64,000 nt of DNA from Micromonospora sp. M71_S20. GTDB taxonomy: Bacteria; Actinomycetota; Actinomycetes; Mycobacteriales; Micromonosporaceae. Of the stretch, positions 1 to 64,000 are shown in pieces (position 1 is the first letter of the stretch; each line of letters opens with the position of its first letter). Location of the stretch: NCBI RefSeq assembly GCF_003664255.1, contig NZ_RCCV01000001.1, positions 4,154,001 to 4,218,000 of the forward strand. The letters are read 5' to 3'. Made by a program: the position numbers and the translations under genes. The notes beneath the pieces are model-generated. The model did not search any database, had not been told where the DNA came from, and worked only from the letters and a program-made list of their open reading frames with translations.

Positions 1-1649
<1,649 letters not shown>

Positions 1650-1734
1650 GGGTGGCGCTCCCGGGGGCGAGGTCGACAGGTCGGCCTCCCCCTCTGTCGC
1701 GCCCGCGAGGCGCTCCACAGTGCCTGCCCACGAG

Positions 1735-1812
1735 GTCCTTTTGCCTGAGAGGTTCCGGGGAGGATTTGCCCCTTCGGCGCCGCCCGGGGTGCTGCTGGGC
1801 GGTCTCTCCCAC
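1735..1812 (-). promoter_or_regulatory. Glycine riboswitch (single aptamer) upstream of gcvP
   Basis: Read on the minus strand the segment has the hallmark blocks of the gcvT-type glycine riboswitch in order: GGGAGAG, then CCGAAGGGGCAA, then CTCTCAGGCAAAAGGAC. It lies in the 5' leader of gcvP. I find only one aptamer copy in this leader. Known family members switch on glycine cleavage genes when glycine is abundant; that regulation is inferred here. Confidence 0.93.
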
Positions 1813-1930
1813 GTGGGTGCTGCCGGCATGGTCAACGCTACCAGCGCCGCATCACCCACCGGAGGTCGTACCCCCGCCGGGCGCGGGCGACGGTGGATCA
1901 CCCACCAGCCCCGCGACCCCGCCGGGACCG

Positions 1931-2794
1931 CTACCGGCCGACGCCCGTCAGCCCCACCGGCACCGCAGCGCCGGCCGTCCGGTCGGCCAGCGCCGGCAGC
2001 AGCCGGCCCAGCGGCGCGTCGACGGTCAACGCCGCATACCCGTCGCCCCGCGTCGGCCCCTGGTTGACGATCACCACCGGAACGCCCAGCTTCGCCGCGC
2101 GCACCACGAACCGGCGACCCGACATCACCGTCAACGACGAGCCCAGCACCAGCAGCAGCCGCGCCCGCGCCACCAGCGCGAAACAGCGGGCCACCCGGGC
2201 CGCCGGCACCGTCTCCCCGAAGAACACCACGTCCGGCTTCAGCATGCCGCCACGGCAGAACGTGCAGTCCACCGTACGGAAGCCGGCTGCCTCGTCGTCG
2301 GCGAGATCCACGTCACCGTCCGGGTTGACCGCCGCGACCCGCGCGTCGAAGTCCGGGTTCGCCTCCCGCAGCCGCCGGTCCAACTCCTCCCGCGAGGTCT
2401 GGTTGCCGCAGTCCAGGCACACCACCTCGTCGAGGCGGCCGTGCAGCTCCACCACCTGCGGGCTGCCCGCAGCGGTGTGCAGCCCGTCCACGTTCTGCGT
2501 GATGATCCCCTCGATGAGCCCGCCGCGTTGCAGCCGCGCCACCGCCCGGTGCCCCTCGTTCGGGGCCGCCCGCGCGATCGTGCGCCACCCCAGGTGGCTG
2601 CGCGCCCAGTAGCGCCGCCGCGCCTGCGCGTCGCGCGTGAACGCCTGGTACGTCATCGGGGTGTGCCGCCGCGCCGCGCCACTGGGCCCCCGGTAGTCCG
2701 GGATGCCCGACTCGGTGGACAGCCCCGCCCCGCTCAACACCACGACACCACCGCCGGCCACCAGGCCGGCCAGCGCGTCGATCGTCTCCGTCAC
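1931..2794 (-). CDS. Sir2-family NAD-dependent protein deacylase (sirtuin)
   Basis: 287 residues. NAD-dependent lysine deacylase acting on cytoplasmic proteins. Visible motifs: [15 protein letters not shown] (residues 22-36), TQNVDGLH (99-106), the catalytic His in ELHGR (His118), and a zinc site with CLDC (126-129) and a second CTFC pair. The C-terminal GSSLTVMSG strand and VIVNQGPT fit the NAD-binding fold. The GTG at 2794 is chosen because homology starts at [10 protein letters not shown]; an ATG 8 bases further upstream is out of frame and soon meets a stop. Divergent from the next gene with 93 bases between them. Confidence 0.92.
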
Positions 2795-2887
2795 CCGTCC
2801 ATGCTGCCTCAGGCAACCACCCTCCGGCGAACGCCCGGGCCCCGTCGACCGGCCACGCCGTGGCGGAACGGCGGCTAGGTTGGCGGT

Positions 2888-3547
2888 ATGCGCGTCGTCA
2901 TAGCCGGAGGACACGGCAAGATCGCCCAACTGACCCACCGCGAACTCGCCGGACGCGGCGACACCGCCGTCGGCCTGATCCGCAACCCCGACCACGCCGC
3001 CGCGCTGCGTGCCGCCGGCGCCCAGCCCGTCGTGGCCGACCTCGAACACATCGGCGTCGACGACCTCGCCGCACACCTGCGGGGCGCCGACGCCGTCCTC
3101 TTCGCCGCCGGCGCCGGCCCCGGCAGCGGCGCCGACCGCAAGGACACCGTCGACCGGGCGGGCGCCGTCCTGCTCGCCGACGCCGCGCAACGCGCCGACG
3201 TGCGCCGCTACCTGCTGGTCTCCTCGGTGGGCGTGGAAGGCGAACCACCCGCCGGCACCGACGAGGTGTTCGCGGCGTACCTGCGGGCCAAGAAGGCCGC
3301 CGAGGACGACCTCACCGGCCGCGACCTCGACTGGACGATCCTGCGACCCGGCCGGCTCACCGACGACGCGCCCACCGGGCGGATCACCCTCGCCCGACAC
3401 GCCCCCTCGGGCGCCGTGACCCGCACCGACGTCGCCCGGGTGCTGGTCGCCCTGCTCTACCACCCGCACAGCGCCGGCGCGATCCTGGAAGTCGTCGCCG
3501 GCGACACCCCCATCGCCGACGCCGTCGCCGCCGTCGACCGGCACTGA
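2888..3547 (+). CDS. NAD(P)H-binding protein, atypical SDR (YhfK/NmrA-like)
   Basis: 219 residues. Rossmann-fold protein of the atypical short-chain dehydrogenase group. The N-terminus MRVVIAGGHGKIAQL is a dinucleotide-binding loop (G-x-x-G-x-I), followed by a basic residue pair after strand 2 (LIRNPDH). The central YLLVSSVGVE and YLRAKKAAEDDL (Y-x3-K-like) and WTILRPGRLTDD are typical of NAD(P)H-binding proteins of the YwnB/YhfK type. Substrate unknown. Single gene in the plus orientation, ending 10 bases before the convergent coiled-coil gene. Confidence 0.85.
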   Translation: MRVVIAGGHGKIAQLTHRELAGRGDTAVGLIRNPDHAAALRAAGAQPVVADLEHIGVDDLAAHLRGADAVLFAAGAGPGSGADRKDTVDRAGAVLLADAAQRADVRRYLLVSSVGVEGEPPAGTDEVFAAYLRAKKAAEDDLTGRDLDWTILRPGRLTDDAPTGRITLARHAPSGAVTRTDVARVLVALLYHPHSAGAILEVVAGDTPIADAVAAVDRH

Positions 3548-3557
3548 CCCGACGCCG

Positions 3558-4181
3558 CTACTCGCCGACCACCGCACGCAGCTGCGCGCTGAGGGCCCCG
3601 GCAGCCGCCGCATCGGTACGCAACTGCTCCGACTGCTCCGACAGGTACGCCTGCCACCGGCTCAGGTGCTGCTGCGCCGCCGCCACCGCCGCGACCAACG
3701 CCACCTGTCGGCCCTCCAACTCCCGCACCTGCCGCGGCAACCCCTCGTTCCCCGCCAGGCCGGCAGCATCCCCGGCCAACACGTGCGCCTCCGCGATGAT
3801 CTCCTCGGCTTGCCGCCGCGCGTCGGCGATGATCTCCGCGCCCTCCGCGCTGGCCTCACTGATCGTCCGGTTCGCCTCGTCCTGCGCCCGCACCGCCAAC
3901 TCGATCACCATCGGGTCCGGGCCCTGCGGGGCGGTGCTGGGCAACGCGCCGTGGCGCAACATCTCCACCTGCCGCGCCAGAGCCTCGTTCTCCCGCCGCA
4001 GCCGGTCCACCTCACCACCCAGCAACGCCACCCGCTCGTCCGCTGACCGGGCCAGGTCGGCGACCTCGTCGGCCGGCAGCCACCGGCTGCCCCGGAACCG
4101 ACGCGCCTCCAGCGCGGCCACGGACCGGGTCAGCTCACCGTGCGGATCGGCGACCACCCGGTCACCGTGGTCGATGCTCAT
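3558..4181 (-). CDS. Coiled-coil (DivIVA-like) protein coupled to the globin-NOS genes
   Basis: 207 residues. The sequence contains FRGSRWLPADEVADLARSADERVALLGGEVDRLRRENEALARQVEMLR (given only in parts: ADEVADLARS, DRLRRENEALARQ) followed by a long Ala/Glu/Gln-rich helix with DEANRTISEASAEGAEIIADARRQAEEI-type repeats. This is the layout of DivIVA/Wag31-like or SepIVA-like proteins, but the N-terminal DivIVA signature is weak. No signal peptide or membrane segment. The start ATG overlaps the stop of the globin-reductase gene (ATGA, 4178-4181), so the two are probably translationally coupled. Function unknown; a cytoskeletal-type scaffold is one possibility. Confidence 0.75.
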   Translation of the reverse strand: MSIDHGDRVVADPHGELTRSVAALEARRFRGSRWLPADEVADLARSADERVALLGGEVDRLRRENEALARQVEMLRHGALPSTAPQGPDPMVIELAVRAQDEANRTISEASAEGAEIIADARRQAEEIIAEAHVLAGDAAGLAGNEGLPRQVRELEGRQVALVAAVAAAQQHLSRWQAYLSEQSEQLRTDAAAAGALSAQLRAVVGE

Positions 4182-5449
4182 CGCGCACCTGTCCAACTCA
4201 AGTCGCGCGGTGTGGCGGGAGCCGCACCGGTCCAGATCACATCGGACGGCGCGGCGGCAGCCGCGCTCGCCAGAGGTGGGTAGAGGGAGTGATCGTAACT
4301 TTCGGTCAGGATCCGCTCTGGCGTCACCCCCGCCGTGGCCAGGGCGCTGATCGTCTCCCGGGTCATCTCCGGGCTGCCGCACACCAGCACCTCGGTGTCC
4401 CGCCACGGACCCAACCGCGCCGCCGTGTGACCGGCCGTACCGATCGCACCCTGCCACTGCCAGCCGCTCTCGACCGTCGGCACGTATCGGAGCCACCCAC
4501 CGACCTCACCGGAACGCCACGACCCCGCCGGCGGCATCGCCGCCAACTCCCGCAACGCCCGGTCGTCATACAGGTCGTCGGGCGTCTTGCCGCCCACCAC
4601 CAGAGTCGTCGGACGTCCCGGTCCCCGCTGCAACGCCTCCACCACCGCCCGCAACGGCGCCAGCCCGGTGCCCCCGGCCACCAGCAGCAGCGGCAGATGC
4701 GGTGACCGGTCGTACGACGCCAACGCCTCACCCACCGGCAACCCCAACAGCAACTGGTCGCCCTCGCGCACCTTGCGCACCAGATGGGTGGAGAACCGAC
4801 CCGTGGCGCGGACGTGGAACTCGATCGTCCCGTCCGGGCGTGGCGCGTTCGCCGGTGACAGATAGCGCCACGTCCGCAACTGCGGCACCTGCACCGGCAA
4901 CGACTGCCCCGGCAGGTACTCGCACAGATAGTTCGGGCGGACCGTGAACACACACACGTCGGACCGCCGCCGCTGCACCCTCAGCACCTCCGCCTCCCAG
5001 TACGGCGGCGACGACCGCACCGCCTCCGCCGCCCCGGTCAGCATCAACCGCGCCACCAACTCGTACGCCGCGGCCCACTCCGCGCGCAGCGCCGGCGTCC
5101 ACCGTGGCCCGAGGAACCGCTCCAACGTCAACAGCAACGCCTGCCCGACCTGGCTGTAGTGCCACTCCGCCATCGGCACCGGCCGACCCTGCCGGTCCTC
5201 CCCCCGGAACCGGCGGTGGTCAGCCCCCAACCGCTGCGCGAACGACGTCACCACCCGCTCGTCGTCGATGTGGGTGATGACGTGCCCCAACGCCGCCAGC
5301 AACTTGTCCTGCTGATACTCCATGTTGGTCGGGAACATCGTGCGGACCTCGGGCGCGATCACGAACAACGTCGCGTAGAAGTGCTTCGCCGCCTCCGGAC
5401 CGGCCACGCAGAACTGGGCCCAACTCTGGCGTAACGCCGCGACATCCAT
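4178..5449 (-). CDS. Globin-FAD/NAD reductase (flavohemoglobin-like), NOS partner
   Basis: 423 residues. N-terminal single-domain globin (about 1-145) with B10 Tyr25 in HFYATLF, Gln46 at the likely E7 position and proximal His78 in ADHRRF. It is followed by a ferredoxin-reductase domain: RYLS (195-198) at the FAD-binding R-x-Y-S position, GGTGLAP (259-265) for NAD(P)H, and CGSPEM near the C-terminus. The layout is that of Hmp-type NO dioxygenases, though the RxYS motif is altered in spacing and the C-terminal tail (DLSWTGAR) is not the usual one. It lies 3 bases after the NOS gene. It may oxidise NO to nitrate, feed electrons to NOS, or both; this role is inferred from position. Confidence 0.9.
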   Translation of the reverse strand: MDVAALRQSWAQFCVAGPEAAKHFYATLFVIAPEVRTMFPTNMEYQQDKLLAALGHVITHIDDERVVTSFAQRLGADHRRFRGEDRQGRPVPMAEWHYSQVGQALLLTLERFLGPRWTPALRAEWAAAYELVARLMLTGAAEAVRSSPPYWEAEVLRVQRRRSDVCVFTVRPNYLCEYLPGQSLPVQVPQLRTWRYLSPANAPRPDGTIEFHVRATGRFSTHLVRKVREGDQLLLGLPVGEALASYDRSPHLPLLLVAGGTGLAPLRAVVEALQRGPGRPTTLVVGGKTPDDLYDDRALRELAAMPPAGSWRSGEVGGWLRYVPTVESGWQWQGAIGTAGHTAARLGPWRDTEVLVCGSPEMTRETISALATAGVTPERILTESYDHSLYPPLASAAAAAPSDVIWTGAAPATPRDLSWTGAR

Positions 5450-5452
5450 GCC

Positions 5453-6721
5453 TCAGCCCTCCTGCCGGCGAGCGACGTCATGACGCTGCCGCAGGGTCGA
5501 CTGCAACACGCCCGACGGCCCGTACGCACGGTCCGCCTGCCACAGGTTCGGGTTCGGGATCCTCTCGTCGTAGTAGCGGTGGTGCACGGCATGCAACGCC
5601 GCCCACCCCACACTGCCGTTGAGCCACGACCAGTCACCATGCACCGGCCGACCCGCCCGCTCCTCGAACTCGCAGAACCTCATGAACTGCTCCGACTCGG
5701 TGTGCGGATCCGACACCCGCACACCGGCCAACCGGAACGAGTGCAACACCGCCTGATTGATCACCAGCACGGCGTGCTCGCGCCACAAGTTGTCCTCACG
5801 GGAGGTGTCCAACCCCAGCCCCCGGGCCACCGGCAGCAACTGGTCGTAGCGGCTCCGGTCCCCCATGTTGCGCGTACCGATCTCGTCACTCAGATAGTGA
5901 CCGTTGAAGGGAGCACAGCTGTAGTCCACCCCACCGATCCGCAAGCGCATGTTGCTGATCACCGGCAGGGCATGCCAACGCAGCCGCAAATCCTCGAACC
6001 ACGGATACTCCGGATGCACCAGGGCGACCTCCCGAACGAGGTCCCGGGACACCTCCACCACCGTCGGGTCCTCGTACGCCGTCTCGATCACCCATGGCAA
6101 CAGGTCGAACCGGCCCGGTACCACCGGCGGACGCCACCCCAGACGCCGCGCCGCATCGGTCATCGCCACCTGCGCCGGATCACCCCGCACCGACCCGTCG
6201 TCCGTCCGATGCCCGCAGTACCGGATCAACTGGTCGTTCCAGATCCGCGCCCGCGGCCCCACCCCCGGCCGGTCGGGCGCGAACACGGTCATCACCGACT
6301 GGATCCGCCCCCCGTTGTCCGCCACCGCCAGGTGCTGCGCCAACTCCTGCGAGATGCCCGCCACCGTCGTCACCCCGCGCCGGTCACGGACCTTCAGCCC
6401 TGCCCACCGGACCCGCCCCACGCAACGCACCGACTGCCGCCAGGCGACCTTCGCCCCGTACGCCAACTCCTCCGTGGTGTGCCGGTACGTGCCGGTCAGC
6501 GCGATCTCCTCCCGGACCTCCGCGATCCGTCCGATCAGGCCCGGCAGCCGTCGCTCCGCGTGATAGAGCTGCAAGAACTCGACGGCCTCCGCCGCGACGT
6601 CCTCCACCAGGGGATCCTGTGTCCGGGAGGCATGAGCCACCGGACAGCCCGACGCGTTGCCGTCCGCGGCACGCTCACTGGCATCCAAGATCATTGCGTT
6701 GACGTGATAGTCAGTCTGCAC
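5453..6721 (-). CDS. Divergent bacterial nitric oxide synthase oxygenase
   Basis: 422 residues, longer than the roughly 360 of Bacillus NOS because of a 40-residue N-terminal extension. The heme-ligand block reads AWRQSVRCVGR (Cys100, with Trp94). WNDQLIRYCG, VISNMRLRIGG, APFNG, DEIGTRN (Glu280, matching the Glu that binds the arginine guanidinium) and GDWSWL align well with known NOS oxygenases. Unusual points: the tryptophan after APFNG is His275, MGT before the Glu is LSD, and the IPP and TPVFH segments of the pterin/dimer region are replaced. Start taken at the first ATG; a second ATG at codon 10 is possible. Operon with the globin reductase. Confidence 0.9.
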   Translation of the reverse strand: MQTDYHVNAMILDASERAADGNASGCPVAHASRTQDPLVEDVAAEAVEFLQLYHAERRLPGLIGRIAEVREEIALTGTYRHTTEELAYGAKVAWRQSVRCVGRVRWAGLKVRDRRGVTTVAGISQELAQHLAVADNGGRIQSVMTVFAPDRPGVGPRARIWNDQLIRYCGHRTDDGSVRGDPAQVAMTDAARRLGWRPPVVPGRFDLLPWVIETAYEDPTVVEVSRDLVREVALVHPEYPWFEDLRLRWHALPVISNMRLRIGGVDYSCAPFNGHYLSDEIGTRNMGDRSRYDQLLPVARGLGLDTSREDNLWREHAVLVINQAVLHSFRLAGVRVSDPHTESEQFMRFCEFEERAGRPVHGDWSWLNGSVGWAALHAVHHRYYDERIPNPNLWQADRAYGPSGVLQSTLRQRHDVARRQEG

Positions 6722-7006
6722 TCTCGTTCAAATCCGATCGTCGGGCCGGCGTCACCGCCGCCTTCTGCGTCGTCCCGTACAGGTTCGCCGAACCGACACG
6801 GCACATCACGAACGGTGATATGCGCCCGAAGGCCGCGAACGCCGCACACAGGATTCACGGCGACGCAATGACTGTCAACAAGGCGACTCCTGCCCAAGGT
6901 GTCCACAGTCGGCATTTGCCCACAGGCGGACCACATTGGACATCACGGCGGCGGCTCCTGGCCCTCCCGGAACACCACCGAAGGGCACCCGGCCAGCCGC
7001 CGGAGA

Positions 7007-7591
7007 TCAACCCGCCCGACGACGCGCCCGACGCGCCGCCAACTCGTCACCCACCGGCTCCGCCGCCACCTGCGGCTCCACCGACGTTGCCGGCTCCGAC
7101 GGCAGGTGCGACAGGGAACCCTGGATCTCCTTGAACGCCCCACCGATCGCGATACCGAACACGCCCTGGCCACCCTGCAACAGGTCGACCACCTCCTCCG
7201 GCGACCGGCACTCGTACACGGTCGTGCCATCGGAGATCAACGTGATGCCCGCCAGGTCCTCCACCCCACGGGAGCGCAGCGCCTCGATCGCCTTCCGGAT
7301 GTTCTGCAACGACACCCCGGCGTCCAGCAGCCGCTTCACCACCTTCAGGACCACCAGGTCCCGGAACGAATACAACCGCTGCGTGCCCGAACCCGAAGCG
7401 TCGCGCACACTCGGCACCACCAAACCCGTACGGGCCCAGTAGTCCAACTGCCGGTAGCTGATCCCCACCGCGTGGCAGGCCGTCACGCCCCGGTACCCCA
7501 CGGCACCGTCACCCTCGGTCGCCCACCCCGGCGGCGCCACACCCGGCTCGTCCAGCTCCGTACCCGGATCGGAATCTCGCGGCTCGTGCAT
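7007..7591 (-). CDS. MerR-family transcriptional regulator (Rv1830-like)
   Basis: 194 residues. Winged-helix MerR DNA-binding domain with VGISYRQLDYWARTGLV (recognition helix and wing) and RLYSFRDLVVLKVVKRLLDAGVSLQNIRKA; no cysteine metal site. The C-terminal part (GTTVYECRSPEEVVDLLQGGQGVFGIAI) is characteristic of the actinobacterial regulator that sits beside the DUF151 nuclease and GarA in mycobacteria (Rv1830 position). The ATG at 7591 is chosen because a GGGGAGG ribosome-binding site precedes it by 8 bases; the frame is open further upstream without a good site. Target genes unknown; in mycobacteria the neighbourhood is linked to growth and division. Confidence 0.88.
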   Translation of the reverse strand: MHEPRDSDPGTELDEPGVAPPGWATEGDGAVGYRGVTACHAVGISYRQLDYWARTGLVVPSVRDASGSGTQRLYSFRDLVVLKVVKRLLDAGVSLQNIRKAIEALRSRGVEDLAGITLISDGTTVYECRSPEEVVDLLQGGQGVFGIAIGGAFKEIQGSLSHLPSEPATSVEPQVAAEPVGDELAARRARRRAG

Positions 7592-7778
7592 CCGGACAAC
7601 CTCCCCGCCAGTGCGGTGACACGTCGTTTCCGGGACGTGCACCCCTCGACACGGCAACCCTATAGCCGCCTTGAGGAATTGCCCCGCAGGAGCCGCCGCG
7701 ACACGCCGCGACACGACAACGAAGATCACCCACAGCACCGGAACATCACTGAACGTGACACCCCGCAGAAGACCGGAC

Positions 7779-8243
7779 TCAGCCGGCGAAGTCCTCCGGA
7801 CGCACCTGGTCCAGGAACTCGCGGAACTTCTCCACCTCGTCCTCCTGCTCGTCCGGGATCACGATCCCCGCCTCGCTGAGGACCTCCTCGGCACAACGAA
7901 TCGGCGCACCGACCCGCAACGCCAACGCGATGGAATCACTCGGCCGGGCCGACACCCGCACCCCGTCCCCGAGCAACAGATCCGCGTAGAAGACGTTCTC
8001 CTTCAACTCGGTGATCTCCACCGCCCGCAACGGCGCCTTCAACGCCGCCAACACGTCCCGCAGAAGATCATGGGTCAGCGGCCGGGCCGGCTTGACCCCC
8101 TGCTGCTCGTAGGCGATCGCCGTCGCCTCGACCGCACCGATCCAGATCGGCAGATAGCGGTCCCCCTCGACCTCCCTGAGCAGGACGATCGGCTGGTTGC
8201 TGGGCAGCTCCACCCGAACTCCGACCACGCTCAGCTCGCGCAC
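7779..8243 (-). CDS. Bifunctional nuclease family protein (DUF151)
   Basis: 154 residues. Whole length matches the BFN/DUF151 fold: RELSVVGVRVELPSNQPIVLL at the N-terminus (split here as VRVELPSNQPIVLL), PIWIGAVEATAIA, LTHDLLRDVL, ENVFYADLLL, and SARPSDSIALALRVGAPI. Plant and thermophile members have RNase/DNase activity; mycobacterial Rv1829 is the positional equivalent. The GTG at 8243 is preferred because GGAGG lies 6 bases before it. Followed at 187 bases by the MerR gene and preceded by ftsR, as in mycobacteria. Confidence 0.9.
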   Translation of the reverse strand: MRELSVVGVRVELPSNQPIVLLREVEGDRYLPIWIGAVEATAIAYEQQGVKPARPLTHDLLRDVLAALKAPLRAVEITELKENVFYADLLLGDGVRVSARPSDSIALALRVGAPIRCAEEVLSEAGIVIPDEQEDEVEKFREFLDQVRPEDFAG

Positions 8244-8419
8244 CGCCGCCTCCGTGTCGTTGTCACCTACGCCGCACCGCGCCCTTCCCTGCACGGTACA
8301 CGGACCGCGACACGGCCGTCCCACGCGCTACCCGCACACGCCCGCGCCAGAAAGGGGTTACCCCGGCAAGCCTACGGCACGCTTCCCGGGGAAGATCTTT
8401 CCGCACGGCCCCCGCCGGA

Positions 8420-9175
8420 TCACCGACCCAACGTCGACCGCAACCCCACCCGCACCAACGCCGCATGCAACTGCTGCGACAGCGCCACCAACTCCCGCGC
8501 CGTCTCCGCCGCCCGCGCCCGCGCCGCCGGATCACTCTGCCGCGCCAACGGCGCCACCAACTGCGCGAACAGACCAACCTCCCGATCCGCCGCCGTCCGG
8601 AACGCCCGCAGATGCCGCGGCTCCAACCCGTACGCCGCCAAACCCGCCACCGCCCGCGCGATGATCAACGCATCGTCGTCATACCAACCCGGCGGATCCG
8701 ACACCACCACACCGAGGCGCTCCAACTCGCCCAGCGTCGACTCGTCGATCCCGCTACGCGCCACCAGATCCAACCGGCCGAGCCGCACCTGCGGCGACCC
8801 GACCGGCTCCTCCGGCACCCGCCCCGGAACCTCACCGTCCGGACCCACCGCCACCAACGTCGGCCGCTGCCGACCCGGCGACTCCCCGGACGCGTCCCAC
8901 TGCGCCAACTGGTCACGGATCACCCGCAAAGGCAGATACTGGTCCCGCTGCGCGGTCAGCACGAACCGCAACCGCGCCACATCGTCCCAGCTGTACTTCC
9001 GGTAACCCGCCGCCGTCCGCTGCGGCTCCACCAGGCCCTCGGCCTCGAGAAACCGCAACTTCGAAATGGTCACGTCCGGGAAATCGACCCGCAGCTGACC
9101 CAGCACCTCGCCGATGCTCATCAGCGGACGGGCGCGGGCCGCCTCGGGCGGCGTGGAGGCCGCAGGCTCGTTCAC
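8420..9175 (-). CDS. ftsR: FtsR-like MerR-family regulator
   Basis: 251 residues. N-terminal MerR helix-turn-helix: LMSIGEVLGQLRVDFPDVTISKLRFLEAEGL, shown here only as GEVLGQLRVDFPDVTISKL, with PQRTAAGYRKYSWDDVARL. The DFPDVTISKLR signature is that of the actinobacterial regulator FtsR, which activates ftsZ in corynebacteria and is Rv1828 in M. tuberculosis. The C-terminal half is a mostly helical effector or dimer domain. Starts with GTG overlapping the stop of the FHA gene (GTGA, 9172-9175), so it is co-translated with it. Name assigned from sequence and synteny. Confidence 0.85.
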   Translation of the reverse strand: MNEPAASTPPEAARARPLMSIGEVLGQLRVDFPDVTISKLRFLEAEGLVEPQRTAAGYRKYSWDDVARLRFVLTAQRDQYLPLRVIRDQLAQWDASGESPGRQRPTLVAVGPDGEVPGRVPEEPVGSPQVRLGRLDLVARSGIDESTLGELERLGVVVSDPPGWYDDDALIIARAVAGLAAYGLEPRHLRAFRTAADREVGLFAQLVAPLARQSDPAARARAAETARELVALSQQLHAALVRVGLRSTLGR

Positions 9176-9624
9176 CCCCGGCCGGCCCCCTCCTCGGGAC
9201 GCGGACCGGCGATGAACACCACCCGGAACTTGCCGATCTGCACCTCGTCACCATTGCTCAACGTGGCCGCCTCGACCCGCTCCCGATTCACGTACGTGCC
9301 GTTCAGGCTTCCCACGTCCCGCACCGTGAACGTCCCACCGTCACGGTGGAACTCGGCGTGCCGTCGCGACACCGTCACGTCGTCGAGGAAGATGTCACTG
9401 TCCGGGTGACGACCGCTGGTCGTCACGTCGTGATCCAACAGGAACCGGGCACCCGCATTCGGACCCCGGCGAACCACCAGCAGCGCCATACCCGGCGGCA
9501 ACGAACCGGACATCCGGCTCGGCACCACATCGGTGTCCGGCCCCTCCAGCACTTCGTCGAGCGAACCGAGATTGAGCGTCGAAGTGACGTCGAGTGGGGG
9601 GAACTCGTCGTCTGGGCGCGTCAT
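9172..9624 (-). CDS. garA: GarA-like FHA-domain regulator
   Basis: 150 residues. The FHA domain occupies about residues 50-140, with SGRHPDSDIFLDDVTVSRRH and GSLNGTYVN as the phosphothreonine-binding loops. A short acidic N-terminal tail holds Thr14-Ser15-Thr16 at the place where GarA/OdhI proteins carry the phosphorylated TT motif. In mycobacteria and corynebacteria unphosphorylated GarA/OdhI restrains 2-oxoglutarate dehydrogenase and glutamate metabolism, and PknB/PknG phosphorylation releases it. The tail motif here is TST rather than ETTS, so phosphorylation is likely but not shown. Lies between gcvH and ftsR. Confidence 0.88.
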   Translation of the reverse strand: MTRPDDEFPPLDVTSTLNLGSLDEVLEGPDTDVVPSRMSGSLPPGMALLVVRRGPNAGARFLLDHDVTTSGRHPDSDIFLDDVTVSRRHAEFHRDGGTFTVRDVGSLNGTYVNRERVEAATLSNGDEVQIGKFRVVFIAGPRPEEGAGRG

Positions 9625-9839
9625 GGGACCACCTCACGGATCTGTTCGGTCGGCGTCGGGTAATGGCGGGTCTGGCCGCCGGGCACTCCAACACCCGGCG
9701 GCTGGCTCCCCGTGCCCGGAAAGGCAATTCCGCAACGCTGAACTATTTGGTTCTCGGTCGACTGGGCGAGCCTAGCCAGCGCCGAAATGCAGGGCAACCG
9801 GACGCGCGGAACACCCGCCACGCCCGGAGGGGGACGCAC

Positions 9840-10220
9840 TCAGCTCTCGGTGAGCTCACGATACGCGTCCGCGGACAGCAGACCGTCGACCGCCGCCGGA
9901 TCGTCCGGGGTGATCTCCAGCAACCAACCCGCACCGTACGGATCGGTGTTGACCACCTCAGGGGTGTCGCCGAGCGCCTCGTTGCGCGCCGCCACCGTAC
10001 CGCTCAACGGGGCGTAGATCTCCGACACGCTCTTCGTCGACTCGATCTCACCCAACGACTCACCGGCCGCCACCACCGCACCCGCATCGGGCAGCTGGAC
10101 GAACACGATGTCACCCAGGGCGTCCTGCGCGAAGTGCGTGATGCCGACCCGGACAGTGCCGCCGCCGTCACCCGCCACCCACTCGTGCTCGGCGGTATAC
10201 CGCAGATCCTCAGGAATCAC
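9840..10220 (-). CDS. gcvH: Glycine cleavage system H protein
   Basis: 126 residues, the usual length. Carries the lipoyl group that shuttles the aminomethyl intermediate between P, T and L proteins. The lipoylation site is Lys63 in EIESTKSVSEIYAP, and RYTAEHEWV at the N-terminus and DPYGAGWLLEI near the C-terminus are diagnostic. The gene is 215 bases upstream of garA and 54 bases downstream of the DUF881 gene, and no glycine riboswitch is seen in front of it, in contrast to gcvP. Confidence 0.96.
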   Translation of the reverse strand: MIPEDLRYTAEHEWVAGDGGGTVRVGITHFAQDALGDIVFVQLPDAGAVVAAGESLGEIESTKSVSEIYAPLSGTVAARNEALGDTPEVVNTDPYGAGWLLEITPDDPAAVDGLLSADAYRELTES

Positions 10221-10274
10221 CAGACGCGTCCTTCATCCATCGGCGCACCGGAAACCCGGTGCGAGCCGCGCCGG

Positions 10275-11252
10275 TCAGGAGACCGGACGGGCGTGTTCCA
10301 GCTTGATCGGCGCGTGCAGCGCCGAAACCTCGGCAGCCTCACGATCCTCAACGATCAACTTACCGCCGTCACCCGTCACCGACGCCACCACCCCGCCGGG
10401 AATGTTCAAGGCCGTACGCATCGTCGCCGGATCACCGATCACCGTGATCGTGAACGGACCCGTCAACCGACGCCCGTCCACCACCAACGACCCGCCCTCC
10501 CCGTCCAGGAAGAACGTCGACGCGATGATCCGCACCGTCGCCCGGTCACCACCCGAGATCTGCATCGCCTCCGCGCCCGCACCCCGCAACTCCTGCACCG
10601 CGTCCAACACCCGCGACGCCGAGATCGGCTTCTCACCCGCCTCGAACCGCACCGACAACCCCGGCCCCGTCGCCGGCAACGTCCCCGCCAGGATCCCCAA
10701 CTCGTCGGCCCGCCGCGTCGCCTCCTCCAACGCCGCCTGCCGCCCCTGCTGACCCGAACGCAACTGCCGCTGACTCTCCTCCAGCGTCGCGATGTCCTGC
10801 CGCAGCCGGACCTCCCGCGAATTCAGGTCGTACAGGATCCGCACCAGGTCCTCCTGCCGCGTCGCCGCCACCGTCGGATCCGTCGACGTCGACTTGAACT
10901 GCACCACCAGGGTGAACCCCAGCAACGCCAGCAGCGCCGCGATCATCACCCCGGCCGAACTCACCCGCCGCCGCGGCGCCCCGCCATCCCCGGACACCGC
11001 CGGCACGACCCCACCCGCCTCGGCGGCCCGGCTCAGATCCACCGTCGCGCCGTCGTCGGGCTCCACCACCGCAGGCTCCTGCACGGGAGGCTCCACCGCC
11101 GGCGCCGACCGCTCCGGCGCCAACGGGCTCAACTCGTCCGGATCCGGCGCGTCCGGCCGCGGATCGGGCTCCCCCGCCGGACCCGACGGCCGCCCCGGAC
11201 CCGCCGGCTGCGGCCAACCCGTGCCCGTCTCGGTGTGCTCGTCGCTGCTCAT
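10275..11252 (-). CDS. DUF881-family membrane-anchored protein
   Basis: 325 residues. Proline- and acid-rich cytoplasmic N-terminus (about 1-95), one transmembrane helix (SSAGVMIAALLALLGFTLVV), a coiled-coil stretch, then the DUF881 domain (LRGAGAEAMQISGGDR, GPFTITVIGDPATM). Members resemble divisome FtsL/QL-type cofactors in layout, but function is not established. Second DUF881 gene of the cluster; the Sbp gene starts 10 bases upstream. Start at the ATG 11252 because upstream codons are low-complexity translation of the Sbp region in another frame. Confidence 0.87.
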   Translation of the reverse strand: MSSDEHTETGTGWPQPAGPGRPSGPAGEPDPRPDAPDPDELSPLAPERSAPAVEPPVQEPAVVEPDDGATVDLSRAAEAGGVVPAVSGDGGAPRRRVSSAGVMIAALLALLGFTLVVQFKSTSTDPTVAATRQEDLVRILYDLNSREVRLRQDIATLEESQRQLRSGQQGRQAALEEATRRADELGILAGTLPATGPGLSVRFEAGEKPISASRVLDAVQELRGAGAEAMQISGGDRATVRIIASTFFLDGEGGSLVVDGRRLTGPFTITVIGDPATMRTALNIPGGVVASVTGDGGKLIVEDREAAEVSALHAPIKLEHARPVS

Positions 11253-11262
11253 CGCCACCAAC

Positions 11263-11595
11263 CTACGCCCGGAACAGGTGCCGGCGGATCGCCGCCACGT
11301 TCCCGAAGATCCGCACCCCGAGCACGACCACCACGCCGGTGGAGAGCTGACCGCCCACCCCCAACTGGTCACCCAGATACACGATCAGACCCGCCACCAG
11401 CACGTTCGAAATGAACGACACCACGAACTGCTTGTCGTCGAAGATCCGGTCGAGCTTCGCCCGCACCCCGCCGAACACCGCGTCCAACGCGGCAACCACC
11501 GCGATCGGCAGGTACGGCTGCAACGCCGTGGGCACCGTGGGGTCGAGCCACACCCCGAGGACCACACCGGCGAGCAACGCCAGCACCGCGATCAT
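11263..11595 (-). CDS. sbp: Small basic protein (Sbp, DUF1290 family)
   Basis: 110 residues with three or four hydrophobic helices: MIAVLALLAGVVLGVWLD at the start, LPIAVVAALDAVFGGVRAKL, and FISNVLVAGLIVYLGDQLGV. The VRAKLDRIFDDKQFVVSF stretch is the conserved core of the Sbp family found beside ftsZ in Bacillus and in the pgsA2-gcvH region of actinobacteria. Role unknown. Its ATG overlaps the stop of the upstream DUF881 gene (ATGA), so all three form one translation-coupled unit. Confidence 0.88.
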   Translation of the reverse strand: MIAVLALLAGVVLGVWLDPTVPTALQPYLPIAVVAALDAVFGGVRAKLDRIFDDKQFVVSFISNVLVAGLIVYLGDQLGVGGQLSTGVVVVLGVRIFGNVAAIRRHLFRA

Positions 11596-12536
11596 CGACC
11601 ACCTCCGGAGGGGCTGGGAGACGTCCTCGAACCGGTCGGCCCAGGACTGACGGAACGGTCGGCCCCCGACGGCGACGGCGTCGGGCTCACCGAGGGCTGC
11701 GCGTAGCGTAGCCGCGGGTCCGGAGCCGCCGGCAGGGTGAGGTCCTCCGCCTCGCGCACCCCGAACGACAACCCGGTGTCCTCAGCCACCTTCCGCATCG
11801 TCAACGCGCTGCGGCTGTCCTCGTACCGGTCCCGCATCGACCCCGGACCGATCGCCGACACCTCGTACGGCCCCGTCACCGGCCGGAAGTCCACCAGGAT
11901 CGCCTGCCCCGCCGAACGGATCGTCGACATCGCCGTCAACCGCTGACCGTTGATCGCGATCGCCTCCGCCCCCGCCGCCCACAGGTCGTTGGCCACACCC
12001 TGCAGATCGCTGTAGATCACCCGGGACGGCCCCACGTCCGCGCCGGTCACCGCGTCCTGGTTCTGCGGCGCGTCCGCCAGGCGCACCACCACGCCGTCAC
12101 CGCGCACCCGCCCCAGGCCGGTGCCCGCCTCCAGGTTGTGCAACCGCGCCGCCTCCGAACCACCCAGCGCCGCCGCCCGCTGCCGCGCCACCTCCGCCCG
12201 CAGCTCGTCGGCCCGCACCGACAACCGGTCCGTCTCGGTCTCCCGCTGCTTGATCTGCTCGACCAGGCCGGACCGGGCCTGGCTGCGCCCCGGCTCGGCC
12301 TCCAGCGTCTGTCGGTACGCCACCGCGAACAGGAAACCCAGCAGCAGCGCCACCACCAGGGTCACGGAGCGTGCCGACCAGCGCCGCCACCCCGGGTACG
12401 GCGTCTGCCGCTCCCGACGCCGGGCCGCCGCGTCGGCGTACCCGGGATCCAGCGGGTTGCGGAACAGCTCGGTGAGGAAGTCCGGGGCGTACACCCGGTC
12501 GCCGCGTCCCCGACCGTCGCCCGGCGCGCCCGTCAT
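11592..12536 (-). CDS. DUF881-family membrane protein (first copy)
   Basis: 314 residues. Short cytoplasmic N-terminus (YAPDFLTELFRNPLDPGYAD), one transmembrane helix near residue 55 (SVTLVVALLLGFLFAVAY), a coiled coil (ETETDRLSVRADELRAEVA), then the DUF881 domain (DLWAAGAEAIAINGQRLTAM, GPYEVSAIGPGSM). The C-terminal 40 residues are Ser/Pro-rich. Overlaps both neighbours by ATGA. Positional equivalent of Rv1823, upstream of sbp. Confidence 0.88.
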   Translation of the reverse strand: MTGAPGDGRGRGDRVYAPDFLTELFRNPLDPGYADAAARRRERQTPYPGWRRWSARSVTLVVALLLGFLFAVAYRQTLEAEPGRSQARSGLVEQIKQRETETDRLSVRADELRAEVARQRAAALGGSEAARLHNLEAGTGLGRVRGDGVVVRLADAPQNQDAVTGADVGPSRVIYSDLQGVANDLWAAGAEAIAINGQRLTAMSTIRSAGQAILVDFRPVTGPYEVSAIGPGSMRDRYEDSRSALTMRKVAEDTGLSFGVREAEDLTLPAAPDPRLRYAQPSVSPTPSPSGADRSVSPGPTGSRTSPSPSGGGR

Positions 12537-13174
12537 GCCGGCGCTCCCCCCGCCCGGACCGCCCTGACCAGCCGGCCGGCCTGCACGACGTAGAGCGCGC
12601 CGGCCACCCAGTAGAGCACCAGGCCCCACCAGGCCAGGCCCCAGCCGACCGCCCCGGCCACGGTCGCGGCGCCCGGCACCGCCGCGGCGAGCAGCAGGAC
12701 CGGGAAGGCGGCCAGCAACAGGAAGGTCGCGGTCTTGCCCACGTAGTGCACCGGCGGCGGGCCGTACCCGTGCCGACGCAGCACCGCCAGCGAACCGAGC
12801 AGGAGCAGCTCCCGGGCCAGCAGCGCCGCGGTGAACTGCCAGGGCACCACGTCGCGCGCGGTGAAGCCGAGCAGCGTGGCCAGGATGTAGAGCCGGTCGG
12901 CGAGCGGGTCGAGCAGCTCCCCCAGCCGGCTGACCTGACGCATCCGGCGCGCAACCCAGCCGTCCACCCAGTCCGTGGTGCCGCCGATGGCCAGCACCAC
13001 GACCGCCGCGACGTCGGCGTGCGCCACGAGCAGCAGGTAGAGGAAGAGCGGCACGCCGAGCAACCGGACGAAGCTGATGACGTTCGGCAGCGTGAGGATC
13101 CGGTCGCCCACGGCCGATCCGCTCGTGCCGGCGGTGGCCTCCGGGTGCTCTTCCCGAGCCGGCGGACGCGACAC
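12533..13174 (-). CDS. CDP-alcohol phosphatidyltransferase (PgsA2-like)
   Basis: 213 residues. Integral membrane phospholipid synthase. The catalytic signature D-x2-D-G-x2-A-R-x8-G-x3-D-x3-D is complete: DWVDGWVARRM followed by GELLDPLADR. Six hydrophobic segments surround it. Substrate alcohol (glycerol phosphate, inositol phosphate or another) cannot be told from the sequence; Rv1822/pgsA2 is the positional equivalent. The GTG at 13174 follows a strong GGAGGAGG site by 5 bases, which decides the start over several upstream in-frame codons. First gene of the coupled pgsA-DUF881-sbp-DUF881 set. Confidence 0.9.
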   Translation of the reverse strand: MSRPPAREEHPEATAGTSGSAVGDRILTLPNVISFVRLLGVPLFLYLLLVAHADVAAVVVLAIGGTTDWVDGWVARRMRQVSRLGELLDPLADRLYILATLLGFTARDVVPWQFTAALLARELLLLGSLAVLRRHGYGPPPVHYVGKTATFLLLAAFPVLLLAAAVPGAATVAGAVGWGLAWWGLVLYWVAGALYVVQAGRLVRAVRAGGAPA

Positions 13175-13340
13175 CGAACCTCCTCCGCGACACGCTCCGC
13201 CGCCCGGCCGAGGACCGGCGGCACGGAGAACGTGGGCGCTGTCGGGCCGGCTGCCGCCGGCGTCCCCTGCGGCCCCCCGTACGGGACCTTCGCCTGACAT
13301 CGGCCCGCGATCGCGACGATCACGGGCCGGTTGCGCTGCC

Positions 13341-13346
13341 ACTATA
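13341..13346 (-). promoter_or_regulatory. Candidate -10 element for the phosphatidyltransferase operon
   Basis: The minus strand reads TATAGT, a good actinobacterial -10 hexamer, 167 bases before the GTG start of the first gene. No convincing -35 box is seen at the right distance. Assignment is tentative. Confidence 0.35.
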
Positions 13347-13381
13347 TCGGGCTCTCGGCGCCCCCTTCGGCCTCAGGCGTC

Positions 13382-13404
13382 CGGTCCCGCCTGCGGCGGG
13401 ACCG
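13382..13404 (-). terminator. Hairpin terminator downstream of the MarR/SpoIIE operon
   Basis: Perfect 10-base-pair stem (CGGTCCCGCC with GGCGGGACCG) around a TGC loop, 84 bases past the MarR stop codon. No U tract, as is common for hairpin terminators in high-GC actinobacteria. Confidence 0.55.
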
Positions 13405-13487
13405 TCGGGTGTGGTGCGTCACCACCCGTAAAGCATCCTAGGACACTAGTGGAGCGATGGAAGCGCGTGCACCAGGGGGACGATCCG

Positions 13488-14015
13488 TCAGGCGGTGCGG
13501 GCCCGGGAGTCCGCCGGCGACTCGGTCGGGGCGGCGGTGGCCGCGCGCTCGAAGGCCACCAACGCCAGCCACAGCTCGTGCTGCGCCCGACCGGGCATCC
13601 GGTCCAGCACGGCCTGCACCGCCCGGTGCCGGCGCTCCTGCAGCTCGCGTAGCAGCGTCTCGGCGGCTGCCGTCGGCATCAGCCGCACCTCCCGCCGGTC
13701 GCGGGGATCGGGCACCCGGCGCAGCAGCCCGGTGGCCTCCAACCGGTCGCAGAGCCGGCTCGCCGAGGACGGCACGACGTCCAACAACTCGGCCAGGCCG
13801 TTGACGTTGGTCTCCGGCCGGCTGCTGATCAGCGACAGCACGCGCAGCTGCGTCGGGGAGACGGCCATCTGGTGGCGGGACGCCGCCGAGTCGAGCACAC
13901 CGACGAGCGCCTCGGCGGCGGCGTCGATCGCCGCGGCGAGATTCGGAGGTCGCTCCACCCGGTGTCCCCTGCGATCGTCCCGCTCGTGTCCTGCCGGTGC
14001 GACGACGGCTCTCAC
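13488..14015 (-). CDS. MarR-family transcriptional regulator
   Basis: 175 residues. Winged-helix core: SPTQLRVLSLISSRPETNVN, LAELLDVVPSSASRLCDRLE and GLLRRVPDPRDRREVRLMPT (wing). N- and C-terminal helices would form the dimer interface. It begins with GTG overlapping the stop of the SpoIIE phosphatase gene (GTGA, 14012-14015), so a signalling phosphatase and a DNA-binding protein are co-expressed. Ligand and target are unknown; there is no recognisable efflux or redox gene next to it. Confidence 0.9.
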   Translation of the reverse strand: MRAVVAPAGHERDDRRGHRVERPPNLAAAIDAAAEALVGVLDSAASRHQMAVSPTQLRVLSLISSRPETNVNGLAELLDVVPSSASRLCDRLEATGLLRRVPDPRDRREVRLMPTAAAETLLRELQERRHRAVQAVLDRMPGRAQHELWLALVAFERAATAAPTESPADSRARTA

Positions 14016-15190
14016 CCGTCGCCCCGCCCGGCGGAACCGCGCCAGTCCAGGCAGACGACGACCGCGTCGTCGCGCAGGTCGGCGTCCGCGTGCCAGGCGT
14101 GCAGTTCGCGCATCACCGTACCAACCGCTTCCGCCGGCGGTTGCAGCCGCGTGGACCGCATCGCCCGCGCCATCGTCCGCTCGCCGTACGCCCCGCGGTC
14201 ACCGGGGTCGGCGGCCCACACCCCGTCGCTGACCACGAAGAGCCGGTCCCCCGGTTCCAGCTCGAACTCCTGGACGTCGTAGCGGGCCTCGGCGAACATG
14301 CCCAGCGGCAGCTGCTGCTCCAGCTGGATGGGGGTCACCGTGCCGCCGCGCACCCGCAGAAGGTGCGGGGATCCGGCGTCCACCGCCCGCACCCGGCCCG
14401 TGACGGTGTCCAGTTCGAGCAGCAGCGTGGCCACGTACCGGCGACCGCGGTGCTGGTAGAAGACCGTGTCGGAGGCCAACTCGGCCTGCTCGACGAGGCT
14501 GCCTCCGGAGCGCCGGGCGTTGCGCAGCGCGTTCACGGTCACGGCGGTCAGCAGCGCCGCCGCCAGCCCGATGCCGGCGCCGTTGAGCACCGTCACGGTG
14601 AGCCGGTCGTCGTCCACGGACCAGTCGAAGTGGTCACCACCGACCGTGTACGCCGGCTCCAGCTGGCCGGCGAGCTCGAACGCCGCGTGGCTCACGCCGC
14701 GTCCCGGCAGCAGTTCCCACTGCATCTCGGCGGCCATGCTGAGCCGCTCCCGCCGGCGGACCCGGCGGTAGCGGTCGGTCTCCCGGTCCGCCGCGCGCAG
14801 CACGACCGCCAACTCACCGGCGATGTCCACGGCCCGCTCGACGACGTCCGGGTCGGGCGGAGCGGGCAGCTCGACCAGGAGCACGCCCAGCCGCTCCCCC
14901 CACACCGACAGCGGCAGGTAGAGCCGGCACCGGCCCTCGTCGTCGGCGTCGGTCATCGGCTGCTGGCTGCTGAAGCAGCGCTGCGCCGCGTCGTGACAGG
15001 CGAGGAAGCCGCCGTCGGAGAGGTCCGCGTCGAGCACCGGCCAGAGCCCGGTGATCCGGTAGTCGGCGATGAACACGTCCGTACGCGAGGCGCCCAGGAC
15101 GGACCGGATGGCCCGGTCCGCCGCCTCCACCACCTGGTCGGGCGGGGCCGCACGAAGCGCACGCGAGACCTGGCCCGGTGCCTCCAACAT
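14012..15190 (-). CDS. PP2C-type SpoIIE phosphatase with N-terminal GAF-like domain
   Basis: 392 residues. N-terminal GAF-like sensor domain (about 20-135), a linker helix with RRERLSMAAEMQWELLPG, then the SpoIIE/PP2C domain with VGGDHFDW (183-190), SDGVWAADP and DDAVVVCLD. Such proteins dephosphorylate anti-sigma-factor antagonists. The usual metal-binding Asp of the DxSGxG motif appears as Asn203 in LNGAGIG, so activity may be altered. The ATG at 15190 is chosen because GGAGG lies 6 bases before it; another ATG two codons upstream has no spacing. Co-transcribed with the MarR gene. Confidence 0.88.
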   Translation of the reverse strand: MLEAPGQVSRALRAAPPDQVVEAADRAIRSVLGASRTDVFIADYRITGLWPVLDADLSDGGFLACHDAAQRCFSSQQPMTDADDEGRCRLYLPLSVWGERLGVLLVELPAPPDPDVVERAVDIAGELAVVLRAADRETDRYRRVRRRERLSMAAEMQWELLPGRGVSHAAFELAGQLEPAYTVGGDHFDWSVDDDRLTVTVLNGAGIGLAAALLTAVTVNALRNARRSGGSLVEQAELASDTVFYQHRGRRYVATLLLELDTVTGRVRAVDAGSPHLLRVRGGTVTPIQLEQQLPLGMFAEARYDVQEFELEPGDRLFVVSDGVWAADPGDRGAYGERTMARAMRSTRLQPPAEAVGTVMRELHAWHADADLRDDAVVVCLDWRGSAGRGDG

Positions 15191-15452
15191 GATCATCCTC
15201 CGGAAGCTTGCCGTAGGGCAAGCATCATACGGAGGCCCCTCCCCCGCCCTCCGGGCGGGCGGGCGCACGGCAGGGGCCCGGCCGCCGCACCCCGGGTGAG
15301 CACGGACGCACGGTGCGGCAGCCCCACGTCGCCTCGGGCGGCGCCGGCGCGGCGACCGAGGGCTGCGGCGGCGACCGGGCGCTCGGGAGGCGGCCGGTTG
15401 CCGCGGCAGCGGCCGGGGCTCGGGCGTCGGCGGGGTGCTGCGGTGGTGCCGG

Positions 15453-16199
15453 TCAGGCCGGCGAGCGGACGGCGAGCCCGCCGTGGAAGGCGTCCGGCAG
15501 CTGGGCCGGCGGGCCGTCCGGACGCCACCGGGCGATCGGGACGATGCCGTCCTCGGTGGGCGTCCAGCGGCCCAGCAGCGGCACGAACGCGGCCGGCGGG
15601 CGCATCCGGAACGCCGGGCCCATCATCGCGAGGGCCTCCGGGAAGCCGGCCAGTTCCTCCGTGTCGAAGTCGACGGCGAGCAGGCTGCCGGGCGCGGTGG
15701 CCTCGTGGAGCTCGTCGAGGGTGCGGGCCAGCGTCTCGTCGTCGAGGAACGCGGCCAGACCGAGGAAGACCACGCCGACCGGTCTCCTCCCCCACCCCGG
15801 CACGAACCGGTGCAGCTGGGCGCGGTCGACCGTGCCGATGTCAGTGGCGTCGCCGTAGCCGTAGCCGGCCCGGTCGCTGCCGGCCAGCAGGCGCTGACCG
15901 AGGCGGATGGTGACCGGGTCGACGTCGGTGTAGAGAACGGTGGCCTCCGGGGCGGCCTCGTGCACGTTGCCCATCGTGGGCACCCCGGCGCCGAAGACGA
16001 GGAAGCTGTCCACCCCCCGGGCGGTCATCGCCCGGACCGCCCGGCCGAGAAAGGCGCGCAGCTCGCGGAAGACCGGCGCGCACGGCCCGTACGCCCGCTC
16101 GAAGTCGCGGGCGGCCGCCACGTCGACCGGGTAGTGGTGCTCCCCGCCGAGCCAGAAGTCGATCATCCGCGCGGTGCTCGGCTGGTCCGGCTCAACCAT
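15453..16199 (-). CDS. SAM-dependent methyltransferase, DUF574 family
   Basis: 248 residues. Family signature at the N-terminus PSTARMIDFWLGGEHHYPVD with DVAAARDF, then FLVFGAGVPTMGNVHEAA and YTDVDPVTI (SAM-binding core). This is the S-adenosyl methyltransferase family abundant in Streptomyces and Micromonospora; natural substrates are not known. Start at the ATG 16199, preceded by GGGAGGGAG. Divergent from the universal stress protein gene with 119 bases between them. Confidence 0.88.
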   Translation of the reverse strand: MVEPDQPSTARMIDFWLGGEHHYPVDVAAARDFERAYGPCAPVFRELRAFLGRAVRAMTARGVDSFLVFGAGVPTMGNVHEAAPEATVLYTDVDPVTIRLGQRLLAGSDRAGYGYGDATDIGTVDRAQLHRFVPGWGRRPVGVVFLGLAAFLDDETLARTLDELHEATAPGSLLAVDFDTEELAGFPEALAMMGPAFRMRPPAAFVPLLGRWTPTEDGIVPIARWRPDGPPAQLPDAFHGGLAVRSPA

Positions 16200-16273
16200 C
16201 GACGACGCTCCCTCCCCGGTGGGCGTGGACAGCGTACCCACCGGTCGGGCTGCGCGGTATCGGCCCGCCGACA

Positions 16274-16303
16274 GGTTCCCGGCCGCGATACTGGCCGGGA
16301 ACC
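16274..16303 (+). repeat. Perfect inverted repeat in the leader of the universal stress gene
   Basis: GGTTCCCGGCC and GGCCGGGAACC form 11-base arms around an 8-base loop, directly before the GGAGG of the universal stress protein gene and between divergent genes. It could be an operator or an RNA hairpin that affects ribosome access. Confidence 0.6.
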
Positions 16304-16318
16304 GGCGGGAGGTGGGCG

Positions 16319-17200
16319 GTGAACTCGGCGAACGGCGCGGCGGTGGTCGTCGGCGTGGACGGCTCGGACTCGGCGCTGCGCGCCGTGCGGCTCGCCGCCG
16401 TCGAGGCCGCCCGCCGGCACCGGCCGCTGCGGATCGTGCACGCCTTCATCTGGCCCCTGCTGCGCGTGCCGGTCGACCCCCCCGCCGCCGGCCCGCCCGG
16501 TGCCGGCCTGCGGCACCAGGCGGAGCAGGTTGTCGCCGCCGCCACGGACGAGGCCGAGGCGACGGTTCCCGGGCTGCGGATCTCCGGCGAGATCATCGAC
16601 GGCGAGGCCGCCGCGGTGCTGCTCGGCGAGTCGCCGGCCGCCGCGATGATCGTGCTCGGCGACCGGGGGCTCGGCGGCTTCTCCGCCCTGGTGGTCGGGT
16701 CCGTCGCGGTGCAGGTCGCCGCGTATGCCGACTGTCCCGTGCTGGTCGCCCGGGGCACCGACCACCCCGACGGGCCCGTGGTCGTCGGCGTGGACGGCTC
16801 CGAGACGGCCCGGCTCGCCGCGGAGTTCGCCGTGGAGGAGGCGTCGGTACGCGGCGCGGCGCTGGTCGCGGTGCACGCCTACCGGCATCCGACCTCCACC
16901 GGCCCCGGGGACATGCGACCACTGGTGTACGACGACACCGAGCTGCGTTCCGAGGAGGAGCGGGTGGTCGCCGAGTCGCTGGCGGGGCTCACCCAGCGGT
17001 GGCCGGACGTGCCGGTCAGCCGGGAGACCACGCGGGGCCGCCCCACCACCGTGCTCGCCGAGGCGTCCCGGCGGGCCCAACTGCTGGTGGTCGGCCGGCA
17101 GGGGCGCGGGGAGCTGACCGGGCTGCTGCTGGGCTCGGTGAGCCAGTCGCTGCTGCACCACGCCGACTGCCCGGTCGCGGTGATCCGCGCGCCACGCTGA
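16319..17200 (+). CDS. Universal stress protein, two tandem Usp domains
   Basis: 293 residues. Two Usp domains, each starting VVVGVDGS (about residues 9 and 153) and each ending with a nucleotide-binding loop: VLGDRGLGGFSALVVGSVA and VVGRQGRGELTGLLLGSVS. The second domain has the full G-x2-G-x9-G-[ST] ATP motif. Typical of the two-domain Usp of dormancy-type responses in mycobacteria. GTG start with GGAGG 6 bases upstream. Monocistronic by spacing. Confidence 0.93.
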   Translation: MNSANGAAVVVGVDGSDSALRAVRLAAVEAARRHRPLRIVHAFIWPLLRVPVDPPAAGPPGAGLRHQAEQVVAAATDEAEATVPGLRISGEIIDGEAAAVLLGESPAAAMIVLGDRGLGGFSALVVGSVAVQVAAYADCPVLVARGTDHPDGPVVVGVDGSETARLAAEFAVEEASVRGAALVAVHAYRHPTSTGPGDMRPLVYDDTELRSEEERVVAESLAGLTQRWPDVPVSRETTRGRPTTVLAEASRRAQLLVVGRQGRGELTGLLLGSVSQSLLHHADCPVAVIRAPR

Positions 17201-17395
17201 ACGGGGCGCCGTGCCTCATGGCGATTCACCCAGGGGCGTGGCGGCGCCCGCGCCTCGGCCGGGGCGCGTCGCACTGCCTGGTGTTGGTTCCGCGGATGAC
17301 TGGCGGCTAGGGCCAGCCGCCCGCCGCGGCCCGGGTGACGTCTCAGCGCCAATCTGGCACTGGCGCCGACAGGTTTGTTGTGGAAACCTATTGGC

Positions 17396-18091
17396 ATGAC
17401 TACTGAGTCGATATCCGCCGGCGGCGATCCCCGCCGGCTGCTGTCCGAGGTTCGCTCCCTGGCGCACCGGGTACGTCTCGACCAACGGATGACCTGGGTC
17501 GCGCTGCTTGTGCTGGCCGGCGTGACGTTCGTCGGGATCCCGTTCGACTGGCTCGGCATGACGGTGCACTGTCACCCCGACACCAGCTGCGAATTCGCCC
17601 GGCGGGGCGTGCTGTACTACTGGCCGCCGGCGCTCCTGCTCGCCTACGCGGCGATCGCCGTCTCCTATGTGCGGGCTGCCCGGGCACGCGGGCTGGGTGC
17701 CCGGGTCTTGCCGTACGTGATCGCTGGCGCCGCGACGACCGTCGTGTTCACCACCGCTTGGGTAGCCGCGGCCCTGTATTTTCCGAGCCACCCGGAGTCG
17801 ATGCAGCGACTCTCGTACTGGTGGCTGGTGCTGGACCGGCTGGTCTCACCCTGGAGCATGATCGGTATCGCGCTGGTGGTGCTGGCCCGGATCGAGCGCA
17901 ACATCGGGCTGCTGCTGTTCACCCTCGCCTACCTGGCCCTGGTGCTGCTGGTGCTGCCGATGAACGAGGGCTGGGGACTGGCAGGCTGGGGAATTCAGGC
18001 CCGATTCGCGGTGCCGCAAGCCATCAGCGGCGCGGTGCTGCTGCTCGGCGCGGTCGGGTTCTTCACGTCGGCCCGCAGGCGGCAGCGGTGA
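17396..18091 (+). CDS. Multi-pass membrane protein of unknown function
   Basis: 231 residues. Cytoplasmic N-terminus of about 35 residues, then about six transmembrane helices, for example WVALLVLAGVTFVGIPFDWL, GVLYYWPPALLLAYAAIAVSY (shown in part), AAALYFPSHP and GLLLFTLAYLALVLLVLPM. A conserved-looking extracellular loop holds HCHPDTSCEF. No family recognised. Its stop overlaps the GTG of the small winged-helix regulator, so the pair is probably a membrane protein with its own regulator, as in PadR/MarR-controlled pairs. Confidence 0.8.
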   Translation: MTTESISAGGDPRRLLSEVRSLAHRVRLDQRMTWVALLVLAGVTFVGIPFDWLGMTVHCHPDTSCEFARRGVLYYWPPALLLAYAAIAVSYVRAARARGLGARVLPYVIAGAATTVVFTTAWVAAALYFPSHPESMQRLSYWWLVLDRLVSPWSMIGIALVVLARIERNIGLLLFTLAYLALVLLVLPMNEGWGLAGWGIQARFAVPQAISGAVLLLGAVGFFTSARRRQR

Positions 18092-18435
18092 CAGCCGCGC
18101 CCGGCACCCCGGGCCCGGATGCCGGGCACCCGGTCACCGGGCTGGACGAGGTGGTGCACCAGCGGGCACGGCTGGGCATCCTGACCATCGCGCACGAGGC
18201 CCACCGGGTCGAGTTCGGCTACCTTCGCACCCACCTCGAGCTGACCGCCGGCAACCTCTCCAAGCACCTCAGCGTGCTGGAATCGGCCGGCCTGATCGAG
18301 GTCGAGAAGGGCTACGAGGGCCGGCGCGGCCGCACCTGGATCACCCTCACCGCCGCCGGCACCACCGCGCTCGCCAACGAGATCGGGCGACTCAAGCAGC
18401 TCATCGCCCGCGTCGAGACGACCAACGGGCAGTAG
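18088..18435 (+). CDS. Winged-helix transcriptional regulator (MarR/ArsR-like, HTH_34)
   Basis: 115 residues. Single winged-helix domain: VHQRARLGILTIAHEAHRVE, FGYLRTHLELTAGNLSKHLS, LESAGLIEVEKGYEGRRGRT and WITLTAAGTTAL. This matches the small regulator family often found next to an uncharacterised membrane protein. GTGA overlap with the upstream gene (18088-18091) indicates coupling. Confidence 0.88.
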   Translation: MTAAPGTPGPDAGHPVTGLDEVVHQRARLGILTIAHEAHRVEFGYLRTHLELTAGNLSKHLSVLESAGLIEVEKGYEGRRGRTWITLTAAGTTALANEIGRLKQLIARVETTNGQ

Positions 18436-18708
18436 CGACGACCGTCGGCCGACCAGCCATCCCCGTCACCCCGGCGCACGGCATCAACAGCGACAGGGCA
18501 TCCCCAGCCCGGCGCGATTCCTCGACCGGCTTGTTGCCGGTTTCCGGCGTACTCCGGTCGGCCCCCTCCGGGCGCCCACGCCGGACCGGGCGCCCCCGCG
18601 CGCCGCGCCGAACGGGCGCTGCGGCGAACCGGTCGCGGGGTTGGTCCCCGCGCAGACGGGTAGACGACCGCGGTACGCCAACGGCGACGACGACCGGAGG
18701 AGGCAGTG

Positions 18709-18921
18709 ATGCCAGGACCACGGCCGGGCAGCAACGCGTACGACAAGCAGCGGGCACGCATCCGGAACGCGATCGACGATTCGGGACGGCGGGTGCCGGA
18801 CGACAAGGCCAACGACGTGGCCAACCGGATCCTGCAGTCCGACCGCGGGCAGCGGGGGGTCGTCCGCGGCGAGCGGGCCTACGGCCCCAAGGGCGAGCGC
18901 GAACCTGGCGACCCGAAGTGA
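18709..18921 (+). CDS. Small basic hydrophilic protein
   Basis: 70 residues, begins MPGPRPGSNAYDKQRARIRN and continues with VPDDKANDVANRILQ. Highly charged, no membrane segment and no family recognised. GGAGGAGG precedes the ATG by 5 bases; a GTG three bases earlier is an alternative. Its stop overlaps the GTG of the next membrane-protein gene. The 273 bases before it hold no gene that I can support. Confidence 0.72.
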   Translation: MPGPRPGSNAYDKQRARIRNAIDDSGRRVPDDKANDVANRILQSDRGQRGVVRGERAYGPKGEREPGDPK

Positions 18922-19397
18922 AGGCGACGAACCTGGCCGACGGGGCGATCGCCGGCGCGGTCGGCAGCACCGCCCTGAACGTGGTCAGCTACCTCGACAT
19001 GGTGCTCCGGGCGCGGCCGGCGAGCAGCACCCCGGAGGAGAGCGCCGGGCGGGTGGCCCAGGTGGCGCACGTGGACCTGGGGCCCGAGGACCGGGCGGCG
19101 AACCGCCGCTCGGGCCTCGGGCCCCTGCTCGGCTACGGGATCGGCGTCGCCGCGGGAGTCGGGTACGCCCTGCTCGCCCGGGGCCGGCGGATGCCGCTGC
19201 CGCTGGCCGCCGGGGTGCTCGGCGGCGGTGTGATGACGATGTCCGACGGGTCCATGACCCTGCTGGGGGTGACCGATCCGCGCACGTGGCGTCGGTCGGA
19301 CTGGCTGGCCGACCTCGTGCCGCACCTCGCGTACGGCGTGGCGGCCGCAGCCACCTGGAACCGGCTGCGGCCGCCCGCTTCGGGCCGGGGCTGTTAG
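18918..19397 (+). CDS. Small membrane protein of unknown function
   Basis: 159 residues. Begins VKATNLADGAIAGAVGSTAL; glycine-rich hydrophobic helices (GAIAGAVGSTALNVVSYLDM, LGYGIGVAAGVGYALLA, LPLAAGVLGGGVMTM, VPHLAYGVAAAATW) separated by charged loops. Resembles DUF1440/YagU-type small membrane proteins only in layout. Coupled to the preceding 70-residue gene by GTGA. Its TAG stop overlaps the TAA stop of the convergent next gene. Confidence 0.75.
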   Translation: MKATNLADGAIAGAVGSTALNVVSYLDMVLRARPASSTPEESAGRVAQVAHVDLGPEDRAANRRSGLGPLLGYGIGVAAGVGYALLARGRRMPLPLAAGVLGGGVMTMSDGSMTLLGVTDPRTWRRSDWLADLVPHLAYGVAAAATWNRLRPPASGRGC

Positions 19398-19597
19398 CCC
19401 CCGGCGCTCTCGTCGTCGGCGACGGGTTCGGTGGCCGGGCCGTACGGGGACACCTGCCCCCGCGGCACCGGCCGCCCCTCGTCGCCGTGGGACGAGCCGC
19501 GGTTGAGCGGGTGCCCGGTCGGGCGCGGGCCCTTGCTGTCCTGGCTGGTGGCGCCCTTGTTGTTGCGGCGGAACTCCTCCTGCTGCGGGTTCACCAC
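19394..19597 (-). CDS. Small hydrophilic protein (stress-type, disordered)
   Basis: 67 residues, rich in Gly, Pro, Asn, Gln and charged residues (NPQQEEFRRNNKGATSQDSK), no hydrophobic segment, probably disordered. GGAGA precedes the GTG start. No family recognised; similar short proteins are common in Micromonospora. Convergent with the preceding gene, the two stop codons overlapping by three bases. Confidence 0.65.
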   Translation of the reverse strand: MVNPQQEEFRRNNKGATSQDSKGPRPTGHPLNRGSSHGDEGRPVPRGQVSPYGPATEPVADDESAGG

Positions 19598-19717
19598 TGG
19601 TCTCTCCTTCCGGGGTCCGACCGTGTCCGACGTCGGTTACCCGCCCGTCCCGGCCGCATACCCGCCGGGAAGCACGCTCGCAGGGGTGGCCGGGCGCAGG
19701 GCGGGTACACCCCGAGG

Positions 19718-20368
19718 ATGGGCGACGACCGGAAGGTGGCGCGGGTCCTGCTGGACCGGCGGGGCCGCACGTACGCCGAGGAGGCGGGCATCACGCTCGC
19801 CGACCGGCCCGCCCCGCTCTACCAGCTGCTGGTGCTCGCCACCCTGCTGAGCACCCGGATCCGGGCGGGGGTGGCCGTGGCGGCCGCGCGGGAACTCTTC
19901 GCCGCCGGCTACCGGACCCCGCAGGCCATGGAGGCGGCGAGCTGGCAGGACCGGGTCGACGCGCTGGGCCGGGGCCACTACCGCCGCTACGACGAGCGGA
20001 CCTCGACGATGCTCGGCACCGGCGCCCGGCTGTGCCTGGACCGCTGGCGGGGCGACCTGCGCCGGCTGCACCGCGACGCCGGCGGTGAACCGGCCGGGCT
20101 GCGCCGGCTGCTGACGGAGTTCCCCGGCATCGGCCCCACCGGCGCCGACATCTTCCTGCGCGAGGCGCAGGTGGCCTGGCCCGACCTGCGCCCGTACGCC
20201 GACCGGCGCGCCCTGGCCGGCGCGAAACGCCTCGGCCTGCCCGGCTCCGCGGAGCGGCTGGCCGGGCTGGTCGACCCGGCCGACTTCGGCCGGCTCGCCT
20301 CGGCGCTGGTCCGGGTGGCCCTCGGCGAGGAGTCCGCCGGTGAGGTCACCCGCGCCGCCGCCACCTGA
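19718..20368 (+). CDS. Helix-hairpin-helix (HhH-GPD-like) protein, endonuclease III relative
   Basis: 216 residues. Begins with ATG at 19718 (MGDDRKVARVLLDRRGRTYA). The HhH motif LLTEFPGIGPTGADIFLREA and the preceding STRIRAGVAVAAARELFAAGYRT resemble endonuclease III/MutY. The catalytic lysine place after the hairpin is not lysine, and there is no four-cysteine iron-sulfur cluster. The Asp in PYADRRAL may equal the conserved HhH-GPD Asp. DNA-binding is likely; glycosylase activity is doubtful. Confidence 0.8.
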   Translation: MGDDRKVARVLLDRRGRTYAEEAGITLADRPAPLYQLLVLATLLSTRIRAGVAVAAARELFAAGYRTPQAMEAASWQDRVDALGRGHYRRYDERTSTMLGTGARLCLDRWRGDLRRLHRDAGGEPAGLRRLLTEFPGIGPTGADIFLREAQVAWPDLRPYADRRALAGAKRLGLPGSAERLAGLVDPADFGRLASALVRVALGEESAGEVTRAAAT

Positions 20369-20373
20369 CCGGC

Positions 20374-20559
20374 CTACTTGGCCGTCTTGTCGCCCGGTTT
20401 CGTCAGGTGCCACACCAGCAGCGCCGCCAGCAGCGCGAGCACGACGAGGCCGCCCGACACGCCGCGGCCGTCCTCCTCGCTGCGGCCGGTGGTGCCGAAG
20501 TAGATCACCGCGAGCCCGGCCAGCACGGTGACGAACGTCCGCATCCCTCGGTCCTTCAC
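20374..20559 (-). CDS. Small membrane protein
   Basis: 61 residues (56 if the internal ATG at 20544 is used). Two hydrophobic helices, TFVTVLAGLAVIYFGTTG and GGLVVLALLAALLVWHLT, with a charged loop between. Neither possible start has a good ribosome-binding site. Convergent with the HhH gene, 5 bases apart. No family recognised. Confidence 0.55.
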   Translation of the reverse strand: MKDRGMRTFVTVLAGLAVIYFGTTGRSEEDGRGVSGGLVVLALLAALLVWHLTKPGDKTAK

Positions 20560-20611
20560 GTACCGGACGGTACGTCCGGCTCCGCGCCGTTCGTGGTGGT
20601 TCGGCCCGCCG

Positions 20612-21901
20612 TCACCCGACCGGGTCGGGGCCGGCGGAGAAGCCGCGCAGCCGGACCCGGCGGATTGTGCGGCCGGACACCTCCACCACCTCGACCGTCA
20701 GCCCCGGCAGGTGCACGGTCTCCCCCGGTCCGGTCGGCAGGTGCCCCAGCCCGGCCAGGACCAGCCCGGCCACCGTCGTGTACTCCCGCGACGGCCGGAA
20801 GTGCAGGCGCACGCCGACGTCGGCCAGGTCGTGCAGCGGGAAGTCGCCGGGCACCAGCAGCGAGCCGTCCGGTTCCCGGGTCACCCCGGTCACGTCCCGG
20901 TCGGTCTCGTCGTACAGCTCCCCGACGACCTCCGCCAACAGGTCTTCCAAGGTGATCATGCCGTCGACCCCGCCGTGCTCGTCGACGACGAGGGCCAGCT
21001 GCTGGTGGCACAGCCGCAGCTCGCGCAGCGCGTCGGAGACGGGCAGGGTGCCGGGCAGCAGCAGCGGCGGACGGGCCCGGTCGGCGACCGTCGCCACGTC
21101 CGCCCCGACGAGTTCACGGATGTGCACCACGCCCCGCACCTCGTCGAGCCCACCCGGCCCGACGACCGGGGCGCGGGAGCGGCCGGCGGCGGCGAGCCGG
21201 CGCAGCCCGTCGGCGGCGGGCATCGTCGCGGGGAGCACCGTCACGTCCAGCCGGGGCACCAGGATGTCCCGCAGCGTGCGGCCGGCGATGTCGAACGCGC
21301 CGGTGAGGATCTCCCGCTGCTGCGCGGACAGGCCCCGCTGGCTGACCAGGATCTCCCGCAGCTCGTCCTCGGTCATCTCCGTCCGGCTGGCGCGCGGGTC
21401 CCCGCCGGCGAGCCGCACCACCGCGTCGGTGGCCTTGCTGAGCAGCCAGACCGCCGGCCGGGACAGCCGGGCCAGCAGGTCCAGCGGGCCGGCGCTGACC
21501 AGCCCCCAGCGTTCCGCGCGCTGCATCGCCAACCGTTTGGGGGCCAGCTCGCCGACGACCAGGGTGACGAACGTCAGCAGCACGGTGACCAGGACGACCG
21601 CGACGCCGCGCGCGGCCCCGCCCAGGAAGCCCAGCGGCCCCACCAGCGGCTCGGCCAGGGAGATCGCGGCGGCGGCGGAGGCGAGGAACCCGGCGAGGGT
21701 GATGCCGAGCTGGATGGTCGCCAGGTACCGGTTGGGGTCGCGGACCAGCCGGGCCAGCCGCTCCCCCGACCCGCTGCGCCGGCCCAACTGCCGCACCTGC
21801 CCCTCGCGCAGCGTCACCAACGCCATCTCGCTACCCGACAGGGCCGCATTGACCAGCACCAGCACCGCCACCAACGCCAGCTGACCGAGCTGCGCCCCCA
21901 T
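20612..21901 (-). CDS. CNNM/HlyC-CorC family membrane protein with CBS domains
   Basis: 429 residues. N-terminal DUF21/CNNM transmembrane domain (about 1-190: LVLVNAALSGSEMALVTL, IQLGITLAGFLASAAAA, LVVGELAPKRLAMQ), two CBS domains (about 200-330, with DILVPRLDVTVLPA and DEHGGVDGMITLEDLLAEVVGEL) and a CorC_HlyC C-terminal domain. Related proteins are Mg2+/Co2+ efflux or TlyC-type hemolysin-like proteins; ion specificity is not evident. Next gene upstream is 1 base away. Confidence 0.92.
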   Translation of the reverse strand: MGAQLGQLALVAVLVLVNAALSGSEMALVTLREGQVRQLGRRSGSGERLARLVRDPNRYLATIQLGITLAGFLASAAAAISLAEPLVGPLGFLGGAARGVAVVLVTVLLTFVTLVVGELAPKRLAMQRAERWGLVSAGPLDLLARLSRPAVWLLSKATDAVVRLAGGDPRASRTEMTEDELREILVSQRGLSAQQREILTGAFDIAGRTLRDILVPRLDVTVLPATMPAADGLRRLAAAGRSRAPVVGPGGLDEVRGVVHIRELVGADVATVADRARPPLLLPGTLPVSDALRELRLCHQQLALVVDEHGGVDGMITLEDLLAEVVGELYDETDRDVTGVTREPDGSLLVPGDFPLHDLADVGVRLHFRPSREYTTVAGLVLAGLGHLPTGPGETVHLPGLTVEVVEVSGRTIRRVRLRGFSAGPDPVG

Positions 21902-21902
21902 G

Positions 21903-22100
21903 TCAGTCGACCTCCAGGTCGTCGAGGGAGATCTTGTGCGTCATCAGCCACCGGGCCAGCGCCGACATCCCGAACAGCCACAGCGGCGCGGACTCGGTGG
22001 TGCCGTTGGTGGCGAAGATCGCGAAACGCAGGTCCGGCGCCCGGTACGCCTCGATCCGCCATTTGTGCTGCCTGTCCCGCCAGACCGCGGAAGGGTCCAT
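21903..22100 (-). CDS. Conserved small hypothetical protein
   Basis: 65 residues: MDPSAVWRDRQHKWRIEAYR, then DLRFAIFATNGTTESAPLWL and a helix ending ISLDDLEVD. No known domain; aromatic- and Arg-rich start. It ends 1 base before the CNNM gene starts, which supports co-transcription and hence a real gene. Confidence 0.65.
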   Translation of the reverse strand: MDPSAVWRDRQHKWRIEAYRAPDLRFAIFATNGTTESAPLWLFGMSALARWLMTHKISLDDLEVD

Positions 22101-22140
22101 GGCGCCACGCTAGGCGACCACCGGCCCCGCCGGGGCGGCT

Positions 22141-23904
22141 TCAGGACCCGGCCGTCACCACGACCCGCGCGTCGTCGGGCAGCCGCCGGGTGGCGCCGCG
22201 GCGGTCCAGCATCTCCAGCAGCGGCACCGCGACCCGGCGGGTGGTGTCCAACGCCCGCCGCGCGGCGCTGAGCGTGAACGGCTGGGGCAGCCCGGCCAGC
22301 ACCCGCACGGCGTCGTCGGCCGCGCCGGGCAGCAGCACCACGTTCTCGGCGAGCCGCAGCAGCGCCCCCGCCCGTACGGCGGCGCCGATCTCCCGGGGAC
22401 CCAGCCCCAGGTCGGCGAGGTGCTCGGCCTCGGGGGCGCGGAACGGGCGGTCGGCGTACTCGGCGCGCACCCGGGCCACGGCCCGGGCCACCGCCTCCGG
22501 CAGCGCGTCGACCGCCGACGCGCTGACCCGACCGGCGCGCAGCCGCAGCGGCGGCCGGACCAGCGCCTCGACCAGCGCCCGCTCGGGCAGGTCGAGGCGC
22601 TGGCGCAGCAGCCCGACCGGGGCCCCCGGCTCCAGCGGGTGCTCCCGGGCGTGCCGGGCGACCTCCTCGACCAGCCGGGCGCCGAGGCTGCGCCAGTGCT
22701 CCGGGTCGGCCAGCCAGTCGCCGGCGACCGGCCGGCCGGTGACCTCGACGCCGGTGCGGATCAGGTCGGCGGCCCGGGCCAGCCGCCGCCGGCGCAGCTC
22801 GCCGGCCAGATCGGGGCGGCCGTCCACGGTCGCCAGCACGGCCGCGCGGGCCACCGCCGCGCCCCGGCGGTTCAGCGGCGGCGGCGCCACGTCCAGCACG
22901 GTCACCCCGCCGGCGACGTGGTGCCGGCCCGGGTCACGCAGCAGCGCCCGGTCCCCGACCAGCAGCGGCAGCGGCCGGGCCAGCCGCAGCCGGGCCGTGT
23001 CCGGGCCGAGCGGCCGGACCCGGGCCGGCACCGCCGCCGCGCCGATGTGCAGGGTGAGGGTGGCCGGCAGTTCCCCGGTCGGGTCGCCGGCCAGCCGGAC
23101 GTCCAGCAGGTCCGTGCGGTGGAACCGGCCCGGGGTCAGCAGCGCGTCGCCGCGCCCCAGGCGGTCTCGGGGCGTGCCGCGCAGGTTCACCGCCACCCGG
23201 GCGACCGGGTCGACCTCGGGCCGGGCCACGCCGACGGAGTGCAGGCCGCGGACCCGCACCGCCTCCGCACTGCCGGCCAGCTCCAGCTCGTCGCCCACCC
23301 GCAGCCGGCCGGCGCCGAGGGTGCCGGTCACCACGGTGCCGGCGCCGCGCACGGTGAAGGCGCGGTCCACCCACAGCCGCACCGGGGCGTCGGCCCGTGG
23401 GGCGGGCAGCCGGGCGGCCAGCCGGTCCAGCGCCGCACGCAGCTGCGGCAGGCCGGCGCCGGTCACCGCGCTGACGGCGACCGCGTCGACCGCGCCCAGG
23501 GAGGTGGCGGCCAGCTCCGCCCGGGCGCGGGCCGTCGCCGGCCCCGGATCCGCCAGGTCCGCGCGGGTCACCACCAGCAGGCCGTACGACACCCCGAGCG
23601 CGTCCAGTGCCGCCAGGTGCTCGGCCGACTGCGGCATCCAGCCCTCGTCGGCGGCGACGACGACCAGCGCGGCGGGCACCGGACCGACGCCGGCGAGCAT
23701 GTTCGGCACGAACCGCTCGTGCCCCGGCACGTCGACGAACGCGACCGTCCCGCCCGAGGGCAGCGTGCTCCAGGCGAAGCCGAGGTCGATGGTCATGCCC
23801 CGGCGGCGTTCCTCGGCCCACCGGTCGGGCTCCATCCCGGTCAGCACCCGGACCAGGGTCGACTTGCCGTGGTCGACGTGCCCGGCGGTGGCCACCACGA
23901 ACAC
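22141..23904 (-). CDS. selB: Selenocysteine-specific translation elongation factor SelB
   Basis: 587 residues. Delivers Sec-tRNA-Sec to UGA codons marked by a SECIS element. GTPase domain with ATAGHVDHGKSTLVR (G1, near residue 5), DVPGHERFVPNML (G3) and TRAD (G4), then beta-barrel domains II and III, and a C-terminal set of winged helices (last: LDTTRRVAVPLLEMLDRRG) that bind the mRNA hairpin. GTG start 3 bases after the selA stop. The client formate dehydrogenase lies in the same locus. Confidence 0.96.
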   Translation of the reverse strand: MFVVATAGHVDHGKSTLVRVLTGMEPDRWAEERRRGMTIDLGFAWSTLPSGGTVAFVDVPGHERFVPNMLAGVGPVPAALVVVAADEGWMPQSAEHLAALDALGVSYGLLVVTRADLADPGPATARARAELAATSLGAVDAVAVSAVTGAGLPQLRAALDRLAARLPAPRADAPVRLWVDRAFTVRGAGTVVTGTLGAGRLRVGDELELAGSAEAVRVRGLHSVGVARPEVDPVARVAVNLRGTPRDRLGRGDALLTPGRFHRTDLLDVRLAGDPTGELPATLTLHIGAAAVPARVRPLGPDTARLRLARPLPLLVGDRALLRDPGRHHVAGGVTVLDVAPPPLNRRGAAVARAAVLATVDGRPDLAGELRRRRLARAADLIRTGVEVTGRPVAGDWLADPEHWRSLGARLVEEVARHAREHPLEPGAPVGLLRQRLDLPERALVEALVRPPLRLRAGRVSASAVDALPEAVARAVARVRAEYADRPFRAPEAEHLADLGLGPREIGAAVRAGALLRLAENVVLLPGAADDAVRVLAGLPQPFTLSAARRALDTTRRVAVPLLEMLDRRGATRRLPDDARVVVTAGS

Positions 23905-23907
23905 GCC

Positions 23908-25212
23908 TCAGCCCTCCCCGGGTACGCGCAGCACGGCGGCGCGCAGCGCCGCGTCGGCGTCGGCGGGGACGCAGCGCAGGTCCAGCAGCAGCCGCCCGCG
24001 TACCACCCGGCCCAGCACCGGCGGGTCGCCGACGCGCAGCGGAGACGCGTACCGCTCGGGCAGGCTGAGCGCCCACGAGGCCAGCTCGACGCCGGGGGCT
24101 CCACCGCCGCCGACGACCGCCCCGGCGGGCACCACCCGCGCCTCGCACCCGTCGGCGGCGAGCGCGTCGCGCAGCCGCTCGGTGCGCGCCCGCAGCGCGC
24201 CCGGGTCGGCGTGCAGCGCGGCCCGGGTGGGGGTGGCCGGATCGCCGAGGGTGGCGGCGAGCGCGGCGAGGGTCAGCTTGTCCACCCGCAACGCCCGGGC
24301 CAGGGGGTGCCGGCGCAGCCGTGCGACGAGGTCGGCGGCACCGAGCAGCAGCCCGGCCTGCGGGCCGCCGAGCAGCTTGTCGCCGCTGGCGGTGACCAGC
24401 GCCGCCCCGGCCCGCAGGGTGCTGGCGGCGTCCGGCTCGGCGGGCAGCAGCGGATCGGGCGCGAGCAGCCCGGAGCCGATGTCGGCGACCACGGGGACGC
24501 CGAGGGTGGCCAGCCGCCGCACCGGCACGGCGGAGGTGAAGCCGGTGACCTGGAAGTTCGACGGGTGCACCTTGAGCACGAAGCCGGTACGGGGACCGAT
24601 CGCGGCGGCGTAGTCGTCGAGCGTGCTGCGGTTGGTGGTGCCGACCTCGCGCAGCCGGGCGCCGGTGCTCTCCAGCAGGTCGGGCAGGCGGAACCCGTCG
24701 CCGATCTCCACCAGCTCGCCCCGGCTGACGACGATCTCGGCGTCGGCGGCCAGCGCGGTGGCGGCGAGCACCAGCGCGGCGGCGCCGTTGTTGACCACGT
24801 GCACCGCGCCGGCGTCGGGCACCGCCGCCGCGAGGGCGTCGAGGGCGTCGCGTCCGCGCCGGGCCCGCCGCCCGGTGCGCAGGTCCAGCTCGACGTCGGT
24901 GTGCCCGGTGGCGGCGACGACCGCCGCCACGGCGGCGGGCGACAGCGCGGCGCGACCCAGGTTGGTGTGCAGCACCACCCCGGTGGCGTTGAGCACCGCC
25001 CGGGGCGCCGGCGCGGGCAGGGCGGCCAGCGCGGCGTCGCGTACCGCCTCGGGGGTGATCTCGCCCCGGCGGGCGCGCTCCTGGGCGCGGTGGACGGCGG
25101 CCTTGACCCGCTCCCGTCCCAGGGTGCCCGCCGCCGCGGTCAGCCGGGGGTCGGCGAGCAGTGCGTCGGTGCGCGGCACCCGCCGGCGCGGATCGGCCGC
25201 GACGTCCCCCAT
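23908..25212 (-). CDS. selA: L-seryl-tRNA(Sec) selenium transferase
   Basis: 434 residues. PLP enzyme that converts Ser-tRNA-Sec to Sec-tRNA-Sec using selenophosphate. NATGVVLHTNLGRA (near residue 75) and VKVHPSNF-like LKVHPSNFQVTGF are diagnostic; the PLP lysine is Lys279 in SGDKLLGGPQAG. ATG at 25212 follows the tRNA-Sec gene by 19 bases. No selD is seen in the window, so selenophosphate synthetase must be encoded elsewhere. Confidence 0.96.
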   Translation of the reverse strand: MGDVAADPRRRVPRTDALLADPRLTAAAGTLGRERVKAAVHRAQERARRGEITPEAVRDAALAALPAPAPRAVLNATGVVLHTNLGRAALSPAAVAAVVAATGHTDVELDLRTGRRARRGRDALDALAAAVPDAGAVHVVNNGAAALVLAATALAADAEIVVSRGELVEIGDGFRLPDLLESTGARLREVGTTNRSTLDDYAAAIGPRTGFVLKVHPSNFQVTGFTSAVPVRRLATLGVPVVADIGSGLLAPDPLLPAEPDAASTLRAGAALVTASGDKLLGGPQAGLLLGAADLVARLRRHPLARALRVDKLTLAALAATLGDPATPTRAALHADPGALRARTERLRDALAADGCEARVVPAGAVVGGGGAPGVELASWALSLPERYASPLRVGDPPVLGRVVRGRLLLDLRCVPADADAALRAAVLRVPGEG

Positions 25213-25231
25213 GGTCCTCACTTCCGCAGCA

Positions 25232-25327
25232 TGGCGGAGACGGACGGGAATCGAACCCGCCTGGCCCGGATCCCGGACCACACCGGTTTTGAAGACCGGG
25301 AGGGGCACCAGCCGCCTGAACGCCTCC
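25232..25327 (-). tRNA. selC: Selenocysteine tRNA (anticodon TCA)
   Basis: 96 bases with encoded CCA end. The anticodon TCA (25290-25292) lies in the loop CTTCAAA of the CCGGTCTTCAAAACCGG stem-loop. The acceptor stem begins GGAGGCG and closes with CGTCTCCG-CCA; GGGTTCGATTCCC is the T arm and a long variable arm (TGTGGTCCGGGATCCGGGCCA) is present as expected. Located directly upstream of selA on the same strand, between it and the formate dehydrogenase genes. Confidence 0.97.
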
Positions 25328-25372
25328 ACGCAGCAGTGAACCACAGGCCCGGCGGGCGTGCGCGGGAGGGCG

Positions 25373-26548
25373 TCAGCCCTCGGCGGCGCGGCGCCGCTCG
25401 AGGCGCTCCCGCTGCGGCACCACCGTGTACTTCGGATCCTTCGCCGAGGCCACGCCACCCTCGAAGATGCCGAACCGGGTCGCCACCGAGGCGCCCAGCA
25501 GAGCCACCCCGGACAGCGCGGAGAGCGTCCGGCTGCGCCGGCCCAGCAGCGCGCCGGCCACCCCGACCGCCGTCAGGGCCCGCCCGGCGCGCAGCAGTCG
25601 ACCGGCCCGACCGGTGCGGTAGGGCTCACTGAGCAGCCCGAGGCGGGTCTCCACCTGGTGTGCGCCGTACAGCTCCAGGGCCGCGCCCGCCACCGCCATC
25701 CGGCGGGCGGGCCCGGCCTGCGCGGCGGGCGCGGCGATCAGTCCCACTCCCGCGCCGCTGGCCAGGGCGCTGCCCGCGAAGATGGTCGGCAGTTGCGGGT
25801 ACGCCTCGTGCCAGGACGGCACCGCCGTGTCGGCCAGCAGCACCCCGGTGTACGTGGCCAGCGCCGGCGCGGTCGCCGCGGCGGCCAGCCCGGCGGCGTG
25901 CCCGACCGGCGGCAGCGCCCGGCGGACGAGCCCCGGCAGGCCGCGCCCGGGCAGCCACGACGCGCCCTCGGCGACCGCCGCGATCCCGGCGGCCGGGCCG
26001 AAGACGCTGAGGATCCAGGTGCCCACGGACATGGGCGAGGTGGGCTTGGCCACCCGCAGCATGTGGTGGAACCGGGCGGGCCGCCCCAGGTCCTTGATCA
26101 GGAAGACGGTGCTGGCGGTGACCGCCGCCAGGGAGGCGACCCGGCCGGCGCGGCGCAACGCGGGACGGCCGGTGAGCTGCCCGCCCGCCGCGAGCAGCGA
26201 CGAACCGGCCGCCAGCCCGCCGGTGAACAGGTACGCGGCGATGTCCCACTTCCAGACCGGCGCCTTGAGGATGGGACGGCCGTAGTAGGAGGTGAACTCG
26301 GCCTCCGGGACGGCCAGCTCCTCGCCGCCACGCCGGCCCCGCCGCCGCCCGCGGCTGGCGGGCGCCGCGGGCGCCGGCGCGTCGCCCCGCGGCGCGACCG
26401 CCCCGGGGGCGTCGCCCCCGGCCGGGCGGCCCACGCCCGGCGCGTCCGTCCCATCGCCGGCCAGCCGGGGGCCACCCGCCCCGGTGCCGGCGTCGAGGCG
26501 GTCGCGGAAGCGGCGGAACAGGTCGCCGACCGGGCGATCCGCGGTCAC
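25373..26548 (-). CDS. Formate dehydrogenase membrane subunit, NrfD/PsrC family
   Basis: 391 residues. Quinone-reacting membrane anchor: about eight helices from residue 115 on (AAYLFTGGLAAGSSLLAAGG, ATYTGVLLADTAVPSWHEAY, SALASGAGVGLIAAPAAQ). ELYGAHQVETRLG is a typical NrfD segment. The first 90 residues are an Ala/Pro/Gly/Arg-rich tail that is not part of the family. GTG start overlaps the stop of the iron-sulfur subunit (GTGA, 26545-26548). Confidence 0.9.
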   Translation of the reverse strand: MTADRPVGDLFRRFRDRLDAGTGAGGPRLAGDGTDAPGVGRPAGGDAPGAVAPRGDAPAPAAPASRGRRRGRRGGEELAVPEAEFTSYYGRPILKAPVWKWDIAAYLFTGGLAAGSSLLAAGGQLTGRPALRRAGRVASLAAVTASTVFLIKDLGRPARFHHMLRVAKPTSPMSVGTWILSVFGPAAGIAAVAEGASWLPGRGLPGLVRRALPPVGHAAGLAAAATAPALATYTGVLLADTAVPSWHEAYPQLPTIFAGSALASGAGVGLIAAPAAQAGPARRMAVAGAALELYGAHQVETRLGLLSEPYRTGRAGRLLRAGRALTAVGVAGALLGRRSRTLSALSGVALLGASVATRFGIFEGGVASAKDPKYTVVPQRERLERRRAAEG

Positions 26549-27681
26549 GAGGAACCTCCCACGAACGCGGCCACGGCCGCCGCCGCCATCGCGAGCGCGG
26601 CCAGGCCCGCCCGCTTCCACATCTTCGGCAGGTCCCGGGTGGTGACCACCGGGTCCGGGGGCAGCCCGTACACCTCGGGCTCGTCGAGCAGCAGGAAGAA
26701 CGCGCCGTCGCCGCCGACCCCGTCGCCCGGGTCGTGCCCGTAGAGCCGCGCCTCGGGCACGCCCCGCTCGTGCAGCGTCGCCACCCGGGCCGCGGCCCGC
26801 TCCCGCAGCTCGTCGAGGGGGCCGTACTGGATGGACTCGGTGGGGCACGCCTGCGCGCAGGCGGGGGTGTTGCCCGCGCCGATCCGGTCGTAGCACAGCG
26901 TGCACTTCCACGCCCGGCCGTCGCCCTTGCGCTGGTCGATCACGCCGTACGGGCAGGCGGAGATGCAGTAGCCGCAGCCGTTGCAGATGTCCTCCTGCAC
27001 CACCACCGTGCCGAACTCGGTGCGGAACAACGAGCCGGTCGGGCAGACGTCGAGGCAGGCCGCGTGGGTGCAGTGCTTGCAGACGTCGGACATCATCAGC
27101 CAGCGGAAGTCGGTGCGCCCCTCCGCGCCCCCCGCGCGCCCCGGCGGCTGCGCCCCGGGCATCCCCAGGAACTCCGGCCCGCCGGTCCGGTCGGCCGTGC
27201 CCGTGGCGGCGGGGCCCGTGCCCGCGCCGGTGCTGCTCGCGCCGCCGGCGCCGGTCCCCGAGCCGGTGCCGTCGACCATCCGTGCGGCCGCGTCCGCCGC
27301 GCCCGGCGGCACCCCCGGCTCGGTGCCGGTCGGATTGCCCACGCCGGCGGCCACGGCCGCCGACGAGGCGCTGACCGAGCCGCCCGTCGGCGTACCGGCG
27401 AACGGCGGGCTGCGGTGCCCGGCCGGGCGGGGCTGCTCGACGAACGCGACGTGCCGCCACGAGTTCGCGGTCAGCGCGCCGGTGTTGTCGTACGACATGC
27501 CGAGCAGGTCCAGCCCCGAGCCGGGGACGTCGTTCCACTCCTTGCAGGCCACCTCGCACGCCTTGCAGCCGATGCAGACGCTGGTGTCGGTGAAGAAGCC
27601 CATCCGGGGCGGGGCGTCGGTCCAGCCGGCCTCCGGGGCGGGATCCAGCGGCCCGGACAGGCTGTGCGGGTCAGGAAGCAT
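26545..27681 (-). CDS. Formate dehydrogenase iron-sulfur (beta) subunit
   Basis: 378 residues. Sixteen cysteines in four clusters bind four [4Fe-4S] centres: CIGCKACEVAC (36-46), CKHCTHAACLDVC (201-213), CNGCGYCISAC (233-243) and CTLC plus CAQAC (260-279). A C-terminal helix (AGLAALAMAAAAVAAFVGGS) anchors it to the membrane. Residues 84-190 between the first and second cluster are a Gly/Ala/Ser/Thr-rich insertion not seen in HybA/FdnH proteins. Start at ATG 27681, overlapping the alpha-subunit stop by 11 bases. Confidence 0.92.
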   Translation of the reverse strand: MLPDPHSLSGPLDPAPEAGWTDAPPRMGFFTDTSVCIGCKACEVACKEWNDVPGSGLDLLGMSYDNTGALTANSWRHVAFVEQPRPAGHRSPPFAGTPTGGSVSASSAAVAAGVGNPTGTEPGVPPGAADAAARMVDGTGSGTGAGGASSTGAGTGPAATGTADRTGGPEFLGMPGAQPPGRAGGAEGRTDFRWLMMSDVCKHCTHAACLDVCPTGSLFRTEFGTVVVQEDICNGCGYCISACPYGVIDQRKGDGRAWKCTLCYDRIGAGNTPACAQACPTESIQYGPLDELRERAAARVATLHERGVPEARLYGHDPGDGVGGDGAFFLLLDEPEVYGLPPDPVVTTRDLPKMWKRAGLAALAMAAAAVAAFVGGSS

Positions 27682-30600
27682 CGCGGCCCTCCCCGGCGCC
27701 GTCGGCGGGAGCCGGCGGGGGAACCGCCCCCGGGGTGAGCGTCGGGGCCGGGTGGCCGGGGACGATGCCCGCCCGCCGCTGGTAGTCCGCCACCAGGTCC
27801 AGCAGGGCCGGGCCGGTGGGCCGCCGACCGGGCCGCACGTCACAGGTACCGATCTTGCTCTCCTGGATCAGCACGTTGGGGTCCAGGGTGATCCCGAACA
27901 GGTCGTTGGCCGAGTCGCCGGTCACCAGGCCCTCGAACCCGAAGTGGTACGGCAGCCACACCTGGTGGATCACCCGACCGTCCACGCGCAGCGGGCTGAG
28001 CCGGTCGGTGACCAGCACCTTCGCCTCGATGACCGCCCGCCCGCTGACCAGGTGCGCCCAGCCCAGGTGCGCCAGGTCCGCCTCCGCGGCCAACTCCGGG
28101 GACACCTCGACGAACATCTCCGGTTGCAGCTCCGCCAGGGGCCGCACCGTACGGCTCATCCCGCCCGCCGTGTGGTGCTCGGTGAGCCGGCTGACCGTGA
28201 ACACGTACGGGAAGACCTGACTGTGCTCCTGCGGCGGGCTCGGGTTCACCGAGTTCACCGGGTGCGCGTACACCTTGCGGGTCGGATTGGCCTGCTGCCG
28301 GTAGAACGGGTTGCGCACCGGCGACTCGGCCGGCTCGTAGTGCGTCGGCAGCGGGCCGTCCAACACGCCGCTGGGCGCGTACAGCCAGCCCTTGCCGTCG
28401 CCCTGCATGACGAACGGGTCGTCGCCGGCGATCCCCTCCGGGCCAGACGCGCCCTCCGGCGGCCGGTACGTCGGCGGCTTGGTCCGCTCGAAGTCCGGCA
28501 CGTCGTAGCCGGTCCACTCCCCGGCGTCCGGGTCCCACCAGACGTAGCGCTTGCGTTCGCTCCACGGCCGGCCCTGCGGGTCCGCCGAGGCCCGGTTGTA
28601 CAGGGTGCGCCGGTTCGCCGGCCACGCCCAGCCCCACTCGGCGGCCACCCAGTCCTGCTCGTGGCGCGACCTGCGCCGCGCCGCCTGGTTGACGCCGCCG
28701 GCGTACACCCCGGAGTAGATCCAGCAGCCGACGGCGGTGGAGCCGTCGTCGCGGGCCTCGGCGAACGCGGACAGCGGGCGGCCGGTCGCCACCTCGTAGC
28801 CGTTGATCTCGCGCAGCACCGCCTCGGCGCTCGGCTCGGCGTGCGGGCCGTGCGTGGGATAGTCCCAGGCCAGGTCGAGCAGCGCCCGGTCGCGCGGCAG
28901 GTCGGAGCCGGCCAGCTTCTCCCGCAGCCGGCGCCCGAGATGGTAGAAGAACCACAGCTCGGAGCGGGCGTCGCCCGGCGGGTCGACGGCCTTCTCCCGC
29001 CACTGCAGCAGCCGCTGGGTCTGGGTGAAGGTGCCCTCCTTCTCCACGTGCGAGGCGGCCGGCAGGAAGAACACCTCCGTCTTGCACTGCTCCGGCACGA
29101 TCTCGCCGGTGGCGACCTCGGGACTGTTGCGCCAGAACGTGGCGCTCTCGATCATGAACAGATCGCGGACCACCAGCCAGTCCAGGTTCGCCATGCCCAG
29201 GCGCTGCGCCCGGCCGTGCGCCGAGCCGACCGCCGGGTTCTGGCCGAGCAGGAAGTAGCCCCGCACCTTCCCGTCGATCATGTTCAGCACCTGCTGGTAC
29301 GTCCCGTGGTCGCCGGTCATCCGGGGCATGTACCCGTAGCAGAAGTCGTTCTCGGGCGTCGCCGCGTCGCCCCAGTACGCCTTGAGCAGGCTCGCCGCGT
29401 AGGCGCGGGCGTTGCCCCAGAAGCCCTTCTGGCCCGGGTGGCGGATGCTGTCCACCCACTCGTCGAAGGTGGGGTGGTCGGCGTGGTGCGGCATCGGCAG
29501 GTAGCCGGGGAGCAGGTTGAACAGCGTCGGGATGTCAGTGGAGCCCTGGATGCTGGCGTGCCCGCGCAGCGCCAGGATGCCCCCGCCGGGGCGGCCCATG
29601 TTGCCCAGCAGCAGCTGGATGATCGCGCCGGTACGGATGTACTGCACGCCGACGCTGTGCTGCGTCCACCCCACGGAGTAGATCAGCACGCCGGTGCGCT
29701 CCCGACCCGAGTTCTGCGTCCAGGCCCGCGCCAGCTCCAGGAACTTCTCCCGGGGGATGCCGCAGACCCGCTCCACCATCTCCGGGGTGTAGCGGGCGAA
29801 GTGCCGCCTGAGGATCTGGTAGACGCAGCGCGGGTGCTGCAACGACTCGTCCCGCTCGACCTGCCCGCCCACCTCGGCGCCGTGCGACTCGTGGCGCAGC
29901 CCGGCGGCGGTGTCCCGCTCCTTCGCGGTGTGCCCGCTGCCGGAGTCGGACTCGTGGCCCGCGTACTGCCAGGAGTCCTGGACGTAGCTGCCCGTCTCCG
30001 GGTCGAACCCCGAGAAGAAGCCGTCGCCGTCCTCGGTGTCGACGAAGCGCTCGCTGACGATCGTCGCGGCGTTGGTGTACGCCAGCACGTACTCCCGGAA
30101 GTCCAGCTCGTTCTCCAGGATGTAGCGCACCACGCCACCGAGCAGCGCGATGTCGGAGCCCGCACGGATCGGCAGGTACGTGTCGGCCACCGCGCTGGTA
30201 CGGGTGAACCGCGGATCGACGTGGAACACCTTGGCGCCGCGCCGCTTGGCCTCCATCACCCACTGGAAGCCCACCGGGTGGGCCTCGGCCATGTTCGAGC
30301 CCTGGATGACGATGACGTCAGCGTTGGCGACGTCCTGCTGGAAGTCCGTCGCGCCACCGCGACCGAAGCTGGCCCCCAGACCGGGGACGGTGGCGGAGTG
30401 TCAAATGCGCGCCTGGTTCTCGATCTGGAGCGCCCCCATCGCCGTGAACAGCTTCTTGATGAGGTAGTTCTCCTCGTTGTCGAGCGTCGCCCCGCCCAGG
30501 CTGGAGATGCCGAGCGTGCGGTTGAGCGGCCGGCCCTGCGCGTCGACGTCCTCCCAGGTCTCCGCGCGCGCTGCGAGGATCCGGTCGGCGATCATGTCGA

Positions 30601-30970
30601 GCGCGACGTCGAGCTCCAGATCCTCCCACTCGGTGGCGTAGGGCCGCCGGTAGCGGACCTTCGTCTGCCGCAGAGGGCTGGTGACGAGGCTCTTGCTGGC
30701 CGATCCCTTCGGACACAGCCGGCCCCGGGAGATCGGGCTGTCCGGGTCGCCCTCGATCTGGGTGACCTCGTTGTCCTTGACGAAGACGCGCTGGCCGCAG
30801 CCGACCGCGCAGTAGGGGCACACCGAACGCGCCACGCTGTCGGCGGTCTCGGTGCGGGCGGTCAACTCCGCCGAGCGGCCGGACTGCGCCGCGGCGCCCC
30901 GGCCCAGCGGGTCGGTGCCGGTGAGTTGCCGATAGACCGGCCAGCCCTGGATGAAGGTCCGCAGGCCCAC
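27671..30970 (-). CDS. Selenocysteine-containing formate dehydrogenase alpha subunit
   Basis: 1099 residues with Sec. Oxidises formate at a molybdopterin (bis-MGD) centre and passes electrons through a [4Fe-4S] cluster to the beta subunit. The N-terminal cluster is CPYCAVGCGQ (Cys51, 54, 58) with Cys86 in RLCPKG. The active-site segment ENQARI-UGA-HSATV places Sec at residue 190 (codon 30401-30403); the frame continues with IQGSNMAEAHPVGFQW and DPRFTRTS to a C-terminal MopB domain. GTG at 30970 is preferred (VGLRTFIQGW) after a GAGAGGGGG site; two ATGs at 31012 and 31018 are alternatives. Order alpha-beta-gamma is like FdnGHI. Confidence 0.95.
30374..30386 (-). promoter_or_regulatory. Candidate SECIS hairpin following the Sec codon
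   Basis: On the mRNA a CCCC/GGGG stem closes a GGUCU loop that begins exactly 18 bases after the UGA at 30401-30403. The loop sequence and the 18-base distance are the same as in the Escherichia coli fdhF SECIS as I recall it. The stem may extend by a U-G and a G-C pair. SelB in this window would be the binding protein. Confidence 0.75.
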
Positions 30971-31326
30971 GCGCGGCACCCCCTCTCCCGGCCCGTCTGA
31001 CACCGCCAACATGAACATAGGCCAGGCCGCGCGGGACCGCGACCCGGGCCGCGGATCGCCACCCCGGCGGTCGCCCCCCGCTCCCCCGCGCTACGTGCGC
31101 GCCATGACCGGGACCGGCGGGAAGACAGCGCCACCCCCGGGCCCGGAGGCTCGGGGGTGGCGCCGGTGTCGGTGTGCAGGTCGCCTCTCGGCGAGTGGCG
31201 CGACGCGGCTCCAGCCGGACGGTATTCCGCGAAGGCAATTTAGGTGAGGCCCGGGGACACTGGACACACCGACACCTCATTCAACCAGCCGACGGCCTGC
31301 GATGTTCCACCGGCGGCGGATGTGCC

Positions 31327-31361
31327 GCCGGCCGGCACCCCGGGTTCGGGTGCCGGCCGGC
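31327..31361 (-). terminator. Hairpin terminator of the first lysozyme-like gene
   Basis: Perfect 14-base arms (GCCGGCCGGCACCC and GGGTGCCGGCCGGC) around a 7-base loop, 49 bases beyond the stop codon. An equivalent hairpin follows the second paralogue. Confidence 0.75.
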
Positions 31362-31409
31362 GATCCCCCTTGTGGTGGAAAGTCTGTGTCAGTCGTGTCC
31401 GTGTCCGGG

Positions 31410-32006
31410 TCAGCTGTTCCAGTGTTCGGCGACGAGGTCGGCGGCCTGCTGCTCCCACTGGGCGTAGTGGTCGGGGTACGCCGACACCTGCACCGTCTGC
31501 GCCGCCTTCGTCAGGGGCATGTCCTGCCACCCGTCGACCTGCTTGAGGCCCTTCAGGAACGCCGTCGTCGAGTACTCCGGGTCGGTGATCTGCTCGACGG
31601 TGCCCCACCCGCTGGAGGGGCGCTGCTGGAACAGGCCCTGCGAGTCGTGGTCGTTGCGGTCACCCAGATGACCCAGGTTCTCCAGCTTCGACTCCTGCAA
31701 CGCGGTCGCGATCGACACCACGGCGGCCCGCTCGTTCATGCCGGCCTTCTTCGTCGCGGCGATGATGGCCTTGACGTTGGCGACCTGCTCGTCGGACAGG
31801 TCGACACGCGACTGCGCACCCTGCACACCATGCGGCACCAGCGTGCCCATGTCCGGCTTGTCGGCGCGCACGGCGACGGCGACGGCGGTGGTGTCCACGC
31901 TCGGGGCGCTGGTGTGGGTGGTGTCGGTCATCGGGCCGGCGGCCACACCACCGGCGAACGCCAGACCGGCGATACCGAGCACGCTGTTACGAATGATCGT
32001 GTTCAT
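31410..32006 (-). CDS. Secreted lysozyme-fold (transglycosylase-like) protein, paralogue 1
   Basis: 198 residues. Signal peptide MNTIIRNSVLGIAGLAFAGG with cleavage near residue 24; a Thr/Ser-rich linker; then a conserved domain with ERAAVVSIATALQESKLENL, NDHDSQGLFQQRPSSGWGTV and DPEYSTTAFLKGLKQVDGW. This resembles the lysozyme-like domain seen next to NlpC/P60 in actinobacteria, in which the Glu of QESK is the likely catalytic acid. Probably exported and acts on peptidoglycan; activity is inferred. Two paralogues lie at 42783-43373 and 44007-44714. Confidence 0.8.
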   Translation of the reverse strand: MNTIIRNSVLGIAGLAFAGGVAAGPMTDTTHTSAPSVDTTAVAVAVRADKPDMGTLVPHGVQGAQSRVDLSDEQVANVKAIIAATKKAGMNERAAVVSIATALQESKLENLGHLGDRNDHDSQGLFQQRPSSGWGTVEQITDPEYSTTAFLKGLKQVDGWQDMPLTKAAQTVQVSAYPDHYAQWEQQAADLVAEHWNS

Positions 32007-32172
32007 CAGAGATGCTCCATTCGGGGGTTGGCACCCGCACCGAGGGGGATCGGCTACGCGGATGCAAGCACCGTCCGGCGCTCATGAACTTGAAGAGGGA
32101 AACTTCAGCACGAACTGGAGGGGGATCTCCGGCGTCGCACCGGAGGAAAGATCAGATCAGCCGTACCGGCTG
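32007..32172 (-). promoter_or_regulatory. Conserved 5' leader of paralogue 1 (candidate structured RNA)
   Basis: About 165 bases before the start codon match the leader of paralogue 2 (43374-43540) almost base for base. Conserved blocks in the mRNA sense are GCGTAGCCGATCCCCCTCGG, GGGTGCCAACCCCCGAATGG and GGCGCCGGACGGTGCTTGCA-like segments. GCCGAuCC-GGuGCGG-AACC recalls part of the ydaO/c-di-AMP riboswitch, which controls cell-wall hydrolases in actinobacteria, but the match is partial. Unassigned. Confidence 0.5.
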
Positions 32173-32244
32173 CGTGTCCGACCTGTGCTAGTCGCAAGGT
32201 CGCGGGCGGGAGATGCCCTCAGGTCGGCTGCGCGGGCGGGGGTT

Positions 32245-32451
32245 GCCCTCACGTCGGCCGGACCATGTGTAACGACCGCCGGCCCGCCATCATTCCGGGG
32301 CCCCGGCCCACCATCCCATCGGGCGGCGCGGCCTTGGGCCGAGGTCGCCCGGCGGCTCACCGACGGCGACGCTTGCCTTGCTCGGTCGTACGCAGGGTGT
32401 AACGACCCCACCCCCGCCACGATTCCGCCCCCACGATGCCCCCGATCACAC
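32245..32451. repeat. Duplicated upstream block, copy A
   Basis: Two segments, 32245-32336 (92 bases) and 32375-32451 (77 bases), are identical to 43593-43684 and 43684-43760 upstream of paralogue 2; copy A has 38 extra bases between them (32337-32374). Each contains GTGTAACGACC. Non-coding as far as I can see. Confidence 0.85.
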
Positions 32452-32580
32452 GCCGAAACCCGGCACCCGCGTCGTCCCGCGACGCGATCACGATCCGGGC
32501 GCCTGCTCGGCCAAGCCCGCACGGGACAGCCGTCACGAAACCGGACACCGGTCACAGGTGGGTCGGTGGGTGAACGGTGG

Positions 32581-32630
32581 AGATCTTGGTAGGAAACGGC
32601 CCCTGGAGGGGCCGCTTCTCGCCAAGATCT
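32581..32630. repeat. Nested inverted repeat (AGATCTTGG...CCAAGATCT), copy A
   Basis: Outer arms AGATCTTGG (32581-32589) and CCAAGATCT (32622-32630) and an inner stem CGGCCCC/GGGGCCG around TGGA. A related element lies at the same relative place upstream of paralogue 2. The form is that of a mobile or REP-like palindrome or a terminator. Confidence 0.7.
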
Positions 32631-32670
32631 GGAAGGAGGCCGGCGGGCGGGCGCAAGAGTGGGCACCGAC

Positions 32671-32744
32671 GGGGTGTGGCCCGCCGTGCCCGGCGCAGGG
32701 ATCAAGCCTGACCGCCCGGAGCCGGGCACGGCGGGCCACACCCC
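32671..32744. repeat. Perfect 24-base inverted repeat
   Basis: Arms 32671-32694 and 32721-32744 are perfect reverse complements (each begins GGGGTGTGGCCC or ends GGGCCACACCCC), loop 26 bases. It lies in the 660-base gap between the paralogue-1 upstream block and the next gene. Terminator or REP-like element. Confidence 0.75.
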
Positions 32745-32755
32745 CACCCCGACGC

Positions 32756-33000
32756 AACCGCAACCACCCCACGTGCGCGCAACCACCCAGGTCCGCACAA
32801 CCACCCCACCCGCGCACAACCACCCCACGTGTGGGCAACCACTCCCACGCTCCGCAACCAACCCGAAGCCGCACACCGGCCGGACACGGTGCGGGCGCAA
32901 TCACCCGGCACCGAGCGCGCACCCGACCCGCGCAACCATGGGAGTTGCCACGCAACCACCGAACCGCAAAGCCAACCCACGCCCGCAACCACCCGACACC
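32756..33000. repeat. Degenerate CAACCAC-rich repeat tract
   Basis: About ten copies of a CGCAACCACCC-like unit occur at irregular 15-45 base spacing in this gene-free stretch. Any translation of it is low complexity and has no support as a gene. Confidence 0.6.
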
Positions 33001-33155
33001 GCGCAGCCACCACGACGACCACGTCGAACCCAGCCACGGCGACCTGCACGAACCGAAGCCGAGGAACGCGAAAACCGTCCCGACCGCGCCCGCCACGCCG
33101 CGACACCGGCGAAACCGCGATCCCCAGCGGCCCGACCTGGGGTTACCCTGACAGC

Positions 33156-33497
33156 ATGCAGGCCCTCTCCCCCGCTCCGACCCGCGCGGCCCACCTGGCC
33201 CGTCCGGGCCGGCCCGCCGTGGTGGCCCGCACCCTCACCGAGCTGACCGGCCCCACCCGTGGCGTGGTGGAACTGCCGGTGCGGCTGATGTGGAACGCCG
33301 ACCGCACCTTCGACCTGGGCGACCCGGACGAGCTGCTCTGGATGTACGAGAACGTGCTGCGGGAGACCACCCGCGCGGAGGATCTCCGGCTGCTCATCAA
33401 CGGGCGCACGCTGCGCCGGGTGTGGCGACTGCTCAACCTGCCCCGGGGCGTACGCCAGGCGTGGGAGAGCCGCCACCGGGGGCTGCGTACGGCGTGA
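33156..33497 (+). CDS. Small protein paired with AbiEii-type nucleotidyltransferase
   Basis: 113 residues: VVELPVRLMWNADRTFDLGD, DELLWMYENVLRETTRAEDL, RTLRRVWRLLNLPRGVRQAW. Not an AbiEi antitoxin (no winged helix, half its usual size). It directly precedes the nucleotidyltransferase gene with a GTGA overlap (33494-33497), so it is a good candidate for the toxin's partner. No family name recognised. Confidence 0.78.
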   Translation: MQALSPAPTRAAHLARPGRPAVVARTLTELTGPTRGVVELPVRLMWNADRTFDLGDPDELLWMYENVLRETTRAEDLRLLINGRTLRRVWRLLNLPRGVRQAWESRHRGLRTA

Positions 33498-34153
33498 GCA
33501 CCGCACACCCGCACGAGTTCTATCGCGAGGTGGCCCGGGTGGCCCTGTCGGCTGCCGGGCCGTACCGGTTCGTGCTCGGCGGCGGGGTGGCCTGGGCCGC
33601 GCACGGGCTCGTGACCCGCCCGACGGAGGACGTGGACCTGTTCGCGGACGTGGAGGGGGCTGCCGCCGCGGCGGCGGACGGGGTGCGGACGGCGCTGGAG
33701 CGGGCCGGGTTCGAGGTGACCGACGCCGATCCCGACAGCGAACTGGCTGAGCTGTTCGACGGCTTCGACCGGGATTTGAGGGACTTCGTGGTGAGCCGGG
33801 ACGGGCGGCTCATCCGGCTCAGTCTGGCCCGCCTCGACCGGCACCGTAGCCCCGTGGTGATGGACCTCGGCCCGGTGATGGACGTGCGGGACCTGATGGC
33901 GAACAAGACCGCCGCCCTGGTCAACCGGCGGGAGGTCCGGGACTACATCGACGTCGCGGCGGCCCTGGAGCACCACGACGTGGCGGAGCTGCTGGAACTG
34001 GCCCGCCAGCTCGACCCGGCCCTGGACGAGGACGACGTCCGCGCCGCCGGACGCTACCTGGACCGGCTGCCCGACCGCCGGTTCGCCCGCTACGGCCTGG
34101 ACCCCGCCGCCATCGCCCAGGTCCGCACCCGCCTGACCCCCTGGCCCCGCTGA
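33494..34153 (+). CDS. AbiEii/AbiGii-family nucleotidyltransferase (toxin-like)
   Basis: 219 residues. Nucleotidyltransferase motif LGGGVAWAAHG (residues 28-38) and RPTEDVDLF with Asp46 and Asp48; later ANKTAALVNRREVRDYIDVA, the AbiEii Lys and Asp motif. AbiEii is the toxin of type IV toxin-antitoxin systems that block growth by nucleotidyl transfer to tRNA. Its classical partner AbiEi is absent; the 113-residue protein before it replaces it. No mobile element borders the pair. Confidence 0.88.
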   Translation: MSTAHPHEFYREVARVALSAAGPYRFVLGGGVAWAAHGLVTRPTEDVDLFADVEGAAAAAADGVRTALERAGFEVTDADPDSELAELFDGFDRDLRDFVVSRDGRLIRLSLARLDRHRSPVVMDLGPVMDVRDLMANKTAALVNRREVRDYIDVAAALEHHDVAELLELARQLDPALDEDDVRAAGRYLDRLPDRRFARYGLDPAAIAQVRTRLTPWPR

Positions 34154-34191
34154 CCACCCCACCCGCCCACCCCAGCCCCACACCCGCATCT

Positions 34192-34277
34192 CCCGCGTCG
34201 ATCATGCACTTTCGGTGGGCGAAAAGTGGCCGATCCTTCCCTTTCGCGGGGCACCGGAAGTGCATGATCGACGCGGG
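34192..34277. repeat. Long imperfect inverted repeat between convergent genes
   Basis: Arms 34192-34215 (CCCGCGTCGATCATGCACTT at its start) and 34254-34277 are 24 bases each with one mismatch; the spacer is 38 bases. It separates the AbiEii gene from the convergent SDR gene. Palindromes built on a TCGATCATG core recur in Micromonospora genomes to my knowledge, so it may be a REP/MITE-like element serving as a two-way terminator. Confidence 0.8.
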
Positions 34278-34309
34278 CCAGGGGCGCGGGGCCAAGGCGC
34301 GGGGGCGGG

Positions 34310-35212
34310 TCACTTTGTGGGGCGGCCGCCCGTGACGCCGAGGATCTCGCCGGTGACGTAGCTGGACTCCTGGGAGGCGAAGAAGACGTACGCCGGGGCC
34401 AGCTCGGCCGGCTGGCCGGGGCGTCCCTCCGGGGTGTCCTGGCCGAACTTCTCGACCTTCTCGTTCGGCATCGTCGCCGGGATCAGCGGCGTCCAGATCG
34501 GGCCCGGCGCCACCGCGTTCACCCGGATCCCCCGCTCGGCCAGGTCGGCGGCGAGCGCCTTGGTAAAGTTGGCGATCCCCGCCTTGGTGGTGGCGTAGTC
34601 CAGCAGCTGCGGCGACGGGTCGAACGCCTGGATCGACGAGGTGTTGATGATCGCCGAACCCTCGGCCATGTGCGGCACGGCCGCCCGGCAGAGCCAGAAC
34701 ATCGCGTACAGGTTGGTCTTCAGCACCCGGTCGAACTGCTCGTCGCTGATGCCGAGGATGCCCTTGTCCTGTGCCATCTGGTAGGCCGCGTTGTTGACCA
34801 GGACGTCGATCCCGCCGAGGTCACGCACGGCCCGATCGATCAGCTCCTGGCAGTGCCCCTCGTCGGTGATGTCCCCGCGTACCGCGATGCCCTTGCGGCC
34901 GGCCTCCTCGACCAGCCGGACGGTCTCGCGGGCGTCGGCGTCCTCCTCCTCGCTGAGGTAGGAGATCAGCACGTCGGCGCCCTCCCGGGCGTACGCGATG
35001 GCGATCGCGCGGCCGATGCCGGAGTCACCACCGGTGATCACCGCCCGCCGGCCGTCGAGCTTGCCGCTGCCGCGGTACGACTCCTCGCCGTGGTCCGGCT
35101 TCGGGGTCATCTCCTGAGTCGAGCCGGGCGGCGTCTGCTGCTGCTTCGGTTGTCCCTCCTGCTGGCCGTACTGGCTGGTGGGGTCCTGCTGGGTGTGCTG
35201 GTCCTCGCTCAC
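34310..35212 (-). CDS. SDR-family oxidoreductase (GSP39/YdaD-like)
   Basis: 300 residues. Gln-rich N-terminus (QQDPTSQYGQQEGQPKQQQT), then the SDR core: AVITGGDSGIGRAIAIA (TGxxxGxG), NNAA, catalytic Ser (IINTSSIQ) and Y-x3-K (YATTKAG). General stress protein 39 type, NAD(P)-dependent, substrate unknown. The GTG at 35212 follows GAGGAG by 6 bases. Divergent from the 5'-nucleotidase gene. Confidence 0.9.
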   Translation of the reverse strand: MSEDQHTQQDPTSQYGQQEGQPKQQQTPPGSTQEMTPKPDHGEESYRGSGKLDGRRAVITGGDSGIGRAIAIAYAREGADVLISYLSEEEDADARETVRLVEEAGRKGIAVRGDITDEGHCQELIDRAVRDLGGIDVLVNNAAYQMAQDKGILGISDEQFDRVLKTNLYAMFWLCRAAVPHMAEGSAIINTSSIQAFDPSPQLLDYATTKAGIANFTKALAADLAERGIRVNAVAPGPIWTPLIPATMPNEKVEKFGQDTPEGRPGQPAELAPAYVFFASQESSYVTGEILGVTGGRPTK

Positions 35213-35422
35213 CGACGTCTCCTCGCGCACCGGTCGGGTCTGGGTCTCCAACGCCGTACCCTGCGGCGGCAAGCGGAAACGGCCGGCGCGGTGTTACACG
35301 GACAGGTCCGGGTGGGCCGGTGTGATGAAACACCTCGGGCTGCTGTGGCAGGAGTGACCGCCGCTCGTTTATGGTGCGCTCGGCGCTCATCGGGCGCCCA
35401 GAACCCCATGGAAGGGCACCTC

Positions 35423-37213
35423 ATGACCTCTCCCTCCGGCCCGTCGCGTCGGACGGTGCTCGCCGCCGCGGCCGCGGCGGCGAGCGTCCCGCTGATCGCC
35501 GCCACCCCCGCCCAGGCGGCCGGCGCGGCCCGGTCGCGGACCTGGGACCTCACGATCCTCGGCACCTCGGACACCCACGGCAACGTCTACAACTGGGACT
35601 ACTACTCCGACGCCGAGTACGACGACAGCAAGCACAACGACGTGGGCGTCGCCAAGCTGGCCGCGCTGGTCAAGCAGATCCGCGCCGAGCGGCGGGGCCG
35701 GGCGACGCTGGTGCTGGACGCCGGCGACACGATCCAGGGCACGCCGCTGGCCACCTTCTACGCCAAGCAGGAACCCATCACCACCACCGGTGCGACGCAC
35801 CCGATGGCCAACGCGATGAACGTGCTCGGCTACGACGCCGTGACGCTGGGCAATCACGAGTTCAACTACGGCCTGCCGCTGCTGGCGAAGTGGATCTCGC
35901 AGCTGGGCTTCCCGGCGCTGGCCGCGAACGCCGTCAACGTCGCCACCGGCAAGCCGGCCTTCCTGCCGTTCATCATCAAGAAGGTCTCCGTCGGCTTCGC
36001 CGCACCGCCGCTGCGGGTCGGCATCCTCGGCCTGACCAACCCGGGCAGCGCGATCTGGGACAGGGCCAACGTCGAGGGCAAGCTGCGGTTCGACGACATG
36101 ATCGCCACCGCCGCGAAGTACGTGCCGATCATGCGGGCGCGCGGCGCCGACATCGTGCTGATCTCCGCCCACGGCGGCGACAGCGGTACCTCCAGCTACG
36201 GCCCGGAGCTGCCGATCGAGAACCCGACGGCGCTGATCGCCCAGCAGGTCCCCGGCATCGACGCGATCCTGTTCGGCCACGCCCACGCCGAGGTCGCGGA
36301 GAAGTTCGTGACCAACGAGCGGACCGGCGAGCAGGTGCTGCTCACCGAGCCGTCGAAGTGGGGCCAGCGGCTGAGCCGGATGGACTTCAGCCTGGCCCGC
36401 GAGCGCGGCCGCTGGAAGATCACCAAGAAGACCGCCGCCCTGTTGAACACCAACACCGTGGCCGAGGACCCGAAGGTCCTCGCCGCCGTACGGGCGCAGC
36501 ACCAGAAGACCGTGGCGTACGTCAACCAGGTCGTGGCCCGCTCCACCGTGGAGCTCTCGGCGGCGGAGAGCCGCTACCGGGACACCCCGATCCTTGACTT
36601 CATCAACCACGTGCAGACCGAGGTCGTCGGTCAGGCGCTGGCCGGCACCTCGTACGCGGACCTGCCGGTGCTGTCGATCGCGGCGCCGTTCAGCCGGACC
36701 GCGGTCTTCCCCGCCGGCGACGTGAAGATCCGCGACGTGGCCGGGCTGTACGTCTTCGACAACACCCTCGAGGCGGTCGTGCTCAGCGGCGCCGAGGTGC
36801 GCGCCTACCTGGAGTACTCGGCGAAGTACTTCCGGACCCTCGCCCCCGGCGCCCCGGTCGACCCGGCCGCGATCAGCGACCCGGCCGTGCCGGACTACAA
36901 CTACGACGTCTTCTCCGGCCTGGAGTACGACATCGACATCTCCAAGCCGGTGGGGCAGCGCGTCACCCGCCTGGTGCTGCCCGGCACCGACACGCCGGTG
37001 GCGGACAACGCGCAGTTCGTGGTGGCGGTGAACAACTACCGGCGCAGCGGCGGCGGCAACTTCCCCGGCATCGTGAAGACCCAGGTCTACAACGAGCAGC
37101 AGGAGATCCGTCAGCTGCTGATCGACTGGGCGCAGGCCAAGGGCACCATCGACCCGGCGGACTTCTACCAGCCGAACTGGCGGCTCGTACGCGAGGGCGT
37201 GCCGGTCTTCTGA
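35423..37213 (+). CDS. Tat-exported 5'-nucleotidase / 2',3'-cyclic phosphodiesterase family
   Basis: 596 residues. Twin-arginine signal SRRTVLAAAAAAASVPLIAA with AQA cleavage site near residue 32. Metallophosphatase domain with GTSDTHGN (Asp50, His52), VLDAGDTIQG, LGNHEFNYG, SAHGGD and GHAHAE, then the C-terminal 5'-nucleotidase domain (from about residue 370, with YRRSGGGNFPG). Releases phosphate from nucleotides outside the cell. ATG 35423 preceded by GGAAGGG. Followed by two strong hairpins. Confidence 0.93.
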   Translation: MTSPSGPSRRTVLAAAAAAASVPLIAATPAQAAGAARSRTWDLTILGTSDTHGNVYNWDYYSDAEYDDSKHNDVGVAKLAALVKQIRAERRGRATLVLDAGDTIQGTPLATFYAKQEPITTTGATHPMANAMNVLGYDAVTLGNHEFNYGLPLLAKWISQLGFPALAANAVNVATGKPAFLPFIIKKVSVGFAAPPLRVGILGLTNPGSAIWDRANVEGKLRFDDMIATAAKYVPIMRARGADIVLISAHGGDSGTSSYGPELPIENPTALIAQQVPGIDAILFGHAHAEVAEKFVTNERTGEQVLLTEPSKWGQRLSRMDFSLARERGRWKITKKTAALLNTNTVAEDPKVLAAVRAQHQKTVAYVNQVVARSTVELSAAESRYRDTPILDFINHVQTEVVGQALAGTSYADLPVLSIAAPFSRTAVFPAGDVKIRDVAGLYVFDNTLEAVVLSGAEVRAYLEYSAKYFRTLAPGAPVDPAAISDPAVPDYNYDVFSGLEYDIDISKPVGQRVTRLVLPGTDTPVADNAQFVVAVNNYRRSGGGNFPGIVKTQVYNEQQEIRQLLIDWAQAKGTIDPADFYQPNWRLVREGVPVF

Positions 37214-37220
37214 TCCCGAT

Positions 37221-37263
37221 CACCGGGTGGGCCGTGGACGATCCGCCCACGGCCCACCCGGTG
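37221..37263. terminator. Bidirectional hairpin terminator 1
   Basis: Perfect 17-base arms (CACCGGGTGGGCCGTGG and its complement) with a 9-base loop, 8 bases after the 5'-nucleotidase stop and before the convergent ABC-F gene. Confidence 0.8.
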
Positions 37264-37272
37264 CCCGCCGCG

Positions 37273-37325
37273 GCCGCGCCGGCCCGGCCCGTACGCGACG
37301 TGGCGGCGGGCCGGGCCGGCGCGGC
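37273..37325. terminator. Bidirectional hairpin terminator 2
   Basis: Perfect 19-base arms (37273-37291 GCCGCGCCGGCCCGGCCCG with 37307-37325). Back to back with the previous hairpin; ends 9 bases before the ABC-F stop codon, so it would end transcription of that gene. Confidence 0.78.
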
Positions 37326-37333
37326 GAGCTGGG

Positions 37334-38983
<1,650 letters not shown>

Positions 38984-39110
38984 GGTTTCGGAGGTCGGGG
39001 TGAGGCTCAAGGGTGCTCCGCAGCTCGTGGTGGAGCCGGGCAGCAGCAAGCGGCCGCCCGGCGGGAACCGGGACGGCGAGCGCGGATTCAGCAGAGAGCA
39101 GGCGCCGCCG

Positions 39111-39155
39111 TCAGCGGGCGGAGCGGACCTTCTGCGACCAGATACCTCGTGCCAT
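39111..39155 (-). CDS. Candidate 14-residue leader peptide of the ABC-F gene
   Basis: [14 protein letters not shown] then TGA, 127 bases before the ABC-F start. There is no ribosome-binding site, but TAACCT lies 7 bases before the ATG, as in leaderless actinobacterial mRNAs. The following bases can form stems (e.g. CCCGGTTCCCGCCGGG). Drug-induced stalling on such a frame would fit control of antibiotic-resistance ABC-F genes; this is inferred. Confidence 0.5.
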
Positions 39156-39274
39156 GACGGCAAGGTTAACAGCGCCGGCGCGCCCGCTCCTCCGGATTTC
39201 GCTCCGTCGGGCGCGCCGCACGAAGAGCGGGCGGAACCGTCGGGGAGCTGCGCCGCAACTCCCCGAGCACGGCG

Positions 39275-39466
39275 TCAGGCCCCGTGCCGCAGGTCCCACC
39301 GGTCCCGCTCGTCGCCCGGATCCGGCTGGTCCCGCCGCGGATCGGTCTCGGTCAGCGCGGTCCGCTCCTCCGGGCGGACCGCGGGCGGCATCTCGCCGAA
39401 GCGCACGTGGCGCAGGAAGCGGTACTCATCGTCGGTGAACGACGGTCCGGACCGGTCCTCTGCCAT
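39275..39466 (-). CDS. Small acidic hydrophilic protein
   Basis: 63 residues: DEYRFLRHVRFGEMPPAVRP, then ERTALTETDPRRDQPDPGDE. No hydrophobic segment and no recognised family. GGGAGAG precedes the ATG by 6 bases. A second in-frame ATG-free extension upstream exists but has no ribosome-binding site. Confidence 0.65.
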   Translation of the reverse strand: MAEDRSGPSFTDDEYRFLRHVRFGEMPPAVRPEERTALTETDPRRDQPDPGDERDRWDLRHGA

Positions 39467-39605
39467 CACTTCTCTCCCTCGGCGTCCATCATTCTCCGCT
39501 CTGGTGACGGCGAACACCACCGCTAAGGCATCCTAGGATCCTGGGCGGAAGACGGAGCGCGCCGCCTGCGTCGAGGGAGACCTCCTTCGACGCACCGGCC
39601 GGGGC

Positions 39606-40736
39606 TCAGCCGCCCGGCGGCCGGTCCAGCAGCGCCAGCGCCGCCCGCACGGGAGCGCGGCGCAACGTCTCGTCGAAGCTCGCCCGGCCCTGGCAGAACC
39701 GCACGAACATCCGCCAGCCCGGCGGCGTGGCCAACAACGCATGGAAGACTCCCGGCCGCCGGGCGAACACGTCGAGCAGCCGGTGCCCGGCACGCATCGA
39801 CGGCACCAGGTCCCGCGCGACCGCGCCGTCGTAGCCCGCCAGGTCACCCGCGGCGACCGCCGCGCCCGCCAGCTCCCCGGACCGCAGCGCGTAGCTGATC
39901 CCCTCCCGGCTCCACGGCTCCAGCAGCCCCGCCGCGTCGCCCGTGACCAGCACCCGGCCCCGACGCAGCGGCGAATCCTCGGCCCGGCAGCGGGTCAGAT
40001 GGCCGGAGTCGTGCGCCGGCTCCACCCCGGACAGGCCCAGCCGGTCGACGAACCCGCGCAGATAGGCCCTGGTCCGCTCCCCCTCACCCCGGGCGGCAAT
40101 CACCCCGACCGTCAGCCGGTCGCCCTTCGGGAAGACCCAGGCGTACGAGCCGGGCAGCGGACCCCAGTCCAGCAGGAGGCGGCCCCGCCAGCGGGCCTGC
40201 TCCTCCGGCGGCACGGGCAGCTCCAGTTCCAGCCCCAGGTCCACCTGCCGGTGGCGCACCCCCACGTGCCGGGCGGTCACTCCCGAGGAGCCGTCCGCCC
40301 CGACCACCGCCCGCGCATGGACGGTGTCCCCGTCGGCGAGTCTGAGGCGTACGACGTCGGGGTCCTGCTCGACCGCGCGGACCGCGACGCGCTCGCGCAC
40401 CTCGGCACCCGCGGCGACCGCGGCGGCACGCAGCCGGTCGTCGAACTCCTCCCGGCGCACCATGCTCACCAGCGGACCGCTCCGATGGCGGCGGGTGAAC
40501 CGGCGTCGCCCGTCGCGCGTGAACGTCACCCGGTCGACCCGGTCGTGCGCGGGCACCTCGATCCGACCGGCCACCGCCGCGAGCGAGGTGCCGATCAGAC
40601 CGCCCCCGCAGGTCTTGTAACGCGGGTGCGCGGCGCGCTCCACGACCAGCGTGCGCACGCCCGCGCGGGCGGCGGCGTGGGCGGCGGAGAGCCCGGCGGG
40701 GCCGGCGCCGACGACGGCGAGATCCCAGACGATCAC
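39606..40736 (-). CDS. FAD-dependent oxidoreductase, geranylgeranyl reductase family
   Basis: 376 residues. FAD-binding GxGxxG motif in VVGAGPAGLSAAHAAARAG at the N-terminus, KTCGGGL (isoprenoid reductase motif), VGADGSSGVTARH, and GDAAGLLEPWSREGISYALRSG (second FAD site). Family members reduce isoprenoid chains of lipids, chlorophyll or menaquinone; which substrate is reduced is unknown. GTG start. Stands alone with clear spacing on both sides. Confidence 0.88.
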   Translation of the reverse strand: MIVWDLAVVGAGPAGLSAAHAAARAGVRTLVVERAAHPRYKTCGGGLIGTSLAAVAGRIEVPAHDRVDRVTFTRDGRRRFTRRHRSGPLVSMVRREEFDDRLRAAAVAAGAEVRERVAVRAVEQDPDVVRLRLADGDTVHARAVVGADGSSGVTARHVGVRHRQVDLGLELELPVPPEEQARWRGRLLLDWGPLPGSYAWVFPKGDRLTVGVIAARGEGERTRAYLRGFVDRLGLSGVEPAHDSGHLTRCRAEDSPLRRGRVLVTGDAAGLLEPWSREGISYALRSGELAGAAVAAGDLAGYDGAVARDLVPSMRAGHRLLDVFARRPGVFHALLATPPGWRMFVRFCQGRASFDETLRRAPVRAALALLDRPPGG

Positions 40737-40886
40737 TGGTGCAGCCTAGGGCAAGCCGCGGCGTCCGGCGCCGACGGCGCGGCCACGCGGCACCGCCCGA
40801 TCGGGTGGGCATCTTCCCCCGTCCACCGGGTAACCGCGCGGCGCGACCGCCCGCGCAGGGGCGGGACAGGCGAAGGAGGAAAGGCC

Positions 40887-41123
40887 ATGCGGCAGGTGCA
40901 ACTGTCGGATGTCGAGGAGAAGGTGTACGACGCGGTCGCGGCGCTGGAGGCCCGGGGACAGGTGCCGTACCCCGACCTGATCGCCGAGGAGGCCGGGCTC
41001 ACCGAGGAGCAGTTGCGGGCGCCGCTGCGCCAGCTCACCGAAAAGAACCTGTTGCACCGGGAGGACTCGCCGATGGCCGGGCTCGACTTCGGGCCCCGGT
41101 TCTGCGCCCGCCAGATGGCGTGA
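40887..41123 (+). CDS. Small winged-helix-like protein
   Basis: 78 residues: SDVEEKVYDAVAALEARGQV, PDLIAEEAGLTEEQLRAPLR and QLTEKNLLHREDSP. The pattern helix, helix-turn-helix, wing suggests a small DNA-binding domain. AGGAGGAAAGG precedes the ATG. No partner is obvious; the next gene is the MFS transporter 85 bases on. Confidence 0.75.
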   Translation: MRQVQLSDVEEKVYDAVAALEARGQVPYPDLIAEEAGLTEEQLRAPLRQLTEKNLLHREDSPMAGLDFGPRFCARQMA

Positions 41124-41208
41124 GCCGCCGGGCGCCTCGCGATGGTTCGCCTCCCGGGGACCGGGGTAGCGCTCGGCGATGCCCGATCACCGGTCCACGG
41201 GAGGCACG

Positions 41209-42651
41209 ATGAGCCCGGCGGGTGCGCCGCCACCGGCCGACGCCACCGCGTCGGCGGACGACCGGCGCCGCTGGCAGGCCCTCGGGGTCGGGCTGGTCGC
41301 CGCCTTCATGACGCTGCTCGACGTGAGCATCGTCAACGTCGCCGTCCCGTCGATCGACCGCGCCCTCGGGGCCTCCCCCAGCGACCTGCAGTGGGTGCTC
41401 TCCGGGTACGCCCTGACGTTCGGGCTGGTGCTGGTCTCCGCCGGCCGCTTCGGCGACGCGCGCGGCCGGCGAAGCGCGTTCGTCTTCGGGATCGGCCTGT
41501 TCACGCTGTCCAGCGCGCTGGCCGGGCTGGCCGCCTCGCCCGGGTGGCTGATCGCGGCCCGGCTGCTCCAGGGTGCCGCCGCCGGGGTGGTCAACCCGCA
41601 GGTCACCGGGCTGATCCAGGAACTCTTCCAGGGGCCGGAGCGGGGTCGCCCGTTCGGGCTGCTCGGCGCCACCATCGGCATCTCCACGGCCGTCGGCCCG
41701 CTGCTCGGCGGCCTGCTGATCGCCATCGGCGGCGAGGCGCACGGCTGGCGGTGGGTGTTCTTCGTCAACGTGCCGGTCGGCGTTCTCGCGGTGGTCCTCG
41801 GCTGGCGGCTGCTCCCCGGCCGACCGGCCGGCCCACGGGACCACCGGCGGCTGGACCCCGTCGGGGTGCTGCTGCTCGGCGTCGGAGTGCTGCTCGTGCT
41901 GTTGCCGCTGGTGCAGCAGGAGTGGCGGGGCCCGGCGAAGTGGCTGCTCGTTCCGGCGGGGCTGCTCACCCTGGCCGGCTTCGGGGCGTGGGAACGGTGG
42001 TACGGCCGGCGCCAGGAACCGCTGTTCGACCTGCGGCTGTTCGGCTTCCGGTCGTACACCCTCGGGTCGCTGATCGCGCTCGTCTACTTCGGCGGGTTCA
42101 CCGCGATCTTCTTCATCTTCACGCTCTATCTGCAGAACGGCCTCGGCTACAGCGCGCTGGTCGCCGGCCTGGCCATCACCCCGTTCGCGCTGGGCTCGGC
42201 CGCGGCGTCCGCGCTCGGTGGTCGCATCGTCAACCGCTTCGGGCGCCCCCTGGTCGCGGTCGGGCTGCTCACCGTGGTGGTCGGGCTCGTCGCGGTGGTC
42301 GTCGTACTCGACCTGGCCCCGAGAGGCGCCGCCGTGCCGTGGCTGACCGCGGCCCCCCTGCTGGTGGCCGGGCTGGGCAGCGGCCTGGTGATCGCGCCGA
42401 ACCAGACGCTGACCCTGTCCCAGGTGCCGGTGCGGCAGGCGGGCAGCGGAGCGGGCATGCTCCAGACCGGCCAGCGGATCGGTTCCGCCGCCGGGATCGC
42501 CGCCGTCGGCTCGCTCTTCTTCTCCTCGCTGGCCGCCAGCGGTGGGAACTTCTCGCTCGCCTTCCGGCACTCGCTGCTGCTGGCCGCCGGCGTGATCGCG
42601 CTCGCGCTGGTCGCGGCCCTGGTCGACGTCGCCCTCGGCCACCGGCGGTGA
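41209..42651 (+). CDS. MFS drug/solute exporter, DHA2 (EmrB/QacA) family
   Basis: 480 residues, about 14 transmembrane helices. N-terminal motif LDVSIVNVAVPSI and GRFGDARGRR (motif A), WRWVFFVNVPVG (DHA2 signature) and the long mid-protein helices are visible. Proton-driven export of cytotoxic compounds is the usual role; substrate unknown. ATG with GGGAGG 4 bases upstream. Confidence 0.93.
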   Translation: MSPAGAPPPADATASADDRRRWQALGVGLVAAFMTLLDVSIVNVAVPSIDRALGASPSDLQWVLSGYALTFGLVLVSAGRFGDARGRRSAFVFGIGLFTLSSALAGLAASPGWLIAARLLQGAAAGVVNPQVTGLIQELFQGPERGRPFGLLGATIGISTAVGPLLGGLLIAIGGEAHGWRWVFFVNVPVGVLAVVLGWRLLPGRPAGPRDHRRLDPVGVLLLGVGVLLVLLPLVQQEWRGPAKWLLVPAGLLTLAGFGAWERWYGRRQEPLFDLRLFGFRSYTLGSLIALVYFGGFTAIFFIFTLYLQNGLGYSALVAGLAITPFALGSAAASALGGRIVNRFGRPLVAVGLLTVVVGLVAVVVVLDLAPRGAAVPWLTAAPLLVAGLGSGLVIAPNQTLTLSQVPVRQAGSGAGMLQTGQRIGSAAGIAAVGSLFFSSLAASGGNFSLAFRHSLLLAAGVIALALVAALVDVALGHRR

Positions 42652-42728
42652 TGTCAGCGCTCGCCGTGCTGGTCGAAGCCGCGACGGTCGCCGTCCCCGG
42701 TCCGCCCGGCTCCGCCACTCGACATGCG

Positions 42729-42763
42729 GCTGGCCGGCACCCCGGGGTGGGGTGCCGGCCAGC
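42729..42763 (-). terminator. Hairpin terminator of the second lysozyme-like gene
   Basis: Perfect 15-base arms (GCTGGCCGGCACCCC and its complement) with a 5-base loop, 19 bases beyond the paralogue-2 stop. Similar in sequence to the hairpin after paralogue 1, showing that the duplication included the 3' flank. Confidence 0.78.
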
Positions 42764-42782
42764 GGCGTTTCGTTCACTGTTG

Positions 42783-43373
42783 TCAGCTGTTCCAGTGCTC
42801 GGCGACGAGGTCGGCGGCCTGCTGCTCCCACTGGGCGTAGTGGTCGGGGTACGCCGACACCTGCACCGTCTGCGCCGCCTCGGTCAGCGGCATGTCCTGC
42901 CAGCCGTCGACCTGCTTGAGGCCCTTCAGGAACGCCGTCGTCGAGTACTCCGGGTCGGTGATCTGCTCGACCGTGCCCCACCCGCTGGAGGGGCGCTGCT
43001 GGAACAGGCCCTGCGAGTCGTGGTCGTTGCGGTCACCCAGATGACCCAGGTTCTCCAGCTTCGACTCCTGCAACGCGGTCGCGATCGACACCACGGCGGC
43101 CCGCTCGTTCATGCCAGCCTTCTTCGTCGCGGCGATGATGGCCTTGACGTTGGCGACCTGCTCGTCGGACAGGTCGACACGCGACTGCGCACCCTGCACA
43201 CCATGCGGCACCAACACGCCCATGTCCGGCTTGTCCACCGCCACGGCAGTGATCGGGGCCGCCGACTGCACCACGGCGGCGCCGTCACTGTGGTTCAGCG
43301 GACCGGCAGCCAGACCACCGGCAAACGCCAGACCCGCAACACCAAGAACGCTCTTACGCAGGATCGTGTTCAT
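42783..43373 (-). CDS. Secreted lysozyme-fold (transglycosylase-like) protein, paralogue 2
   Basis: 196 residues. Signal peptide MNTILRKSVLGVAGLAFAGG; the mature C-terminal 140 residues are almost identical to paralogue 1 (IATALQESKLENLGHLGD, FQQRPSSGWG), with the main differences in the N-terminal linker and KAAQ replaced by EAAQ. Probable peptidoglycan-acting exported protein. Shares the long leader and upstream blocks with paralogue 1. Confidence 0.8.
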   Translation of the reverse strand: MNTILRKSVLGVAGLAFAGGLAAGPLNHSDGAAVVQSAAPITAVAVDKPDMGVLVPHGVQGAQSRVDLSDEQVANVKAIIAATKKAGMNERAAVVSIATALQESKLENLGHLGDRNDHDSQGLFQQRPSSGWGTVEQITDPEYSTTAFLKGLKQVDGWQDMPLTEAAQTVQVSAYPDHYAQWEQQAADLVAEHWNS

Positions 43374-43540
43374 CGAAGATGCTCCATTCGGGGGTTGGCA
43401 CCCACACCGAGGGGGATCGGCTACGCGGATGCATGCAAGCACCGTCCGGCGCCCATGAACTTCAAGAGGGAAACTCCAGCACGAACTGGAGGGATCTCCG
43501 GCGTCACACCGAAGGAAGATCAGATCGGCCCTACCGGCCA
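43374..43540 (-). promoter_or_regulatory. Conserved 5' leader of paralogue 2
   Basis: Near-identical to the leader at 32007-32172. In this copy CTCCAG and CTGGAG pair perfectly, where copy A has CTGAAG, and an extra GCAT occurs before CCGCGTAGCC. Third paralogue (44007-44714) does not have this leader. Confidence 0.5.
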
Positions 43541-43592
43541 CTGTCCGAGCCGTAGAGGCCGGCACCGGGGCTGTCTCGCGGGGGCGGGGGAT

Positions 43593-43760
43593 GCCCTCAC
43601 GTCGGCCGGACCATGTGTAACGACCGCCGGCCCGCCATCATTCCGGGGCCCCGGCCCACCATCCCATCGGGCGGCGCGGCCTTGCCTTGCTCGGTCGTAC
43701 GCAGGGTGTAACGACCCCACCCCCGCCACGATTCCGCCCCCACGATGCCCCCGATCACAC
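43593..43760. repeat. Duplicated upstream block, copy B
   Basis: 168 bases that match 32245-32336 and 32375-32451 exactly, without the 38-base insertion found in copy A. Contains GTGTAACGACC twice in related surroundings. Confidence 0.85.
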
Positions 43761-43878
43761 CCCGAAACCGGACAACCGTCACCGGATGACCTGACGGGAC
43801 ACGAGCCAACCCCGCCTCTCTTGAACACCCACACCCAACCGGACACCTCACGCACACGACTCATCGGTGAGCCGCGGA

Positions 43879-43927
43879 GATCTTGGCAAACGGCGGCCCT
43901 CGGAGGGGGCACCTTCCTGCCAAGATC
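43879..43927. repeat. Inverted repeat (GATCTTGGCA...TGCCAAGATC), copy B
   Basis: Arms 43879-43888 and 43918-43927 are perfect complements; inner part GC-rich. Homologous in place and core sequence to the element at 32581-32630, but the inner stem has diverged. Confidence 0.7.
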
Positions 43928-43961
43928 GCTCTCCACCGTCCCTGAAGCCGGTATGGACGGG

Positions 43962-43994
43962 ACCGGCCGGCCCCCGATGCGGGGACCGGCCGGT
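43962..43994 (-). terminator. Hairpin terminator of the third lysozyme-like gene
   Basis: ACCGGCCGG/CCGGCCGGT outer stem plus an inner CCCC/GGGG stem with one bulged A, 13 bases past the stop of the paralogue-3 gene. Confidence 0.7.
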
Positions 43995-44006
43995 GTCGCG
44001 GTGTCG

Positions 44007-44714
44007 TCACCAGAGCTCAGAGACGATGTCCGCCGCCTGCTCCTCCCACTGCGCGTACGCGAAGGGGTAGGCCGAGACCTGTACGGTCTGCGCGGCGGAG
44101 GTCAGCGGCAGGTCCTGCCAGCCGCCCACGTTCTTGAGCGCGCGGAAGAACGCCTGCGAGGCGTACTCGGGGTCGGTGATCTGGTCCGGCGAACCCCAAC
44201 CCGACGACGGACGCTGCTGGAACAGTCCCTGCGAGTCGTGGTCGTTGTACGCGCCCAGGTGGCCGAGGTTGTAGAGCTTCGACTCCTGTAGCGAGGTGGC
44301 GATCCCGATGACGGCGCCCCGCTCACCCACGCCGGTCTCCTTGGCCTCCTCGATGATGGCCTTGGCGTTGGCGAGCTGCGCGTCGTCGAGCGGGACGCGG
44401 GACTGGGCGCCCTGCACGCCGTGCGGAATGAGTTCCTCGCGGCTGGGCTTGTCGGCGGACGGCTTGGTGGTGGTACCGCCGGTGGTCAGGGCCGACTCCT
44501 CGGCCGCGCCCGGCCTGCCCTTGCCGGTGGCCTGCTGGATCGCCGCCACGGCGCCCTCGTGGGGCGTGGTGGTGATAGGGGCGGCCACGGCCGTCGGCCC
44601 GAAGGCGAGGCCACCGAGGGCGGCGACACCCACCACGCTCAGCGCGATCTTGCGGTTCGAGTCTTTCGAGTCCTTCGCGATGGCCGGGAGCCATCGAGTG
44701 AAGTCGTACTTCAC
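44007..44714 (-). CDS. Secreted lysozyme-fold protein, paralogue 3 (divergent)
   Basis: 235 residues. Signal peptide within the first 45 residues (RKIALSVVGVAALGGLAFGP), a Thr/Gly/Lys-rich linker, then the same domain: AVIGIATSLQESKLYNLGHL, DSQGLFQQRPSSGWGSPDQI. About 60-70 percent similar to the other two by eye. GTG start chosen at 44714; the ribosome-binding site is weak (AAAGGG). It lacks the shared leader. Confidence 0.78.
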   Translation of the reverse strand: MKYDFTRWLPAIAKDSKDSNRKIALSVVGVAALGGLAFGPTAVAAPITTTPHEGAVAAIQQATGKGRPGAAEESALTTGGTTTKPSADKPSREELIPHGVQGAQSRVPLDDAQLANAKAIIEEAKETGVGERGAVIGIATSLQESKLYNLGHLGAYNDHDSQGLFQQRPSSGWGSPDQITDPEYASQAFFRALKNVGGWQDLPLTSAAQTVQVSAYPFAYAQWEEQAADIVSELW

Positions 44715-44980
44715 GATGGTTGCCCTTTCGGTCAGGCGAAGCGCTCCCTGGATGAGCACTCCTTCGGGGGAAACTTCCGCGCCGGACGGGGTTTCGGTTC
44801 CGGCGGTACGGGGGACACAACCAGCCTGGCCTGTCGGGCATTCCGGATATGAACCGGTGCCGGTCGGCTGCGACCCGCGTCACTCGGCGCTCGGGACGGG
44901 CGGGCACGCGCGGTCGCGTCCCGGAATCTGCCGGCGGAACCGGACGGCCGGCACGGTCCGCCCGGTCGTGTCCGGACGGC

Positions 44981-46165
44981 TCACCGACCCGCCCGCGCTC
45001 CCCCCGAGGGGCCCGCGGGCCGCGGGGCCCGGTCGTCCTGGGCGGCGTACGGGGCACCGAAGCGGACGAGGACGTGCCAGAGCTGCTTGAGGTGTTGGCG
45101 GGTGACCTCCGTCGGCCCACGGTCGGCCCAGCGGGACGGCTCCCTGACCAGCGAGGCCGCCGCGCGGCCGATCAGGGCGGCGTCGACCGGTTCGCCCGGC
45201 CGGGCGAACTCGGCGTGCACCCGGGCGGCCAACGGCGGGATGGCCGGCCCTCGGAACTCGGCGTCGATCCGGTCGACGGGCAGCGCGAAGCCGGCGTGCC
45301 AGCGCAGGGCGAAGCCGTGCCGCCCGGCGATCGCAGCGAGCGTCGCCCCGGCTTCGGTGCCTTTGAAGGACGGGTCGACCACCATCGCCTCCACGTCCCG
45401 GGCGAGGCTCAGCTCGCCGTGGACCTGCGCCTCGATGTAGTCGTCGAGCGCGCGACCGGCCGCGCCGGGGGCCCACACGGCGTCCTCGCGCCGGCGCAGC
45501 AGCGCCCGGGTCAGGGTCACCACGTCGCCCGGGACGCCGAGGCTGATCCCGGTGCCGTCGGTCGCGGCCAGCAGGGCCGCCAGCACCGGTTCGAAGACGT
45601 CCACGGTGCCCAGGTCACGGGGCCCGAGGTGGCTGTCGCCGAAGCAGAACGTGGTCCGCGCCAGCACCTGCGGGCGCAGCCGCAGGTGGCAGGAGCCGAA
45701 CCGGGGGCACGCGCCGTCCGGATGGTCGAGCAGGTTCAGGCCGCCGTACTTGGGCCGGTCGGCGGGGCGCACGCCGGCCGTCTGGTAGGCGCCGCCGAAG
45801 AGCGTCTCCTCCCAGCGGTCCCGGTCGCCCCCGGGGTAGGCGAACAGGCCGCCGTTGGAGATGCCGGTCTCGAACTGGCTGCGGTAAACGCCCTCGGCGG
45901 CGAGGGCGTCGGCGACCGTACGCCCGTCGGCGAGCAGCCGGTCGGGGTGGAAGTTCAGGGTGAGCCGCCCGTTCCCGCCGACCGCCGCGATCAGGCGCTC
46001 CGGCCCGTGGGTGACGCCCGAGGGGGCTAGCGCGCGGGCGATGGCGGCCAGGGCGGCGGGACGCTCGCGCAGCGCCGCCTCGCGTACGTGCGCGAGGGCG
46101 GCGCGTTGGGCGGGGGTGAGTGCCGGCGCCGCGTGCGTGGCCGCCGGTTCCGTGGGGGGTCGCAC
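44981..46165 (-). CDS. DUF3626 family protein
   Basis: 394 residues. Family core LTNFHPDR-like LTLNFHPDRLL, YRSQFETGISNGGLFAYPGG, LFGGAYQ, PKYGGLNLLD, PRFGSCHLRLRP and FCFGDSHLGPRDLGT, then a less conserved C-terminal half with PAIPPLAARVHAEFARPG. Function unknown; the alternation of Arg, Ser/Thr and Glu blocks is compatible with an enzyme fold but I do not assign one. Cytoplasmic by sequence. Start GTG, not certain. Confidence 0.82.
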   Translation of the reverse strand: MRPPTEPAATHAAPALTPAQRAALAHVREAALRERPAALAAIARALAPSGVTHGPERLIAAVGGNGRLTLNFHPDRLLADGRTVADALAAEGVYRSQFETGISNGGLFAYPGGDRDRWEETLFGGAYQTAGVRPADRPKYGGLNLLDHPDGACPRFGSCHLRLRPQVLARTTFCFGDSHLGPRDLGTVDVFEPVLAALLAATDGTGISLGVPGDVVTLTRALLRRREDAVWAPGAAGRALDDYIEAQVHGELSLARDVEAMVVDPSFKGTEAGATLAAIAGRHGFALRWHAGFALPVDRIDAEFRGPAIPPLAARVHAEFARPGEPVDAALIGRAAASLVREPSRWADRGPTEVTRQHLKQLWHVLVRFGAPYAAQDDRAPRPAGPSGGARAGR

Positions 46166-46419
46166 GCCGAGGAATCTCCCTCACGAGCGGGCCGGGACGC
46201 ACCCCGTTTTCGGTGCGCGCGCAACTCCTCGAAGAGGGTGGTCCGGAGGCCGGCCGGGGCGTCGGGGCGCGCGCGGGCGCGACCCGGATCACGCCTGTGG
46301 GCGGGCGGTGCCCGGCCCGTGCCGGCCGGATGGGCGGCAGAACGGGCGCCGACGTTTCACCCGGTGGGCCGGCACCGGGACCGGCCACTACAGTGGGAAC
46401 GCGAAGTGGAAGCCGACGG

Positions 46420-46533
46420 ATGACTGGTGGTGCGGTGGTCGAGCAGGTGCCCCGCCGAGTGGCCGCGCTGTGCCGCTACGACCGGCGGTTGCGCGGGACC
46501 CGGTTCGCCCCCAGCCTGGGACAGCCGGCATGA
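46420..46533 (+). CDS. Possible 37-residue peptide coupled to the MEDS gene
   Basis: MTGGAVVEQVPRRVAALCRY then DRRLRGTRFAPSLGQPA. Its stop overlaps the ATG of the MEDS gene (ATGA, 46530-46533), and GGAAG lies before its ATG. The overlap favours a translated upstream frame; no similarity recognised. Confidence 0.4.
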   Translation: MTGGAVVEQVPRRVAALCRYDRRLRGTRFAPSLGQPA

Positions 46534-47474
46534 CCGGGGTGTGGGACCCGGAGGCGGCGGGCGCCTTCGTGCACGAGGGGCTCTTCTACCGCGACCCGGA
46601 GGGTCTCCTCGCCGGCACGGTGCCCTTCGTCACCGACGGGCTCGCCGCCGGGGAGCCGGTGCTGGTCGCGATGCCCGGCGCCAACCTGCGACTGGTCCGC
46701 GCCGCCGTCGGCCCCACGGACTCGGTGCGCTGGGCGGACATGTCGGAGGCCGGCCGGAATCCGGGCCGGATCATCCCCTGGGTGTTGCAGGCGTTCATCG
46801 AGCAGCATGCCGGCCGCCGCGTGCGGATCATCGGCGAGCCGATCTGGGCCGGGCGCAGCGACACGGAGTATCCGGCGTGCGCCCAGCACGAGGCGCTGAT
46901 CAACGCGGCGTTCGCGGGCCGCGAGGCGACCATCCTCTGCCCGTACGACGTCGCCGGGCTCGACGCCGACGTGCTGGCCGACGCGTACGCCACGCACCCG
47001 ATCCTCGTCGACGACGCCGGGCGACGGCCGAGCGTGGAGTACGCCCCGGCGGACGTGGTCGCCCGCTACAACAAGCCCCTGTCGAGCCCGCCGGAGCCGG
47101 TTTCGGCGCTGGTCTACGAGTTCGACACGCTGTCCGCCGTGCGCCGGTTCGTGGCCGGGCACGGCGAGGCCGTGGGGCTGGACGAGGACCGGCTGGCCGA
47201 CCTGCAGATCGCGGTGACCGAGCTGGCGACGAACAGCGTCGCGCACGCCGGTGGCACCGGCGTGCTGCGCGTGTGGCGCACCGCCGAGCACCTGGTCTGC
47301 GAGATCCGCGACGACGGCTGGCTGGCCGATCCGCTGGCCGGGCGGCTGACCCCGGCCGCGGACGGCATCGGCGGCCGGGGGCTGGTGATCGTGCAGGCGC
47401 TGTGCGACCTGGTCCGCGTGCACACCACCGCCGCCGGGACGACCGTCCGGATGTACGTGCGGCACCCGGCGTGA
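46530..47474 (+). CDS. MEDS-domain anti-sigma-type sensor with HATPase
   Basis: 314 residues. N-terminal MEDS (DcmR sensory) domain, about 1-170 (FVHEGLFYRDPEGLLAGTVP, RIIGEPIWAGRSDTEY, CPYDVAGLDADVL), followed by an ATP-binding kinase domain like RsbW: LADLQIAVTELATNSVAHAG (N box), EIRDDGWLADP and GGRGLVIVQALCD (G2). Expected to phosphorylate an anti-anti-sigma factor or bind a sigma factor; partner not in the window. Confidence 0.88.
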   Translation: MTGVWDPEAAGAFVHEGLFYRDPEGLLAGTVPFVTDGLAAGEPVLVAMPGANLRLVRAAVGPTDSVRWADMSEAGRNPGRIIPWVLQAFIEQHAGRRVRIIGEPIWAGRSDTEYPACAQHEALINAAFAGREATILCPYDVAGLDADVLADAYATHPILVDDAGRRPSVEYAPADVVARYNKPLSSPPEPVSALVYEFDTLSAVRRFVAGHGEAVGLDEDRLADLQIAVTELATNSVAHAGGTGVLRVWRTAEHLVCEIRDDGWLADPLAGRLTPAADGIGGRGLVIVQALCDLVRVHTTAAGTTVRMYVRHPA

Positions 47475-47524
47475 CGTCGGTCCCGCCGGCCGGCAGCGAC
47501 TCCCCGTGACCGGCACGCACGACC

Positions 47525-47579
47525 GCCGCCAGGCCGTCCCGGACAGTCGCTGAGCGGCTGCCCGGGACCGCCTGGCGGC
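47525..47579. terminator. Bidirectional hairpin terminator
   Basis: Arms 47525-47542 and 47562-47579 pair over 18 bases with one mismatch, between the convergent MEDS and metallo-beta-lactamase genes. Confidence 0.72.
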
Positions 47580-47588
47580 CGGTGTGGG

Positions 47589-48218
47589 TCAGTGCCCGCG
47601 GGCCAGCCACTCGTCGAGGTGGGGAGCCTCCGCACCGACGGTGGTGCTCTCCCCGTGCCCGGTGTGCACCACCGTGTCCGCCGGGAGGGTGAGCAGCCGG
47701 TCCCGGATCGAGGCGACGATCGTGCCGAAGTCGCTGTACGAGCGTCCCGTCGCCCCCGGCCCGCCGGCGAAGAGCGTGTCGCCGGTGAACACGACGCCGA
47801 GCTGCGGCGCGTGGAAGCTGCACGCGCCGGGGCTGTGGCCCGGCGTGTGCAGCACGGTCAGCGCGGTGCCGGCCACCTCGACGGTCTGCCCGTCGCGCAG
47901 GTCCCCGCCCGGCGCCTCGTCGGGGTGCACCATGTCCCACAGCACCCGGTCGGCGGGGTGCAGCAGCACCGGGGCGCCGGTGGCCCGGGCCAGCGCCGGG
48001 GCCACCCGGACGTGGTCGTCGTGCGCGTGGGTGGCGAGGATCGCCCGGACCCGTCGGTCGCCGACGGCGGCCAGGATCGCGTCGACGTCGTGCGGGGCGT
48101 CGACGACGACGCACTCGGTGTCGTCGCCGACCACCCACACGTTGTTGTCCACGTCGAAGGTCTGACCGTCGAGGGAGAAGGTGCCGGAGGTGACGGCGTG
48201 GTCGACGCGGGCCGCCAT
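47589..48218 (-). CDS. Metallo-beta-lactamase fold hydrolase (mycothiol pathway partner)
   Basis: 209 residues. Zinc-binding HxHxDH as THAHDDHV near residue 63, then HTPGHSPGACSF, TGDTLFAGGPG and HTGHGEST, all glyoxalase-II-like. It follows mscR by 1-base overlap. In actinobacteria this neighbour is thought to hydrolyse S-formylmycothiol to formate; that reaction is inferred from the pairing. Confidence 0.9.
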   Translation of the reverse strand: MAARVDHAVTSGTFSLDGQTFDVDNNVWVVGDDTECVVVDAPHDVDAILAAVGDRRVRAILATHAHDDHVRVAPALARATGAPVLLHPADRVLWDMVHPDEAPGGDLRDGQTVEVAGTALTVLHTPGHSPGACSFHAPQLGVVFTGDTLFAGGPGATGRSYSDFGTIVASIRDRLLTLPADTVVHTGHGESTTVGAEAPHLDEWLARGH

Positions 48219-49303
48219 CAGAGGACCACCACCGAGCGCAGCACGTCGCCGCGGTGCATCCGGGCGAACGCCTCCTCGACCTGGTCCAGGGCGATCTCCT
48301 CGGTGACGAAGGCGTCCAGGTCGAGCCGGCCCTGCAGGTAGAGCTCGGTGAGCACGGGGAAGTCCCGGCTGGGCAGGCAGTCGCCGTACCAGCTCGACTT
48401 GAGCGCGCCGCCGCGGCCGAAGACGTCGAGCAGCGGCAGGTCGACGGTCATCTCCGGGGTCGGCACGCCGACCAGCACGACGGTGCCGGCCAGGTCACGG
48501 GCGTAGAAGGCCTGCTTCCAGGTCTCGGGGCGGCCGACCGCGTCGATCACCACGTCGGCGCCGAAGCCGCCGGTGGCGGCGCGGATCGCCTCGACCGGGT
48601 CGTCGTCGCGGGCGTTCACCGTGTGGGTGGCGCCGAACTTGCGGGCCCAGTCGAGCTTGCGGGGATCGGTGTCCACCGCGACGATCGTCGTCGCGCCGGC
48701 CAGCGCGGCGCCGGCCACCGCCGCGTCCCCGACGCCGCCGCAGCCGATGACGGCCACCGAGTCGCCCCGGGTGACCCCGCCGGTGTTCATGGCGGCCCCG
48801 AGACCGGCCATCACGCCGCAGCCGAGCAGCCCGACGGCGGCGGGCCGGGCCGCCGGGTCGACCTTGGTGCACTGACCGGCGTGGACCAGGGTCTTCTCCG
48901 CGAAGGCGCCGATGCCCAGCGCGGGCGTGAGCTCGGTGCCGTCGGTGAGGGTCATCTTCTGCGCCGCGTTGTGGGTGGCGAAGCAGTACCACGGGCGGCC
49001 CCGGCGGCAGGCCCGGCACATCCCGCAGACGGCCCGCCAGTTGAGCACCACGAAGTCGCCCGGCGCGACGCCGTCGACGCCCGGCCCGACCTGCTCGACG
49101 ACGCCGGCGGCCTCGTGGCCCAGTAGGAACGGGTAGTCGTCGTTGATGCCGCCCTCCCGGTAGTGCAGGTCGGTGTGGCAGACCCCGCAGGACTGGATCC
49201 GCACGATCGCCTCGCCCGGCCCCGGGTCGGGCAGCACGATCGTGGTCACCTCGACCGGCGCGCCCTTGCTGCGGGAGATGACTCCCCTGACCTCCTGGCT
49301 CAC
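48218..49303 (-). CDS. mscR: S-(hydroxymethyl)mycothiol dehydrogenase (MscR type)
   Basis: 361 residues. Zinc-dependent class III alcohol dehydrogenase. Catalytic zinc site [14 protein letters not shown] with GHEAAGVVE; structural zinc cysteines [18 protein letters not shown] site [13 protein letters not shown]. Typical full-length match to the mycothiol-dependent formaldehyde dehydrogenase, EC 1.1.1.306. GTG with AGGAGGAAGC upstream. Operon with the MBL gene; the product formate could feed the formate dehydrogenase in this window. Confidence 0.92.
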
Positions 49304-49490
49304 GCTTCCTCCTGCTCCACGACGACGCGTCGCGCCGCCGTCCGTCGGTGCGCTGACGCGGCACCTCGATCACGTTCCTCGGGCCGAAACTACCCCCGAT
49401 CGTCGCGGACGACCGGGGCCGCCGGGCGGTTATCGCGGGCGGCGAGGGGTAGGCGGGGGGCACGGTTCGACAGTCGGACGGGAGTTCGCC

Positions 49491-49910
49491 ATGAGGGTCA
49501 GCCATCTGCCGCTGCGGGTCAGCATCGGCGCGTTCGTCCTCAACTCGGGGATGGGCAAGCGGTCGCTGGAGGGGGAAGCCGCGCAGGGCGTGCACGGGAT
49601 GGCCGTCGGCGCCGTCCCGCAGCTCGGCAGGCTCGACCCGGACCGGTTCGCCCGGCTGCTCTCCCGGGCCGAGATCGCCCTGGGCGCCGCGCTGCTCGCG
49701 CCCTTCGTGCCGTCGGCGCTGGCCGGTCTGGGGCTGGCCGCGTTCGGCGCGGGGCTGGTGCAGCTCTACCTGAGGACCCCGGGCATGCGCGAGCCGGGCA
49801 GCCTCCGGCCCACCCAGGACGGCATCGGCCTGGCCAAGGACGTCTGGCTGCTCGGGGCCGGCCTGACCCTGGTGCTGGACGACCTCACCCACGGCCGCCG
49901 GCGCCGCTGA
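49491..49910 (+). CDS. Small membrane protein, DoxX-like
   Basis: 139 residues. Helices at SIGAFVLNSGMGK, EIALGAALLAPFVPSALAGL, LGLAAFGAGLVQLYL and VWLLGAGLTLVLDDL. Layout and the RVSIGAFVLNSG start suggest the DoxX/DUF family of quinone-oxidoreductase-associated membrane proteins; no function can be given. GGGAG precedes the ATG. Confidence 0.72.
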   Translation: MRVSHLPLRVSIGAFVLNSGMGKRSLEGEAAQGVHGMAVGAVPQLGRLDPDRFARLLSRAEIALGAALLAPFVPSALAGLGLAAFGAGLVQLYLRTPGMREPGSLRPTQDGIGLAKDVWLLGAGLTLVLDDLTHGRRRR

Positions 49911-49931
49911 GGTCCCGCGCCGCGCCGGAGC

Positions 49932-51227
49932 TCAGGTCGGAGTCGCGGCGGGTGTCCGCGCGGCGAGTTCCCGGCGGGCCGCGTTGCGGTAGCGCAGCAC
50001 CTGGACCGCGCCGAGCGCCCAGAGGACGTACTGCACGGCGAAGGCCCACCGGAAGGCGGCCAGGTCCGGGGCGGCCCGACCGGCCGGGGTGGCCAGGTCG
50101 AGCACCACGCCGACGGCCAGCACCAGCACGATCGAGGCGACGAAGCCGCCGACGTTGACGACCCCGGTGGCGCTGCCGATCCGGTTGACCGGGTTGAAGC
50201 TACGCGCGTAGTCGAAGCCGATGAGGGAGGCCGGGCCGTTGACCGCGAGCACCAGCACCAGGGTGACCAGCAGCCAGCCCGGCGCGCGTCCCGGCCAGGC
50301 GAGCACGACGGCCCAGACCGCGGCGGTGGCGCCGGTGATCGCGAAGACCAGCACCGAGCGGTGGAACGGGTGCCGGGCGCAGAGGTGCGCGACCACCGGC
50401 CCGGTCAGCAGCATGGCGGCGGTCATCAGGGTGAGCAGCGACGCCGCCGTGGTCGGGCTGAGCCCCTGCCCCTGCACCAGGAACGGGTACCCCCAGAGCA
50501 GGGCGAACACGGCGCCGGAGAACTGGGTGACGAAGTGCGTCCAGAGCCCCAGCCGCGTGCCCGGCTGGGCCCACGCGGCGGCGAGTTCCCGTCGGACGTC
50601 GGTGAGGGTGGGCCCCGCGCCGGCCGCAACCGGCCCGCCCGGGGTGTCCCGCACGGCGACGACGACCATCAGCAGCACGGTCGCCCCGACCGCCCCCGCG
50701 GTGAGGAAGGCGGGGGTCCAGCCCGCCGCGTGCAGCAGGAACACCAGCGGTACGGCGCCGAGGATCGCCCCGAGCTGGCCGAGCGTGCCGGTGAGCTGGG
50801 TCATCATCGGGTAGCGCCGCCCCGGGAACCACAGCGCCACGATGCGCAGCACGCTGATGAACGTCATCGCGTCGCCGAGCCCGATCAGCACGCGGGCGGC
50901 GATCGCCAGGGGCACGTCGGTGGCGAGGGCGAAGCAGAGCTGGCCGGCGACCATCAGCGCGCCGCCGGCGATGAGCAGCCGGCGGGACCCGAACCGGTCG
51001 AGCAGCACGCCGACCGGGACCTGCATCGCCGCGTACACGGCGAGCTGGGCGACGGAGAAGGTGGCCAGCGCCGAGGCGCTGACCTCGAAGCGGTGCGCCG
51101 CGTCGACGCCGGTGACGCCGAGCGAGCTGCGGTGGAACACGGCGGCCACGTACGCGGCCACGGCCACGCCCCAGACGAGGCCGCCCGCCGACCGGAGCGG
51201 GGCGACCCGCGCGGTCGGCACCCTCAC
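49932..51227 (-). CDS. MFS transporter
   Basis: 431 residues, about 12 helices. Motif A as DRFGSRRLLIAGG, GDAMTFISVLRIVALWFPG in the central part. Similar to MFS proteins of the nitrate/sugar-like NarK or phthalate permease group, substrate not evident. GTG start overlaps the GntR stop (GTGA, 51224-51227), so the regulator and transporter are co-expressed and the GntR may sense the transported compound. Confidence 0.9.
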   Translation of the reverse strand: MRVPTARVAPLRSAGGLVWGVAVAAYVAAVFHRSSLGVTGVDAAHRFEVSASALATFSVAQLAVYAAMQVPVGVLLDRFGSRRLLIAGGALMVAGQLCFALATDVPLAIAARVLIGLGDAMTFISVLRIVALWFPGRRYPMMTQLTGTLGQLGAILGAVPLVFLLHAAGWTPAFLTAGAVGATVLLMVVVAVRDTPGGPVAAGAGPTLTDVRRELAAAWAQPGTRLGLWTHFVTQFSGAVFALLWGYPFLVQGQGLSPTTAASLLTLMTAAMLLTGPVVAHLCARHPFHRSVLVFAITGATAAVWAVVLAWPGRAPGWLLVTLVLVLAVNGPASLIGFDYARSFNPVNRIGSATGVVNVGGFVASIVLVLAVGVVLDLATPAGRAAPDLAAFRWAFAVQYVLWALGAVQVLRYRNAARRELAARTPAATPT

Positions 51228-51886
51228 CGCAGGGCCCGCAGCACGGCCGCGGCGTTGTCGATGTGCGCGGCGACGGCGGCGAGCCAGCGCCCGGGGTCGT
51301 CGGAGTCGAGCGCGGCGAGCTGGTCGGCGTGCTCGGTCAGTGCCGTCTCGGCCCAGCCGGGCGAGAGCCGGAAGCTGGCCTCCCCCATCCGCAGCTGCCG
51401 GTCGCGCAGCCGCTGGTACAGCTCGGCGAGGATCTCGTTGCCGGCGGCGTCCACGACGGTGGCGTGGAACGCCCGGTCGGCCTGCATCAGCGCGGCCAGG
51501 TCACCGGCGGCGTGCGCGTCGCGCATGTCGGCCAGCCGGGCGGCGAGGTCGCCCCGCAGCGCCGCCCGCCGGGGCCAGATCCGCTCGGCGGCGTGCAGCT
51601 CGACCAGCCGCCGCGCCTCGATCACGTCGGTGATCTCGCGGGCGGAGACCGGGCGGATCAGGGCACCCCGCTTGGGATAGAGCCGGACCAGTCCCTCCGC
51701 CTCCAGGCGCAGCAGCGCCTCCCGGACCGGGGTGCGGGAGACCCCGGTGGCCTCGGCGATCTCCCCCTCGCTGACCAGCGACCCGCCCGGATGGATCTGC
51801 TCCAGGATCTCGCGCTTGAGGTGCCGGTAGGCGCGTTCGGCGGCCGAGGGCGCGGCCGTCCGGCCCGGCGGGGAGAGATGCGTCAT
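51224..51886 (-). CDS. GntR-family regulator, FCD subfamily
   Basis: 220 residues. N-terminal wHTH (LKREILEQIHPGGSLVSEGE, ATGVSRTPVREALLRLEAEG) and a C-terminal FCD helical domain (VIEARRLVELHAAERIWP, FHATVVDAAGNEIL). Ligand-binding metal residues of FCD cannot be confirmed. ATG start is preceded by an AT-rich TAGATAC segment. Upstream of, and overlapping, the MFS gene. Confidence 0.92.
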   Translation of the reverse strand: MTHLSPPGRTAAPSAAERAYRHLKREILEQIHPGGSLVSEGEIAEATGVSRTPVREALLRLEAEGLVRLYPKRGALIRPVSAREITDVIEARRLVELHAAERIWPRRAALRGDLAARLADMRDAHAAGDLAALMQADRAFHATVVDAAGNEILAELYQRLRDRQLRMGEASFRLSPGWAETALTEHADQLAALDSDDPGRWLAAVAAHIDNAAAVLRALR

Positions 51887-51953
51887 GTATCTATGGTGGG
51901 CCCCGCCTCCTCGGCGCGCCCCGCGCCCCCGCCGGGGGTGGTGCGGGCCACCG

Positions 51954-53060
51954 TCAGCGGGGGTGCAACGTCAGCAGCCCGTCGCCGTCGACGGCGAACC
52001 CGCGCGCGAACGGTGGGCCGAAGCCGCCGAGCAGCCCGGCCAGCCAGCGCGCCTCGTCGGGCGCGGCCCGCTCCAGCCGCATCCGGCGCATCCGCACCGG
52101 GGCCGCCCGCAGCCGCCGCAGCGCCCCGGTGGCCGCGTCGAGGGTCGGCAGCCAGAGCAGCCGCAGCTCCGGCCGGTACGCCTCCCGCCCGCCGATGCCC
52201 TCGTAGTCGTCGACCAGGTCGCCGCAGCCGTAGAGGACCAGCCGGTCGCGGTACACCTCGACGGGCCGGGGATGGTGCGACGAGTGGCCGTGCACCACGT
52301 CCACGCCGGCGTCGACCAGCCGATGGGCGAAGTCGACGTGCGCGGGCGGCACCTCGTACCCCCAGTTGGTGCCCCAGTGCACGGAGACCAGCACCCGGTC
52401 CCCCGGCCCGGCCACGGCGGCGATCCGTTTGGCCAGCGCGTCCGCCGAGGCGACCGAGACCTCCGGCAGGTACGCCACCCCGGGAGCCCCGGCGGTGGCC
52501 GCCCAGGTCGGAGGCACCCCGCTGGACGGGGCGGCCACCGACCAGACGAGCAGCCGGCCGCCCGGGCCGAGCGGCACCCGGGCGGGTCGCCAGGCCGACG
52601 CCGCGTCCCGGCCGGCGCCGGCGGTGGCGATGCCGGCGTCGGCCAGCGCGTCGAGGGTGTCGGTGAGCCCGACCGGGCCGAAGTCGAGGCTGTGGTTGTT
52701 GGCCAGGGCGCAGACGTCGAGCCGGGCCGCGGCGAGGCAGGCCAGGTTTCCCGGGTGCATCCGGTAGTGGATCGCCTTGGCCGGGGTGTGCCCGCCACGG
52801 CCGGTCACCGCGGTCTCCAGGTTGACCACGCGCGCGTCGGGCCGCAGCTCGTCGAGCAGGTGGAGCGCCTCTCCCCACGGCCAGGCCGGCGGCGCCGGGC
52901 GCGGGACCGGCCCGCCGGCGGCCCGGGCCAGGTCGACGTAGTCGCCGGCGTCGCGTACCGCCGGTTCCCGCAGCTCGGGCGGGCCGGGCGTGGGCAGGAT
53001 CGCGTCCACGCCCCGGCCGGTCATCACGTCACCGCCGAGAAACAGCGTCAGTTCGGGCAC
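51954..53060 (-). CDS. CapA-family metallophosphatase (poly-gamma-glutamate synthesis-like)
   Basis: 368 residues. CapA/PgsA fold with FLGGDVMTGRGVD at the N-terminus, NLETAVTGRG, ANNHSLDFG, VSVHWGTNWG and GHSSHHPRPVE (metallophosphatase blocks). No signal peptide or membrane anchor, so unlike PgsA it is probably soluble. Substrate unknown. Confidence 0.88.
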   Translation of the reverse strand: MPELTLFLGGDVMTGRGVDAILPTPGPPELREPAVRDAGDYVDLARAAGGPVPRPAPPAWPWGEALHLLDELRPDARVVNLETAVTGRGGHTPAKAIHYRMHPGNLACLAAARLDVCALANNHSLDFGPVGLTDTLDALADAGIATAGAGRDAASAWRPARVPLGPGGRLLVWSVAAPSSGVPPTWAATAGAPGVAYLPEVSVASADALAKRIAAVAGPGDRVLVSVHWGTNWGYEVPPAHVDFAHRLVDAGVDVVHGHSSHHPRPVEVYRDRLVLYGCGDLVDDYEGIGGREAYRPELRLLWLPTLDAATGALRRLRAAPVRMRRMRLERAAPDEARWLAGLLGGFGPPFARGFAVDGDGLLTLHPR

Positions 53061-53150
53061 CGGGCCCGCTTTCCCCGTCCCGCCGCCCGCTCACCTGCCG
53101 ACGCCCGGGCGCCGGCGACCGGCCGTGCAGTGCCGGGGCGTCGGCGTCGG

Positions 53151-54071
53151 TCAGCCGGTTCCGGCGACCGCCGGCCGGTCGCCGGGGTCGCCGGCGGTGG
53201 CCTTCTCGGGCGGAGCGGCGGCGTCCGGGCCCGCTGCGGCCCAGAAGTCGACGAGCAGGCGGTGGAACTCCTCGGCGCACTCGATCTGCGGCATGTGCCC
53301 GCAGTCGGCGAACAGGTGGGTGCGGGCGCCCGGCAGCCGGGACCGGGCGGCGTCGAGGTGCGCCGCCGGCAGGATCAGGTCCCGGTCGCCCCAGACGACG
53401 AAGGTGGGGACGTCGAGCCGCTCCACCTCGGCCAGCAGCTCCTCGCGCCACTGCGGGCTCACCCCCCGGAAGGTGCCGAGGCTGCGCGCGGTCTCCAGCA
53501 TCACCCGGGCGGCGTACGGCTGGCGGGCGACCGCCAGGGCGTGGGCGACGCGTTCGGCGGTGGCGAAGGCCGGGTCGTGGAAGAGGGACCGCTCGGCGCG
53601 ACGGGCCGCCCACCGGGTGGGCCGCAGCAGCAGCCGGCCCAGCGGGCGCAGCGCCAGCAGCCGCAGCGCGACGGTCACCTCCCGGCCGAAGCCGGCGCTG
53701 TTGACCAGCGTCAGGCTGGCCAGCCGGGCCGGCTCGGACGCCGCGAGGCGCATGGCGACCGCGCCGCCGAGGGAGTTGCCGACCACGTGCGCCGGCCGGT
53801 CGACGCCGACGGCGTCGAGGTAGTGGGCGGCGAACTCACCCAGCGCCGGCAGGGTGCAGGGGCGGGCCATCGGCAGCGAACCGCCGTAGCCGGGCAGGTC
53901 GACGCTGTGCACCCGGAACCGCTCGGCGAGCAGCTCGTGCAGCTCGGTGAAGTCGCGCAGGGTGCGGCCGATGCCGTGCAGCAGCAGCACCGGCGGCCCG
54001 TCGCCGTCGACGCGGTGGCACACCCGGCGGCCGTCCACGCTCACGTGCCGGCGTCCGGCCGGGGCGCTCAC
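53151..54071 (-). CDS. Alpha/beta hydrolase
   Basis: 306 residues. LLLHGIGRTLRDF (oxyanion side), nucleophile GNSLGG, acid in VVWGDRDLILP and His in CGHMPQIE complete a lipase/esterase-type triad. It overlaps the SDR gene by GTGA and is third in the ethA operon, so a lactone or ester made by EthA is a plausible substrate (inference). Confidence 0.88.
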   Translation of the reverse strand: MSAPAGRRHVSVDGRRVCHRVDGDGPPVLLLHGIGRTLRDFTELHELLAERFRVHSVDLPGYGGSLPMARPCTLPALGEFAAHYLDAVGVDRPAHVVGNSLGGAVAMRLAASEPARLASLTLVNSAGFGREVTVALRLLALRPLGRLLLRPTRWAARRAERSLFHDPAFATAERVAHALAVARQPYAARVMLETARSLGTFRGVSPQWREELLAEVERLDVPTFVVWGDRDLILPAAHLDAARSRLPGARTHLFADCGHMPQIECAEEFHRLLVDFWAAAGPDAAAPPEKATAGDPGDRPAVAGTG

Positions 54072-54994
54072 GCCGGCTCCCCGGCCGGGTCGGCCGCCGG
54101 GGCCGCCTCGGGCTGCCGCTGCGCAGGGACGGACGACCCGGTGGTGAGCCGGCGCGTGGACTCGCCGCCGACGCGGTCGAGCGCGAAGGCGACGACCCGC
54201 TGGTACGACACGGGCGCCACCCGGGCCAGCAGGTCGGGCAGCTTCGCCGACCAGCCGATCAGCACCCGGCCCCGGCGGCGGTGCACGCCGCGCAGGATCA
54301 CCTCGGCGGCCCTCGCGGGGTCGATGGTCAGCAGTTTCTCGAACTGCCGGCGGCCGGTCTCGAACTCCTCGGCGGGCACGCCGCTGCCCACCCGGGCGTT
54401 CCGGGCGATCCGGGTGCGGATGCCGCCCGGATGCACGCAGGTCACCCCGATCCCGTCGCCGGCCAGCTCCTGGCGCAGCGCCTCGGTGAAGCCGCGGACG
54501 GCGAACTTGCTGGCCGAGTAGGCGGTCTGCCCGGCCGGGGCGATGATCCCGAAGAGGCTGGAGACGTTGACCAGGTGCGCGCCCGGCTCGACCCGCAGGG
54601 TGGGCAGCAGCGCGTGGGTCAGCTGCGCCACGGCCCGGAAGTTGACGTCGACGACCCAGCTGAACTCGTCCAGGCTCACCTGGTCGAACCGGCCGCCCAG
54701 CGCCACCCCCGCGTTGTTGACCAGCAGCCGCAGCGCCGGGTGCCGCCGCCGGATCTCCTCGGCCACCCGCGCGGTGGCGGCGGCGTCGGCCAGGTCGACC
54801 ACGTAGGCGGTGAGCTGCCGGTCGGGGTGCGCGGCGCGGACCGCCGCGACGACGGCGTCGAGGCGGCCGGCGTCGCGGTCGACCAGCACCAGGTCGCTGC
54901 CCCGGCGGGCCAGCCCGTGCACGAGGGCCTCCCCGATCCCGCTGGCGGCGCCGGTCACCACGGCCGTGCCGCCGGTGAAGACGAACCTACGCAC
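54068..54994 (-). CDS. SDR-family oxidoreductase of the ethA operon
   Basis: 308 residues. TGAASGIGEALVHGL (NAD(P) site), NNAGVA, catalytic Ser in VNVSSLFG and YSASKFA (Y-x3-K). Could oxidise an alcohol to the ketone that the Baeyer-Villiger oxygenase then converts to an ester. Overlaps both neighbours: 8 bases with ethA and GTGA with the hydrolase. Confidence 0.9.
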   Translation of the reverse strand: MRRFVFTGGTAVVTGAASGIGEALVHGLARRGSDLVLVDRDAGRLDAVVAAVRAAHPDRQLTAYVVDLADAAATARVAEEIRRRHPALRLLVNNAGVALGGRFDQVSLDEFSWVVDVNFRAVAQLTHALLPTLRVEPGAHLVNVSSLFGIIAPAGQTAYSASKFAVRGFTEALRQELAGDGIGVTCVHPGGIRTRIARNARVGSGVPAEEFETGRRQFEKLLTIDPARAAEVILRGVHRRRGRVLIGWSAKLPDLLARVAPVSYQRVVAFALDRVGGESTRRLTTGSSVPAQRQPEAAPAADPAGEPA

Positions 54995-56471
54995 GGATGG
55001 TCCTCCTTTCCGCTGTGCCGGCGCGGGAGAACCGCACGCCGGGGTCGGTGAGCCGGCCGTGCCGCATCAGCAGGACGTCCCGGGGATAGTTCTGGTGCAG
55101 CCGCCACGGCGCCCGGGCGCCCTGCTTGGGCAGGGCGTCGACGCTGCGCAGCACGTAGCCGGCCGTCAGGTCGATGATCGGCTCCAGCTCGCCGTCGGGC
55201 GGCGGCAGCGGGGTGACGACCTGCTGGCCGGTGCGGTCCAGGTGCCGCAGCAGCCGGCAGACGTAGGTGGCGACCAGGTCGGCCTTCAGCGTCCACGAGG
55301 CGTTGGTGTAGCCGAGCGTCATCGCGAAGTTCGGCACCCCGGAGAGCATCATCCCCTTGTAGGCGACGGTGCCGGGCAGCTCCACCTCGGCGCCGTCCAC
55401 GGTCAGCGTCATGCCGCCGAGGGCGAGCAGGTTGAGCCCGGTGGCGGTGACGACGACGTCCGCGGCCAACTCCTCACCGGAGGCGAGCCGGACGCCCCGC
55501 TCGGTGAGGGTGTCGATGGTGTCGGTGACCACCGACGCCCTCCCCCGCGCCAACGCGGTGAACAGGTCGCCGTCGGGCACCACGCACAGCCGCTGGTCCC
55601 AGGGGTCGTAGCGGGGCGAGAAGTGCCGGTCGACGTCGTAGCCGGCCGGCAGCCGGCCCCGGGCGGCGCGCAGCAGCAGCTTCCTGACCAGGGCGGGGGC
55701 GCGCCGGCTGAGCTGGAAGTTGGCGGTGGAGAGCAGGACGTTCTTCCAGCGCACCACCGGATACGCGGCCTTCGCCGGCAGCCAGCGCCGCAGCGCGTCG
55801 GCGAGCACGTCGCGCGAGGGCAGCGCGATGACGTACGTGGGTGAGCGCTGGAGCATGGTGACGTGGGCGGCGCGCTCGGCCATCGCCGGCACCAGGGTCA
55901 CGGCGGTGGCGCCGCTGCCGATCACCACCACCCGCTTGCCGGTGTGGTCGAGGTCCTGCGGCCAGTGCTGCGGGTGCACGATCCGCCCGGCGAACCGGTC
56001 GGCGCCCGGGATGTGGGGCGTGTAGCCGGCGTCGTAGCGGTAGTAGCCCGCGCAGGTGAACAGGAAGGAGCAGGTCAGCGCCACCGTCTCGCCGGTGTCG
56101 TCGCGGTGGGCGTGCACCGTCCAGCGGGCGCTCGCGCTGTCCCAGTCGGCCCGCAGCACCCGGTGCCGGAAACGGATGTGGTCGGTGACGCCGTACTCGT
56201 CGGCGGTGCGGCGGACGTAGTCGCGGATCGAGTCGCCGTCGGCGATGGCCTTCGGGTCGGTCCACGGCTTGAAGGAGTAGCCGAGGGTGAACATGTCGGA
56301 GTCCGACCGGACGCCGGGATAGCGGAACAGGTCCCAGGTGCCGCCGATCGCGTCGCGGGACTCCAGCACCGCGTACGTCTTCTCCGGGCAGTGACGGCGC
56401 AGGTGGCAGGCGGCGCCGACGCCGGACAGGCCGGCGCCGACGATGAGCACGTCGACGTGGTCGGTGGCCAT
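54987..56471 (-). CDS. ethA: Baeyer-Villiger flavin monooxygenase, EthA ortholog
   Basis: 494 residues. FAD site LIVGAGLSGVGA (9-20), NADPH site VVIGSGATA and the BVMO fingerprint FAGRIVHPQHWP (160-171). Sequence runs such as GGTWDLFRYPGVRSDSDM and AYKGMMLSGVPNFAMTLGYT (first 18 shown) are nearly those of mycobacterial EthA, the activator of ethionamide. Converts ketones to esters or lactones. ATG 56471 after GGGAG; divergent from ethR with a palindrome between them. Confidence 0.93.
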   Translation of the reverse strand: MATDHVDVLIVGAGLSGVGAACHLRRHCPEKTYAVLESRDAIGGTWDLFRYPGVRSDSDMFTLGYSFKPWTDPKAIADGDSIRDYVRRTADEYGVTDHIRFRHRVLRADWDSASARWTVHAHRDDTGETVALTCSFLFTCAGYYRYDAGYTPHIPGADRFAGRIVHPQHWPQDLDHTGKRVVVIGSGATAVTLVPAMAERAAHVTMLQRSPTYVIALPSRDVLADALRRWLPAKAAYPVVRWKNVLLSTANFQLSRRAPALVRKLLLRAARGRLPAGYDVDRHFSPRYDPWDQRLCVVPDGDLFTALARGRASVVTDTIDTLTERGVRLASGEELAADVVVTATGLNLLALGGMTLTVDGAEVELPGTVAYKGMMLSGVPNFAMTLGYTNASWTLKADLVATYVCRLLRHLDRTGQQVVTPLPPPDGELEPIIDLTAGYVLRSVDALPKQGARAPWRLHQNYPRDVLLMRHGRLTDPGVRFSRAGTAERRTIRA

Positions 56472-56526
56472 CTCGTCTCCCGTCCGCGGGTGAGACACCG
56501 GACACTAGCCACGGCTGTCGAGGCTA

Positions 56527-56564
56527 GTCAACACCCTGTCGAGTTCGATCGACACGGTGTTGAC
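56527..56564. promoter_or_regulatory. EthR-type operator palindrome
   Basis: 38-base nearly perfect palindrome: outer GTCAACACC and GGTGTTGAC, inner TGTCGA and TCGACA. It sits in the 113-base ethA-ethR divergent region. The TGTCGA and GTTGAC halves resemble the mycobacterial EthR operator, so autoregulation and repression of ethA are likely. Confidence 0.85.
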
Positions 56565-56584
56565 CCGGTGTAGAGTCACCGGGC

Positions 56585-57247
56585 ATGACACCCGCCCGTA
56601 CGGCCACCGGCAGCGCGACCGGGCGCGGACGGCGCGCGGCGCGCTCCGTCGGCGACGAGCGGGAGCTGGCCATCCTGGCGACCGCCGAGCGGCTGCTGGG
56701 GCAGCGGGCCTTCGCCGACATCTCGATCGACGACCTGGCACGCGGGGCCGGCATCTCCCGGCCCACCTTCTACTTCTACTTCCCGTCCAAGGACGCGGTG
56801 CTGCTGACGCTGCTGGACCGGGTCATCGAGGAGGCCGACGCCGCCGCCGGGGACGTGCTGGAGCGGCTGGCCGAGGACCCGCCGGCGCGCTGGCGGGAGC
56901 TGATCGACCGGTTCCACGAGACGTTCGGCGCACACCGCGCGGTGGTGTTGGCCTGCGCCCAGGTGCGCGGCACCAACGCCGAGGTGCGCCGGCTCTGGGC
57001 GAGGGTGCTGGAGCGCTGGGTGCACGCGATCGAGACCGCCATCGTGGCCGAGCGGCGGCGCGGGGCGGCCCCCGACGGCGTGCCGGCCCGCGACCTCGCC
57101 ATCGCGCTCAACTCGATGAACGAGCGCGTCTGGTACGCCACCTTCGCCGGCGACGGGCCGGCGGTGGCCGAGCGCGACGTGGTCGACGTGCTGCGCGACG
57201 TGTGGCTGGCGGCGATCTACCGCACCACCGCTCCCCCGCCGGCCTGA
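56585..57247 (+). CDS. ethR: TetR-family repressor, EthR ortholog
   Basis: 220 residues. N-terminal HTH FADISIDDLARGAGISRPTF with YFYFPSKDAVLLTLLDRV, very close to mycobacterial EthR (GISRPTFYFYFPSKEAVLLT), and a C-terminal helical ligand pocket (ALNSMNERVWYATFAG). Represses ethA in mycobacteria. ATG 56585. Confidence 0.93.
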   Translation: MTPARTATGSATGRGRRAARSVGDERELAILATAERLLGQRAFADISIDDLARGAGISRPTFYFYFPSKDAVLLTLLDRVIEEADAAAGDVLERLAEDPPARWRELIDRFHETFGAHRAVVLACAQVRGTNAEVRRLWARVLERWVHAIETAIVAERRRGAAPDGVPARDLAIALNSMNERVWYATFAGDGPAVAERDVVDVLRDVWLAAIYRTTAPPPA

Positions 57248-57774
57248 CCGCGCCGGGCGGCGGCCAGCTCGGCGTCGAGCCGGGCGACCATCCGGTCGAA
57301 GTCCTCCGTACGCAGCACCGGGCCGATGTCCTTGCGCCAGCCCGCCGTCCGGGACCGCCGCTGCACCGGCGTCTCGACCACGCCGTCGGACGTGCGCACC
57401 CAGCAGGCGTCCCGGGCGGTCGGCTCCCCGAGGAGCTCGGCTGGCCGCACGACGAAGCCGGTCACCCGCGACCACGGCAGGGTCCGGGTGGAAAACGTGT
57501 AGCGCAACCGCAGGCCAGTGTCGTTGACGTACACACCGACCAGGAAGTACCGGGCGACCAGCGTCATCCACAGCGCGAGGAAGGCCGCCGCGCCGGCGAG
57601 GCCGAAGGCGTCACGGACGTCGAGCCGGCCCACCGCCAGCGAAGCCAGGACGACGACCGCCATCGCGGAAGCGACGGCGAGCAGGAAACCACTCAACACC
57701 TGCCGCGCGCCCAGAGGATCGATCCGCCACCATCTCCGCACGGCCAGGACGGTAGCGGCGGACGGCAACCGCAC
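57217..57774 (-). CDS. PH domain-containing membrane protein (bPH-type)
   Basis: 185 residues with GTG start at 57774 (or 198 residues from an ATG at 57813 without a good ribosome-binding site). Two hydrophobic helices (VLSGFLLAVASAMAVVVLAS and AFLALWMTLVARYFLVGVYV) followed by a PH-like beta domain (GLRLRYTFSTRTLPWSRVTG, VRTSDGVVETPVQRRS). 3' end overlaps ethR by 31 bases in the convergent direction. Function unknown. Confidence 0.78.
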   Translation of the reverse strand: MRLPSAATVLAVRRWWRIDPLGARQVLSGFLLAVASAMAVVVLASLAVGRLDVRDAFGLAGAAAFLALWMTLVARYFLVGVYVNDTGLRLRYTFSTRTLPWSRVTGFVVRPAELLGEPTARDACWVRTSDGVVETPVQRRSRTAGWRKDIGPVLRTEDFDRMVARLDAELAAARRGQAGGGAVVR

Positions 57775-57880
57775 GGGGCCGCCTCGACGGCGCGCTCGTG
57801 CCCCACCACGCATCCGGCTAACGTTTGGTCGTTCCCCGACGGCGACGAACCATCCGGCCCTCCGTCACCCTGGAGGAGAC

Positions 57881-58552
57881 ATGAGCCCGACCAGCACCCC
57901 GTTCTCGGCCGAACTGCGGGCCGCCAGCCAAGAGGCCCACCAGGGCGCCGAGTCCCAGCGGTACGTCTCCGCCCTGGTCGCCGGCGACCTGGACCGCGCC
58001 GGCTACACCGCGCTGGTGGTGCAGCACCACATGATCTACGAGGCGCTGGAGGGCGCCGCCGAGGCGATGCGCCACGACCCGCTCGCCGGCCCGTTCGTCG
58101 ACGACGCGCTGACCCGGCTGCCCGCCCTCGCCGCGGACCTGAAGTTCCTGCTCGGTCCCGACTGGCGCCGACGGATCGACCCGACCCCGGCGACGGTCGC
58201 CTACGCCGCGCGCCTCGGCGCGGTCTGTGCCAGCTCGCCGGAGCGGTTCGTCGCGCACCACTACACCCGCTACCTCGGCGACCTCTCCGGCGGCCTGCAC
58301 ATCGGACGCTCGCTCGCCCGGCACTACGGGGTGACCGGGGATGCCGGGGCGGCGTTCTACCGGTTCGACGGGATCCCCAGCCCGAAGGCGTACAAGGACG
58401 CCTACCGGGCCAGGCTCGACGCCCTCCCGCTCGACGAGGAGGGTCGGGCCGCGCTGCGGGCCGAGGTGCTCGTGGCGTACCGGCACAACACCGAGGTCCT
58501 CGCCGCCCTGTCGCACCTCGTGCCGACCACGGACGCGGAGGTGGCCGCGTGA
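57881..58552 (+). CDS. Heme oxygenase (biliverdin-producing)
   Basis: 223 residues. All-helical heme oxygenase. Proximal His20 in SQEAHQGAES and the distal helix YLGDLSGGLHIGRSLARHYG (133-152, shown in part) with the GDLSGG motif. Releases iron, CO and biliverdin from heme. ATG 57881 with GGAGGAGAC. GTGA overlap with the DUF2470 gene. Confidence 0.94.
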   Translation: MSPTSTPFSAELRAASQEAHQGAESQRYVSALVAGDLDRAGYTALVVQHHMIYEALEGAAEAMRHDPLAGPFVDDALTRLPALAADLKFLLGPDWRRRIDPTPATVAYAARLGAVCASSPERFVAHHYTRYLGDLSGGLHIGRSLARHYGVTGDAGAAFYRFDGIPSPKAYKDAYRARLDALPLDEEGRAALRAEVLVAYRHNTEVLAALSHLVPTTDAEVAA

Positions 58553-58854
58553 GCGCCCCGTTCGGCGCCGACGTGGTCGCCGCCGTCTGCCAGCACATGA
58601 ACGACGACCACGCCGGGGACTCGGTGCTCATCTGCCGCACGCTCGGCGGGCAGCCGGCGGCCACCCGGGCCCGCGCCACCGGGCTGGACGCCGAGGGGAT
58701 GGAGTTCGCCGTGACCGTGGACGACATCGAGGTGCCGGTGCGGGTGCCGTTCGCCCACCGGCTGACCGAACGCGCCCAGATCCGGCAGGAGGTGGTGCGG
58801 ATGTACCGGGAGGCGTGCGAGCGACTCGGGCTGCCGCCCCGCCAGTCCGGCTGA
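58549..58854 (+). CDS. DUF2470 protein (HugZ C-terminal-like)
   Basis: 101 residues. QHMNDDHAGDSVLICRTLGG is the DUF2470 signature; the rest is GLDAEGMEFAVTVDDIEVPV and a helix. The domain often accompanies heme-degrading HugZ proteins. Coupled by GTGA to heme oxygenase, so it may help heme binding or iron release. Confidence 0.9.
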   Translation: MSAPFGADVVAAVCQHMNDDHAGDSVLICRTLGGQPAATRARATGLDAEGMEFAVTVDDIEVPVRVPFAHRLTERAQIRQEVVRMYREACERLGLPPRQSG

Positions 58855-59044
58855 CCGGACGGCGGTCGCGCCGGCGCGATGCGACGCGGCGGCGCGCCGC
58901 CGCCAGCACCGACCGGCCGCCGCACCCGGTGGGCGGTCCCGACCCGGGACCCCACGCCGCCGCTCCACAGGCGACGGTGACGGGGGCGCGGGTTGTCGCC
59001 CGGTTGTGCGACCCTGGGACCGACTGCCCCGGTCACCGGAGGTG

Positions 59045-59653
59045 ATGGCCACGTTACGTCTGTGCGAGCTCGTCGCCGTGCCCGGCGCCGCCGCGGTGAC
59101 CCTCGACATTGCCGCCGGCGCCACGGCCGCCCTGGTCGCCGCCCCGCCCGTCGGCACCGCCGTCGCCCGGGTGGTCAGCGGGCTGGCCGCGCCGGTCGCC
59201 GGCCGGGTCCTGGTCGGCGACCGGGAGGTGACCGCCCTGCCGCCGCCGCACCGCCGCATCGCCTACGTGCCGGCCGGCGGCGCGCTGCTGCCCCACCTGA
59301 CCGTGCGCCGCAACATCGCCTACGGCCAGCGCCGGCGGGAACGGGTGCGGGAGATGGCCGACGCGTGGACGGCGACGGTGGTCGACCGGCTGGAGCTGGC
59401 CCCGACGCTGGGGCTGCGACCGCACCTGCTGTCGGACGCGCAGCGGTTCCGGGTGGCGCTCGCCCGGGCGGTGGTCTGCCTGCCCGAGGTGCTGGTGATC
59501 GACCTGCCGACCGGGCCGACCGGCGGTGGGCGGCTGACCGACCTGGTCGGCCGCCTCTCCCCGCCGGACACCCCGGGGGTCGCGGTGCTGGTGTGCACGG
59601 CCGACCCGGGCGCGCTGGCCGACGTGCCGGTCGCCGCCGAGGTGGGCGGGTGA
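59045..59653 (+). CDS. Degenerate ABC transporter ATPase (pseudo-enzyme)
   Basis: 202 residues with the ABC ATPase fold order, but every catalytic motif is changed. Walker A is AAPPVGTAV (32-40, no GK[ST]); the Q-loop Gln is missing; the signature is LSDAQ (129-133, not LSGGQ); Walker B is VLVIDLP with Leu where the catalytic Glu should be; and the H-loop is CTADPG. It probably cannot hydrolyse ATP. Starts the four-gene coupled operon. A GTG at 59006 is an alternative start. Confidence 0.82.
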   Translation: MATLRLCELVAVPGAAAVTLDIAAGATAALVAAPPVGTAVARVVSGLAAPVAGRVLVGDREVTALPPPHRRIAYVPAGGALLPHLTVRRNIAYGQRRRERVREMADAWTATVVDRLELAPTLGLRPHLLSDAQRFRVALARAVVCLPEVLVIDLPTGPTGGGRLTDLVGRLSPPDTPGVAVLVCTADPGALADVPVAAEVGG

Positions 59654-60948
59654 CGCCGGTGGGCCGGGCCGCGCCGGCGGCACGGCTGAGCCGCCGTGCC
59701 CTGCTGCGGGCCGCCGCCGCGGCCAGTGCGGCCACCGTCGCGGGCTGCGCCACCACGCCGCCGGCGGTCCAGGTCGCGGTCGTGTGGAGCGGCGGCGAGC
59801 TGGCCCGTTTCCGCGAGGTCGTGGGCAACTACGGCGCCGACGTGCAGGTGATCAGCGCCGGCAACGACATCGACGCGTTCCTGCGCGCCCGCCAGCTGGC
59901 CGGCACCAGCCCCGACGTGGCGATCCTGCCCCGGTCGGGGCTGGTCGTCGAGTACGCCCGGCGCGGCTGGCTGCGCGAGCTGACCCCCGCCACCAGCTAC
60001 GCCCTCCCGCCCGGCATGGCCGACCTGCTCTCCGCCGACGGGCGCCGCTACGGCGTCTGGGTCAAGGCGGCCCACAAGTCGCTGTTCTGGTACTTCCCGT
60101 CGATGCTCCCCGCGCCCCCGCGCACCTGGGACCAGCTCGTGACGCTCACCCGGCGGCTCGGCGCGCGGGCCCTCTCGGGCGACGGCCCGGCACCGCTGGC
60201 CATCGGCGCGGCCGACGGCTGGGTGCTCACCGACTGGTTCGAGAACGTGCTCGCCGACGTGGCCCCGCCCGGCTACTACGAGGCGCTGGCGCGCGGCGAG
60301 GCCGACTGGCGGAGCCCGTCGGTGCACACGGCGCTGGACCGGCTCGCCGAGCTGTGGGGCGTCGACGGCGCGTTCCCCGGCGGCGGCCGCCGGGCCCTGC
60401 TGACCCAGTACGAGGAGTCGGTGATCCAGGTGGTGCACCACCGGCGCGCGACGATGCTCTTCGAGGCCGACTTCGTCGACGACGTCAGCCGCCGGTTCCG
60501 CCGGGGCCCGGAGCAGCCGGAGACCTTCCGCTTCCCCGGCGCCCGGGTGGCCGACAGACCGCTGATCGTCGGCGGTGACGCCGCCGTGGCGTTCGCCGGC
60601 TCGGCCCGCGGGGCGGAGCTGGTGCGCTGGCTCAGCGGCGGCTCCGCGTTCCAGCCGTGGCTGCGCGCCGGCGGCTACCTCTCCCCCAACGTGTCCGTGC
60701 CGTTGGACGACTACCGCGACCCCGTGCGCCGCCGCCTCGCCGCAGAGCTCCGCACGGCCGAGGCGGTGCGCTTCGACCTCTCCGACCGGCTGCCGGGCCC
60801 GTTCACCGGCTCCGACGGGGTGGGCATGTGGCGGATCATGCAGGACTTCTTCGCCGACGTCGTCGACGGGGTCCCCGCCGGCAGCGCGACCCGCCGGGCC
60901 GTCGGGCAACTGGCGGCGGCGGCCCGGTCGGCGGGCGGCGGCCGGTGA
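59650..60948 (+). CDS. Sugar-type ABC substrate-binding lipoprotein
   Basis: 432 residues. Signal with SRRALLRAAAAASAATVAGC: Arg pair and lipobox VAGC. The mature part resembles AglE/alpha-glucoside binding proteins (AILPRSGLVVEYARRGWLRE, DFVDDVSRRF, ADRPLIVGGDAAVAFAGSAR). Binds the substrate outside the membrane; ligand unknown. GTGA overlaps with both neighbours. Confidence 0.85.
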   Translation: MTPVGRAAPAARLSRRALLRAAAAASAATVAGCATTPPAVQVAVVWSGGELARFREVVGNYGADVQVISAGNDIDAFLRARQLAGTSPDVAILPRSGLVVEYARRGWLRELTPATSYALPPGMADLLSADGRRYGVWVKAAHKSLFWYFPSMLPAPPRTWDQLVTLTRRLGARALSGDGPAPLAIGAADGWVLTDWFENVLADVAPPGYYEALARGEADWRSPSVHTALDRLAELWGVDGAFPGGGRRALLTQYEESVIQVVHHRRATMLFEADFVDDVSRRFRRGPEQPETFRFPGARVADRPLIVGGDAAVAFAGSARGAELVRWLSGGSAFQPWLRAGGYLSPNVSVPLDDYRDPVRRRLAAELRTAEAVRFDLSDRLPGPFTGSDGVGMWRIMQDFFADVVDGVPAGSATRRAVGQLAAAARSAGGGR

Positions 60949-62708
60949 GCCGGGTCCTGGGCGAGCTGGCGGTCCTCGACGACGTCGGGCCGCCCCGACG
61001 CGGGCGCGCCTACCCGGCGGCGGGGGCCACCTCGGCGCTGCTGCTGCCCGCCCTGCTGCTGCTCGGCGGACTGGTGGCGTGGCCGGTGCTGCGTACGCTG
61101 CACGCCAGCGTCACCACCGACGGCCGGTGGGTGGGCGCGGAGCACTTCCGCACCGCGCTGTCCGCGCCCGGCACCGGCGCCGTGGTGGGGCGCACGCTGC
61201 TCTGGGCGCTGCTGGTGCCGGCGGTGGTCACCGTGCTGGGCTACCTGCTCGCCGCCGCCTCGCGTCGCTCGCAGGAGGGCGGGCTGGTCCGCCTCATCCT
61301 GGTGGTGCCCACCGCGCTGCCGCTGGTGGTCACCGGGGTCACCTTCCGGCTGATGTACGACCCGGACCCGGAACGCGGGCTGGCCACCCTGGTCGCCGCG
61401 ACGCTGACCGGCCGCTCGGCGGCCGACGCCCCGCAACTGCTCGGCCCCCGCCTGGTCACCGTGGCGCTGATGTCGGCGTTCGTGTGGGCGTGGGTCGGGC
61501 TGGCCGTGCTGGTGTTCCGGGCCGCCCTCGACGCGGTGCCGCCCAGCCTCGCCGACGCGGTGCGCGCCTACGGCGGCAACCGCCGCGACGTGCTCTGGGA
61601 CGCGCAGTGGCGGCCGCTGCTGCTGCGCACCGTGGCGGTGGTGTTCACCCTGGCGGCGCTCGGCACCGCCAGGACGTTCGACCTGATCCTGGTCATGGCG
61701 CCCGGCTCGGTACGCGACGAGGCGTCGGTGCTCGCGCTGCGGGTCTGGCAGACCTCCAACGGCGCCACCACCGGCGAGGGCGCCGCGCTCGGCGTGGTCT
61801 GGCTGGTGGCGGTGGCCGCCGGCATGCTGGTCGCGGCGCTGTTCGTGCGGCAGGCGTGGCCGCCGCCCCGGGACCCGGTGCCCGTCGCGCCCGAGCCGGT
61901 GACGCCGGCGCCGCGGCGGACGACCCGGCTGCTGGTGGCGGGCGCGGCGGTCGCCTGGCTGGTGCCGCTCGGGGTGCTGCTCGCCACCTCGCTGCACGGC
62001 GCGGTGGACGCGGCGGCCCGGGGCTGGTGGTGGAGCCCGCCCGGCCTCGACTCCTACCGGGACCTGCTGACCGGCACCGAGCTGTGGCGCACGCTGGGCT
62101 TCACGCTGGTGCTGGCGACCGTGGTCACCGCCGTGGTGCTGGGCGTCGCGCTGCTCGCCGCGTACCCGCTGGCCTGGTTGAGCGGGCCACCCGCCCAGGC
62201 CACCGGGCTGCTGCTGATGGCCGCCAGCATCGTGCCGGTGCAGGTGATCGCCGGGCCGGTCAACGAGGTGCTCGGCGTGGTGCTCTCCTCGGGCACGGCG
62301 CGCGGCCTGGCGCTGGTGCACGTCGCGCTGGGCGTGCCGTTCGCCGTGCTGGTGCTGCGCAACGCGTTCGCGGACCTGCCCGCCGAGCAGGTGCGGGCGG
62401 CCCGGGTGGGCGGGCGGCACTGGTGGGGCACCCTGCGGCTGCTCGCCCGGCACAACCGCCCGGCCGTGGTGGCGGTCGCGGTGCTGGAGTTCGTGCAGGT
62501 GTGGAACGACCTGGTGGTGGGTCTGCTGTTCAGCGGGCCGGGCGCGCTGCCGCTGGGGCTGTTCCTCGCCGGCCAGACCCGGGGCTTCGCGGCCAACAGC
62601 GGGGCGCTCGCCGCCGGGTCGGTCATCGCCTCCATCCTTCCGGTGCTGCTGGTGGTGCTGGCCCGCCGCCAGCTCGTCGCCGGTCTGGTCGCCGGAGGCG
62701 TGCGGTGA
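60945..62708 (+). CDS. Fused ABC permease (two MalF/MalG-like halves)
   Basis: 587 residues, about 12 helices. The N-terminal half (1-290) has an EAA-like loop YGGNRRDVLWDAQWRPLLLR; a Pro-rich linker (PRDPVPVAPEPVTPAPRRTT) leads to a second half (from about 320) with VRAARVGGRHWWGTLRLLAR, a degenerate EAA loop. Carbohydrate transporters normally use two separate permeases; here they are one chain. GTGA overlaps on both sides. Confidence 0.87.
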   Translation: MSRVLGELAVLDDVGPPRRGRAYPAAGATSALLLPALLLLGGLVAWPVLRTLHASVTTDGRWVGAEHFRTALSAPGTGAVVGRTLLWALLVPAVVTVLGYLLAAASRRSQEGGLVRLILVVPTALPLVVTGVTFRLMYDPDPERGLATLVAATLTGRSAADAPQLLGPRLVTVALMSAFVWAWVGLAVLVFRAALDAVPPSLADAVRAYGGNRRDVLWDAQWRPLLLRTVAVVFTLAALGTARTFDLILVMAPGSVRDEASVLALRVWQTSNGATTGEGAALGVVWLVAVAAGMLVAALFVRQAWPPPRDPVPVAPEPVTPAPRRTTRLLVAGAAVAWLVPLGVLLATSLHGAVDAAARGWWWSPPGLDSYRDLLTGTELWRTLGFTLVLATVVTAVVLGVALLAAYPLAWLSGPPAQATGLLLMAASIVPVQVIAGPVNEVLGVVLSSGTARGLALVHVALGVPFAVLVLRNAFADLPAEQVRAARVGGRHWWGTLRLLARHNRPAVVAVAVLEFVQVWNDLVVGLLFSGPGALPLGLFLAGQTRGFAANSGALAAGSVIASILPVLLVVLARRQLVAGLVAGGVR

Positions 62709-64000
62709 CGCCGCCGGGGCCGGTCCGCCGCTCGCGGCGGCCCCGGCGGCTGAGCCTGCTGCTCGCGATCGGCGGCGTGGTCGGCGGCACGGTCAGCGCG
62801 GTGCTCGGCAACGTCACCGGCAACCTGCTCTCCGAGCTCTCCGTCGCCCAGCTCGGCTCCGCCAGCGCCGGGGTGATCGTGCTCGGCCTCGCCGCCGCGA
62901 TGATCGTGGAGTGGCGCCGCCAGCGGCAGCAGGCCGCGACGCCGGACGACGTCGAGGCCACACCCGCCGCCGGCGCGCCCACCCTGCCGTGGCCGGCCGG
63001 GTTCACCGGGCGGGACGGGCACGTCGACGCGATCATCGGCCTGCTGGAGAAGGAGCACGCGGTGGCGGTAGTCGGCCGGCGGGCCGTCGGCACCTCGGCC
63101 TGCGCGATCCAGGCCGCCAACCTGTGCCGGGACGACTTCCCCGACGGCCAGTACTACCTGGACCTGCGCCGGGGCGGCCGGCGGCACGACGCCCGGCAGG
63201 TGCTGACCGCGCTGGCCCGGATCCTCGGCACCCGGCCGCCGGCCTCGGGACGCGCCGACGACCTCGCCGACGCCGTCGACGAGCTGAGCGGCCAGCTCGA
63301 CGGCCGGGCGATCCTCGTGGTGCTGGACAACGTGGACGACCCGGCCCAGGTCCGGCCGCTGCTGCCGCCGACCGCGCGGACGTGCCGCCTCCTGCTGGCC
63401 GGCACGGGAGCGCTGGCCGCGCTGGACGGGGTGGTGGCGCACGGGCTCGCCGAGCCGGACGCCGACGACGCCGTCGAGCTGTTCGCCGCCGCGGGCGCCA
63501 CCGCGCCCGTCGCCCGGCCGCACCGCCCGGACCCGCGCACCGACCCGGCGGTACGCGCCCTCGTCGAACTCTGCGGGCGGCAGCCCCGCACGGTCGCGGA
63601 GCTGGGTCGACGTACGGCACAGCACGGGTGGCGGCACACCGACGTGCTCGACGCGCTGCGCCGCGCCGTCGACACGCCCCCGCACCAGCACGTCGCCGCC
63701 TCCCCGGCGACCCTGCTGGTGACCGCGCGGGACACCGCGTACCACGCGCTCGGCGGCGAGGCGGGGCGACTGTGGCGGCTGATGTCGCTCAGCCCGGTGC
63801 CGCTGGACCGGCCGACACTCGCGGCGCTCGCCGGTCGTCGCCCGGACCGGGTGGCCGCCCTGCTGCACGAGCTGGCCACCGGCGGGTTCGTCACCGGCGC
63901 GCCCGGCGACCGCTACGAGGTGCGCCCGCTGCTGGCCCCGTACGCCCGGATGCACCTGCGCGACGCGGAGCCGGCGCGGCGGCGGGTCGCCGCCCAGGCC
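62705..64000 (+). CDS. NB-ARC/STAND-like membrane NTPase, partial
   Basis: First 432 codons; runs off the right edge. Two N-terminal transmembrane helices (LSLLLAIGGVVGGTVSAVLG and SAGVIVLGLAAAMIVEW), then NB-ARC preface FTGRDGHVDAI, P-loop-like VVGRRAVGTSACA in which Lys of GKT/S is Thr130, Walker B AILVVLDNVDD, and a following winged-helix region (RLWRLMSLSPVPLDRPTLAA). Fourth coupled gene of the operon, GTGA start. Nucleotide binding is doubtful without the lysine. Confidence 0.82.
   Translation, partial: MTPPGPVRRSRRPRRLSLLLAIGGVVGGTVSAVLGNVTGNLLSELSVAQLGSASAGVIVLGLAAAMIVEWRRQRQQAATPDDVEATPAAGAPTLPWPAGFTGRDGHVDAIIGLLEKEHAVAVVGRRAVGTSACAIQAANLCRDDFPDGQYYLDLRRGGRRHDARQVLTALARILGTRPPASGRADDLADAVDELSGQLDGRAILVVLDNVDDPAQVRPLLPPTARTCRLLLAGTGALAALDGVVAHGLAEPDADDAVELFAAAGATAPVARPHRPDPRTDPAVRALVELCGRQPRTVAELGRRTAQHGWRHTDVLDALRRAVDTPPHQHVAASPATLLVTARDTAYHALGGEAGRLWRLMSLSPVPLDRPTLAALAGRRPDRVAALLHELATGGFVTGAPGDRYEVRPLLAPYARMHLRDAEPARRRVAAQA

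Follow-up and report, generated by a model that had tools for sequence, protein, structure and literature searches.

The window, which is the whole stretch of 64,000 nucleotides of Micromonospora sp. M71_S20 DNA that was analyzed, carries three adjoining genes that are transcribed from the minus strand in the order NOS, GR, and CC. The first gene (5453..6721, minus strand; 422 amino acids, GTG start) encodes a nitric oxide synthase (NOS) oxygenase, matching PF02898 (NO_synthase) with 415 bits (E 2.6e-124). The second (4178..5449, minus strand; 423 amino acids, ATG start) encodes GR, a flavohaemoglobin-like globin-FAD-NAD(P) reductase whose Globin (PF00042), FAD_binding_6 (PF00970), and NAD_binding_1 (PF00175) domains each scored above the Pfam cut-off. 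The initial annotation had placed such a reductase 3 bases behind NOS, and the open reading frames, the sole 3-nt spacer (bases 5450-5452), and the Pfam domains agree with it. As a two-gene pair, the description was incomplete; it overlooked a third gene, located 3' of GR (3558..4181, minus strand; 207 amino acids, ATG start), which encodes the DivIVA-like coiled-coil protein CC. The genes are translationally coupled, with the ATG of CC overlapping the stop codon of GR by 4 nt (ATGA, 4178-4181). The same overlap was found in 7 of 8 loci (the window and six of seven relatives), the eighth (L037) having a transposase gene between GR and CC. The spacer between NOS and GR was 2 to 4 nt in all eight, and this variation rules out a read-through fusion of the two proteins via in-frame spacing.

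The genes surrounding the trio are of the housekeeping type (gcvH, FHA, MerR, and SIR2). Upstream of NOS, the sequence GTTGACA was present in 14/14 and the inverted repeat TCAC-N5-GTGA in 12/14 aligned upstream regions, all from close relatives and counted without a shuffle control. In the window, TTGACA (6873..6878, minus strand) is the likely -35 box of a promoter, and the repeat (6806..6818) lies between this promoter and the NOS start. Since both elements have been kept, the trio is probably transcribed from a promoter of its own, perhaps with an operator, for which TCAC-N5-GTGA is the candidate. Here and below, gene calls beyond the annotated records were made by open reading frame and codon composition.

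The closest solved relatives of the NOS in the window are bacterial NOS. It shares PF02898, the haem Cys, and the substrate Glu with the type I enzymes of Bacillus and Geobacillus but differs from them in the pterin-site loop and in Trp and Phe positions. When 18 distinct NOS sequences of the trio were compared with 100 other NOS, His was found for Trp 275, Pro for His 339, Arg for Tyr 105, and N-G-S for V-P-P at 368-370; His also stands for Phe at 380. All 18 departed from the usual pattern in a test of the DWSW-x-x-PP loop and NGW, and P369 and P370 were present in 98 and 99 of the 100 other NOS, respectively. The stretch 364-380, including W366, is presumably part of the pterin site. Haem Cys100, Gln164, Tyr276, and Glu280 are invariant in 8/8 trio NOS. 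The window NOS has DWSWLNGSVGW in place of DWSW(I/L)VPPxS and is of a divergent type referred to here as N-loop NOS; enzymes with the usual loop are referred to as PP-loop NOS. Among the best 120 of 2078 protein matches, the top 53 (P0047-P0099) all had NGSVGW, and the next 67 comprised 59 other N-loops and 8 of the usual VPP form. In a tree of 86 rows, all N-loop NOS including those of the trio grouped together (SH-aLRT 99), and the trio was nested within them (100); the NOS trees were quick searches with SH-aLRT values only, and in one of them the trio branch met another long branch (L071). No N-loop NOS class was found under any name in the open-access literature searched. The altered pterin loop raises the question of how far NOS chemistry can drift.

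The GR protein keeps Tyr25, Gln46, His78, Tyr98, and Glu142 in 8/8 sequences, positions which we take to be B10, E7, F8, G5, and H23 of the flavohaemoglobin haem-pocket set. Its AlphaFold model (pLDDT 83.4, pTM 0.76) gave flavohaemoglobins as the top PDB matches, with two domains that failed joint superposition on them (rmsd 18-20 A). GR therefore resembles Hmp in the Globin-FAD-NAD(P) order, the haem-pocket residues, and the best structural matches. It differs from Hmp in scoring far under the cut-off of the flavohaemoprotein equivalog NF009805 (78.8 versus 432 bits), in an extra loop at about residues 82-93, in a conserved C-terminal tail, and in its FAD motif, which is RYLS in 8/8; most FAD domains of this kind carry RxYS. 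By Pfam, the protein has a single FAD/NAD(P) module and lacks a flavodoxin/FMN domain. Because the haem-pocket residues are kept and the best structural matches are flavohaemoglobins, the simplest role predicted for GR is that of a putative NO dioxygenase acting on NO made by NOS. The window genome also encodes a full-length protein of the Hmp-like kind (376.7 bits) as well as a further globin reductase, and GR is therefore not needed for general NO detoxification; its function looks local to NOS.

The CC protein matched no Pfam family at the default limit and scored 10.4 bits against DivIVA (PF05103; cut-off, 28), so that for the window protein its assignment as a clear DivIVA is unsupported by Pfam. 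A PDB profile search with CC returned nothing meaningful, and the protein was predicted to form four helices (mean pLDDT 77.1, pTM 0.29). A scaffold role may be guessed by analogy with its DivIVA-like kin.

The linkage of NOS and GR proved to be a constant property of this NOS type. The initial annotation had called for Micromonosporaceae genomes to be searched for the pair, and GR was found downstream of NOS on the same strand in 27/27 distinct NOS genes of the window's type, in Micromonospora and Salinispora, which argues against chance. In two of the 27, the contig stops inside GR, and in one more (L182, same strain as L066) GR is fragmented in a draft assembly. CC followed GR in all 25 loci with enough sequence. 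In the family, NOS was present in 100 of 200 sampled genomes, and the genus of the window contained a distinct group of low scorers. GR orthologues (68-78% identity) occurred in exactly the full-NOS genomes of that group, adjoining NOS; genus-wide, 43/160 genomes carried NOS. At the corresponding site of one genome (G144, locus L035), a NOS fragment is all that remains, GR and CC being gone. Scanning named genomes turned up 17 loci, of which 15 had a true GR and two had unrelated globins. NOS stood in front of GR in 15/15, and CC was present in all 13 true-GR loci whose contig continues. The named holders of the trio were Micromonospora and Salinispora, to which protein searches added Plantactinospora and another member of the Micromonosporaceae; the 85 CC homologues came, where the source was named, from Micromonospora, Salinispora, Plantactinospora, and Micromonosporaceae.

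The upstream neighbors seen in the window (MerR and beyond) were found in 12 of the 15 named loci. The other surroundings belonged to L061 (CB01531) and two Salinispora loci, in which the order NOS-GR-CC was intact, and the trio is therefore deduced to move as a unit. In Salinispora, the third-position G+C of NOS and GR was 0.70-0.75, compared to 0.80-0.93 in most neighboring gene calls, a composition which would fit acquisition. The Salinispora trio is adjoined by lipA and glnA, both recognized by eye. In viral contigs, one pattern match to GR was obtained and no relative was found.

The most telling new fact came from the same locus in genomes without this NOS. At seven Micromonospora loci, either NOS-less or otherwise NOS-carrying, a GR homologue (40-45% identity) is enclosed by the same neighbors (gcvH, FHA, MerR, and MerR on one side and SIR2 on the opposite side). 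The short gene upstream of this homologue is a truncated haemoglobin (trHb; PF01152 above the cut-off in 3/3 tested), and a CC-like gene lies downstream (31-39% identity over the matched part). The CC-like genes at the locus in NOS-less relatives passed the DivIVA cut-off in 2/3 tested (32.2, 30.8, and 25.5 bits). Across the family, 20 GR-homologue loci were compared, of which 13 had trHb immediately upstream and 14 had a DivIVA-like gene downstream, and loci fetched via MerR had trHb-GR in 8/8, three of these being from genomes counted in the set of 20; for trHb, DivIVA-like, TDO-like, and aminotransferase genes, the sequences behind the HMMs came in part from loci that the models then matched. 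The trHb-GR-DivIVA operon of NOS-less Micromonosporaceae thus shares with the trio its Micromonospora locus and homologous second and third genes, whereas its first gene is a Bac_globin in place of NOS and its GR is only 40-45% identical. In one genome (G150), the trHb operon occupies the old site and the NOS trio is located elsewhere, and the window genome has one PF01152 haemoglobin, on a different contig.

In the GR tree, trio GR and resident Micromonospora GR were separate clades (100/100 each), the nearest to trio GR being that of a Micromonospora zamorensis plasmid and of one other genome (94/89). The possibility that GR is a local Micromonospora gene that merely gained NOS was thereby ruled out. 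The separate clades imply that the trio replaced the resident operon and did not grow out of it, and operon exchange at the locus is the reading that these sequences appear to fit better. Since GR homologues stand behind trHb where NOS is absent, GR is not specific to NOS; it also exists beside another NO-reactive haem protein, and the member swapped is the haem protein in front. The locus amounts to a natural swap experiment, in which the same site and the same types of downstream gene have either an NO consumer (trHb) or an NO producer (NOS) in first position.

Other NOS types were compared in a non-random set of 164 NOS genes, with class and family samples drawn evenly and with ten single-domain-globin loci, the top order-level matches (20 places), and a plasmid record picked on purpose, so that the following are counts and not frequencies; flanks were short at 23 of the 164 loci (22 PP-loop, 1 N-loop). 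A globin gene lay within 5 kb of 15 of the 137 non-trio NOS genes, in five other layouts. Ten of these were convergent single-domain globins, all in one NOS clade (99); two were divergent flavohaemoglobin-like genes (L072 and L218); one was flavohaemoglobin-like and lay upstream, on the strand of NOS (L204); and the last two adjoined N-loop NOS, downstream on the same strand (L198) or convergent (L202). Genomes with any GR homologue hold one to seven, and chance closeness to NOS should therefore be rare. The recurrence of globin linkage in other NOS clades was considered to support a three-gene NO operon. The remaining 122/137 had no globin within 5 kb (for the PP-loop NOS taken by themselves, 86/99), ruling out a canonical NOS with an adjoining GR as a general rule. 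The initial annotation had held that the link would be weak if homologous NOS usually lacked a nearby globin gene; this does not apply to the window's type, in which GR never failed, but it does describe the other types.

The trio was also compared with the fused globin-NOS enzymes of cyanobacteria, which the initial annotation had regarded as having the same three activities. SyNOS of Synechococcus PCC 7335 (PDB 9q05) is described, in sections of PMC6104048 and PMC12922734, as a globin, a NOS, and a mammalian-NOS-like diflavin reductase in one polypeptide. Like the trio, it brings together a NOS oxygenase, an FAD/NAD(P) module, and a globin that could act as an NO dioxygenase, and an arginine-to-nitrate route is proposed. 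In the trio, however, a stop and a start separate two open reading frames, the parts are distributed over two to three proteins, the FAD module is on the globin rather than on NOS, the NOS clade is different, and a DivIVA-like protein is added. The claim of identical activities is not supported as regards the reductase, which is diflavin in SyNOS and without FMN in GR. No two-gene version is described in the open-access literature searched (subscription papers lay mostly outside it), as the initial annotation had supposed, nor did that literature, searched for NOS in combination with globins, flavohaemoglobins, DivIVA, tryptophan dioxygenase, or Micromonospora, yield a paper on such a pair. 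In the main text of a study on NOS-guided genome mining (PMC10831120), the word "globin" occurs 0 times; globin-NOS is the subject of an opinion paper (PMC7554344). The pair exists, is conserved, and belongs to an operon of three genes; it is a new form of NOS-globin coupling and not the cyanobacterial SyNOS split in two.

The trio is proposed, with a probability of roughly one-half, to be an NO-handling operon in which NOS would form NO from arginine and GR, as a flavohaemoglobin-like NO dioxygenase, would convert it to nitrate with NAD(P)H and O2. Little free NO should escape, owing to consumption by GR, and CC would probably assemble or place the NOS/GR pair. The operon would correspond to the older trHb-GR-DivIVA operon, with NOS standing in the place of the truncated haemoglobin. 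In favor of this reading are the constant linkage, the short spacer and the ATGA overlap, the integrity of the trio in unrelated surroundings, the conserved haem pocket of GR, the association of GR homologues with trHb, the promoter-like box, and the NirB and molybdopterin oxidoreductase genes of the host. Against it weigh the low NF009805 score, the RYLS motif, the failed joint superposition, the Hmp-like protein elsewhere in the genome, the changed pterin-site loop and Trp and Phe positions of NOS, and the PF00384-only assignment of the nitrate reductase. The data suggest an actinomycete NOS with a flavohaemoglobin-like partner, by which NO is made and consumed in one coupled unit.

A tentative alternative is that GR primarily serves as a dedicated electron source for the haem protein encoded ahead of it, ancestrally trHb and here NOS, its own globin being a bridge or a side activity. 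This would explain why GR has held its position through the exchange of its haem partner and is in keeping with the rebuilt surface and pterin loop of NOS. A linked reductase is also notable since bacterial NOS are said to be promiscuous toward available reductases, both in the relevant part of a study of nos regulation in S. aureus (PMC10580903) and in the title of Gusarov 2008, as cited in a section of a review on bacterial NO (PMC9500659). FNR-like proteins have furthermore been suggested to donate electrons to truncated and single-domain globins, according to a passage in a paper on haemoglobin as an NO dioxygenase (PMC3820574). Electron donation from GR to NOS is possible, and GR may, as the initial annotation suggested, act as donor to NOS and as NO dioxygenase at once. 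Against it, GR has neither FMN nor an Fe-S one-electron carrier, whereas the self-sufficient NOS fusions among 46 matches (8000 candidates scored) carry flavodoxin or BFD/other modules, and no fusion of NOS, globin, and FAD_binding_6 was found among these 46. The rarity of globin genes near PP-loop NOS and the history of GR with trHb also speak against this role. With a single NOS lineage in stable association with a single globin reductase, whether NOS has a dedicated partner can be tested with two small proteins.

The changed pterin-site loop and the Trp and Phe positions make NO formation by the trio NOS not certain. The enzyme might instead hydroxylate arginine or another guanidine and no longer make NO, the linkage to GR being left over from the ancestral globin operon, and the clade-wide W to H 275, PP loop to NG(S), and F to H 380 changes would be consistent with this. 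It was considered unlikely given the invariant Cys100, Gln164, Tyr276, and Glu280, the strong conservation of the clade, and the cohesion of the trio after its transfer. A bolder combination, in which N-loop NOS are an unrecognised class without the usual pterin chemistry and a dedicated GR both drives NOS and turns NO to nitrate, as a modular arginine-to-nitrate machine arisen from the trHb/NOS swap, was regarded as distinctly improbable.

Related N-loop NOS adjoin TDO-like and kynureninase-like genes in 10/10 loci, and on the Micromonospora zamorensis plasmid an N-loop NOS is followed by GR together with TDO-like and kynureninase-like genes. That the pair feeds NO to biosynthetic nitration or N-N bond formation, with oxy-globin chemistry replacing the nitrating P450, would agree with these neighbors and with the service of NOS genes in actinobacterial nitration clusters (PMC10831120), but it is highly doubtful, as the ten TDO-linked NOS loci lack GR and the trio lies among housekeeping-type genes in an operon without biosynthetic enzymes.

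For the preferred reading, in which nitrate is the product of NOS and GR together, a possible outlet was noted in the same genome. The window host has what by gene content is a nitrate/nitrite-assimilation-like locus, by which the nitrate could be reused. The nitrate reductase of this locus was assigned by PF00384 only; NirB (1058 bits) and a molybdopterin oxidoreductase stand side by side on contig 2, together with a NirB-like piece, all within 6 kb.

Loci L188-L197 of the compared genomes, all from Micromonospora, carry a second type of N-loop NOS, the divergent group in which the usual PP pterin-site loop is replaced, and this type is marked by an NSYPM motif. A TDO-like (tryptophan dioxygenase-like) gene and a kynureninase-like aminotransferase gene were found at ≤5 kb from the NSYPM-type NOS in 10/10 of these loci, and this NOS was abutted in 9 of the 10 TDO-linked loci. 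The same two gene types follow NOS and the globin-FAD-NAD(P) reductase (GR) on a plasmid of Micromonospora zamorensis (L198, NZ_CP107937.1). The N-loop NOS, TDO-like and kynureninase-like genes possibly constitute a tryptophan-derived biosynthetic cluster that uses NO.

In other Micromonosporaceae, members of a NOS paralogue clade (L125-L130 and L132-L135) face a convergent, tail-to-tail single-domain globin gene in 10/10 loci, with the matched NOS and globin domains 16-107 nt apart in all 10. Within one family of the order, several genomes gave shorter second NOS matches (L217 and similar); these span query positions about 26-340 only, ending short of the C-terminal pterin-site part.

NOS-less Micromonosporaceae (L146-L163 and L234-L241) contain an operon in the order truncated haemoglobin, globin reductase, DivIVA-like protein, for which a limited literature search found no published description. 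In Micromonospora sp. CB01531 (L037 5872-7158, equal to L061), a gene recognised by eye as TnpB/IS605-like is inserted in the NOS operon, between GR and the coiled-coil gene CC.

Within the window, a PF00384 molybdopterin match lies at about 28937-30502 (G000:C1:4182937-4184502), and its reading frame carries one TGA within the matched stretch.
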